Source of the DNA: Sulfurovum sp. 16-42-52
GTDB taxonomy: Bacteria > Campylobacterota > Campylobacteria > Campylobacterales > Sulfurovaceae
Direction of reading: 5' to 3'
DNA: 41,745 bases
Assembly: GCA_002281755.1 (NCBI GenBank)
Contig: NCHB01000011.1
Location: 1-41,745, forward strand
Position 1 is the stretch's first letter. Every line of letters begins with the position of its first letter. The notes beneath the pieces are model-generated. The model did not search any database and was not told where the DNA came from. It worked only from the letters and a program-made list of their open reading frames with translations. Shown piece after piece: positions 1 through 41,745 of the stretch. The translations under genes and the position numbers were made by a program.

Positions 1-202
1 TCATTGACGATGACGTGCAAATTTTGGTAATGTGTTGCAGAAAGTAATTACAAGGTAATTGAGTACAGTAATAATTAAATCTAATTTTACCCTTATTGTG
101 TTTGGTTGTGTGTTTTGCTTGATCGGAAATAGTAAATACTTGGAAATACATACCAGACCCAATACAATTGATTTATTTATTTATTATGGTGAAAAGAACT
201 CC

Positions 203-769
203 TCATAAACTGTAAAAAGATGTGGGTGTGAATTCAAGGTGAATTAAATATAACCGTACAGTAATCGCACACTCTTTTTCAAATTTTTTTCTTTTGATGT
301 AAGAGAGTTTTTCGATGAAAACTTTGCCATCAAGATGATCTATCTCGTGCTGTATAGCGATGGCTAAAAAGTCATCATCTTCTATAGTATGGTGTTTTCC
401 GTCTCTGTCATAGTACGTTACCTTGACATGTTTGGCACGCTCAACTTCTTCATAGATGCCGGGCACAGAAAGACAGCCTTCTTGAAACACTTCACTGCCG
501 TCCTTTTCAAGGATGACGGGGTTAATCATCTCCAAAGTGTTGTCTTTGGGCTGATCGTGTTCACCATCAGCCCCTTCAAGCGGAATGTTGATAATCAAAG
601 CCCGCACATCAACACCGACCTGAATCGCCGCAAGACCTACCCCGTTACGCGCACGCATCGTGTCATACATATCATCCAGCAGATCATGCAATGCACCATC
701 AAAAGAGACAACTTCTCTGGAGATAAGTTTCAGTCTTTTGTCCGGGTAAACAACGATTTCTCTGACCAT
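203..769 (-). CDS. def: Peptide deformylase
   Basis: Removes the N-terminal formyl group from nascent proteins in the cytoplasm. All three metal-site motifs are visible: GVGLAAIQ at residues 43-50, EGCLS at 97-101 (Cys99 ligand) and QHEIDH at 140-145 (His141 and His145 ligands, Glu142 catalytic). The 188-aa length is slightly long for the family. The last ~20 residues after the KKFEKE helix are hydrophobic and do not look like the usual charged deformylase tail, so the 3' end may have diverged. The ATG lies only 8 nt after the clpP stop codon, and the AGG of its weak ribosome site overlaps that stop, which implies translational coupling. It is the last gene of a tig-clpP-def run, a sensible grouping because all three act on nascent or misfolded chains. 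The family call is certain; only the C-terminus is unusual. Confidence 0.96.
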   Translation of the reverse strand: MVREIVVYPDKRLKLISREVVSFDGALHDLLDDMYDTMRARNGVGLAAIQVGVDVRALIINIPLEGADGEHDQPKDNTLEMINPVILEKDGSEVFQEGCLSVPGIYEEVERAKHVKVTYYDRDGKHHTIEDDDFLAIAIQHEIDHLDGKVFIEKLSYIKRKKFEKECAITVRLYLIHLEFTPTSFYSL

Positions 770-777
770 AAAAAAAC

Positions 778-1365
778 CTAGTTCAGACTCTTGGTGAGCA
801 CTTTGTCTATGAGTCCGTATTTCATCGCTTCGGCTGAAGACATAAAGTTATCCCGCTCAGTGTCTTTTTCGATTTGCTTGGCTGTTTTGCCTGTTTTTTC
901 TGCCAAAATGACATTGAGTGTGTCTTTCAGTCTTTGTATCTCTTGTGCCTGTATCTGGATGTCTGTAGACTGTCCCTGTGCACCGCCTGAGGGCTGGTGA
1001 ATCATAATGCGTGCATTAGGCAAGGCATATCTTTTGCCTTTTGTGCCTGAAGCAAGCAAAAATGCACCCATAGAAGCTGCCTGACCGATGCAAATCGTCA
1101 CAATATCAGGTTTGATGTAATTCATCGTGTCAAACATCGAAAGTCCCGAAGTAATCACACCACCGGGGGAGTTGATATAAAAGTAAATGTCTTTATCAGG
1201 GTCTTGTGCTTCAAGGAAGAGTAACTGTGCCACAATGGAAGAAGCCACTTGGTCATTGACCTCTCCGCTTAGCATAATAATACGGTCTTTTAAAAGACGT
1301 GAATAGATATCGTATGATCTCTCTCCTCGTCCTGTTTGCTCTACAACATATGGAATATAACTCAT
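778..1365 (-). CDS. clpP: ATP-dependent Clp protease proteolytic subunit
   Basis: Serine peptidase that forms the tetradecameric chamber used by ClpX or ClpA-type unfoldases. The catalytic triad matches the standard numbering: Ser98 in GQAASMGAF, His123 in MIHQPSGG, and Asp172 in RDNFM. The oxyanion-hole segment SPGG is at residues 66-69. The length, 195 aa, is normal. No unfoldase gene lies next to it in the window. It sits between tig and def on the same strand, about 58 nt after tig and 8 nt before def, so the three are probably co-transcribed. The start ATG is preceded by AAAGGGTTCAG, a usable ribosome site. Confidence 0.97.
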
Positions 1366-1423
1366 CTGAACCCTTTGTTTAATTGTTAGTAAAATAGATT
1401 ATCATATCAACTTGAATATAGAC

Positions 1424-2716
1424 TTATGCATCAAGTCCTAACATTTTGCCAAAAAGTTTGTCTTCGATCATTCCCATTTTCACCGCAGGTAAAAGGTTGT
1501 TGTCTTGGTAGTATTTGATGACTTGCTGTGGGTCTTGTCCGCTCATCATTGCTTCGTAGTAAATCGCTTGTGAAACTTCTTGATCACTCACGCTTACTTC
1601 TTCTTTTTTTGCCAAAGCATCCACGATAAATGTTGCTTTGACTGAAGCGATAGCATCGGCTCTTACTTCAGCACGGAGTGCGTCGATTTTTTCAGCGTTG
1701 TCTTTGTATGTGGCAAGCTCATCTTCACTCATCTCTCTGGCTCTTGCATTGATCTTCGCATCAATCTCTTGCTCAACGATGTTGTTTGGCAAGGCAAAAT
1801 CAAATTTTTCCACCAAAGCTTCAACGAGTTTTGGCTTCAGGTCTTCATTGTAGATTTTTGAGAGTTCTGCGGATTCGATTTGTGTTTTCACTCTCTCTTT
1901 GAGCATCTCAAGTGTTGCATTCTCTACCCCTTGAAGCAGTTTTTTTGCCAAGTCATCATTGAGTTCGGCTGGAACCTGCTCTTGTATCTCATGTAGAGTC
2001 ACTTTAAACTCTGCGGCTTTACCTGCAAGGTCTTTTGAAGCGTATTGCTCTGGGAAAGTCACAGTGATGGTTTTTTCCTCTTCATACTTCATCCCGATAA
2101 GCTGCTCCTCAAAGCCGGGGATAAACTGTCCTGAACCGATTTTAAGATTGAACTTTTCTGCTTTACCGCCTACAAATGCCACACCGTCAACAAACCCTTC
2201 AAAATCAATCACTGTCATATCGCCGTCTTTTACGGCACGTTTTCTTTTGATTTTCTCATACGGCGACTGCTGTGCTGCTATTTCGGTCAGTCTTTCTTCT
2301 ATAGCTTTTTCAGAAGCCACAGGTTTTTTAAACTTTGGCAACACATCCATATGCCCCTCTGTTGCGATGACCGGTCTGGTAGAAACTTCTACTTCTACTT
2401 CAATACCCGTCTCTTTTTTGTCGTATTTTTTGGAAGAAGGCTGTCCCAAAATATCAGTAGCTGCGATCCCTGCTTCTTTAATCCCTGCATCGATCAGTTC
2501 TTTGAGCGCTTCACCCTCAGCATCCTGGGCCAGTCTGTCACCGTGGAGTTTTTTGACTACATGTGCAGGCACTTTGCCTTTTCTAAATCCGTCAACTTTG
2601 ATCTCTTTACCTGCTTTGGCTGCCATCTTGTTGATTGTTGCCTCAAGGCTACTGTTGTCTATCGTACCGCTTACAAGTACGTTTGCATCATCGATTTTAT
2701 TTACTGTAACTTTCAC
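1424..2716 (-). CDS. tig: Trigger factor (ribosome-associated chaperone and prolyl isomerase)
   Basis: Chaperone that binds the ribosome exit tunnel and shields nascent chains. The N-terminal ribosome-docking signature GFRKGKVP is at residues 43-50. The FKBP-type prolyl isomerase module follows at roughly 155-245, with a recognisable VIDFEGFVDG strand and the GSGQFIPGFEEQLIG segment. The rest is the helical C-terminal chaperone domain. The length, 430 aa, is typical. A clear ribosome site (AAAGGATTGTA) precedes the ATG. It is the first gene of the tig-clpP-def cluster, a common arrangement in which chaperone, protease and deformylase are made together. Confidence 0.97.
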   Translation of the reverse strand: MKVTVNKIDDANVLVSGTIDNSSLEATINKMAAKAGKEIKVDGFRKGKVPAHVVKKLHGDRLAQDAEGEALKELIDAGIKEAGIAATDILGQPSSKKYDKKETGIEVEVEVSTRPVIATEGHMDVLPKFKKPVASEKAIEERLTEIAAQQSPYEKIKRKRAVKDGDMTVIDFEGFVDGVAFVGGKAEKFNLKIGSGQFIPGFEEQLIGMKYEEEKTITVTFPEQYASKDLAGKAAEFKVTLHEIQEQVPAELNDDLAKKLLQGVENATLEMLKERVKTQIESAELSKIYNEDLKPKLVEALVEKFDFALPNNIVEQEIDAKINARAREMSEDELATYKDNAEKIDALRAEVRADAIASVKATFIVDALAKKEEVSVSDQEVSQAIYYEAMMSGQDPQQVIKYYQDNNLLPAVKMGMIEDKLFGKMLGLDA

Positions 2717-2810
2717 TACAATCCTTTAAGTATAAGTGCGTGATTTTAGCTAAATAATGTTGAAATTCGACTAAGTGTTAAAAAGGGGGAGGTTTTAAGG
2801 CAGGAGATGT

Positions 2811-2836
2811 GGCTGCCTGATGCTCTCAGGTCAGCC
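2811..2836. repeat. Inverted repeat between the DUF302-like gene and tig
   Basis: GGCTGCCTGA and TCAGGTCAGCC form a stem of ten pairs with one bulged T around a TGCTC loop. It lies just beyond the stop of the minus-strand gene ending at 2851 and could protect or end that transcript. No T-run follows on the minus strand, so it is not a canonical intrinsic terminator. Confidence 0.45.
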
Positions 2837-2850
2837 AAAGAAAAACGAAC

Positions 2851-3657
2851 TTATTTGTATGCTCTTTTGATATCTTTTTCAATCTCACCAGGTGCTGAAG
2901 AGATTTTCATAAAATCACCCATGGTTAAAAGAGGCAAAGAAACCGCCAAATAATATTTAGGGTCAAGCATCACTGCTTTACCATTTGTAATCATACTTCT
3001 GTATGGCAAAATTTGCGCATTATTTGCAGCGTCAATTTTAAGAAGAAATTTATTGGTTCTGCCGATAAGGTTGTGTCCGACGAGTGTTGAACCGTTTGGT
3101 AGTTTAAGCGTATACGCTACATATTTTTTGTCAAGTTTTGACACATCTGCAGCATCTGAAACCCCAATCGTATCGCCTACATGTGCCATTCCCATCATAA
3201 ATTGGTATTTTGGCAATTTTGCTGCTGCAAACTCATCTTTAACTGTACTTAGGTCGCCTAAAGCCGCTTGAAATGCCTTTAGCGTAGTTGCAAAGTTACC
3301 ATATTTAGCTGTACTTCCCAAATATGCTGTACCAAAATACAATGGGCTTTGGATACGCACTTCTTTATCGTTGACCAGGACGTTGAGTGTGGCTAGCCAG
3401 CTGTTGGTACTGGTCAACTCTTTATTGGTTACCGTGATCACTGTTGCGCCTTTGATTGGAGCAGTAACTGCCAAAACGGTGAAACCATTTGCCTTTAGGG
3501 CTGATTTTACCTTGTCCGCACTTTGTGCTTTGGCTGTATAATAGGTGCTCAAAACTTGTGGTACAGGTGCACCGATATCAAGTTTTGTTCCCTCTGCACT
3601 TGCATAAATACTTAGTGCTGCGAGTAACAATGCCCATGTGATTTTAGTGATTTTCAT
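2851..3657 (-). CDS. Secreted DUF302-like protein of unknown function
   Basis: A 268-aa protein with a clear signal peptide (basic start, hydrophobic stretch, likely cleavage after ASA near residue 22), so it is probably periplasmic. The mature part resembles a diverged DUF302-type fold: an early segment about shifting a hydrophobic strand ('VKSALKANGFTVLAV'), a central paired-strand region, and a C-terminal region again hydrophobic. No catalytic motif or metal-binding cysteine is recognised. It lies 24 nt downstream of another secreted gene with similar architecture on the same strand, so the two are probably an operon and may act together at the envelope. The DUF302 relation is a resemblance by eye and should be treated as tentative; the secreted location is well supported. 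Confidence 0.7.
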   Translation of the reverse strand: MKITKITWALLLAALSIYASAEGTKLDIGAPVPQVLSTYYTAKAQSADKVKSALKANGFTVLAVTAPIKGATVITVTNKELTSTNSWLATLNVLVNDKEVRIQSPLYFGTAYLGSTAKYGNFATTLKAFQAALGDLSTVKDEFAAAKLPKYQFMMGMAHVGDTIGVSDAADVSKLDKKYVAYTLKLPNGSTLVGHNLIGRTNKFLLKIDAANNAQILPYRSMITNGKAVMLDPKYYLAVSLPLLTMGDFMKISSAPGEIEKDIKRAYK

Positions 3658-3681
3658 TCTTTTCCTTTTTTGTTTTTTAAA

Positions 3682-4680
3682 TTAGTCTTTACTTAAAGAG
3701 ACAACTTCAAAGCCCATCTCTTTCAATGTTTCTACCACTTCCGCATCAATCGCTCTCATATACTCAATACGCTTAGGATCATCAAAATTCAATCCATTAA
3801 TCCAGTTGTTGACACTTGCATACCCGACATGCAACTCATTCGTTCCTTTAGGAATGTAGAAGTAAACCGAACAAGGCGCAAACATACCGGCTTCAGGTAC
3901 ACCTCTGTTGAAGATAGAGTTGGAAAATTCAAAATGACACAACAAAGAGACCCAATACGCATCATATTTATCAAATGCCAAGTCCATATCAGCGTACTCA
4001 AATTTGAAATCAATAAACCCTGCAATGATGAAGTTATGTTTAGAGAATCGTCCATCATGCTCCATGACAAAATCTTCAACAAACGTTTCCAAATCTTCCG
4101 GCTTTTCAAATTTTTTCACCAATTTGTTTAAACCCATTTGTGGAAACGGTTTCGTGTGTTCATATTTGTGTGACATCGTAGGCTTCATCTCTTTAAGCAT
4201 AAGACCATCAAAAGAGGTCGTCATATCGGTAAATGCTTTGCGTGCATCAGCATCTTTCTCGCCGATAATATCGAGCATCGCTTCAGGTGCCAAATGTCCG
4301 TACCATGTGTTGTTATCGTCTGCTGCATCAAGTTTTTTGTACGCAAAAAAGTTATAAGGCGCAAACGCACCAAAGTCTGGGTTTTTCAATAAAAGCGGTC
4401 TCAGTGCTTCTTTATTGACTAGCCCGAAAAAAGAGATAGACTCAAGTGTCTTCTCTTTAAATTTGTTGTAATAATGTACTTGGATATCTTTGTTGGCCGC
4501 CACAGTAGAGTACCCAACGGTCTCTATCTTGCTGATAAGTGTATCAATTTGTGGCATGGCATTGCCTGTCGATCCGTGAAGCTCTGCTGTTAATGAACTT
4601 GTTGTTGCAGTGGACTGCACTTCCGCATGTGAGATGCCCATTGTCAACAACGTTGTCAACAGTATTGTGTGTAACTTCAT
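3682..4680 (-). CDS. Secreted protein with two DUF302-like modules
   Basis: A 332-aa protein with a signal peptide (cleavage probably after SHA near residue 19). It seems to hold two DUF302-like parts. The first, around residues 45-150, has a 'GYSTVAANKDIQVHYY' start and an 'NPDFGAFAPYNFFAYKK' strand. The second ends with 'CSVYFYIPKGTNELHVGYAS'. DUF302 proteins in this group are often periplasmic and lack a known biochemical role. A strong ribosome site (AAGGAGG) precedes the ATG. It is the first gene of a two-gene unit with the 268-aa secreted protein. Two TGATAAT words lie in the upstream gap (4715 and 4763); these resemble half of a Fur site, but this is weak. Function unknown. Confidence 0.72.
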   Translation of the reverse strand: MKLHTILLTTLLTMGISHAEVQSTATTSSLTAELHGSTGNAMPQIDTLISKIETVGYSTVAANKDIQVHYYNKFKEKTLESISFFGLVNKEALRPLLLKNPDFGAFAPYNFFAYKKLDAADDNNTWYGHLAPEAMLDIIGEKDADARKAFTDMTTSFDGLMLKEMKPTMSHKYEHTKPFPQMGLNKLVKKFEKPEDLETFVEDFVMEHDGRFSKHNFIIAGFIDFKFEYADMDLAFDKYDAYWVSLLCHFEFSNSIFNRGVPEAGMFAPCSVYFYIPKGTNELHVGYASVNNWINGLNFDDPKRIEYMRAIDAEVVETLKEMGFEVVSLSKD

Positions 4681-4873
4681 TTGTTTTCCTCCTTATTTTA
4701 ATAAAAACACTCAATGATAATCTAAGTTGCTTTAAGTTGGGTTGAACCTAAATTATATCCATTGATAATTGACTTCTATTTTATAGTATAAAAATTTATT
4801 TAAACTATAAGTCTTGATTATGTTATTCAAATGTGCGCCAGGCAATACCGCCAAACATCTGGTACAATACCGC

Positions 4874-5809
4874 ATGGATACAAAAGCCCCACTTTCTCTT
4901 TTAGACTGGTACAAAAAAAATGGCAGGCACGAACTTCCGTGGAGAAACACACAAGATGCCTACCACATCTACCTCTCTGAGGTAATGTTGCAACAAACGC
5001 AAGTTAAAACGGTTCTTGAGCGCTTCTATTTTCCGTTTTTAAAGCGGTTTCCGAGCTTAAAAGCTTTAGGTGAAGCGCCGTTGGATGATGTGCTGAAGAT
5101 GTGGGAAGGATTGGGTTATTACACGCGGGCAAAAAACCTTCATAAAACCGCTACTTTAATCTCGGAACTTCCTAGCAACATTGACACGCTCATGACACTT
5201 CCTGGTATCGGTAAAAATACAGCACATGCCATCGCTGCATTTGCATTTCATCAGAGCGTACCCGTGATGGAAGCCAATGTCAAACGCATACTCTGCCGTA
5301 TTTTTGCGCTGCAAAACCCTTCACCCAAAGAGCTGTGGGATAAAGCCTATGAGTTACTCGATACCGCTCATCCCTTTGAGTACAATCAAGCCATGATGGA
5401 TATTGGTTCAGGTATCTGTCTGCCCAAAAACCCAAAATGTTTGCTCTGTCCTTTGTCAACTATCTGCACAGGAAAAGATGCGCCCGAACGCTATCCGCAA
5501 AAACAGAAAAAAACCGTACCTACCCGTGAACAGTTCATCATGGTCTACCGCTACAATGACAAACTTTCACTCACACAGAGAAAAGGGAAGTTCCTGCATG
5601 GTTTGTGGGGATTTGAAAGCGTGGACGATCCTCTTTGTGCCGCTGAGTACTTAGGGGAAGTCACCCATGCCTATACCCATTTTAAACTGATATGCAAGGT
5701 CTATGTTTATGATGAACCCAGCAAAGAACAAATGCACTACTTCAGCCTTTCTGACATCCGAAATCTTGCTATTTCCAAAGTGGATGAGAAGATTTTAACA
5801 CTGCTTTAA
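4874..5809 (+). CDS. mutY: A/G-specific adenine DNA glycosylase
   Basis: Removes adenine mispaired with 8-oxoguanine. From the ATG at 4874 the protein is 311 aa. It shows the helix-hairpin-helix TLPGIGKNT at 108-116, catalytic Glu36 in SEVMLQQTQV, and a [4Fe-4S] cluster C-x6-C-x2-C-x5-C at Cys182, 189, 192 and 198. A C-terminal Nudix-like recognition domain ends the protein (GKFLHGLWGF and HAYTHFKL). The reading frame extends upstream to TTG 4814 and ATG 4820, but the added residues do not resemble MutY, and the family begins near 'LLDWYKKNGRHELPWR', so 4874 is preferred even though no good ribosome site precedes it. Oddity: the second catalytic position, Asp in LDGNVKR of E. coli (Asp138), reads Glu133 here (VMEANVKR). 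Confidence 0.95.
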   Translation: MDTKAPLSLLDWYKKNGRHELPWRNTQDAYHIYLSEVMLQQTQVKTVLERFYFPFLKRFPSLKALGEAPLDDVLKMWEGLGYYTRAKNLHKTATLISELPSNIDTLMTLPGIGKNTAHAIAAFAFHQSVPVMEANVKRILCRIFALQNPSPKELWDKAYELLDTAHPFEYNQAMMDIGSGICLPKNPKCLLCPLSTICTGKDAPERYPQKQKKTVPTREQFIMVYRYNDKLSLTQRKGKFLHGLWGFESVDDPLCAAEYLGEVTHAYTHFKLICKVYVYDEPSKEQMHYFSLSDIRNLAISKVDEKILTLL

Positions 5810-5815
5810 AGTTTA

Positions 5816-5862
5816 CTCGCTATTATTATGCGACTGCGACTTAGTTGCAGAATAATAGCGAG
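5816..5862. repeat. Large inverted repeat between mutY and the TonB receptor
   Basis: Perfect 12-bp arms CTCGCTATTATT (5816-5827) and AATAATAGCGAG (5851-5862) enclose a second inverted repeat, CTGCGAC-TTA-GTTGCAG (5834-5850). It begins 7 nt after the mutY stop and ends 8 nt before the receptor start. No T-run follows on the plus strand. It could be a bidirectional RNA hairpin or a double operator controlling the receptor. Confidence 0.7.
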
Positions 5863-5870
5863 ATTCCATC

Positions 5871-7976
5871 ATGACAAAACTTCAAACACTTTCAACCGCT
5901 TTGCTGATTGGCACTTCTGGCTACGCCGAAGAGACGATGAGCACGTATTCTCTTGAAGAGATTACGGTATCTGCTTCCGTTAAGGACAACCTCACACAAC
6001 AGGAGCTTCCATTTCAGATAGATAAAATCACGCCCGAACTAGCCGGTACAGGTTCACTGGGAAAAGCACTGTCCGAGCTTGCCGGTGTCAACACCATCTC
6101 TACGGGTTCACAAGCAGGCAATGTTGTCATCCGTGGTCTCAGTGGAGAGCGTATTAAGGTTCTCTCCAACGACATGGTACAGGATTTTCAAGGTTATGGC
6201 AATCGTCACATCCCCAATGTAGATCCTTCTTTGAGTGAAGGGATTGAAGTCATCAGGGGTGCAGCGGGTGTGCTCTATGGCTCAAATGCTATGGGAGGGG
6301 TTGTCAATCTACTCTCACCGACATTCCTTACTCCACAAGAAGATGAAGAAGCCTTCGAAGGAGAACTTGGATACACCTACCACACGAACAACAACGAAAA
6401 TGACCTTGTTCTCAAAACCAAAACAGCTTACGGCAAATGGGGTGTCAACATCGCCGCGTCCAAAAAAAAGGCTGACAACTTTACAACAGGCAAAAGTGAC
6501 ACATGGGAAAAAGCAGAAAACAACGATTTGCCTCTGTTTGCGGGAGAACTTCCCTTTACGAATTTTGACACGGAATCAGTAAAAGCTGCGCTTGGATACA
6601 GTGGTGAAGAGACCAAAGTTTCACTCGAGCATACCTACTGGAATGCTTTGCAAAACTATCTGGGACATACACCTGCGCCTAGCTTCAGTGCTTTGCCTAC
6701 AGGACAAGATCTTAGCAACAATGAAACAGTATTGAGTCTGGTGCAAAACATTGGTGCAGAGTGGCAAGTGAGTGCAAAAGCGGCACATCTTGAAAATGAC
6801 CGTAAAGCCTTAACCGGTGGCACGTATGAAGCCATACCTACCAACACCGCATCAGCAGGGTATGTGCATCTCAATACCCAAAGAGACAGCACACGCATCA
6901 CACTCAAACACCCCTATGTGTTTGGGTTTGTAGGTGAGGTAGGATTTGACGGATACAATAAAGATCAGAATCTGCTTGCGGGTAAACTGGCTCCCAGTGC
7001 CATAGAAAAAGGTAGAGGCATCTTTCTTTTTGAGGAAGGTGAGTTTGACAAATGGGTTGTGCAGGCAGGTCTTCGGTATGACCAGCAAGAGATTGATGCA
7101 CCACTAGATGGCACAAACAGCTATTTTGTCTCGCAGGGTATCTTTGATGACTCAAACAATCAAAGAGACTTTTCTGCGTTAAGCGGTTCCATAGGTGCCA
7201 GTTATTCGCTAAGTGAACACTACACGCTAGCGAGTAATCTCAGTCAAGGGTTTAGAGCGCCAAGTATTTTCGAGCTTTACGCAGGAGGTATCCACGGAGG
7301 GGTACAGGCATTTCAACTGGGCAATCCCAATCTCAATGAAGAGACCAACACAGGTATTGACCTCTCGCTTCGCTATGTAAATGAAACGGCAAAATCAAAC
7401 CTGACTGCTTACTATAATAGCATTGATGACTATATCTATATAGAAAATACCGGCAATATGGTTGGTGGTCTTGTAGAGATGAAACATGCACAGACCGATG
7501 CCAGACTCTATGGCATTGAGTGGGAAGGTGCCTATGTACTGCAGGAGGACACGACGCTTAGAGCAAATGCAGAGCTGCTATGGGGTCGTGATACTAAAAA
7601 TGATACCAGACTGACCTATATGCCTCCTAAGAATTTCTCTCTGGGTGTAACGCAAGGTCTTGGCAATACCGATTGGTTTAAAGACAATACCCTCACAGTG
7701 GATATGCCTTATTTTCACAAACAAAGTGTGGCATCGCGCTATGAACAGTTTGCACAGTACAACTATACTCCCTTTGGTTCAGCAGATACCTCCTCGTATG
7801 TTTTGTTTGACATGGGAGTTCACTCCACTGTAACGGTGTTTAAAAAAAAGCTTAAAGTAGAGATTCAGGCTACCAATCTTCTTGACAGAGCATACCGAGC
7901 CTATCTTGATACCTACAAAGGTTATGCCCTTTCGCAAGGCAGGGACATCAGTTTTTCTGTTACAATGCCTTTTTAA
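5871..7976 (+). CDS. TonB-dependent outer-membrane receptor
   Basis: Energy-coupled outer-membrane importer, 701 aa. A short signal peptide (cleavage probably after GYA near residue 19) is followed by a TonB-box-like segment EEITVSAS around residue 30. The plug domain spans about 40-155, with the conserved [16 protein letters not shown] and [22 protein letters not shown] segments. The rest is a 22-strand-type barrel with the familiar '[17 protein letters not shown]' strand and a terminal Phe. The substrate cannot be read from sequence; iron chelates, copper or another metal complex are all possible, and the plug segment with HIPNVDP has a metal-receptor feel but no proof. No TonB/ExbBD or ABC importer lies adjacent. 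The start codon has only a weak GCGAG ribosome site, and the large inverted repeat just upstream could mask it. Confidence 0.93.
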
Positions 7977-8038
7977 GTTGTTGGGGTCAAAAAGAAATTT
8001 TAGATACAATATTTCCAAATAATCTACTAGGCAAAGCG

Positions 8039-8617
8039 ATGAACAAAGAAGCAGAATTTGAAGAAGCCGTAACAAAAGTCCTTGAACTTTTAGGAGAAGA
8101 TCCCACGCGTGAAGGCTTGCTTAAAACCCCCAATCGCGTAGCAAAAGCACTCAAGTTTCTCACAGAAGGCTATGCACAAGACCCCAAAGAGATTTTGGGA
8201 GAGGCGCTTTTTAGTACTAGCAATGATGAGATGGTTCTCGTGCGTGACATCGAGTTTTACTCTATGTGTGAACATCATATGTTGCCCATCATCGGGCGTG
8301 TGCATGTGGCGTACATCCCCAATGGAAAAGTGGTGGGACTTTCTAAGATTCCCCGCATCGTCAATGTTTTTGCCAGACGCTTGCAGATACAAGAGCAGAT
8401 GACAGAACAGATAGCTGATGCTATTTTGGAGTCCATCAAACCCAAAGGCGTAGCAGTCGTGGTGCATGCACGTCATATGTGTATGGAGATGCGAGGGGTG
8501 CAAAAAGTAAACTCCACGACTGTCAGTTCGGCACTCAGAGGACTATTTAAAAGCGATGAACGCACCCGAAATGAATTTTACAACCTCATCAACACCCCTG
8601 CTCCTTCACATTTTTAG
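8039..8617 (+). CDS. folE: GTP cyclohydrolase I
   Basis: Converts GTP to 7,8-dihydroneopterin triphosphate, the entry step to folate and also to queuosine-type pathways. The zinc ligands are in place: Cys77 and His80 in MCEHHMLP and Cys148 in [10 protein letters not shown]. The central '[34 protein letters not shown]' region is fully typical, split here only for description. The length, 192 aa, is normal for the short bacterial type. The ATG follows a TAGG ribosome site by 7 nt. It follows the receptor gene by 62 nt on the same strand and ends at a clear terminator at 8619-8649. No other folate gene is close by. Confidence 0.97.
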
Positions 8618-8618
8618 T

Positions 8619-8649
8619 CGATACAAAACGCTTTTTTGTATCGGTTTTT
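8619..8649 (+). terminator. Intrinsic terminator after folE
   Basis: CGATACAAAA and TTTTGTATCG form a perfect 10-bp stem with a CGCTT loop, followed by GTTTTT. It starts two bases after the folE stop codon. Confidence 0.82.
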
Positions 8650-8693
8650 CCATCTCCTCACTTCACGTCAAGGGCATTTAACCCAAATCGGAG

Positions 8694-8699
8694 TATAAT
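8694..8699 (+). promoter_or_regulatory. -10 box of the nifS promoter
   Basis: TATAAT in the context GGAGTATAATTG, about 117 bp before nifS and just after the folE terminator. No clear -35 is seen, as is usual for sigma-70 promoters in this group. The leader that follows is long. Confidence 0.6.
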
Positions 8700-8731
8700 T
8701 GTCCTCTTTAGCCTTGTATTTTATGTTAGTT

Positions 8732-8783
8732 TAAGACTAAGAGCGTAAGATGCAAAAAATTAAATAGGATAAAAATAGTCTTA
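8732..8783. repeat. Inverted repeat in the nifS leader
   Basis: TAAGACTA (8732-8739) and TAGTCTTA (8776-8783) are perfect 8-bp inverted copies separated by 36 bp. In RNA they would form a stem shortly before the nifS ribosome site (AAAGGA). A regulatory role, for instance iron or Fe-S control of nifS-nifU, is only a guess. Confidence 0.4.
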
Positions 8784-8788
8784 TTTAA

Positions 8789-10018
<1,230 letters not shown>

Positions 10019-10068
10019 GTTCTAAATCACCAAACCGAAGGTGAAGCTTTAGTGAGATGAATGAAAAT

Positions 10069-10086
10069 GGGGCTTTGCTCCTTTTT
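10069..10086 (+). terminator. Weak hairpin with T-run between nifS and nifU
   Basis: GGGGC-TTT-GCTCC followed by five Ts, in the 97-bp gap between the two genes. The stem is only five pairs, so it would at most reduce read-through and could set the nifS:nifU ratio. Confidence 0.35.
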
Positions 10087-10115
10087 CAGAAGAAATTATA
10101 ATAAAGGAAGATAAA

Positions 10116-11090
10116 ATGGGAATAGATAGTCTAATAGGCGGTACCATCTGGGATGAGTACAGCAACAAAGTAACCAACCTGATGAACAACCCGCAAAACA
10201 TGGGTGAAATCACTGAAGAAGATGCACAAAGAATGCATGCAAAACTCATCGTAGCAGATTTCGGTGCTGAGAGTTGTGGAGATGCGGTGCGTCTTTACTG
10301 GGCAGTTGACCCCAAGACAGATACCATCGTAGAATCCAAGTTTAAAAGTTTCGGATGCGGTACAGCCATAGCCAGTTCTGATACGATGGCGGAGCTGTGT
10401 AAAGGCAAAACCGTTGATGAAGCGGTCAAAATCACCAACATTGATGTTGAGTTTGCGATGCGTGACCATGCTGATACACCGGCAGTTCCGCCACAGAAAA
10501 TGCACTGTTCAGTCATGGCGTATGATGTCATCAAAAAAGCAGCCGCGCAGTACAAAGGTGTAGACATCAACAGTTTTGAGCAAGAAGTCATCGTGTGTGA
10601 ATGTGCACGTATCTCACTCTCTACTCTACAAGAAGTGATCCGTCTCAATGACCTTACAACGGTTGAACAAATCACAGACTACACCAAAGCAGGCGCATTC
10701 TGTAAATCCTGTATCCGCCCCGGTGGACATGAGGTTAAAGATGTCTATCTGGTAGACTTGCTTGATGAGTATGAAAAAGAAAAACTAGCCGGCAAAGCAA
10801 GCCTTGGAAATGCAGGCGTCAGCACAGGTGATTTTGCTACGATGACCATCGTGCAGCGTATCAAAGCCGTGGATAAAGTAGTCGATGAAAACATCCGCCA
10901 GATGCTTGTGATGGACGGTGGCGACATGGAGATCCTCGACATCAAAGAAAACGGTGAAAATTTTGATATCTACATCCGTTACCTTGGTTCATGTTCAGGT
11001 TGTGCCAGCTCAAGCACCGGCACACTTTTTGCCATCGAGAACATCCTCAAAGAGAAACTCAGCGATAAAATCCGCGTTTTACCGCTTTAA
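10116..11090 (+). CDS. nifU: Fe-S cluster assembly scaffold NifU
   Basis: Three-domain scaffold, 324 aa. The N-terminal IscU-like domain has Cys54 (ESCGD), Cys81 (GCGTA) and Cys131 (MHCSV). The central bfd-type [2Fe-2S] domain has Cys161 and Cys163 (VCECAR) with Cys196 and Cys199 (CKSC). The C-terminal Nfu domain has the CSGC pair at 293-296. This full-length architecture is the one used by Campylobacterota in place of IscU. It receives sulfur from the NifS made by the gene just upstream. A strong ribosome site (AAAGGAAG) precedes the ATG. A bidirectional terminator follows the stop codon, separating it from the convergent nitrate reductase gene. Confidence 0.96.
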   Translation: MGIDSLIGGTIWDEYSNKVTNLMNNPQNMGEITEEDAQRMHAKLIVADFGAESCGDAVRLYWAVDPKTDTIVESKFKSFGCGTAIASSDTMAELCKGKTVDEAVKITNIDVEFAMRDHADTPAVPPQKMHCSVMAYDVIKKAAAQYKGVDINSFEQEVIVCECARISLSTLQEVIRLNDLTTVEQITDYTKAGAFCKSCIRPGGHEVKDVYLVDLLDEYEKEKLAGKASLGNAGVSTGDFATMTIVQRIKAVDKVVDENIRQMLVMDGGDMEILDIKENGENFDIYIRYLGSCSGCASSSTGTLFAIENILKEKLSDKIRVLPL

Positions 11091-11096
11091 TCTTTC

Positions 11097-11127
11097 AAAA
11101 AGCTTGGCACTTTTGCCCAAGCTTTTT
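11097..11127. terminator. Bidirectional terminator between nifU and the nitrate reductase gene
   Basis: AAAAAGCTTGG and CCAAGCTTTTT form a perfect 11-bp stem with a 9-nt loop. The A-run and T-run at its two edges let it work for both converging transcripts. Confidence 0.85.
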
Positions 11128-11139
11128 ACCCACATATCT

Positions 11140-13128
11140 TTACGCTTGCTCTATTTTTTCTATCATCACCGCACTATGATTATAGTCTGGCTGCAAAGAC
11201 TCTCTATCGAGTATATCACTGGTGAGATAGTTGATGTCACGATTGCTGATGGGAATAAAGATGGTCTTTTCTTTGATGCCCTTGGTGATCTCTACCGTGC
11301 TTACAAGCTCCCCTCTTTTTGAGCGCACTGTGATACTGTCCCCCTGTTTGAGTCCCAATGTTTTGGCATCGGTAGGGTGCATCTCACAGAAATTGAGCGC
11401 TTTGTATTTGAGAAGTGTACTGGGCAAATTGGTTTTGGTGCCGCTGTGCCACTGGTCTCTGGTTCTGCCCGTTAAAAGTATGAAGGGGTACTCCAGTGTC
11501 GTTCTCTCACTGAGCAATTTGTTTTCTACAAAAAACAGATTGCCTTTTTGATCGGGGGTTAAAAAATGTTTGATCTTCTCACCCCATACAAAGGGTGCAA
11601 CGCCCAAAGTATCATACTCGGCTTTGGCTATATCCATATACCCGTTCAGTTTGGTCATGGCCTGATACTCTTCAAAGATCTCTTTGGTGTTTTTAAACCC
11701 AAACGCTTTTTCATGCCCCAAAGCTTGCGCCAAAAGCTGAAACACTTCCCAGTCAGGTTTGCAGTCGATGGAGGTACGGGTGAGTTTTTCCTGCTTGGTG
11801 ATAGTTCTGTCCATATTGGTTTGTGTACCCTCTTTCTCTCCCCATGGAGCGGCGGGCAGCTGAATATGCGCGAACTTTGCTGTTTCACTCCCCTCATAGG
11901 CGTTAATCTCGACCACCAGCGGTATGTTTTGGATGAGCGTTTCTACTTTGTTTCTGTTGGGTAGATGGTACACGGGGTCGGTATGGCAGATAACGAGTAC
12001 ATCCAGATTGGCTTCAAGCATCTGCGTCGCGGTGAGTCCTGCTTGGTTGCTGATGTTCTTGGTTTTCCAAAAGTGTGAGACTTTGCGAATGCTCTCTTCA
12101 TCAAAACCCAAATGAACCGCCAACATCGTAGATAGCCCACCTACTTCCCTGCCTCCCATGGCGTTGGGCTGTCCTGTCAGACTCAAGGGACCATTACCGG
12201 GTTTAAATATCTTTCCTGTAAGCAGATGGGTGTTGAGCAGTGCAAGGTTTTTATCGACCCCTTGTGAAGATTGGTTCAGCCCCATCGTCCATGCCGTGAT
12301 GATATTTTCACTGTTTTGATAAAGTTCCCAAAAGGCATCAAACTGCTTTTGACTGAGTCCCGTTCGTTTAAGCATTTTAGTCACTGGCACACGCTTAAAC
12401 TTGTTTTGAAGCAGCTCAAAGTTATTCACATGCTGCGCTACAAAGGTCTTATCATAACACGCTTCATCGATTAGTCTTTTGGTGATGAGATTAAAAAAAT
12501 CAATATCACTCCCTGCTCTAATCGGTAAATGCAAATCGGCATCATACGCCGTCTCTGTACTGCGAGGGTCAACCACGACAACTTTGAGTCCCTCTTTTTT
12601 TGCTTTTTTGATCTGGTTGTGAAACACCACATGCGCTTCAGCCGTGTTGGCACCTGCTAAGATGAGAAGGTCTGACTTGAAGATGTCTTCCATGCGCACA
12701 GGCACAAAGTCAGCCCCCAAAGCTTTTTTATATGCCACCACCGCGCTTGCCATGCAGGTTCTGCTGTTTGTATCAACATTGTTAGTGCCCAAAAATCCTT
12801 TGACCAGCTTATTGGCTATATAATAGTCTTCTGTGAGCATCTGCCCCGAGAGATAAAACCCAATCTTCTCTTTGGGCGCTTTTTTGATGGCTGCTGCTAT
12901 CTTGTTGATGCTCTCTTCCCAGCTACATACTTTGTAACCCTCTTGTATCGTATCGCGCATCTGCGGTCGTAACAACCGCGTTGATGTTTGGATGCTGATG
13001 AGCTCAGACACCCCTTTAGAACAGACTTTTCCTTTATTGGTCGGGTAGGTGATGTCACCGATGAGTTCATTTTCATTATACTCCAAACCGCACCCCACAC
13101 CACAATATCCACACACAGAACGTATCAT
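11140..13128 (-). CDS. Cytoplasmic molybdopterin nitrate reductase, assimilatory NarB/NasC type
   Basis: Mo-bisMGD enzyme of the NarB/NasC/NapA group, 662 aa. The N-terminal [4Fe-4S] site is Cys6, Cys9, Cys13 and Cys36 (C-x2-C-x3-C-x22-C). The likely Mo ligand is Cys125 in NSRTCMASAV, as in NapA and NarB. The C-terminal 'EMHPTDAKTLGLKQGDSI' part is the usual dinucleotide-binding barrel. There is no twin-arginine signal, so it works in the cytoplasm, which fits assimilation rather than respiration. It lacks the C-terminal [2Fe-2S] domain of some NasA proteins. It is divergent from a transporter operon across a 166-bp gap with a shared palindrome. No nitrite reductase or dedicated electron donor is in the window. 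A formate dehydrogenase-like role is less likely because of the SRTCMASA sequence. Confidence 0.86.
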   Translation of the reverse strand: MIRSVCGYCGVGCGLEYNENELIGDITYPTNKGKVCSKGVSELISIQTSTRLLRPQMRDTIQEGYKVCSWEESINKIAAAIKKAPKEKIGFYLSGQMLTEDYYIANKLVKGFLGTNNVDTNSRTCMASAVVAYKKALGADFVPVRMEDIFKSDLLILAGANTAEAHVVFHNQIKKAKKEGLKVVVVDPRSTETAYDADLHLPIRAGSDIDFFNLITKRLIDEACYDKTFVAQHVNNFELLQNKFKRVPVTKMLKRTGLSQKQFDAFWELYQNSENIITAWTMGLNQSSQGVDKNLALLNTHLLTGKIFKPGNGPLSLTGQPNAMGGREVGGLSTMLAVHLGFDEESIRKVSHFWKTKNISNQAGLTATQMLEANLDVLVICHTDPVYHLPNRNKVETLIQNIPLVVEINAYEGSETAKFAHIQLPAAPWGEKEGTQTNMDRTITKQEKLTRTSIDCKPDWEVFQLLAQALGHEKAFGFKNTKEIFEEYQAMTKLNGYMDIAKAEYDTLGVAPFVWGEKIKHFLTPDQKGNLFFVENKLLSERTTLEYPFILLTGRTRDQWHSGTKTNLPSTLLKYKALNFCEMHPTDAKTLGLKQGDSITVRSKRGELVSTVEITKGIKEKTIFIPISNRDINYLTSDILDRESLQPDYNHSAVMIEKIEQA

Positions 13129-13170
13129 GTCAACCCTTTTTTACCGCTATTTGATCCCTCATTATACGCT

Positions 13171-13176
13171 ACGATT
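13171..13176 (-). promoter_or_regulatory. -10 box for the nitrate reductase gene
   Basis: Reads TATAAT on the minus strand (AGCGTATAATGAGG), 42 bp before the start codon. The expected -35 position falls on the edge of the palindrome at 13196-13216. Confidence 0.6.
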
Positions 13177-13195
13177 TATGTAAAATTAAGAAAAT

Positions 13196-13228
13196 ATTGT
13201 TTAAAAATTAAACAATCTGCTGTTTAAT
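13196..13228. promoter_or_regulatory. Palindromic operator in the divergent nitrogen-locus promoter region
   Basis: Perfect 9-bp arms ATTGTTTAA (13196-13204) and TTAAACAAT (13208-13216) with a 3-bp A spacer, followed by a third half-site TGTTTAAT (13221-13228). It lies between the two divergent -10 boxes, where one regulator could control both sides. The family of the regulator is unknown. Confidence 0.6.
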
Positions 13229-13246
13229 TACTAGATAATCCTATGA

Positions 13247-13252
13247 TATTAT
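13247..13252 (+). promoter_or_regulatory. -10 box for the transporter-cyanase operon
   Basis: TATTAT in TGATATTATTTTC, 42 bp before the binding-protein start. The -35 area coincides with the third half-site of the operator at 13221. Confidence 0.45.
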
Positions 13253-13294
13253 TTTCACACCAAAACAATTTAAGGTAAAATTAAAGGAGTAAAA

Positions 13295-14566
13295 ATGTTG
13301 AAACAGGTTTTAAAAATCGGATTAGGTCTCTCGCTTATTGCTACGGCAGCACTTGCAGAACTGGAGAAAACAGATCTTAAGATAGGATTTATCCCTCTTA
13401 CGGATTGTGCCGCTTTGGTCATTGCAAAAGAGAAAGGGTTTTTTACTAAACATGGTCTCAATGTCCAATTGAGCAAAGAAGCGTCATGGGCAAATGTTCG
13501 TGACAAAATGACCGTCGGTGAGCTTGATGCTTCACACATGCTAGCAGCCATGCCTATTGCATCAACTCTTGGCGTTGGAAGCATTCAAAAAGACATGGTA
13601 GCCCTTATGGCATTGGGACAAAATGGTGATGCGATTACCGTCTCTAACAAAATGTATGACGCCATGATGTCAGCAGATGCCGATGCAACCAAAAAAGGTT
13701 CATCTCTTGGGCTTAAAAAAGTTATTGACTCAAAGACTATGGGTGTTCCAGAATTTGGAATGACATTTCCTACGGGGACACACAACTATCACATTCGCTA
13801 CTGGATGGCAGCAGGCGGTGTCAATCCTGATACGGATGTTGCGCTCAAAGTCGTACCGCCACCTCAAATGGTAGCCAACATGACAGCTGGAAATATTGAT
13901 GGGTATTGTGTCGGTGAACCATGGGGACAACGGGCTGTTGTAGGGAATATTGGAAAAGTTGTTGTAACGGGTTCTCAACTGTGGGTTGATGGTCCTGAAA
14001 AAGTGTTGGGCGTACAGAAATCCTTTGTAGAAAAATACCCTGAGACAACCAAAGAGATGATTAAAGCCGTGATTGAAGCGGGTGTATGGCTGGATGCTTC
14101 ATGGGAAAATCGTAAAGAAGCCTCAGCCATTTTATCCTCAAAAGCGTATGTCAATGCACCCAAGGATGTGATTGACAACTCTATGACAGGTACCTATATG
14201 TTCACCAATGGCGTTGATACCGCTATGCCAGAGTTCAATCAGTTTGCAAAAAACAATGCACTGTATCCATACTATTCCCATGGCTTGTGGCAAGTGACTC
14301 AAATGATCCGTTGGGGACAATTGGATCATGCTGTTGATATGAAAAAGACGGTTGAGAGTGTGTATCGTCCTGACTTGTTTGCAACGGCTGCCAAAGAAGT
14401 AGGCTATGCTCTTCCCCAAAGTCCTTGGAAAGTGGAGACAAAATTTATCGATGGTGTGACATTTGATTCTAACCAAGCAGTAGATTATATTTTCAATGCG
14501 CCTATCAAATCACCAAAAATCACCAAAGAGGCATTGGCAGAAGTAAACAAATGGCAAGTGAAATAA
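13295..14566 (+). CDS. ABC transporter substrate-binding protein, NrtA/CynA family (nitrate, nitrite or cyanate)
   Basis: Periplasmic binding protein, 423 aa, with a signal peptide ending near 'ATAALA' (residue 21). There is no lipobox cysteine, unlike the lipoprotein NrtA of cyanobacteria, so it is probably free in the periplasm. Family landmarks include 'KIGFIPLTDCAALVIAKEKGFF', described here in parts as the KIGFIPLTD start and the KGFF helix, then GVPEFGMTFPTGTHNYHIRYW-type ligand-pocket sequence around 150-170 and YCVGEPWGQRAV around 205-217. NrtA (nitrate/nitrite), CynA (cyanate) and CmpA (bicarbonate) are close relatives. The adjacent nitrate reductase argues for nitrate, the cyanase gene four genes downstream argues for cyanate. 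A strong ribosome site (AAAGGAG) precedes the ATG. Confidence 0.9.
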   Translation: MLKQVLKIGLGLSLIATAALAELEKTDLKIGFIPLTDCAALVIAKEKGFFTKHGLNVQLSKEASWANVRDKMTVGELDASHMLAAMPIASTLGVGSIQKDMVALMALGQNGDAITVSNKMYDAMMSADADATKKGSSLGLKKVIDSKTMGVPEFGMTFPTGTHNYHIRYWMAAGGVNPDTDVALKVVPPPQMVANMTAGNIDGYCVGEPWGQRAVVGNIGKVVVTGSQLWVDGPEKVLGVQKSFVEKYPETTKEMIKAVIEAGVWLDASWENRKEASAILSSKAYVNAPKDVIDNSMTGTYMFTNGVDTAMPEFNQFAKNNALYPYYSHGLWQVTQMIRWGQLDHAVDMKKTVESVYRPDLFATAAKEVGYALPQSPWKVETKFIDGVTFDSNQAVDYIFNAPIKSPKITKEALAEVNKWQVK

Positions 14567-14605
14567 CCATTATCCTATAGCATAAAAAACATACAAGGAG
14601 AGAAA

Positions 14606-15388
14606 ATGCCACTTAAAACCATTAATGCAATTGTATTACCTATACTACTTTTTGGCGTGATTCTCGCCATCTGGAGCTATATCGCCCAAATGATACCCGG
14701 CTTCCCCCCTCCACTGGAAGTGGGAAGTGAACTTATTGTTGTGTTATCTGATCCACTCTACGACAATGGAGCAGGAGACCAAGGTATCGCTTGGCAGCTA
14801 CTTAGTTCGCTCAAGCGTGTTTTTGGAGGATTTGCACTCGCCATCATCGTGGGTGTTCCGTTAGGGCTTTTGATTGGTATGTCTAAAACAGCACAGACTG
14901 CATTCAATCCTTATATTCAGATTTTAAAACCCGTCTCTCCTTTGGCGTGGTTGCCCTTGGCATTGTTTGTATTTAAAGATGTCGATATGACCGCCATTTT
15001 TGTTATCTTTGTCACATCGATTTGGCCGATTATCATCAATACGGCACTGGGGGTAAGAAGTGTGAGCGAGGATTATCTCAATGTTGCCAAAGTATTACAG
15101 TTGAGTGCTTTTGAAAAAGTCCTTCAAATTATTCTCCCTGTTGCAGTTCCGTATATTTTTACGGGGATGCGTCTCTCTTTGGGTATTGCGTGGCTGGTTA
15201 TCGTAGCTGCTGAAATGCTTACAGGAGGTCTTGGAATCGGGTTTTGGATTTGGGATGAATACAACAATCTCAACTACTCTCACATCATTATCGGGATTAT
15301 TCTTATCGGGATTATCGGATACATACTCGATACTATCATGGGGAAAATCGCCGATTATTTTGACTATACCAAGAAAGGGAGATCATAA
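14606..15388 (+). CDS. ABC transporter permease, NrtB/CynB type
   Basis: Inner-membrane permease of the nitrate/cyanate/taurine group, 260 aa, with about six hydrophobic segments. The first is at residues 8-30. The EAA-type loop that contacts the ATPase is around 150-175 ([19 protein letters not shown]). The '[15 protein letters not shown]' segment near 110 is characteristic of NrtB and SsuC relatives. It follows the binding protein by 39 bp with an AAGGAG ribosome site. Its stop codon overlaps the ATPase start by one base (TAATG), so the two are translated together. It has the same ligand ambiguity as the binding protein. Confidence 0.92.
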
Positions 15389-16185
15389 TGGGTCAACAAA
15401 AATTTTTACACTTAGAGAACATCGAAAAAAGATTTCCGATTCAAGGAAAAAACGACTATATAGCGGTCACCGATGTGAACCTAGAGATTAAAAAAAATGA
15501 AATTGTCTCCATCATCGGGCACAGTGGTTGTGGCAAATCAACCTTGCTCAATATGATTTCAGGATTGGACAAAGAGACAAATGGCTATATCTTTTTAAAA
15601 GGCAAAGTGATTACAGGTCCTGGACCAGACAGAGCTGTGGTGTTTCAAAACCACTCTTTGCTTCCTTGGCTTAGTGTCTATGAAAACATTGAGATGGCGG
15701 TTAAAAAAGTGATGCCAGAACTTTCTTCTTCTGAATTACGAAGCAGGGTTGAGACCTATATTTCTATGGTAAATCTTGATCATGCAAAAGATAAATTGCC
15801 AGGAGAGATAAGTGGCGGTATGAAACAACGCGTAGGGATTGCAAGAGCCTTGTCTATTGACCCCGATGTCTTGTTGATGGATGAACCATTTGGAGCCTTG
15901 GACTCACTCACGAGAGCGAACTTGCAAGAGCACCTGATGCGTATTCAGCAAAATGTACAAAATACCGTGATTATCATTACTCACGACATTGATGAAGCGG
16001 TACTGCTGAGCGATAGAGTCATCATGATGACCAATGGTCCAGAAGCAACCATCGGTGAGATTTTAGAAGTCAATCTCGAACGACCCAGAAACAGAGTGGA
16101 ACTTCAAAGTGACCCCGAATACATTCGCTGTCGCGAAGCCATTTTGAGCTTTCTGTATGAAAAATTTGCCAAGGAGGATGACTAA
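15388..16185 (+). CDS. ABC transporter ATP-binding protein, NrtD/CynD type
   Basis: ATPase of the importer, 265 aa. Walker A is GHSGCGKST at residues 44-52, the signature reads ISGGM at 141-145 (LSGGQ in the consensus, ISGGM being common in the nitrate group), Walker B is VLLMDEP at 161-167 and the switch His is in ITHD at 197-200. It lacks the C-terminal NrtA-like regulatory domain found in cyanobacterial NrtC, so it corresponds to NrtD or CynD. One ATPase gene is present, so the transporter would use a homodimer. The gene overlaps the permease by one base. The next gene, a porin, begins 89 bp later. Confidence 0.93.
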
Positions 16186-16274
16186 GATAAAAACACTCCT
16201 CATGCACAACAAGGGACAACAAAAGCGTTAACCCAACGGGTTTATTCCATCACATACTAAAAAAAGGAAACATT

Positions 16275-17513
16275 ATGAAAAAATCGATACTACTCTCACT
16301 TCTGGCTTCAAGCTTGCTTGCTGCAGGCGGCGACATCGCTCCTGCCACACCCGTGGCTACCACACCGGTACCTACAGAGTTTGGACTCTTAGACAATTTA
16401 GTCTATAACGGTCAGCTCTTGACGCGATACGAAAATGCCGATGACAGCGTCAACGAAGAAGCCAATGCTTTCACCACACGTTTTGCACTCTCTGCAGGTG
16501 CTGGTCTTGCAGGCATCGAAGGCTTAAGTGTTTTTGGCCAAATCATCGCCGTGACCAATTTTGGCTATGATGAATATGCTCCAGAACAAGCGGGTTACGC
16601 GCTGATAGCCGATCCGCAAAATTCTCGCATCACTCAAGCGTATTTGGATTACAAAATAGGAAAAACAGCTGCAAGAATCGGCCGTCAAATGATGAATATC
16701 GATGATGAACGTTTTGTCGGAGCCGTAGGCTGGAGACAAATGCCTCAAACCTTTATGGCATACACCCTGACCAACACATCCATCGAAAAAGCCACGCTGA
16801 TGGCTTCTTACATCACAAACCGCTACGGGGTAATGGATACACTGAGCGGTAACACGGAAACGGCAGTGCTTCACGCAGACTACCAGGCGATGCCCGAACT
16901 TAAGCTCACGGGTTACGGGTACCTTATCGGCTCAAGCGGAAACACGTATGGAGCGATGGCAACAGGCAAAGTCAGCTTCTTGAACTACATCGCTGAAGCA
17001 GCCACACAACAAGATGCTACACTTGCCAACGAAAATGCAGGCAAACCAAGTGTCGATGCGATGTATTACCGTGGGGATTTAAGTACGGTTTATAACGGAA
17101 TCGTTTTGGGTGTTGCCTATGAGTCTCTAGGCAGTGCTGATGGCAACAGTCACGGATTTACCACTCCTTTTGCCACGCTGCATAAATGGCAAGGTTTTGC
17201 GGATGCCTTCTTAGGCTACACGGCAACCAGCAATGCCTTCGGTCTCAATGATGCGTATGCCAAAATAGGCTATGTCGGCTCCACATACGGCAAAGTGTTT
17301 GGTTTTTATCACGACTTCAGTGCCCAAGACACAACAGGTACCAACACTGAAGATGCAGGAAGCGAGATTGACCTACTCTATACCTATGATTTTTCCAAAA
17401 AATTAGGGTTTTTAGCTAAAGCAGCGTTTTTCACAGGCGAATCCAATTCAGTCATCGGTGCAGCACGCAATGATTTGGACAGATATTGGGTTCAGCTCGA
17501 TTACAAATTTTAA
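16275..17513 (+). CDS. Outer-membrane porin of the nitrogen operon
   Basis: A 412-aa beta-barrel protein. The signal peptide ends at about residue 17 (SLLAA). The mature start GGDIAP is followed by a Pro/Thr-rich linker and then alternating strands; the last residue is Phe, as expected for insertion by the Bam machinery. It resembles Campylobacterota major porins and OprD-like barrels. Placement between the ABC importer and the FNT channel suggests it brings the same small anions through the outer membrane, which is an inference from position only. An AAAGGAAAC ribosome site precedes the ATG. Its N-terminal motif is shared with the unrelated small barrel encoded at 29119-29769. Confidence 0.85.
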   Translation: MKKSILLSLLASSLLAAGGDIAPATPVATTPVPTEFGLLDNLVYNGQLLTRYENADDSVNEEANAFTTRFALSAGAGLAGIEGLSVFGQIIAVTNFGYDEYAPEQAGYALIADPQNSRITQAYLDYKIGKTAARIGRQMMNIDDERFVGAVGWRQMPQTFMAYTLTNTSIEKATLMASYITNRYGVMDTLSGNTETAVLHADYQAMPELKLTGYGYLIGSSGNTYGAMATGKVSFLNYIAEAATQQDATLANENAGKPSVDAMYYRGDLSTVYNGIVLGVAYESLGSADGNSHGFTTPFATLHKWQGFADAFLGYTATSNAFGLNDAYAKIGYVGSTYGKVFGFYHDFSAQDTTGTNTEDAGSEIDLLYTYDFSKKLGFLAKAAFFTGESNSVIGAARNDLDRYWVQLDYKF

Positions 17514-17534
17514 TAAACAAAGAAAGGATAGATT

Positions 17535-18347
17535 ATGGCTTATTTAGCACCCTCAGAATTTGCAACAAAAATGGTTGATTCAGGAGAATCAAAAGTATAT
17601 ATGTCCACCAAAGATACGCTCATCAGAGCCTATATGGCAGGGGCCATTCTGGCACTTGCCGCCGTATTTGCAGTCACTATAACGATGCAAACAGGATCTC
17701 CCTTACTGGGTGCATCCTTTTTCCCTGTCGGGTTTATTATGCTCTATCTGATGAGTTTTGATCTTCTCACCGGAGTCTTTGTTTTGGTGCCTCTAGCATG
17801 GATAGACAAACGTCCAGGCGTAACGGTCGGTCAGATACTCAGAAACTGGGGTCTTGTTGGACTGGGCAACCTTCTAGGTGCACTCACGGTCGCTTTTATG
17901 ATGGCATTTATCTTTACCTTTGGTTTTGATACCGACGGAGGAGAGATAGCCAAAAAAGTTGCCGGCATAGGAGAAGCCAGAACATTGGGCTATCAGGCAC
18001 ACGGTATCTCGGGTTGGTTTACGGTCTTTATCCGCGGTATGCTGTGTAACTGGATGGTCGCAATGGGAGTTGTCGGTGCGATGATTTCAACAACGGTGAG
18101 CGGCAAGGCTATCGCCATGTGGATGCCGATCATGCTCTTTTTCTTTATGGGCTTTGAACACTCTATTGTCAATATGTTTCTTTTTCCTTTCTCATTGATT
18201 ATGGGCGGTAATTTTACCATTACCGATTATCTGTTATGGAATGAGGTACCGGTTGCTTTAGGTAACCTTGCAGGTGGCCTTCTTTTCACAGGACTGACAC
18301 TCTACGCAACCCACGTCAAAACAGGCGAAAAAAGAAAATTAAGCTAG
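17535..18347 (+). CDS. Formate/nitrite transporter (FNT) family channel, probably nitrite
   Basis: Pentameric anion channel of the FocA/NirC family, 270 aa, with six membrane segments. The key pore histidine is His209 in GFEHSIVNMF, at the same number as in FocA. The 'RGMLCNWMVAMGV' segment at 167-179 and 'SFDLLTG' at 74-80 are family hallmarks. The family also carries formate and hydrosulfide. In this locus, next to a nitrate reductase and an NrtA-type importer, nitrite is the most likely substrate, taken up as a nitrogen source or exported when nitrate is reduced. It starts 21 bp after the porin with an AAAGGA ribosome site. Confidence 0.9.
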   Translation: MAYLAPSEFATKMVDSGESKVYMSTKDTLIRAYMAGAILALAAVFAVTITMQTGSPLLGASFFPVGFIMLYLMSFDLLTGVFVLVPLAWIDKRPGVTVGQILRNWGLVGLGNLLGALTVAFMMAFIFTFGFDTDGGEIAKKVAGIGEARTLGYQAHGISGWFTVFIRGMLCNWMVAMGVVGAMISTTVSGKAIAMWMPIMLFFFMGFEHSIVNMFLFPFSLIMGGNFTITDYLLWNEVPVALGNLAGGLLFTGLTLYATHVKTGEKRKLS

Positions 18348-18362
18348 CAGAGCATCTATATT

Positions 18363-18385
18363 TTTATGGGCAGATCGCCCATAAA
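18363..18385 (+). repeat. Perfect hairpin between the FNT gene and cynS
   Basis: TTTATGGGC (18363-18371) and GCCCATAAA (18377-18385) pair perfectly over nine bases with an AGATC loop. It lies 26 bp before the cynS start, and no T-run follows, so it is more likely an mRNA processing, stabilising or operator element than a terminator. Confidence 0.65.
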
Positions 18386-18410
18386 CATGTTATGAAAAAG
18401 GAGAAATAGT

Positions 18411-18851
18411 ATGAAAAAAATCGAAATGACAGAAGAGATAATGGCAGCCAAAAAACATTTAGGCATAGGATGGGAAGAACTCGCAGAAAAAGTATCTCTA
18501 AACCCTGTCTTTTTAACCTCTGTATGCCTTGGGATGAACACCCTTAGCAAGGAAGCGGCAAATAAACTGTCTGAAGTCCTTGAGTTACCTCAAGAGATTG
18601 CAGAAGCTTTACAGGAATATCCTACTAAAACATGGCACTTTAGCGTACCACAAGACCCTTTGGTGTATCGTTTTTATGAAGTAGTGGGCGTGTATGGCGA
18701 AACCATGAAAGAGATCATCAATGAAAAGTTCGGCAACGGCATCATGAGTGCCATTGATTTTTCTCTTGATATCCAAAAAGAAGAAAACCCTTTAGGAGAT
18801 AGAGTCGTTGTCACCATGAACGGTAAGTTTTTACCTTACAAATCCTGGTAA
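18411..18851 (+). CDS. cynS: Cyanate hydratase (cyanase)
   Basis: Converts cyanate plus bicarbonate into carbamate, which breaks down to ammonia and CO2. Length 146 aa. The catalytic residues are Arg87 and Glu90 in YRFYE and Ser113 in IMSAI, matching Arg96, Glu99 and Ser122 of E. coli with a constant offset of 9. The N-terminal helix-turn-helix-like domain occupies about residues 1-75 and the C-terminal oligomerising catalytic domain follows. A good ribosome site (AAAAGGAG) precedes the ATG. In cyanobacteria cynS follows a cynABD importer related to NrtABCD, so its presence here suggests that the locus, or at least its ABC importer, handles cyanate. Confidence 0.96.
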   Translation: MKKIEMTEEIMAAKKHLGIGWEELAEKVSLNPVFLTSVCLGMNTLSKEAANKLSEVLELPQEIAEALQEYPTKTWHFSVPQDPLVYRFYEVVGVYGETMKEIINEKFGNGIMSAIDFSLDIQKEENPLGDRVVVTMNGKFLPYKSW

Positions 18852-18874
18852 ACATTTCACGACAAACCAAACCC

Positions 18875-20596
18875 ATGAATCATCAATTAAAACTCTGCAT
18901 AGGTCAGTATTCACACAAGGGTCGCAAAGAGATCAATCAGGACTTTCATGATGTCTGTTTACCCCAAGGTTCCCTGCTGCATACAAAAGGAATTGCTCTG
19001 GCAATGGCAGATGGCATTAGCAGCAGCAAAGTCAGTCAGGAAGCCAGCAAAACCGCTGTAAACAGTTTTTTGGAAGATTATTTCAGTACTTCAGAAGCAT
19101 GGTCGGTTAAAAAATCGGCTCAGAGCGTGATTCGCGCATTAAACTCATGGATCTATGCACAAAATAGACAAAATCTTTATCATTTGGACAAAGATAGTGG
19201 CTACGTGTGCACGTTTAGTGCTTTAATACTCAAATCAACCACCGCGCATATTTTTCACATCGGGGATATACGCATCTATCGTCTCCGTAATACTGTGCTT
19301 GAACAACTTACAGACGATCACAGGGTATATATATCAAAAGAAAAAAGTTATCTTGGGCGTGCGTTCGGTATTGATTCAGATGTTCGGATTGATTATGATG
19401 CCCTGCGACTTGAACTTGATGACATCTATATCGTGATGAGTGATGGTGTGTATGAGCATACTGATTTTGAGTGGTTACTTGAGAGACTGCATACCCAAAA
19501 AGAGGACTACCCTGCTCTGGCTCAACAGATTGTGCAACATGCCTACGATAGAGGTAGCCCGGATAATCTCAGTGTACAACTTGTAAAAATAGATAGGTTG
19601 CCGCAATACCATACAGAAGAGGAACATCCTTTCTTGGTTGTAAAACCTTTTCCTCCCTCACTCGAAGCCCGGATGACAATTGACGGCTATACGATTGTCC
19701 GCCCCCTAAGCATCACCAGCCGCAGTCATGTCTTTCTTGCAACAGATGAGGCAACACACACAGCGGTTGTCATTAAGACGCCCTCACAAGATGTCAAAGA
19801 AGATAAAGCCTATTTAGAACGGCTTTTGCTGGAAGAATGGATCACCAGACGGCTTAATAACGCACATATCGTTAAATCCTTCCAGCAGTCACGCGAACGA
19901 AATTCTCTTTATACCGTTATGGAGTACATTGAAGGGCAAACCCTCGCGCAATGGATGACAGACAATCCAAACCCTGATTTAGAGGAGGTAAGAGGCATTG
20001 TCGAACAGATTGCAAAAGGTTTGTTGGCATTGCATCGTCAGGAGATGATTCATCAGGATTTAAGACCCCAAAACATCATGATTGACAAAACAGGAACCGT
20101 TAAAATCATAGATTTTGGCTCAACCCATGTTTCTGGCTTATCTGAAATGAATGCCTTAATCGAGCCTCATACGCTTCTTGGAACAGCAGCCTATACTGCT
20201 CCAGAATATTTTTTGGGCGATGTAGGTACCTTTCGTTCCGATCTTTTTTCACTAGCAGTCATTACCTATCAGATGCTCTCAGGAAAATTGCCCTACGGTA
20301 CACACGTTGCAAGGTCCAAAACGCCAGCTGCTCAAAAAAAATTACGCTATCGCTCTTTATATGTGGAAAATATGCATATCCCCTTTTGGATAGACGAAAC
20401 ACTCAAAAAAGCCTTATCGGTAAAACCAAATAAGCGTTATCAGGAGTTATCAGAATTTCTGTATGATCTTCGTCATCCCAATCAAAAGTTTCTAAATAAA
20501 GCTAAATTGCACTATTATGAAGCCAATCCGCTTGTCTTTTGGAAGACCCTATCGTTTATTCTTTTTTGTCTTGTTCTGTTTTTATTGTTCAAATAA
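18875..20596 (+). CDS. Membrane-anchored PP2C phosphatase/Ser-Thr protein kinase fusion
   Basis: A bifunctional signalling protein of 573 aa. Residues 1-240 are a PP2C-type phosphatase with the metal aspartates Asp23 (NQDF), Asp46 (MADGIS), Asp190 (MSDG) and Asp230 (SPDN). Residues 268-535 are a kinase domain: Lys301 (VVIK), a catalytic loop HQDLRPQN at 393-400 with Asp395 and Asn400, DFG at 413-415, and APE at 443-445. The glycine loop is poor (RPLSITSRSHVFL) and HRD reads HQD. A hydrophobic helix at 553-573 anchors the C-terminus. PP2C-kinase proteins next to nitrate/nitrite uptake genes occur in other Proteobacteria (the PA1782 neighbourhood in Pseudomonas, from memory), so a control role in nitrogen uptake is likely but unproven. 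No Shine-Dalgarno sequence precedes the ATG, which lies 23 bp after cynS. Confidence 0.88.
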   Translation: MNHQLKLCIGQYSHKGRKEINQDFHDVCLPQGSLLHTKGIALAMADGISSSKVSQEASKTAVNSFLEDYFSTSEAWSVKKSAQSVIRALNSWIYAQNRQNLYHLDKDSGYVCTFSALILKSTTAHIFHIGDIRIYRLRNTVLEQLTDDHRVYISKEKSYLGRAFGIDSDVRIDYDALRLELDDIYIVMSDGVYEHTDFEWLLERLHTQKEDYPALAQQIVQHAYDRGSPDNLSVQLVKIDRLPQYHTEEEHPFLVVKPFPPSLEARMTIDGYTIVRPLSITSRSHVFLATDEATHTAVVIKTPSQDVKEDKAYLERLLLEEWITRRLNNAHIVKSFQQSRERNSLYTVMEYIEGQTLAQWMTDNPNPDLEEVRGIVEQIAKGLLALHRQEMIHQDLRPQNIMIDKTGTVKIIDFGSTHVSGLSEMNALIEPHTLLGTAAYTAPEYFLGDVGTFRSDLFSLAVITYQMLSGKLPYGTHVARSKTPAAQKKLRYRSLYVENMHIPFWIDETLKKALSVKPNKRYQELSEFLYDLRHPNQKFLNKAKLHYYEANPLVFWKTLSFILFCLVLFLLFK

Positions 20597-20659
20597 GCAT
20601 ACATCTTAAATTGATTAAAATATATACAATACATTGCATATATTTTTTCAGACCTAGGT

Positions 20660-20775
20660 TATACTGTTCTTACCAATAGTAGGTAAGTGAACTATGGTCG
20701 TTAAAACAGATAAATACAATTTTTTTATTGTAATCCTCCTTTGAATACACATACCCCATCCTATCTGTTTTAACG
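20660..20775. repeat. Nested inverted repeats downstream of recJ and the kinase gene
   Basis: CGTTAAAACAGATA (20699-20712) and TATCTGTTTTAACG (20762-20775) are perfect 14-bp inverted copies. Inside them, TACAAT-(T)6-ATTGTA (20715-20732) forms a second hairpin. Just upstream CTTACC (20669) and GGTAAG (20682) pair, and a possible -10 box TATACT lies at 20660. The stop of recJ is 4 bp beyond the outer arm. It may end both converging transcripts or be a small structured RNA or a miniature repeat element. Confidence 0.6.
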
Positions 20776-20778
20776 TTT

Positions 20779-22368
20779 TCAGCCCAGTATCTTTTCAATC
20801 ATCAGCTGTAACGTTACATTTCCTCTAAAATGATTTTCATTGACCATATAGATGATATCTACGCTGCTGCCCACATCATAGGTTTGGCGTGTTTTAAACT
20901 GAACCCCCGGTATGACAATACCCTCTTGTGCAAAACTAAAACGTAAATGTTCACCTTCTTTGCCCAAACTCTGGACTTGGAGTATCTCTACCTTTTTAGA
21001 GATAAATTTTGGTGTAGGATTTGCTTGCCCATAAGGCTCAAATTCTTTAATCAACCCTGTCAACTCAAAAGAGATATCACTAAAATGTAATTCTCCCATG
21101 ATTGCAGGATCAAAGCCCTCTTGGACATACCCCGCTTTGGCATACCCAAGTTGAAGCTGTTCTGTAAAATCGGCTACGTTATGCTCTTGCAAACTCAGCC
21201 CAATCGCTGCTTGATGACCTCCGAACTTTTCAAGATACTCCCTGCAGCTGTTGGTGATGCTAAAAAGATCACATGCACCAAAACTTCTACCGCTTCCCTT
21301 GAGTCCGCCTTTGCCGTCATTACTCAAGACGATGCAGGGTTTTTCGTGATGCCTTGCTAAGCGCGCAGCAACAATTCCGACCACACCCTCATGCCACTCT
21401 TTGCCTTCAACGACGATGACTTTATGCTCAGTATTGACCTTTGCCAGTGCTTTGGCAGTCATCTCCTGCTCTGTTGCTTTTCGTAGTGTATTAAACCCTA
21501 TCAGTCGCTCCAGTCTTACTCTGGCATCATAGATATTGGTAGAGGACAGAAATTCAACCGCATAAGAAGCATCTTCCATCCGCCCTGCACTATTAAGCAG
21601 TGGTGCCAAAAAAAATCCTATATCTTCTGCACTCAGTGTCTCTTTTTGGCTGTGTTCCAAAAAAGCTCTTATCGCAGGTTTGCTACTTTTATTTAAGGCT
21701 TGAATCCCAGCCTCAACCATCATACGGTTTATATGCAACAAAGGCATCATATCAGCGATAATGGCAATGGCTACAAGTTCCATATAGGGCAGAAGATTGA
21801 GTTGTATACCCAAAGCATTTTTAAGTGAAGCAATCAGATACCACGCTATCTGCGCACCACACAGATCTTCATAAGGAAAAGTACATCTTTCCTGTTTAGG
21901 ATTGATAATGGCATAACATTCGGGTATCTCTTGTGAGAGCAGATGGTGATCGGTAATGATAAGCTCTATACCTGCTTCTTTGCATACTTGGGCTGCATAC
22001 ACCGCTGAGATACCGTTATCAACCGTTATCGCCAAATCTGTACCCGCTATACGTGGGACAATCTGCGCAGAAAGTCCGTATCCATCCCTAAAACGATTGG
22101 GTATTATCCATTCTACCGCGTAGTCAATCTCTTCAAAAAAAAGTTTCATCAGCGTCGTTGAAGTAACTCCATCTACATCGTAATCACCGATAATCATGAT
22201 TTTTTCATTGTTTTTTATGGCTGAGATGATGCGTTCTGTCGCTTTATCCATATCTTTGAATAGTGAAGGTTGGGGTAAATCACGAAGTGTAAGAAAACCT
22301 TCTTCAAATCGTGCTTGAAGAAGGTTTTTTATCTGTGTTAATGTGAGTAAAGGATAAACGCCCGACAT
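20779..22368 (-). CDS. recJ: Single-stranded-DNA-specific exonuclease RecJ
   Basis: 5'-3' exonuclease of the DHH superfamily used in recombination and mismatch repair. Metal motifs are clear: GDYDVDGVTST around residues 62-72, VDNG near 115, ITDHH near 138-142 and DMMPL near 205. The C-terminal DHHA1 motif GGHQAAIGLS is around 394-403. The length, 529 aa, is slightly short but normal for this phylum. Its ATG overlaps the pyrG stop by one base (TAATG), so translation is coupled to pyrG. It is the last gene of dnaA-dnaN-pyrG-recJ on the minus strand, next to a nested inverted repeat. Confidence 0.95.
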   Translation of the reverse strand: MSGVYPLLTLTQIKNLLQARFEEGFLTLRDLPQPSLFKDMDKATERIISAIKNNEKIMIIGDYDVDGVTSTTLMKLFFEEIDYAVEWIIPNRFRDGYGLSAQIVPRIAGTDLAITVDNGISAVYAAQVCKEAGIELIITDHHLLSQEIPECYAIINPKQERCTFPYEDLCGAQIAWYLIASLKNALGIQLNLLPYMELVAIAIIADMMPLLHINRMMVEAGIQALNKSSKPAIRAFLEHSQKETLSAEDIGFFLAPLLNSAGRMEDASYAVEFLSSTNIYDARVRLERLIGFNTLRKATEQEMTAKALAKVNTEHKVIVVEGKEWHEGVVGIVAARLARHHEKPCIVLSNDGKGGLKGSGRSFGACDLFSITNSCREYLEKFGGHQAAIGLSLQEHNVADFTEQLQLGYAKAGYVQEGFDPAIMGELHFSDISFELTGLIKEFEPYGQANPTPKFISKKVEILQVQSLGKEGEHLRFSFAQEGIVIPGVQFKTRQTYDVGSSVDIIYMVNENHFRGNVTLQLMIEKILG

Positions 22369-24002
22369 TACTTAGGTTGATTGTCTATGGCTGCCTGCAC
22401 AAATGCTACAATAGAAGGATTTGGGTTTTGAAGTCTTGAAGTAAATTCAGGGTGAAATTGTACGCCTAAAAACCACGGATGGTCTTTAACTTCCACTGCT
22501 TCTATAAGACCATGCGATTCACCGGTGATTTCCAAGCCTTTTGCTTCAAATGCTTCTCTGTATTTTGGATTGGCTTCATATCGGTGTCTGTGTCTTTCAA
22601 AAATGACCGGTGCATCATACGCTTTTCTAAGATTAGAACCTTCTTTTGTTTCACATTCATACTCACCAAGACGCATCGTACCGCCCATAGGAGAAGTAGT
22701 GGTTCTAACCTGTTTTGAACCGCTTGCATCTATAAATTCATCGATCAGATAGATAATCGGATTTTTTGTATCTTTTTTAAATTCAACCGAATTGACATCT
22801 TCCAATCCGAGTACGTTTCTGGCAAATTCTATCATCGCAAGCTGCATACCCAGACAGATACCTAAAAAAGGTATTTTATTTTCTCTAGCATATTGAATGG
22901 CAAGTATTTTGCCCTCTATACCCCGTTCTCCAAAACCGCCTGCAACCAAAATACCGTCACAATCATTGAGATATTTACTCGCACCGTCATCTTCCACTTT
23001 TTCGCTGTCTACCCATTTGATAATGACTTTATGATCCAAATGCGCACCTGCATGGATGAGTGCCTCAGTGAGTGATTTGTAAGACTCTTTTAAATCCAAA
23101 TATTTTCCGACAAAAGCAATTTTAGTCTGATAGGTCGGTTGTATAATCTTATGGACTAAATCTGACCATTCATCCATTTTAGGTAAACAGTTTTCAAGTT
23201 CAAGCTGATTGCAGATAGGTTTTAAAATATCCTGTTTTAAAAAATTGAGAGGCACTTCATAAATAGTCGGGGCATCAATCGCATCAATGACTGAATCTTC
23301 ATCTACATCACAGCTATAAGCAATCTTTCGTTTCAAATCTGCCGGAACAGGCTGTTCAGCTCGAAGGATGAGCATATGCGGTGCGATACCTATACGTCTT
23401 AGTTCCTGTACAGAGTGTTGCGTCGGTTTGGTTTTAAGCTCACCGGCAGCCTTGATGTAGGGTAAGAGTGTCACATGGATATTCATCACCTGTTTTTTAC
23501 TCAGTTCATGTTTCATTTGACGTATGGTTTCCAAAAACGGCAATCCTTCGATGTCACCGGTTGTACCGCCAAGTTCAACAATGAGAATGTCTTTACCTTC
23601 GCCTGCTTTGATGATACGCTCTTTAATTTCATTAACGATGTGCGGAACTACTTGGATGGTTTTACCCAGATATTTACCTTTACGTTCATTTTCTATAACT
23701 GTTTTATAGACCTGTCCAGTTGTAAAGTTGTTGTTTTGTGTTAAAGAAGTATCTAAAAATCTTTCATAATGTCCCAAATCTAAATCGGTCTCAGCACCGT
23801 CTTTAGTGACAAAAACTTCTCCATGTTCAAGGGGTGACATCGTACCAGGATCGACGTTGATATAAGGATCGAGTTTTAAAACACCCACACGCAATCCAGT
23901 CTGCTTTAAGAGTGTTCCCACACTAGCAGCGGTAATACCTTTGCCTAAAGAACTTAGTACACCTCCTGTCACAAAAATATATTTAGTTGGTTGTTTACTC
24001 AT
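22368..24002 (-). CDS. pyrG: CTP synthase
   Basis: Makes CTP from UTP, ATP and glutamine; 544 aa, full length. The N-terminal synthetase domain opens with [14 protein letters not shown], the ATP loop. The C-terminal class I glutamine amidotransferase domain has the nucleophile in GICLGMQLA and the His-Glu pair in [11 protein letters not shown]. The gene lies 15 bp after dnaN and overlaps recJ by one base, so nucleotide synthesis and replication genes share a transcript here. An AAGG ribosome site lies 13 nt before the ATG. No unusual residues are noticed. Confidence 0.98.
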
Positions 24003-24017
24003 AGTGCCTTTTTCCTT

Positions 24018-25085
24018 TTATGCAACAATAGGCATGATGATAGTGATGAAATTATCGTCTTTTACGATAAATGGTAATGTCGGTTCATTAAATTCCATTG
24101 TAAATTCATTTTTATTGATTTGAGAAATGAAATCTAAAATATATTTACTGTTATAAGAAATTTCAAATTTGTCATTTAAACCTGTTTTGAGTTTGAGTTC
24201 TGTTTTTGCTTCGACATTATCTGCACTGAGAGAGTTAAAAACAATACTGTCAGAAAGTAAAGTCATTTTTATCTCTTGAGAAATGGTGGTGATCATTTTA
24301 ATCGCATCAATCATCTCTTTTTTTGGCAATGTAATTTGATGTTTGGTAGATGTAGGAATAATTCGCTGATAATCAGGAAATTTCCCGTTGATCAGTCTTG
24401 TAAAAAAATAATAGTTGTTGTTATTGATAATTAGATTTGTTTCATCAAAATAGATATCAATTTGGTCCAAAAATAATTTTTGTATTTCTAAAATTGCTTT
24501 TTTAGGAACGATGAGAGATAAAGTTTCTGCATTATCTCCAGCGATTGTTGCGATTGCCAATCTTCTTGTATCGGTTCCTACTAAATCGGTTGAATCATTT
24601 TTGATGTTAATGAGTGCACCGTTGAGTTCAAATTTTGGATTGTTGGTATCAATAGCTGGAGATATTTTTTTAAGATTTTGAATAAGACTTAAAGAATCCA
24701 AAGAAATTTGCGGTTTATTTTCAGTAGTGGGGAAAGTGGGGAAAGAATTTGTATTAAATGTGGGCAGTTTAAATTTTGAATGTTGTTGTTTTACATGTAA
24801 GACATTGTCTAAAAGTTCTAAAGTGATTTCATCATCTTTGAGTATACGTATGATGTCTAAAAGTTTTTTACCGTGGGCGGTAAAAGATCCTTCTGAATCA
24901 ATAATAATATTATCTGTCTTAATTTTTAAACCTATTTCAGAATCTGTTGCTTTTATGATACAGCTGTTATTTTCGGTTTTAAACAAAATATGAGAGGTAA
25001 TTTGACTGGCATCTTTTTTTTCTAAAAAAGGCTGTAGATTAATGAGTATAGATTCTATAATTTGTTTTTGCGCTCTTATCTTCAT
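24018..25085 (-). CDS. dnaN: DNA polymerase III beta sliding clamp
   Basis: Ring-shaped processivity factor of the replicative polymerase, 355 aa, with three repeated clamp folds. Typical features are 'GALINIKNDSTDLVGTDTRRLA', described here by its middle TDTRRLA near residue 172, and the hydrophobic C-terminal pocket strand ending ITIIMPIVA. The length is standard. It follows dnaA by 213 bp; that gap contains DnaA boxes and an AT-rich tract, so it is part of the origin. An AAGGAAAG ribosome site precedes the ATG. gyrB, often next in other bacteria, is not present; pyrG and recJ follow instead. Confidence 0.97.
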   Translation of the reverse strand: MKIRAQKQIIESILINLQPFLEKKDASQITSHILFKTENNSCIIKATDSEIGLKIKTDNIIIDSEGSFTAHGKKLLDIIRILKDDEITLELLDNVLHVKQQHSKFKLPTFNTNSFPTFPTTENKPQISLDSLSLIQNLKKISPAIDTNNPKFELNGALINIKNDSTDLVGTDTRRLAIATIAGDNAETLSLIVPKKAILEIQKLFLDQIDIYFDETNLIINNNNYYFFTRLINGKFPDYQRIIPTSTKHQITLPKKEMIDAIKMITTISQEIKMTLLSDSIVFNSLSADNVEAKTELKLKTGLNDKFEISYNSKYILDFISQINKNEFTMEFNEPTLPFIVKDDNFITIIMPIVA

Positions 25086-25298
25086 TGACTTTCCTTATTA
25101 TAAATAATTTAGTACGTAGTAGTAGCATGACTTGAATAGGTGAAAAACTTCTATACAGCCGATGAAACCGTTATTTGAGTAAATGTTGAATGGTATTATT
25201 TTATTCACATTTGTTCACTTTTAAAATTATATCTTTTTTTTATTCAAGTTTTATGATGCTGGTGTCCCTTGTTTGGGCAAAGAAAAGCATAGGGATGT
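25086..25298. other. Replication origin, dnaA-dnaN part (oriC2)
   Basis: The 213-bp gap holds a perfect DnaA box TTATTCACA (25201-25209), a near box TTGTTCACT (25211-25219), and a third on the minus strand reading TTTTTCACC (25139-25147). An AT-only stretch (TTTTAAAATTATATC followed by eight Ts) directly follows the two boxes and is a natural unwinding element. Bipartite origins with the unwinding part here are known for Campylobacterota. Confidence 0.78.
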
Positions 25299-26633
25299 TT
25301 ATTCGATACTTGGACGTGTTTGTGTATTGATTTTATTGGAAAGATCTTCAAGTATGACTTTAAAATTTTCATCACTTTCTATGATTTCATGAATTTTTTT
25401 CATAGCATGAGAAATCGCAGTATGGTCTTTCATGCCAAAATATATTGCTATTTGAGGCATTGAATTAGGTGTGAGATTTCGTGCAAGATAAATGGCGATT
25501 CTTCGGGCGTTGACAATGTTTTGTGTACGCTTTTTTGATTTCATATCTGAGGGCTTGATGTTAAGTTCCCGTGATATGATTTTAACGATGTCATCGATGG
25601 AAATATTTTCTTTCTTTTCTTTGAGTTGATCTTTGATGGCATTTTGTGCAAAGTCTAGGGTGATTTCCTGATTGAGCATCGAAGAGAGCGCATTGAGTTT
25701 GATGATAGTACCCTCTATTTCACGTATATTATCACCCATATTGGTCGCAATGAAATTGATGATTTCATTGTTCAGTTTAATCCCATCAAGTTCACATTTT
25801 TTTTGGATAATCGCAATTTTCGTCTCAAGCCCTGGGGGTTGAATATCTGCCATCAGTCCCATTTCAAAACGGCTGCGCAGTCTGTCAACCAATCCTGCTA
25901 TTTTATTGGGTTGTCTGTCAGAGGTGATGACGATTTGTTTGTTGTTGTTGTAGAGTTCATTAAAGGTGTGAAAAAACTCTTCTTGGGTTTGTTCTTTTCT
26001 GCTGAGAAACTGTATATCATCGATGAGCAGCAGGTCACATTCTCTAAATTTATCCCTAAAACGATCCATGGTCTGTGAACGCAGATGAGAGGTAAAGGAG
26101 TTCATAAACTGTTCTAAAGTGGTATAGATAACCGTTTTACCCTGATTGATATGATAATTTCCTATGGCTTGCAGCAAATGGGTTTTACCTAAACCAACCC
26201 CGCCATACAAAAAGAGCGGATTATACTGTTTACCGGGTTTTTCTGCGACAGATTTGGACGTTGTGTAGGCAAACTGATTGGAATGCCCTACAATAAAACT
26301 TTCAAAGGTCAAAGAGGGATTGAGATAGGTACTTTTAGAATGGCTTTTTTCTGTTGTCTGTTTCACTGAAGCACTTTGATTGTGTTGGTTTTTGGATCCA
26401 ACGGATATTTCTATCTCCGGTTTCACTTCATTGTATACTTCAAAAAGATGGCTCAGTTTATCAGCATATTTGCTTTTAATCCATTTTGCCACAATCATAT
26501 TGGGTGCATTAAAATAAACAATGTTACTGCGCGAACGTTTGGCATCATAGACAAGATTTTTGATATAACGCTCATATTCTATTTCGCTAATCTCTTTTTT
26601 GAGTTCAAAAAGTACTTTTTGCCCGATGTTCAT
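25299..26633 (-). CDS. dnaA: Chromosomal replication initiator DnaA
   Basis: AAA+ initiator that binds DnaA boxes and opens the origin; 444 aa. Domain I covers about residues 1-75, a short linker follows (80-105), and the AAA+ domain has Walker A GGVGLGKT at 144-151 and Walker B LLLIDDIQ at 201-208. The C-terminal DNA-binding helix-turn-helix has the signature KDHTAISHAMKKI. All elements are intact. The start is ATG at 26633, with an AAGGGCGG-like ribosome site. Gaps on both sides carry DnaA boxes; autoregulation by DnaA is therefore likely. ruvC is divergent. Confidence 0.98.
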   Translation of the reverse strand: MNIGQKVLFELKKEISEIEYERYIKNLVYDAKRSRSNIVYFNAPNMIVAKWIKSKYADKLSHLFEVYNEVKPEIEISVGSKNQHNQSASVKQTTEKSHSKSTYLNPSLTFESFIVGHSNQFAYTTSKSVAEKPGKQYNPLFLYGGVGLGKTHLLQAIGNYHINQGKTVIYTTLEQFMNSFTSHLRSQTMDRFRDKFRECDLLLIDDIQFLSRKEQTQEEFFHTFNELYNNNKQIVITSDRQPNKIAGLVDRLRSRFEMGLMADIQPPGLETKIAIIQKKCELDGIKLNNEIINFIATNMGDNIREIEGTIIKLNALSSMLNQEITLDFAQNAIKDQLKEKKENISIDDIVKIISRELNIKPSDMKSKKRTQNIVNARRIAIYLARNLTPNSMPQIAIYFGMKDHTAISHAMKKIHEIIESDENFKVILEDLSNKINTQTRPSIE

Positions 26634-26801
26634 GTCTACCGCCCTTTGATATTTTTAAATGTGTGAATAACATTTTTCATCTTCTCTACGTTCATTTCTT
26701 AATGTGAAAAACTTAGCACATTTTAGCCAATTTAAGCTAAAATAGCGTAAGAAAACAGAGTTGAATAGTTTTATTCACTATGTGAACAAAGGTGTGAATG
26801 A
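26634..26801. other. Replication origin, ruvC-dnaA part (oriC1)
   Basis: Five DnaA-box-like sites lie in 140 bp: TTATTCACA on the minus strand (26662-26670), TTTTTCACA minus (26703-26711), TTATTCACT plus (26771-26779), TTGTTCACA minus (26781-26789) and TCATTCACA minus (26793-26801). The last overlaps the ruvC start codon. A 7-bp inverted repeat, TTTTAGC (26721) and GCTAAAA (26736), places TAAAAT boxes symmetrically for divergent dnaA and ruvC transcription. Confidence 0.78.
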
Positions 26802-27283
26802 ATATCTTAGGAATTGACCCTGGAAGCCGTAATTTAGGGTACTGCATCGTACATTGGGATGGGAAAAACTTTTCACTACTTGAAGCAGGTTTGCTTAAAC
26901 TGAGGAGTAAAGTACTCCAAGAGCAGATAGTGGAGCTTGTAGAGGGCATAGACCTTATTTTAAAGACACATCCTGTTGATGAAGTCGCGATTGAAGATAT
27001 CTTTTTTGCACTCAACCCCCAGTCAGTTTTAAAGCTCGCTCAGTTTAGAGGTGCTTTGTGTCTGAAGATACTCCAAGAAGTGGGTTTTTTTCATGAATAT
27101 ACAGCATTGCAGGTCAAAAAAGCAGTCACAGGAAATGGTAAAGCCACAAAAGAGCAGGTTGCTTTTATGGTCAAAAGATTGTTTGGAATCAAAAAAGAGA
27201 TAAAGCCTTTAGATATCACCGATGCGATGGCAGTTGCCCTGACGCATCTTCAAAGAGTGAAGATACGCAAAAGGGCTAAGTAA
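26798..27283 (+). CDS. ruvC: Holliday junction endonuclease RuvC
   Basis: Resolves Holliday junctions together with RuvAB. The four acidic catalytic residues are in place: Asp7 (GIDPGS), Glu66 (AIEDIFF), Asp139 and Asp142 ([10 protein letters not shown]). Length 161 aa is typical. The ribosome site AAAGGTG and the start codon overlap a DnaA box, so initiator binding could influence its expression. It is convergent with the L,D-transpeptidase gene, with only 9 bp between stop codons. RuvC divergent from dnaA is a gene order known in several Campylobacterota. Confidence 0.96.
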
Positions 27284-27292
27284 AAAGAGTGA

Positions 27293-28993
27293 TTAGTTAG
27301 AAAGTGGCTTCGCGTTGTTGTCTTTTACCGATATCATACGTTTTTCCGGTACCCTAAATGTAGATTTTCTATTGCCCTCAACAGACTCTTCTATGATTAG
27401 GTCGTACAGATAAATATCATACTTAAAATACGCCAATCCATTCTCTTCATACGCCGTAAAGTAAACCATGTGCACAGGTACTGGTTGTGGAAGATTGATA
27501 GTCGTTGGTTTGTTTGTCGCCAGTATCTGTTGTATTCTGTCATGGCTGTATTGACCACCCGGAGCAAGAAGCAGATCAACAAGATCAAAAGGCTTCTCCA
27601 GTCGTACACAGCCTGAACTGTAGACTTTATATCTTCTGTCTAGCAGTGATTTGTTATCCGTATCGTGCAAGTAAACAGAGTACTTGTTCGGAAACATAAA
27701 TTTGACACGTCCCAGTGCATTGTTTTCACCTGGGAATTGCACAAAACGGTAGGGAACTGCACTGCTGCTATGCTCATATTTATTCAGCATACCTGAAGTG
27801 ACCTGTATTTCATTATTGCCTGAAAAGACGTGTATATTGTTATCTACAAGATAATTAGGGTCTTCTCTTAACACGTGAATCAAGTCTCTTTTGATAAGGT
27901 TGTCTGGAACCGTCCATGTGGGATTGAGTACCATAAAACTCATCACATCATGAAAGAGTGGTGTGGGTCTATCCATGCGTCCTACTACCACCCCTTTTTT
28001 CATGATTTGCTGTCCATTTCGGTAATAACGAAGATTAAAATCAGGAACGTTAATCTCTATATGCTCTGATTCAAATGCTTTGGGGTAGAGTTTGGTTTTA
28101 TCCAGATTGGTGATGATGGACTGTATATTTTCTGAGACGGGCTTGTTCAGATAAAACGTAGTAGCTTCGTCCAAAACGCCTGTTATTTTAAGCAAATAGC
28201 GTTTTTGGTACGTCATCAGAGCTCTTTGAAGTGTTGTATCAAACCGACTGTCTATCGGTGCATTTTTCGGATAGTCGCCTGTTATCTGAAGGTATTGTTT
28301 TGCAGATTCGACGATGTCAGATGAATCACCTATTTTTGAGGGTTTTTTGGTGTATTTTACCTTTGGCAGTTTGTCCATTCTGCGGTAATCTTTGAGCATT
28401 TTGACCAGTTTTTTATAACGATGTTCCATTGGTATCAATGATCGCAGATACGGATAAATGTCACCGTTAACGATGGCAGAAAAAAGCTGCTGCTGATCGG
28501 GAAATCCTTTTGGCTCCATCTCCCATCTTGCGGTGACATCTTCGCTTTGTTTGAGTTTATGCAATTTTTGTTGAACCAAATTCCAGTCCACATCTCCCTG
28601 TACGATGAAGCGAACCAGTCGTACCATCGAGCTGGTAAGGATAATGTCGAGTCTTGCATAGACGCTTGCTTGTTTGGATGGTGCAACTTCACCGCTGTCT
28701 AACATGAAAAAGAGACGAGAGATGGAGGCTCTGTCAAAGGATTTTTCTTTGTAGTTGAACATCGGATCACTCAGTGCCTGTATGAGCTGTGCGGTTTTTT
28801 TCTTGTTGGCATCACCGACCCACAAGGGCTGATACCCTGCTGCAGCGTAGATGCTTGAGATGATCTCTTTGTTTTTACCTTTGATGTGTCCAGGAAGAGA
28901 ACTTTGTATAGAGGCACCAATGGTTTCTACAGAGACCGGCTGAGCCAAAACAGAGGTGAATGCACACAGTAATACTATCAATAATAAACGCAA
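27293..28993 (-). CDS. L,D-transpeptidase, YcbB/LdtD type
   Basis: Periplasmic peptidoglycan cross-linking or trimming enzyme, 566 aa. The signal peptide ends near residue 17 (TSVLAQ). A peptidoglycan-binding-like domain is around 245-285 (DSRFDTTLQRALMTYQK). The YkuD catalytic domain follows, with His443 (YLHDTDN) and nucleophile Cys462 in SSGCVRLEKP. An additional N-terminal scaffold domain covers 30-200, as in E. coli YcbB. The start is a TTG codon (28991-28993), supported by GGAG seven bases upstream and by the signal peptide beginning right there. It is single-gene and convergent with ruvC. Whether it makes 3-3 cross-links or acts as a carboxypeptidase cannot be told. Confidence 0.92.
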   Translation of the reverse strand: MRLLLIVLLCAFTSVLAQPVSVETIGASIQSSLPGHIKGKNKEIISSIYAAAGYQPLWVGDANKKKTAQLIQALSDPMFNYKEKSFDRASISRLFFMLDSGEVAPSKQASVYARLDIILTSSMVRLVRFIVQGDVDWNLVQQKLHKLKQSEDVTARWEMEPKGFPDQQQLFSAIVNGDIYPYLRSLIPMEHRYKKLVKMLKDYRRMDKLPKVKYTKKPSKIGDSSDIVESAKQYLQITGDYPKNAPIDSRFDTTLQRALMTYQKRYLLKITGVLDEATTFYLNKPVSENIQSIITNLDKTKLYPKAFESEHIEINVPDFNLRYYRNGQQIMKKGVVVGRMDRPTPLFHDVMSFMVLNPTWTVPDNLIKRDLIHVLREDPNYLVDNNIHVFSGNNEIQVTSGMLNKYEHSSSAVPYRFVQFPGENNALGRVKFMFPNKYSVYLHDTDNKSLLDRRYKVYSSGCVRLEKPFDLVDLLLAPGGQYSHDRIQQILATNKPTTINLPQPVPVHMVYFTAYEENGLAYFKYDIYLYDLIIEESVEGNRKSTFRVPEKRMISVKDNNAKPLSN

Positions 28994-29088
28994 GAAAATA
29001 CTCCGAAACGATAAAATGTTTTTCGCCCGTATTATAGTTAAATAATGGTAAAAAAAGAAGAGAGGAAAGAGGAAAAGTAAAAGGTTCT

Positions 29089-29110
29089 ACCAAGCCAAAA
29101 GGCTTAGTAA
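29089..29110 (-). terminator. Possible terminator of the small barrel gene
   Basis: AAGCC-AAAA-GGCTT is a 5-bp core stem extended by TAC/GTA across one mismatch. On the minus strand it lies 8 bp after the stop codon and is followed after a few bases by TTTT. Weak. Confidence 0.4.
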
Positions 29111-29118
29111 AAGTGTTC

Positions 29119-29769
29119 TTAGAATTGGTAAGTTACACCGAAGTTAATAGTATCAACTTGAGTAGATACTTCACCATTGTTCGCTATGCCTTTTGTGTCA
29201 TCATAAATGTTAACATAATCAACAAATACTGCTACGTTGTCTGTAAAGAAATAATCTGCACCAAGACCCCATGAGAAACCATCAACACTGTCTGGGCTAA
29301 ATACATATCCTGCAGGAGTGGTAGTTGTGATATCTGCATTAGCATAACCTAATAATGCATAAACATCAAGTGAATCAGTGATTGGGTATTGTGGTTTAAC
29401 ATAAACACCCCATGCATCAATACTTGCATCAGCTGTAACAGCTCCTGTTCCATTGTTGATTGCATATGAGTCTTCTAGACCAATCCAGTATCTACCTTCA
29501 AGAGCGATATACGGGTTAAATTTGTATCCAGCTTGCAACATTACTTCATTAAAGTCATCATCAAAGTTTGTAGTAGCTGTATTACCAAAAGTAGTAGTCT
29601 GAGTAGCTGTAAGCATACCATATCCAAGACCAAGATAGAAGTTACCTGGAGTAGACTCTTCTACCATTGGTGTTTCGATTACTGGTTCAACTGGAGCGAT
29701 ATCTCCACCTGCGATTGCGAATGTGCTCATTGCCAAAACTGCTACGAGTGAAAGGTTGAATTTTTTCAT
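29119..29769 (-). CDS. Small outer-membrane beta-barrel protein (OmpA/OmpW-like)
   Basis: A 216-aa protein with signal peptide (cleavage after FAIA near residue 20), a mature start GGDIAPVEPV, an acidic Pro/Glu linker to about residue 42, and then about eight amphipathic strands (NFYLGLGYGML, VMLQAGYKF, GVYVKPQY, FSWGLGADYFF, VDTINFGVTYQF) ending in Phe. This is the 8-stranded barrel pattern of PF13505-type OmpA-like proteins. There is no peptidoglycan-binding OmpA C-domain. The gene has a near-consensus sigma-70 promoter and is a single gene, suggesting high expression. Function is probably structural or surface contact; specific ligand unknown. Confidence 0.88.
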   Translation of the reverse strand: MKKFNLSLVAVLAMSTFAIAGGDIAPVEPVIETPMVEESTPGNFYLGLGYGMLTATQTTTFGNTATTNFDDDFNEVMLQAGYKFNPYIALEGRYWIGLEDSYAINNGTGAVTADASIDAWGVYVKPQYPITDSLDVYALLGYANADITTTTPAGYVFSPDSVDGFSWGLGADYFFTDNVAVFVDYVNIYDDTKGIANNGEVSTQVDTINFGVTYQF

Positions 29770-29808
29770 GTTTGTTTCCTTGTGTTTGTATTTTTATAAC
29801 TCACCGCT

Positions 29809-29838
29809 ACTATAGCATACTTTTTTCATCAATGTCAA
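29809..29838 (-). promoter_or_regulatory. Sigma-70 promoter of the small barrel gene
   Basis: On the minus strand TTGACA (29833-29838) and TATAGT (29809-29814) are separated by 18 bp and lie about 40 bp upstream of the start codon. This is one of two promoters in the window with a consensus -35. Confidence 0.75.
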
Positions 29839-29893
29839 GAGTAATTAACAAAAAGTAAATGTTTTTTGATATTTTCGTTAGTGCTTGATTAAT

Positions 29894-30736
29894 TTATGCC
29901 ATCGTTTTGTATTTTTTGTCGATGAGTTTGAGGTATTTGAGTGGGGTGACTTCTTTCATCGCTTCAGCTAGCCACTGTATCTGAAACCACGCCGCACCGG
30001 AGTCTCTGAGGTCAAAATAGTTTTTGAGACTTCGGATGTTAAAGGTAACCACCATGTCTACTTTCCAGTTATCTGTCACGATGTGTTTAAATCCATCCCC
30101 TACATTTCTTTTTTTCTTCCCGTTTTGCAAAGCGGTAAAAAGTGCAGAGGCATCTTGTTTGTAGCTTTCTATATAAGGCAAAGAAGATTTGGCTACGGCA
30201 TTATTTAGGAAGTCAACATCTTTTTGGTACTGAAAAGTGAGCTTGTCGTAAATGGATCTGATCTCGATAGAGAGATACTCCCTGTCTGTGATGACAAAAA
30301 GATTTAAAGAAAGCAGTGTTTCAAAAAAGAAGCCAAAACCATCGTCATCTTGCAGTGAAGCAACAAAGGCATTGATAACGCTTGACATGGTGTATCGGGT
30401 GCTTCTTACAGAGATGGCTTGCAGTCTGTGTCTGGCGTGTTCTTGTAGTACGCCACGCGATGTTCCCTGTATGAGGTAACTAAGCGTTGCATGTTCGATG
30501 ATGGAGTGATGGTGGTGTACCCATGCAAGATTGGAAAGCAAATCAGAGTCGTCTATGGCGTTAATGGCTTGTGTATCTAGGGTGTTCATCGCTTCTTTGA
30601 TACAGGCATTTTCAGAGTTTTCAAAGCTATCATAACAGGTTCGTGCAGCGATTTCTGCCACACCCAGACCACTGTGCTGCAGAAGCGTTACTTTTGGCTT
30701 TTCGTATGTTATATGATACATTTCAATGGTTTGCAT
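29894..30736 (-). CDS. thyX: Flavin-dependent thymidylate synthase
   Basis: Makes dTMP from dUMP with FAD and methylene-tetrahydrofolate; replaces ThyA in most Campylobacterota. The hallmark RHR-x7-S motif is at residues 102-112 (RHRLQAISVRS). The long histidine run HHHHSIIEHATL near 74-86 is also typical. 280 aa, somewhat longer than the ~220-aa minimal form through an insert around 125-200. An AGGGTGA ribosome site precedes the ATG. It is divergent from dgt, and the two -10 boxes overlap. Confidence 0.96.
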   Translation of the reverse strand: MQTIEMYHITYEKPKVTLLQHSGLGVAEIAARTCYDSFENSENACIKEAMNTLDTQAINAIDDSDLLSNLAWVHHHHSIIEHATLSYLIQGTSRGVLQEHARHRLQAISVRSTRYTMSSVINAFVASLQDDDGFGFFFETLLSLNLFVITDREYLSIEIRSIYDKLTFQYQKDVDFLNNAVAKSSLPYIESYKQDASALFTALQNGKKKRNVGDGFKHIVTDNWKVDMVVTFNIRSLKNYFDLRDSGAAWFQIQWLAEAMKEVTPLKYLKLIDKKYKTMA

Positions 30737-30760
30737 GATTCACCCTGATAACTATTTTGC

Positions 30761-30770
30761 TACAATTATA
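30761..30770. promoter_or_regulatory. Overlapping divergent -10 boxes of thyX and dgt
   Basis: On the plus strand TACAAT (30761-30766, with TGC before it, an extended -10) points to dgt. On the minus strand TATAAT (30765-30770) points to thyX. The boxes share two bases, so polymerase could occupy only one at a time. Confidence 0.65.
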
Positions 30771-30800
30771 GCTTTAGCACCATTAACTTAAAGGCACACG

Positions 30801-31904
30801 ATGCAACCCAGTGAAAGATTTTTTGATTTTGAAGAGGATTTTAGAGATCCGTATGCCAGAGACAGAGACAGGGTACTGCACTGTTCTTCGTTTAGACGCT
30901 TGGAGTATAAAACGCAAGTCTTTTTAAACCATGAAGGAGACTACTTTCGTACGCGTCTTACGCATTCCTTGGAAGTCTCTCAGATAGCACGTACCCTTGC
31001 ACGGATGTTACAACTCAATGAAACGTTGGCTGAAGTCATCGCCCTCTCCCATGATTTGGGTCATACACCTTTTGGTCATGTGGGGGGAGATGAACTTGAT
31101 AGATTGTTGAGGGAAGACGGAAGAGCTTTGGGGTTTGAGCATAATTTTCAGTCTTTTCGGGTTTTAACCAAATTGGAAAAACGCTATAAAGATTTTGAGG
31201 GTCTCAACCTTACGTTTGCGACATTGGAGGGTGTGTTAAAACATTCGTATCCGTATCAAAAACCATTTTTAGCAGGCATCCATGAAGGGTTTGCGCTCCA
31301 TAAACATCCATCACTTGAAGCGATGGTGGTAGATCATGCCGATGAGATTGCCTATACTTCACACGATATAGATGACGGGATCAAGTATGGGCTTATCTCT
31401 TTTGATGATCTGCTTGAGGACGCGTTGTGTCTGAGAGTGGATGAGCGGGTACAGCAAGAGGGTATTCAAAGGGGTGATGCTTTGTATCGTCATCGTTTTG
31501 TGGCTGGACTCATCAAGTTGTTAGTGGAAGATTTTATTGAAAATTCAAAAGAGGGTGCTCAGCGCTTTAGAAAAGAAGTTCCTCTATGTGCCACCTTGGA
31601 TGCAGCAGAAAAACTGCCCATGGGTTTTTCCAAAGAGAGTGCCACTGCGCTTAAAAAACTCAAAAAACGTCTTATGGATAAACTCTACAGACATCAAAAG
31701 ATAGCACGTAAGATGTATGCAGGTAAACAATGCATTAAAGGACTCTATACCGCTTTTAGGGAAGACAAAGACCTTTTGCCTCCGTACCAAAAAGCGTTAT
31801 TTTCGGTACGCAAAGAGGAGCGGGTGATTGCAGATTATATTGCCGCGATGACGGATCGTTATGCGGTGAAAACCTATCATGAGATTTATGGATTTGGTTT
31901 ATAA
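30801..31904 (+). CDS. dgt: Deoxyguanosinetriphosphate triphosphohydrolase-like protein
   Basis: HD-domain dNTPase, 367 aa, that splits a dNTP into the nucleoside and triphosphate. The metal-binding histidines and aspartates are in RLTHSLEVSQIAR (near residue 53), ALSHDLGHTPFGH (near 83-96) and VDHADEIAYTSHDIDDGI (near 177-194). The opening 'RDRDRVLHCSSFRRLEYKTQV' region is family-typical. It is of the shorter dGTPase-like type rather than the 500-aa E. coli Dgt, so the true substrate range may be broader. An AAAGG ribosome site precedes the ATG. Divergent with thyX across a 64-bp gap, both acting on dNTP pools. Confidence 0.93.
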   Translation: MQPSERFFDFEEDFRDPYARDRDRVLHCSSFRRLEYKTQVFLNHEGDYFRTRLTHSLEVSQIARTLARMLQLNETLAEVIALSHDLGHTPFGHVGGDELDRLLREDGRALGFEHNFQSFRVLTKLEKRYKDFEGLNLTFATLEGVLKHSYPYQKPFLAGIHEGFALHKHPSLEAMVVDHADEIAYTSHDIDDGIKYGLISFDDLLEDALCLRVDERVQQEGIQRGDALYRHRFVAGLIKLLVEDFIENSKEGAQRFRKEVPLCATLDAAEKLPMGFSKESATALKKLKKRLMDKLYRHQKIARKMYAGKQCIKGLYTAFREDKDLLPPYQKALFSVRKEERVIADYIAAMTDRYAVKTYHEIYGFGL

Positions 31905-31928
31905 ATCTTCTATATAGTAAGAGTGGGG

Positions 31929-31934
31929 TATAAT
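31929..31934 (+). promoter_or_regulatory. -10 box of the typA promoter
   Basis: TATAAT in GGGGTATAATACG, 59 bp before the typA start and just after dgt. No matching -35. Confidence 0.6.
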
Positions 31935-31993
31935 ACGCGAAAAATTACGCGGGCTCTACCTTTTTTGGAGGGGCTCACTACTTAGGATGTACT

Positions 31994-33811
31994 ATGCAAA
32001 AGATTAAAAATATCGCCGTTATCGCGCACGTTGACCACGGTAAAACCACACTCGTAGACCAGCTTCTTCAACAATCAGGTACGTATGCAGCGCACCAAGA
32101 GGTACAAGAAAGAGCCATGGACAGCAATGCCATTGAGAAAGAAAGAGGGATTACGATTCTTTCTAAAAATACAGCGATTACCTATGGCGATCACAAAATT
32201 AATATCATCGACACTCCGGGTCACGCCGATTTTGGTGGTGAAGTAGAGCGTGTATTGAAGATGGTTGACGGTGTACTTCTTTTGGTCGATGCACAAGAAG
32301 GTGTTATGCCACAAACCAAATTCGTTTTGAAAAAAGCGATTGGGTTTGGTCTCATTCCTGTAGTGGTTATCAACAAAATCGACAAAGACGGTGCAGATGC
32401 AGAAAGAGTACTTGATGAAGTATTTGACCTTTTGGTTGCCCTTGATGCCAATGAAGAACAACTTGAATTTCCTGTTCTTTATGCAGCTGCTAGAGACGGG
32501 TATGCAAAATGGGAAATGGAAGATGAAAACATCGATATGGGACCATTATTTGATGCTATTTTAACGAAAGTGCCTTACCCAGTTGGTTCACCTGATGCGG
32601 ATACACAAGCGCAGGTCTTTACGTTAGACAGCGATAACTTTGTAGGGCGTATCGGAATTACGCGTATCTTTAACGGTAAGGTAAAAAAAGGTGATGAGTA
32701 TCTACTGGTTAAAGCCTCTGGCGAAAAAACAAAAAGCCGTGTCTCTAAACTGATTGGATTTAAAGGGCTTGATCGTATCGAGATTCAGGAAGCAGAAGCA
32801 GGTGATATCGTGGCTATTGCCGGATTTAGCGACATCGATGTAGGTGACTCTATCTGTGATAAAAGCAATCCTGTAGCGCTTGACCCGATGCACGTAGAAG
32901 AGCCTACACTTTCAGTTGTCATGTCAGTCAACAACGGACCTTTGGCGGGACAAGAAGGTAAGCACGTAACTTCAAACAAGATTGCAGAAAGACTGGCTAA
33001 AGAGATGGAAACCAACATCGCGATGCGTATGGAGCCGATGGGTGATGCATCCTTTTTGGTTTCAGGTCGTGGTGAACTTCAGATCGGTATCTTGGCAGAG
33101 AACATGAGAAGAGAAGGGTTTGAGTTCCTTCTTGCGCGTCCGCAGGTTGTGGTAAAAGAAGAAAATGGTGTAAAAATGGAACCATTTGAGCACTTGGTTG
33201 TGGATGTACCTGAAGAGTTCCAAGGTGTTGCCATTGAAAAACTGGGAAAAAGAAAAGCAAACATGACATCACTTGCTCCAATGCCAGATGGTACAGTAAG
33301 ACTTGAGTTTGAAATCCCTGCACGTGGACTTATCGGGTTTAGAAACGAGTTTTTGACAGATACTAAAGGTGAAGGTATTATGAACCACTCTTATTTGGAA
33401 TATAGACCTTACTCAGGTACGGTTGAGAGTAGAACGGCTGGTGCATTGGTCTCTATGGATACCGGTGAAGCAGTTGCCTTTTCCATCTTTAACCTTCAGT
33501 CAAGAGGTGTCATGTTCATCAACCCACAAGATAAAGTCTATAGCGGTATGGTTATCGGTGAATCTGCTAGACCGGGAGACCTTGATGTGAACCCACTTAA
33601 AGGAAAACAACTTTCTAACATGAGAACCTCAGGTGCGGATGAAGCCATTAAGCTCATTACACCAAGACCGGTTACACTCGAATCGGCAATGGAATGGATA
33701 GAAGATGATGAGCTCATCGAAGTAACGCCAATTTCTATCAGAATTCGTAAACGATCACTTGATGAGAATGAGAGAAAAAGACTAGCAAGAGACAAGAAAA
33801 ACTCTAAATAA
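31994..33811 (+). CDS. typA: Ribosome-associated GTPase TypA/BipA
   Basis: Translational GTPase of the EF-G/LepA class that acts on the ribosome in stress and assembly; 605 aa. The G motifs are [10 protein letters not shown] near residue 10, the switch [13 protein letters not shown] near 72 and NKID near 128. A TypA-specific C-terminal domain follows the EF-G-like domains III and V (for example '[18 protein letters not shown]'). Complete. The start has a GGAT ribosome site. It is single-gene, with a structured region and a heptamer repeat downstream. Confidence 0.97.
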
Positions 33812-33844
33812 AAATAGTTCTTTTATTTCACTGTATCTTCGGCT

Positions 33845-33883
33845 GAATGGGCTCGTTCCATTCGGTCACTTACTACCAGTAAG
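33845..33883. repeat. Two adjacent hairpins downstream of typA
   Basis: GAATGG-GCTCGTT-CCATTC (33845-33863) is followed by CTTACT-ACC-AGTAAG (33869-33883). ATTTCACT also occurs on each side (33824 and 33891). No T-run follows. May be typA mRNA 3' structure or a small repeat unit. Confidence 0.5.
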
Positions 33884-33950
33884 CTCTCTCATTTCACTAA
33901 CACCCCTTCAACCAAACCTACAGCAAACTAAAAGACTATTTGAGTAAAAA

Positions 33951-34013
33951 TTTCTAATTTCTAATTTCTAATTTCTAATTTCTAATTTCTAATTTCTAAT
34001 TTCTAATTTCTAA
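33951..34013. repeat. Nine tandem copies of the heptamer TTTCTAA
   Basis: TTTCTAA is repeated nine times without a mismatch. The convergent flavoprotein gene ends inside it: its last two codons and stop (AGA-AAT-TAG on the minus strand) come from the repeat. Because the unit is not a multiple of three but the stop lies in the first units, copy number changes should not alter the protein. Confidence 0.95.
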
Positions 34014-35214
34014 TTCCTGCCCGCATTCCACTCACCCAAGCAAAGTGAAAATTAAATCCGCCTCTGTCGCCGTCAACATCGAGTATCTCTCCTGCGAAGT
34101 AAAGATTGGGTACAAGGTTTGACTCCATCGTTAGGGGGTTTACTTCTTCTGTGTTGATGCCGCCTGTGGATACTTCTGCGCCTTCAAAGCCTTTGGTTTC
34201 GGAGATGGTCAGTTTGAGATGTTTAATGGTATGTACCAGTTTGTTTATCTCTTTTCTGTCAAGGTCGCTTTCTGCTTTTGCTTTGCATTTGGATTGCTCC
34301 ACTATGACAGGTATGAGCTTTTTATGCAGGACACCTTGAAGCCAAAGTATGATGGGTTTTTCACTATTGCTTTTGATACGATCTAAAAGCAGATTACTGA
34401 GTCTTTCTTTGCTGAATGCGGGCATGAGATCTAGGCTTAGTTCACAGTAGTCAAAGCTTGCTAGTCTGGTGCTAACTTCACGGCTCAAGTCAAGTATCGC
34501 CAACCCGCTGATGCCATAAGTTGTAAAAAGCAGGTCACCTTTTTTTTCTGTTATCTGTTCGCCGTTGGCATAGAGTGTTGCAACCCCTGCTACTTTTACG
34601 CCTGCACAATTTTTCACCCAGCTTTCCTCTGAGCAGAGTTGCACCAAAGAAGGATGACGCGGGATGAGTGTGTGTCCCATTTTGGTGGCAAAGGCGTAGC
34701 CAGAGTTAGAACCACCTAGTTGTGGTGCAGCGGGTGAACCTGAAGCGAGTATTAGTTTGTGGCTGCTGTACGTACCTTGCCTGGTTTCAACAGTAAACGT
34801 ATCTGTATTTTTTGCCAAAGCAGTGACGGCAGCGTCGCAGAGTATCTGCACGCCTATTCTTTTTGCCTCATATTCAAGCAGTTCAACGACAGAGCTTGCT
34901 TGTAAGGAGAGGGGGAACATTTTGCCGTCTTTACCTTCTGTGAACTCAAGCCCTATGGAGGTGAAAAATGGTTCTACAGTCTCAAATCCATAGCCTTGCA
35001 GTACTTTTTCTATAAAGTCGGGATTGTGTCCATGAAAGCGGTTTGTTTGGATGTATCGGTTGGTGATGTTGCACTTTCCATTGCCTGAGACTAAGATTTT
35101 TTTGCCTATTTTGGTATTTTGCTCAAGCAGTATCACACTATGCCCAGCCCTTCCTGCTACGATAGAAGCCATAAGCCCTGCAGCGCCTGCCCCCACAATG
35201 ATGATATCTGCCAT
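34003..35214 (-). CDS. NAD(P)/FAD-dependent oxidoreductase, HI0933/YhiN/BaiN family
   Basis: Flavoprotein of 403 aa. The N-terminal dinucleotide-binding motif is IIIVGAGAAGLMAS (residues 4-17). The family signature 'KKILVSGNGKCNITN' is near 39-53, and the C-terminal FAD motif is 'GEILDVDGDRGGFNFHFAWVSG' near 373-395 in two parts. The exact reaction is unknown for most members; they are usually annotated as aminoacetone oxidase or putative flavoproteins. The C-terminus runs into the heptamer repeat. An AAAGGAT ribosome site precedes the ATG; the gene diverges from the 104-aa thiamine-binding-type gene. Confidence 0.92.
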   Translation of the reverse strand: MADIIIVGAGAAGLMASIVAGRAGHSVILLEQNTKIGKKILVSGNGKCNITNRYIQTNRFHGHNPDFIEKVLQGYGFETVEPFFTSIGLEFTEGKDGKMFPLSLQASSVVELLEYEAKRIGVQILCDAAVTALAKNTDTFTVETRQGTYSSHKLILASGSPAAPQLGGSNSGYAFATKMGHTLIPRHPSLVQLCSEESWVKNCAGVKVAGVATLYANGEQITEKKGDLLFTTYGISGLAILDLSREVSTRLASFDYCELSLDLMPAFSKERLSNLLLDRIKSNSEKPIILWLQGVLHKKLIPVIVEQSKCKAKAESDLDRKEINKLVHTIKHLKLTISETKGFEGAEVSTGGINTEEVNPLTMESNLVPNLYFAGEILDVDGDRGGFNFHFAWVSGMRAGIRN

Positions 35215-35235
35215 TTTTATCCTTTTGTGTGGCGA

Positions 35236-35259
35236 ATTATAACCTATAATCTGTTATAA
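35236..35259. promoter_or_regulatory. Divergent promoter region with a 7-bp inverted repeat
   Basis: TATAAT on the minus strand (35236-35241) points to the flavoprotein gene and TATAAT on the plus strand (35245-35250) to the 104-aa gene. TTATAAC (35237) and GTTATAA (35253) form an inverted repeat over both boxes. Confidence 0.5.
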
Positions 35260-35283
35260 CATCAAAAATACCAAAGGATAATC

Positions 35284-35598
35284 ATGAGTGCATTAGTCGA
35301 ATTTTCAATGTTCCCCACAGAAAAAACCCAAAGCAAAAGCGAGTTTGTTGCACGCGTATTGGATATCGTAGACAAAAGCGGATTGGCATATCAGCTGACG
35401 CCCATGGGCACCATCATAGAAGGTGAAACCGTTGAAGAAGTGTTAGCGGTTATCAACCAAGCCTATGAGGAGCTTCAAAAAGACTGTGGTCGTGTCTATA
35501 GTTCTATAAAAATTGATTGGCGTGAAGGTCCAGTCGGTAGATTGGGCAACAAAGTCAGTGCAGTGGAAGAGAAACTAGGGCGCAAACTCAACAGCTAA
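35284..35598 (+). CDS. Thiamine-binding-type protein, MTH1187/YkoF family (UPF0045)
   Basis: A 104-aa protein with the family start 'MSALVEFSMFP' and the conserved core YQLTPMGTIIEGE around residues 36-50, followed by a helix-strand half ending in 'SSIKIDWREG'. MTH1187/YkoF members fold like ACT domains and some bind thiamine or hydroxymethylpyrimidine. No thiamine genes are adjacent, so the role is open. The ATG follows AAAGGAT. It has a divergent promoter shared with the flavoprotein gene. Confidence 0.85.
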   Translation: MSALVEFSMFPTEKTQSKSEFVARVLDIVDKSGLAYQLTPMGTIIEGETVEEVLAVINQAYEELQKDCGRVYSSIKIDWREGPVGRLGNKVSAVEEKLGRKLNS

Positions 35599-35605
35599 AC
35601 TTAGT

Positions 35606-35611
35606 TATAAT
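35606..35611 (+). promoter_or_regulatory. -10 box before the small membrane gene and purM
   Basis: TATAAT in GTTATAATACG, 8 bp after the previous stop and 29 bp before the next ATG. Confidence 0.5.
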
Positions 35612-35639
35612 ACGCCTAATTTTTTAGTAAGGATTATTG

Positions 35640-35855
35640 ATGTGTGCTGAAAAGATACAACGTATTATACAGGCAAGTATACTTGGTATTATCATGGGAT
35701 TGGCTGGTTCAGGCATGATAGCAGCAGCATTTATTTTGCAATTTCTAATGATGATTTTGTTGGTTGTTGCAGGCCTCACCGGATTTTGTCCAGGATTAAT
35801 CATACTTAAAAAAATATTCCCCGCATGCCAATGTGAAGAGAAGGATGAACAATAA
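35640..35855 (+). CDS. Small membrane protein, DUF2892-like
   Basis: A 71-aa protein from ATG 35640; a TTG just before it (35637) is also in frame, but AAGGA sits at the right distance (6 nt) for the ATG. Two hydrophobic helices lie at about 10-33 and 34-50, and the C-terminal part has a 'GFCPGLIILKKIFPAC' motif. DUF2892 proteins (YgaP-type membrane tails) share GFCP-like sequences. The two C-terminal cysteines (CQC) could bind metal. Its stop codon overlaps the purM start by one base, so the two are translationally coupled, although no functional link is known. Confidence 0.75.
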   Translation: MCAEKIQRIIQASILGIIMGLAGSGMIAAAFILQFLMMILLVVAGLTGFCPGLIILKKIFPACQCEEKDEQ

Positions 35856-36850
35856 TGTCAAACATATCATATAAAGATGCAGGTGTAGATATCGATGCGG
35901 GCAATGCATTTGTTGAAGCCATCAAAGAGGATGTAAAATCTACTTTTGATAAAAATGTCATAGGCGGTATCGGTTCATTTGCAGGTGCGTATGCCCTTCC
36001 AAGCGGCTACAAAGAACCTGTGATTCTCTCTGCAACTGACGGCGTGGGTACCAAATTGCGTATCGCTATAGAGAGTGGTAGACTGAACACGGTAGGCATA
36101 GACCTTGTTGCGATGTGTGTCAATGACCTTATCTGCAATAACGGCACGCCGATGTTCTTCCTTGACTACTACGCTACAGGTAAACTCTTGCCACAAAATG
36201 CAAGAGATGTCGTAGCAGGTATCGCAGAGGGATGTCGCCGAAGTGAGTGTGCACTGGTGGGTGGAGAAACAGCTGAAATGCCTGGTATGTATTCAGAGAA
36301 CGACTTTGACCTTGCAGGGTTCGCAGTCGGTATTGCAGAGCGTTCTGAGATGGATACTGTTGCAAACGTCAAAGAAGGACAGATACTCATAGCCATGCCA
36401 AGTTCGGGTGTACATTCAAACGGGTATTCGCTGGTAAGAAAAATCTTTTTTGACAAGTTGGGGATGAGTCTGGATACTGAGTTTCAAGGCAAACCGCTTG
36501 TCGATACGCTACTTGAGCCTACACGCATCTACGTAAAAGAGTATAAAGCCAATAAACAGCATGTAAAAGCCTTAGCCCACATCACAGGAGGGGGCATCGT
36601 AGAAAACCTCCCTAGAGTCCTTCCAGAGGGCATGAGAGCCATTGTAAACAAAGATGCCATCAGAGTATTGCCTATCTTTGAGTTTATGGGTCAATATGTA
36701 GCTGAGGATGAGATGTACAGAGCCTTCAATATGGGTGTAGGCATGGTATGGGTCGTTGAGCCTGAAGATGTTGAGACCGTCCTTGCAAATACAGACGGGT
36801 ATGTCATCGGTGCCCTAGCCAAAGGAGAGCGTGGCGTAGAGATGGTTTAA
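35855..36850 (+). CDS. purM: Phosphoribosylformylglycinamidine cyclo-ligase
   Basis: AIR synthetase, the fifth step of purine synthesis; 331 aa. The family signature 'YKDAGVDIDAGNAFV' starts the protein at residues 5-19. The ATP-binding segments 'ATDGVGTKLRIA' (near 60-71) and GGETAEMPGMY (near 137-147) and the 'SGVHSNGYSLVRK' segment (near 180) are in place. The start overlaps the preceding membrane gene (TAATG). The stop overlaps the convergent permease gene by four bases: the two stop codons share the palindrome TTAA. Confidence 0.97.
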   Translation: MSNISYKDAGVDIDAGNAFVEAIKEDVKSTFDKNVIGGIGSFAGAYALPSGYKEPVILSATDGVGTKLRIAIESGRLNTVGIDLVAMCVNDLICNNGTPMFFLDYYATGKLLPQNARDVVAGIAEGCRRSECALVGGETAEMPGMYSENDFDLAGFAVGIAERSEMDTVANVKEGQILIAMPSSGVHSNGYSLVRKIFFDKLGMSLDTEFQGKPLVDTLLEPTRIYVKEYKANKQHVKALAHITGGGIVENLPRVLPEGMRAIVNKDAIRVLPIFEFMGQYVAEDEMYRAFNMGVGMVWVVEPEDVETVLANTDGYVIGALAKGERGVEMV

Positions 36851-38241
36851 CTCTCTTTATTGAGTAGACTGTTTTTCATGCCATAGGCAAAATAAAGCAG
36901 TGCGCCAAGACCGCTCCACAACACAAATCGTATCCAGGTTTGTCCTGAAAAGCCAAACATCACCACACCAAGCAAGATGAGATTGAGAGGTAAAAGTACC
37001 TTTCCGTACGGGATTCTGAACCCCTCTCCACATTTCCCCCCGTTTCTTTTTCTTATGAGCATGACGCTGATACCAATCATAAAATAGGCAAACAATGTTC
37101 CGATATTGATCAGCTCCGCTAAAACTTTAAACGGTACAAAACCAGCGATAAAAGTTGCGATGACCCCCGTAATGAGTGTTATCTTATAGGGCGTGTTTGT
37201 TTTGGGGTGGAGCGTGGCAAGAGAGTGAGGCAAAAGACCGTCACGAGAGAGTGCATAAACCACACGCGTCAGACCTATCCCCATGACGATGAGTACTGAA
37301 GTCAGCGTGATAACTGCTCCAATAGCGATGATACTACCCACTACAGGTTCGCCCAGCTGATACATCGCCGATGCCAACGCATCAGGGACATCCAGTGACC
37401 CATAGGGCACGATTGAGACTAAAACAAAACTCACAACCAAGTACAGTGCCGTACTCAGTGCCAATGAGCCAATAAGCCCGATAGGAAGGTTTCTTTGCAC
37501 ATCTTTAGTCTCCTCAGCTACTGTTGCGAGTGCATCAAATCCAAGATAGGCAAAGACAATCAGAGAAGTCGCTGCCCAAACACCACTCCATCCAAAGGGC
37601 ATAAAGTCATTGAGATGATTAAAATCGATATATTGAATGCCAATAAAGACAAACAATGCTAGCACAGCCAGTTTAATCGAAACGATGATGGTATTAGTGG
37701 TGGCGGTTTTGGTGATACCTAGGGTGAGAAGCACAAATATTGCTGCCGTCATCAGAAGTGCGAACAGATCGACATAGGTTCCTTTGGTCATATCAAATGA
37801 ACCTGTGATGGCAACAGGAAAATGAAATCCAAATGCTGTTTCTATAAACCCTCTAAAATATCCAGCCCACCCCGTTGAGACCGCAGGCACGATGAGTCCG
37901 TACTCAAGGATGAGATTCCAACCCACTATCCATGCCATAAACTCCCCCATTGAGGCATAGGTATAACTATATGCGCCGCCTGAAATGGGGATATTGGAGC
38001 CCAGTTCAGCATACACAAGTGCTGACATCCCAACCGCAACTGCTGCAAAAACAAAAGCTAAAACGATAGCAGGACCTGAAACCGTAGCTGCCGTGGTACC
38101 TGTGAGTACAAATATCCCTGAACCAATCGTGCCCCCTACACCCAACATAACCAGTGCCAAAGCTCCTAGTCTTTTTTCAAACTGACTTTGATGCAGATGA
38201 TATATTTTTTTTCGAAACATACTGTGTATGAGTTTGCCCAT
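36847..38241 (-). CDS. Amino-acid permease, APC superfamily (YfnA/CAT type)
   Basis: A 464-aa inner-membrane transporter with about 12 membrane helices. The first is the substrate-binding unwound helix GVGGTIGSGIFVLTG near residues 35-49; 'GGAYSYTYASMGEFMAWIVGWNL' near 87-109 is the family hallmark of helix 3. This layout matches cationic or general amino-acid permeases (PF13520). The substrate cannot be inferred. GGAGG lies at a good distance before the ATG, and TATAAT is found upstream at 38299-38304 on the same strand. Convergent with purM, overlapping by 4 bp. Confidence 0.9.
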   Translation of the reverse strand: MGKLIHSMFRKKIYHLHQSQFEKRLGALALVMLGVGGTIGSGIFVLTGTTAATVSGPAIVLAFVFAAVAVGMSALVYAELGSNIPISGGAYSYTYASMGEFMAWIVGWNLILEYGLIVPAVSTGWAGYFRGFIETAFGFHFPVAITGSFDMTKGTYVDLFALLMTAAIFVLLTLGITKTATTNTIIVSIKLAVLALFVFIGIQYIDFNHLNDFMPFGWSGVWAATSLIVFAYLGFDALATVAEETKDVQRNLPIGLIGSLALSTALYLVVSFVLVSIVPYGSLDVPDALASAMYQLGEPVVGSIIAIGAVITLTSVLIVMGIGLTRVVYALSRDGLLPHSLATLHPKTNTPYKITLITGVIATFIAGFVPFKVLAELINIGTLFAYFMIGISVMLIRKRNGGKCGEGFRIPYGKVLLPLNLILLGVVMFGFSGQTWIRFVLWSGLGALLYFAYGMKNSLLNKES

Positions 38242-38298
38242 GAAGCCTCCGTGCTTTTAAAAACTTTAATACATGAGATGTACTTTCAAATTGATTTT

Positions 38299-38304
38299 AT
38301 TATA
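38299..38304 (-). promoter_or_regulatory. -10 box of the permease gene
   Basis: Reads TATAAT on the minus strand (GTGAGTATAATAAAATC), 58 bp before the start codon. Confidence 0.5.
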
Positions 38305-38374
38305 CTCACTAACGCCTAAAGTACCCCCAATATGAGAAATAAAATACCAATTTTATGTATTTTGTAAAAAACTA

Positions 38375-38403
38375 TTGACAATTGGAAGCCTTTTGATTAT
38401 AAT
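38375..38403 (+). promoter_or_regulatory. Sigma-70 promoter of the tRNA cluster
   Basis: TTGACA (38375-38380) and TATAAT (38398-38403) are both consensus with the ideal 17-bp spacing, 22 bp before tRNA-Pro. The strongest promoter in the window. Confidence 0.88.
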
Positions 38404-38425
38404 TGCGTTCCTTTTTATAAGGTAA

Positions 38426-38502
38426 CGGAGTGTAGCGCAGTCTGGTAGCGCACCTGGTTTGGGACCAGGGGGTCGAAGGTTCGAGTCCTTTCACTCCGAC
38501 CA
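38426..38502 (+). tRNA. tRNA-Pro (TGG)
   Basis: A 77-nt cloverleaf with acceptor arms CGGAGTG and CACTCCG, anticodon TGG in the loop of CCTGG/CCAGG, T-loop GGTTCGAGTCC and encoded CCA. First gene of the tRNA cluster. Confidence 0.96.
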
Positions 38503-38527
38503 TTTTTAAGTATAAAATGTAATTTAT

Positions 38528-38603
38528 GGTGGGCGTAGTTCAATGGTAGAGCGCTAGTTTGTGGTGCTGGTTGTTGCGGGTTCGAGCCCCGTCGCCCACC
38601 CCA
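38528..38603 (+). tRNA. tRNA-His (GTG)
   Basis: Acceptor GTGGGCG with CGCCCAC, plus the extra G at -1 opposite C73 that marks tRNA-His. Anticodon GTG. CCA is encoded. Confidence 0.95.
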
Positions 38604-38640
38604 TTGGTCATTAATTCGGGTAACCACCCAATATGAAGAA

Positions 38641-38716
38641 GCGCTTGTGGCTCAATGGATAGAGCATCAGACTTCGGATCTGAGGGTTAGAGGTTCGAGT
38701 CCTCTCAGGCGTACCA
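38641..38716 (+). tRNA. tRNA-Arg (TCG)
   Basis: 76 nt. Anticodon arm TCAGA-CTTCGGA-TCTGA gives TCG (reads CGA-type codons). Acceptor GCGCTTG pairs with CAGGCGT through two wobble pairs. CCA encoded. Confidence 0.92.
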
Positions 38717-38740
38717 TAAGATAACTTCAGCAGTTGGCTC

Positions 38741-38756
38741 ATGTGACTAGTCACAT
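38741..38756. repeat. Perfect 16-bp palindrome between the two tRNA-Arg genes
   Basis: ATGTGACTAGTCACAT is its own reverse complement. It contains TGTGA-N4-TCACA, a CRP/FNR-like layout with FNR-type spacing. It lies 24 bp after tRNA-Arg (TCG) and 56 bp before the next tRNA. It could be an operator or the stem of a processing site. Confidence 0.75.
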
Positions 38757-38812
38757 CTTTAAAAGTTGAAAATTATTTTTGTTTTAATGTATCTGTTATG
38801 TTTTTATTTTGT

Positions 38813-38889
38813 GCACTCATAGCTCAGCTGGATAGAGCATCGCCCTTCTAAGGCGAGGGTCTTAGGTTCGAATCCTAATGGGTGTACCA
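38813..38889 (+). tRNA. tRNA-Arg (TCT)
   Basis: 77 nt. Anticodon arm TCGCC-CTTCTAA-GGCGA gives TCT (reads AGA). Acceptor GCACTCA pairs with TGGGTGT. CCA encoded. Confidence 0.94.
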
Positions 38890-38921
38890 CTTATTTTTAT
38901 TGTTATGTTATACAATCACAT

Positions 38922-39006
38922 GCGGATGTGGTGAAATTGGTATACACGCCAGACTTAGGATCTGGTGCTTTACGGCGTGGAGGTTCGAGTCCTCTCATCC
39001 GCACCA
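38922..39006 (+). tRNA. tRNA-Leu (TAG)
   Basis: 85 nt with the long variable arm of class II tRNAs. Anticodon arm CCAGA-CTTAGGA-TCTGG gives TAG. Acceptor GCGGATG with CATCCGC, CCA encoded. Last of the five and next to accessory DNA, so a possible integration site. Confidence 0.95.
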
Positions 39007-39054
39007 CTCACAAAGCCCGTCTACACGGCACTTAATCACTTTTTACAATTGTTG

Positions 39055-39083
39055 GGGGATACCTTAGGGGATACCTTTATACC
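39055..39083. repeat. Direct repeats near tRNA-Leu, possible integrase arm sites
   Basis: GGGGATACCTT occurs at 39055-39065 and 39067-39077, 12 bp apart, followed by a shorter TATACC (39078-39083). Repeats of GGGG-TA type close to a tRNA 3' end are common at borders of tyrosine-integrase islands. No integrase is visible in the window. Confidence 0.5.
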
Positions 39084-39282
39084 AAAAATATACTTTTTTA
39101 TGATTTTTTTATATGTTACTTTTTAGGTCTTTGTCCCATGAAGATGCTGAGGGTTAATATGAAGTAAAGTGGGAATGAGCAACGTCCTCTTGTAAATGTT
39201 ATCCATAAATTCTTTCATGGGCATCTCTTGACCAAGCGTCACTCTGCATTCCTTTCTATCAATCCAGACAGAAAACCAAATC

Positions 39283-39381
39283 TAGCTAAGACTAAAAATG
39301 GCGAAGTCGTCAGAAGACGTTGCTTCGTTTTGCATTTTTCCCGTTAATCCCTATTAGGTCAAGCTTCCTTATTCTTAGCTA
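39283..39381. repeat. Long nested inverted-repeat structure
   Basis: Outer arms TAGCTAAGA (39283-39291) and TCTTAGCTA (39373-39381) enclose an interrupted hairpin, 39294-39339: AAAAATG/CATTTTT, CGAAG/CTTCG and CGTC/GACG around an AGAA loop. Function unknown. Confidence 0.55.
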
Positions 39382-39580
39382 AGGCAAAAGGCAGGGAAAT
39401 TCAAAAATTGGGTCAAAATAGACTCCTCTTGTGTGAACTCCCATAAAGGGGTACTATAATTATAGCATATTAAACTGCATTATTTTTTTAACTTTTAACA
39501 ACATTGCCGAATACCATTAAATATTTTTCTCCATTAAAACAAGATACCAACACAACAAGTGAATAGTGCGTAAGTCCTTT

Positions 39581-39624
39581 GGGAGATATTTGTTTGTCTG
39601 GGGGAGACAAGCTCCCGAAATATC
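39581..39624. repeat. Stem with competing pairings, possible structured RNA
   Basis: GTTTGTCT (39592) pairs with AGACAAGC (39605) around a GGGGG loop. Outside this, either GATATTT (39585) pairs with AAATATC (39618), or GGGAG (39581) pairs with CTCCC (39612). The two outer helices cross in a pseudoknot-like order. TATTTTT follows at 39627. Confidence 0.5.
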
Positions 39625-39648
39625 GGTATTTTTAAAGTTCAAAAACAA

Positions 39649-39723
39649 TTTAGTATTTTAGTACCGTAGGTAAAATGCTAAATAAATGCTAAAATTTTAC
39701 TAAATATACTAAATAATTTAGTA
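39649..39723. repeat. Iteron-like cluster of (A/G)CTAAA words
   Basis: Seven copies: TTTAGTA at 39649, 39657 and 39717; GCTAAAT at 39677; GCTAAAA at 39688; ACTAAAT at 39699 and 39708. Spacing is about 8-11 bp within groups, in both orientations. Lies just downstream of the restriction-modification gene. Confidence 0.65.
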
Positions 39724-39756
39724 TTTCTATTGCCTACCTTTTTGGCCTAAAAGATG

Positions 39757-41646
39757 TTATATCATATCAATCTTTTTCATAATCTCATCGGTTTGAACAA
39801 GTGCATTTATAATCTTATTGTAGTGCTTTAAATCTGTTCTGCTTAACTCTCTTCCAACTCTATCTTTGAGCCATTTTTGAGCAGGTTGATAACCACCAAT
39901 ATAAAATTCCCATGCGAGCAGTGGGATGTTTGTTATGGAAATATCACTATTCAGGCGTAACGTTACTTTTCCATCGGCGATAGTGGTATCTTTTGTATTT
40001 AGCTTATTGGTGATAATCATTTCACCTTCACCATCAATATCGATAATTCTATCATCGAGTTTATCGCTCTCCATAAGATGAAGAGCCCTTAGCTCACTTC
40101 CTAAGCCTATAAGCTGCCAAAATGTATTTGGATTAGGATAGGGGACTCGCGGAAAATCTATCTTTAGAAACTCTTTGTATTTTTCTCTATAAGCAGGAGA
40201 GTGTAAAACGGCATAAATATAGTCTACTATATCGACAGGAGCGAAAGTGAAGCTATCATCTTCTTTTTCATTTACAAATCTTAGCCCCATTTTTTCTTCT
40301 ATTCTTTCTACTATTTCAAGATTTAGATTTGGTGTTCGCTCTGTTTCTAGTGAGTTTTCGTCTGGATAGAGATAAAGAGGTGCAATATAATCTCCTCCTT
40401 GCATTCCTGGTCTAGACCAACTTCTAAAATCAATGATACTTTTGGAAACTAATGCTGAAACAGAGTTTTCTTCTGCATTTCCAAGCTTAAAAACTAGTCC
40501 AACATTTCCACCCTTCAAAAAATGCTTCATAACTTTTTCTCTTGCTCTTTCGACAAGCTTTGTATCATAATAAACAAACTTATAATCAAATGGCCGATAA
40601 GCTATTGTTTGAACTAAGCTTTGATTAGCTTCTTTTTTATAAAAATCTTCTACATTTTTTATTAATACTTCATTTGAGCTATTTACTAAAATTGCGTCTT
40701 TTGCCGTTACAATTCCAACATTATTTAAAGGAAAAAGCTCATTAACTGAAAATCCCATATCATAATTTTTTTGTTCTTCAAAATCTTTGCTAACGAAAAA
40801 ATAGTTTGGAGCAATATTTGGCAACTCTTGAAATGTAATAGTTTTTAATGAGTTATTCGTTAAAAAATCGTATTTAAACTCTCGTTTTCCAAATAAGTCA
40901 TAATGGAACACTTTACCAAGTTCATTTGCTTTTTTCTTTCCTGTTTTGATGAAAATCGTAATCGCAACACCCTGCATAATATCAAATACATTTTCATCTT
41001 TGCTACCATCTGGGCAAACTTCTTTTTTCTTACTGTTGCCGTGCAAGTCTATTGTGTAAATTTTGTCGTAAGTTTTGAGTAGATTCCAACGCATTCCGCG
41101 AAAAGTAGGATTATCTAAAAAACCATGCGGATTAATAAACGCTAAAATTCCCGCATTATTTTTTTCGATGTAATGTTGCCCATAGCGTAAAAATTTCACA
41201 TAGTCATCATTAATCCATTTTGGATTTCGCTCTTGTAGCTTTTCTTTCCCGCCGGGCTCTTTTTTATAATCTTCCATGAGGCCCATGATCCAGTTGCCCT
41301 TATTGGAGCTCTCTCCGCTATACGGTGGATTGCCCATTACAACCATCACCGGGGTCTCTTTTTTGACTCTATCTGCTTCTCTTGATTCATTGGCAAGGTA
41401 AGAACTAAAAAGTGTTCCTGTATGCTCGTGATGTTCTTCTAGTGAGTTAGTAAGGAATACATTAAATCTTTTTTGCTCTATAGGCTTGTAGCCTGTTTCC
41501 ATCAAGAGTAAATCTAGTTTTAGGTGGGCCATTGCATAAGATGCCATTAAAAGCTCAAAACCGTTTAGTCTAGGGATTAAACTGTTTTCTACATAGCTAC
41601 TCCAGCTTCCACCCCAAAAACCTTTTTTAATGTGCTTTATGGTTTC
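39757..41646 (-). pseudogene. 3' part of a Type ISP restriction-modification gene (methylase and specificity region), cut by an IS
   Basis: The preserved 629 codons match the C-terminal half of Type ISP enzymes (LlaBIII/LlaGI class, normally about 1,500-1,600 aa). Landmarks are 'GFWGGSWSSYVENSLIPRLNGFELL' near residues 9-33 (in two parts), the adenine-methylase motif NPPY at 106-109, 'IDLHGNSKKKE' and 'DENVFDIMQGVAITIF', then the target-recognition domain. The N-terminal nuclease, helicase and methylase motif I are missing. The match begins at 41646, exactly where the IS-like end starts. The open frame runs on for 25 codons to an ATG inside the IS, but that part (many Cys, Trp) is not protein-like. 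If the 5' part lies beyond the window, the enzyme is inactivated; the C-terminus looks complete. Confidence 0.85.
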
Positions 41647-41745
41647 TGTGCAAAAAACGCACCAAACCGGCCACCTATCGCGTTTGCATCCGGCCAGTAA
41701 AAACGCTTGACATCCGGCCACCTATAGCGGTGATGATCCGGCCAC
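41647..41745. mobile_element. End of an IS21-like insertion sequence (runs off the window)
   Basis: Starts TGTGCAAAAAACGCACC, then carries four CCGGCCA repeats at 41667, 41690, 41714 and 41738, 23-24 bp apart; two have the longer form CCGGCCACCTAT-GCG. Multiple internal repeats of GTGGCCGG type at the ends are typical of IS21-family elements and bind the transposase. The transposase genes would lie past 41745 and are not seen, so the family call rests on the repeats alone. Confidence 0.65.

Follow-up and report, generated by a model that had tools for sequence, protein, structure and literature searches.

A tail-anchored PP2C–protein kinase fusion encoded beside FNT and NarK-family transporters, and its candidate role in the control of nitrite or cyanate entry

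The closest described relative of the protein considered here is a Pseudomonas fusion of a PP2C phosphatase with a protein kinase (gi|9947763), which was reported in 2005 and is called uncharacterised in the relevant passages of that report (PMC1262709). As in the present protein, termed K, an N-terminal PP2C domain is tethered to a C-terminal Ser/Thr kinase, and the plasmid-borne relatives of K carry the same NCBI name as the Pseudomonas fusion, “bifunctional protein-serine/threonine kinase/phosphatase”. The Pseudomonas protein is presumably PA1782. PA1782 itself appears only in a listing, as a third P. aeruginosa Ser/Thr kinase (PMC8560001), and the passages of the 2005 report that deal with the fusion mention neither a transporter pairing, nor a clade-specific HxD motif, nor a tail anchor (PMC1262709). 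No functional study of PA1782, or of a pairing between K and a transporter, was found in the open literature, subscription journals lying outside the search. The PP2C–kinase architecture has been known since 2005. The open papers searched contain no description of the rule that pairs K with a transporter, an absence which is not in itself proof of novelty.

The PASTA kinases PknB and StkP, together with the PP2C phosphatases Stp/PstP, provide the closest kinase and PP2C folds, and also form an opposing pair. These are two proteins with extracellular PASTA domains, however, whereas K is a single chain with no extracellular part, a membrane helix at the far C-terminus, and a non-RD kinase without a glycine loop. 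In plants, nitrate transporters and anion channels are set by the same kinds of enzyme, that is, NRT1.1 by CIPK23 with a PP2C, and SLAC1/SLAH3 by kinases with a PP2C. In the plant systems, the proteins are separate and the transporters unrelated, and the resemblance to K is one of logic, not of homology.

In cyanobacteria, the ABC transporters of nitrate and cyanate are shut off post-translationally by ammonium (PMC4390861, PMC6603209), which is explained at the molecular level, in the case of nitrate uptake, by PII, which shuts NrtABCD (PMC6603209). The control exerted by Synechocystis PII on NrtC/NrtD depends on nitrogen status and acts post-translationally on a nitrate/nitrite importer, as is proposed for K, but it operates through protein–protein binding to an ABC transporter (PMC6603209), whereas K would presumably use reversible phosphorylation of an FNT or NarK protein. 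Cyanobacterial NitM is, like the partner of K, an FNT-family channel, for which post-translational control has been rationalised by nitrite toxicity; nitrite uptake through the overexpressed FNT is lethal, which led the authors to postulate that NitM has a reversible regulator (PMC4390861). NitM is inhibited by its own C-terminal tail (PMC4390861), whereas the K system has a dedicated kinase–phosphatase encoded alongside the FNT. No equivalent regulator of proteobacterial NarK/NasA or FNT was found in the literature searched, and K is a direct candidate for this role, given that it adjoins a transporter in more than 90% of the testable loci.

The fusion protein and its active sites

The window, that is, the whole stretch of 41,745 nucleotides analysed (Sulfurovum sp. 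16-42-52, contig NCHB01000011.1), encodes K as an ORF of 573 amino acids that starts with ATG:

18875–20596 (+): K, a PP2C domain fused to a Ser/Thr kinase and ending in a membrane helix (ORF, Pfam, AlphaFold)
18875–19597 (+): PP2C-type phosphatase domain, residues ~1–241 (Pfam PF13672, invariance in 212 homologues, fold match)
19676–20479 (+): protein kinase domain, residues ~268–535 (Pfam PF00069, fold match to PknB)
20051–20074 (+): catalytic loop HQDLRPQN, residues 393–400, the non-RD motif of the FNT-linked clade
20528–20590 (+): single C-terminal membrane helix, residues 552–572 (AlphaFold, hydrophobicity in homologues)

The Pfam matches (PP2C_2 at residues 12–222, E 2e-15; Pkinase at 283–522, E 2e-39) place the phosphatase N-terminal to the kinase in one chain, which is the arrangement that defines the NCBI bifunctional fusion. 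The opposite strand of 18875–20596 holds no reading frame and is closed over the full length. The full-length architecture is kept at 54–88% identity in 80 named genomes, and K is also present in 94 of 274 Gammaproteobacteria genomes, which indicates that the ORF is not a product of chance.

The AlphaFold model (mean pLDDT 88.4, pTM 0.85, from a 51-sequence alignment) consists of a PP2C fold, a complete bilobal kinase, and a detached C-terminal helix at residues 552–572. In Foldseek searches, the kinase domain matched PknB with TM-scores of about 0.75–0.87 (normalised to the target), while the phosphatase domain matched tPphA and PppA; by sequence, the nearest solved kinases are StkP (E 9e-29) and PknB. 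The PASTA-kinase profile NF033483 gives K only 174.8 against a cut-off of 450, and the chain stops at the helix, with no extracellular PASTA and no sensory domain found. The helix itself, already recognised as an anchor in the preliminary description of this DNA, is borne out by a C-terminal hydrophobic segment, which 203 of the 205 homologues share; in the remaining two, the C-terminus is truncated or atypical.

The same description had read the kinase half as degenerate, and as possibly weak or atypical. Its reading of the letters was accurate: Lys301, Asp395, Asn400 and DFG are present (H393-Q394-D395-L396-R397-P-x-N400; D413-F-G), HRD and the Lys that follows it read HQD and Arg, no GxGxxG is found (residues 279–286 are S-I-T-S-R-S-H-V), and the PP2C half has its metal aspartates D46, D190 and D230, together with D23 and D131. 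The motifs are indeed atypical, but the catalytic residues are essentially invariant, which argues against a weak or degenerate enzyme. Among the 212 homologues, K301, N400 and D413 show no variation and D395 is present in 211, while E320 (αC-Glu), APE and the five PP2C aspartates are essentially invariant. Measured against an active Hanks-type kinase, K has the VAIK-Lys, the αC-Glu, the catalytic Asp and the Asn, the DFG-Asp and APE, and lacks the glycine loop.

The unusual motifs are distributed by clade. The glycine loop is absent from every clade of the 212 homologues, and is replaced in FNT-clade K by a conserved S-S-R-S-H-V-Y-L. K is not an RD kinase, as Gln394 precedes the catalytic Asp; this position is Gln in 96 of the 98 FNT-linked and 37 of the 51 NarK_a-linked proteins, Gly in 27/27 Campylobacterota proteins linked to NarK_b, and Arg in 13/15 linked to NarK_c (the NarK_b and NarK_c transporters score 232–287 bits, short of the 311.7 set as the cut-off for TIGR00886, and “NarK-like” is a family-level call). 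The preliminary description had asked whether HQDLRP is family-wide; HQD occurs in most members of the first two of these groups, but the other clades have HGD or HRD and still lie beside nitrate/nitrite transporters. As the first set of relatives was gathered partly with a peptide pattern containing HQ, HQD was recounted in a sample from whole-protein searches, where it occurs in 19 of 19 FNT-linked K. The change from Lys to Arg after HxD, taken at first for degeneracy, is instead a property of the FNT-linked clade (91 of 98). The interpretation of HQD/R as the mark of a single decaying gene was ruled out by its clade-wide occurrence.

Pseudokinases usually lack one of the catalytic residues, and K retains the VAIK-Lys, the HRD-Asp and the DFG-Asp. 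The kinase half might nevertheless be a pseudokinase, serving as a nucleotide-sensing or docking module for a PP2C that is the working enzyme, given the loss of GxGxxG in all clades and the replacement of the HRD-Arg by Gln or Gly in most. This alternative is quite improbable, in view of the near-invariance of K301, E320, D395, N400, D413 and APE, and the confident kinase fold, closest to PknB; a phosphatase, moreover, needs a kinase, and no second kinase is conserved near K. On the pattern of conservation, K is probably an active non-RD kinase without a glycine loop, which appears to be under strong selection to stay catalytic.

Transporter partners of K

In the window, K is preceded by genes of nitrogen uptake and metabolism:

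11140–13128 (−): molybdopterin oxidoreductase, probably an assimilatory nitrate reductase (Pfam PF00384; a family-level call, with NCBIfam matches to Fdh-alpha and NasC both below cut-off and no curated cut-off reached)
13295–14566 (+): NrtA-like solute-binding protein (Pfam NMT1_2)
14606–15388 (+): NrtB-type nitrate ABC permease (TIGR01183 over cut-off)
15388–16185 (+): NrtC/D-type nitrate ABC ATPase (TIGR01184 over cut-off)
16275–17513 (+): outer-membrane porin-like protein (Pfam Alginate_exp)
17535–18347 (+): FNT-family anion channel, the cognate partner of K (Pfam PF01226, 208.9 bits; pairing in 74/76 loci)
18411–18851 (+): cynS, cyanase, between the FNT and K (NCBIfam PRK02866.1 over cut-off)

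The FNT carries the His motif FEHSxxNMF, and cynS is separated from K by 23 bases. Counts of promoters and terminators in the operon of K were not above those in shuffled sequence. Among solved structures, that of the algal channel LCIA (PDB 9v2a) is the nearest to this FNT by sequence, ahead of FocA and NirC.

The FNT is the only near-constant neighbour of K in 79 loci of named genomes (72/79 by ORF clustering). A tblastn recheck, with three contig edges removed, places an FNT upstream of K on the same strand in 74 of 76 loci, which span the Campylobacterota and the alpha-, beta- and gammaproteobacteria. Among all the apparent exceptions to the pairing, L062, L075, L076, L230 and L269 proved to be contig edges. 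Loci L056 and L072 were rejected as cases of K without an FNT, as shadow ORFs had hidden the channel gene. The true exceptions are two Psychromonas loci, L069 (9122–10001) and L073, where an FNT-clade K is intact and the expected place of the FNT is apparently non-coding.

The possibility that K acts on a neighbouring transporter or channel was raised in the preliminary description. The pairing makes the channel a probable target, but the ABC transporter does not share in it. Action on NrtABC is suggested by the shared strand and the apparent operon in the window, and is nevertheless very improbable, since an NrtA-like gene lies within 4 kb in just 4 of the 47 well-flanked FNT-type loci.

An independent sample of Gammaproteobacteria yielded 79 distinct K genes, 77 of them with adequate flanks, and 72 of these 77 adjoin either an FNT (19) or a NarK-family transporter (53), in agreement with the preliminary description, which placed similar fusions near nitrate genes in Pseudomonas. 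L220, L266 and L277 hold real K genes whose partner was not recognised, while L270 and L272 have no adjacent NarK, but place K just upstream of nirB–nasA. In the nirB–nasA operon of L272, K is immediately preceded by a second, separate Ser/Thr kinase-like gene (427–1815, 462 aa). The type of partner is related to sequence identity: K proteins of at least 50% identity are found mostly with FNT, those of 40–50% mostly with NarK_a, and those of about 30% with NarK_c as part of a nirB–nasA operon. All 20 Campylobacterota loci that hold a paralogue of 24–28% identity have a NarK-like gene beside it, mostly in direct adjacency, and in a few cases with one to three intervening genes.

One of these distant paralogues is in the window’s own genome (C21), with a NirA-like nitrite reductase. 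Its NarK-like gene and the paralogue are separated (L133, 6141–8145) by genes on the opposite strand, which are a further trigger factor gene, in addition to the one at 1424–2716 of the window, and a toxin–antitoxin pair resembling BrnT/BrnA. In two other campylobacterotal loci, L145 (8626–10623) and L147, a hybrid histidine kinase–response regulator of 665–671 aa is encoded between NarK and K, and is a possible sensor input.

The kinship of the kinase domain with PknB and StkP might also suggest that K controls the nitrogen operon at the level of transcription or assembly, as a PASTA kinase would, its adjacency to transporters reflecting co-expression only. Such a role is hardly to be expected of a protein with neither an extracellular PASTA nor any other sensor domain, and the adjacency persists across several divergent clades of K and two unrelated transporter folds.

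The association was also examined in reverse, and K is adjacent to 113 of the 125 FNTs of the clade, the other 12 having no adjacent K; several genomes of these K-less FNTs have no FNT-type K anywhere. In L305, a clade FNT is found in two pieces in different frames, an apparent frameshift, with no kinase match in the retrieved flanks. In 41 loci where cynS, from the same operon, served as the control, co-variation is closer between FNT and K (partial correlation given CynS, r=0.51) than between CynS and K (given FNT, r=0.22). The type of partner closely follows the K tree, with 25 changes vs 101 in shuffled data. Specificity is not strict, because an FNT-clade K lies beside a NarK instead in L184 and L062, which represent a few partner switches.

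Channel cargo, neighbouring genes and plasmids

The genes that accompany K vary with the transporter. A cynS gene lies within 2.5 kb of 54 of the 142 FNT-type K genes vs 3 of the 94 NarK-type, while NirB is found near 11/142 and 35/94, respectively, and an NrtA-like gene near 4/142 FNT-type K. FNTs beside cynS have been proposed, but not proven, to carry cyanate (PMC10753782), whereas in the characterised cyanobacterial FNT, which carries nitrite, cyanate is not an inhibitor (PMC4390861). The cargo of the K-linked FNTs would be, so far as gene context indicates, nitrite, cyanate or both, and those linked to cynS may be cyanate channels.

The FNT–K pair is also carried on plasmids (L352, L353 and L351), with cynS alongside in two of the three cases examined: a 17-kb Psychrobacter plasmid and one from Acinetobacter both have cyanase, and one from Methylobacterium has no cyanase nearby. 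No nitrite reductase genes were seen in the examined flanks of the plasmid pairs. This carriage suggests a portable nitrogen module.

These patterns bear on an alternative in which K is tied to the transporter, but has as its substrate a PII/GlnK-type protein, a NasS/NasT-type regulator, CynS or a reductase. Some soluble nitrogen regulators are under kinase/phosphatase control, as in cyanobacterial PII with the PP2C PphA (cited in PMC6603209 and PMC1262709), and K is retained through changes of transporter type between FNT, NarK_a, NarK_b and NarK_c. The transporter alone is constant near K, however, while cynS, NirB and NrtA are variable, K is membrane-anchored in nearly all its members, and the plasmid pairs have no reductases in the flanks seen, which makes a substrate other than the transporter unlikely.

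Proposed control of the channel and candidate sites

On balance, and with moderate confidence based on sequence and gene context, K appears to be a dedicated, tail-anchored enzyme that adds phosphate to its cognate channel and removes it again, and limits the entry of nitrite or cyanate. The C-terminal helix would hold K at the inner membrane, next to the pentameric FNT, and leave the two enzyme domains in the cytoplasm. There, the kinase would phosphorylate Ser/Thr residues on the inward side of the channel, the N-terminal helix (Ser7/Thr11) being the most plausible place. The PP2C half would remove the phosphate, and a single polypeptide could then set the fraction of open channels, either by closing or by opening them, in response to nitrogen or energy status. 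Such a switch would probably serve to block unwanted influx of nitrite or cyanate when ammonium is present, or when the reductase or cyanase is saturated. The paralogues may play the same role for NarK/NasA-type nitrate transporters, with one kinase–phosphatase to each transporter. Counted against this channel switch are the 12 K-less FNTs, the two Psychromonas K genes without an FNT, and the FNT-clade K genes beside NarK. A general rule for the entry of nitrate, nitrite and cyanate, by which every FNT/NarK-type transporter in the Proteobacteria and Campylobacterota is gated by its own tail-anchored bifunctional enzyme, and the FNT at an N-terminal gate phosphorylated reversibly on Ser7/Thr11, is more tentative, and somewhat doubtful. 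If the proposal is true, Ser/Thr phosphorylation in bacteria would gain an FNT channel as a defined substrate, and the presence of a kinase and a phosphatase on one chain with one substrate would be convenient for the study of switch behaviour.

The candidate sites are encoded at the start of the channel gene:

17553–17567 (+): codons of FNT residues Ser7 through Thr11, candidate targets of phosphorylation at the cytoplasmic N-terminus

Residue 7 of the FNT is Ser or Thr in 103 of the 113 K-linked channels vs 3 of the 12 K-less ones, and residue 11 in 103/113 vs 5/12. The naive probability of this association is p=1e-6, but the tree supports only three independent pairs; the differing contrasts are all in the expected direction, and three contrasts cannot reach significance. 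Positions 118 and 123 associate with K about as strongly, and Ser7/Thr11 were not accepted as proven phosphosites on both of these grounds; they are a suggestive lead to the target sites of K. The N-terminus is cytoplasmic in the FNT family, according to a study of FocA (PMC5572259), and a survey of FNT proteins found termini without any residue conserved in any subfamily (PMC5525234). The N-terminus of the K-linked FNTs is conserved as strongly as the membrane core.
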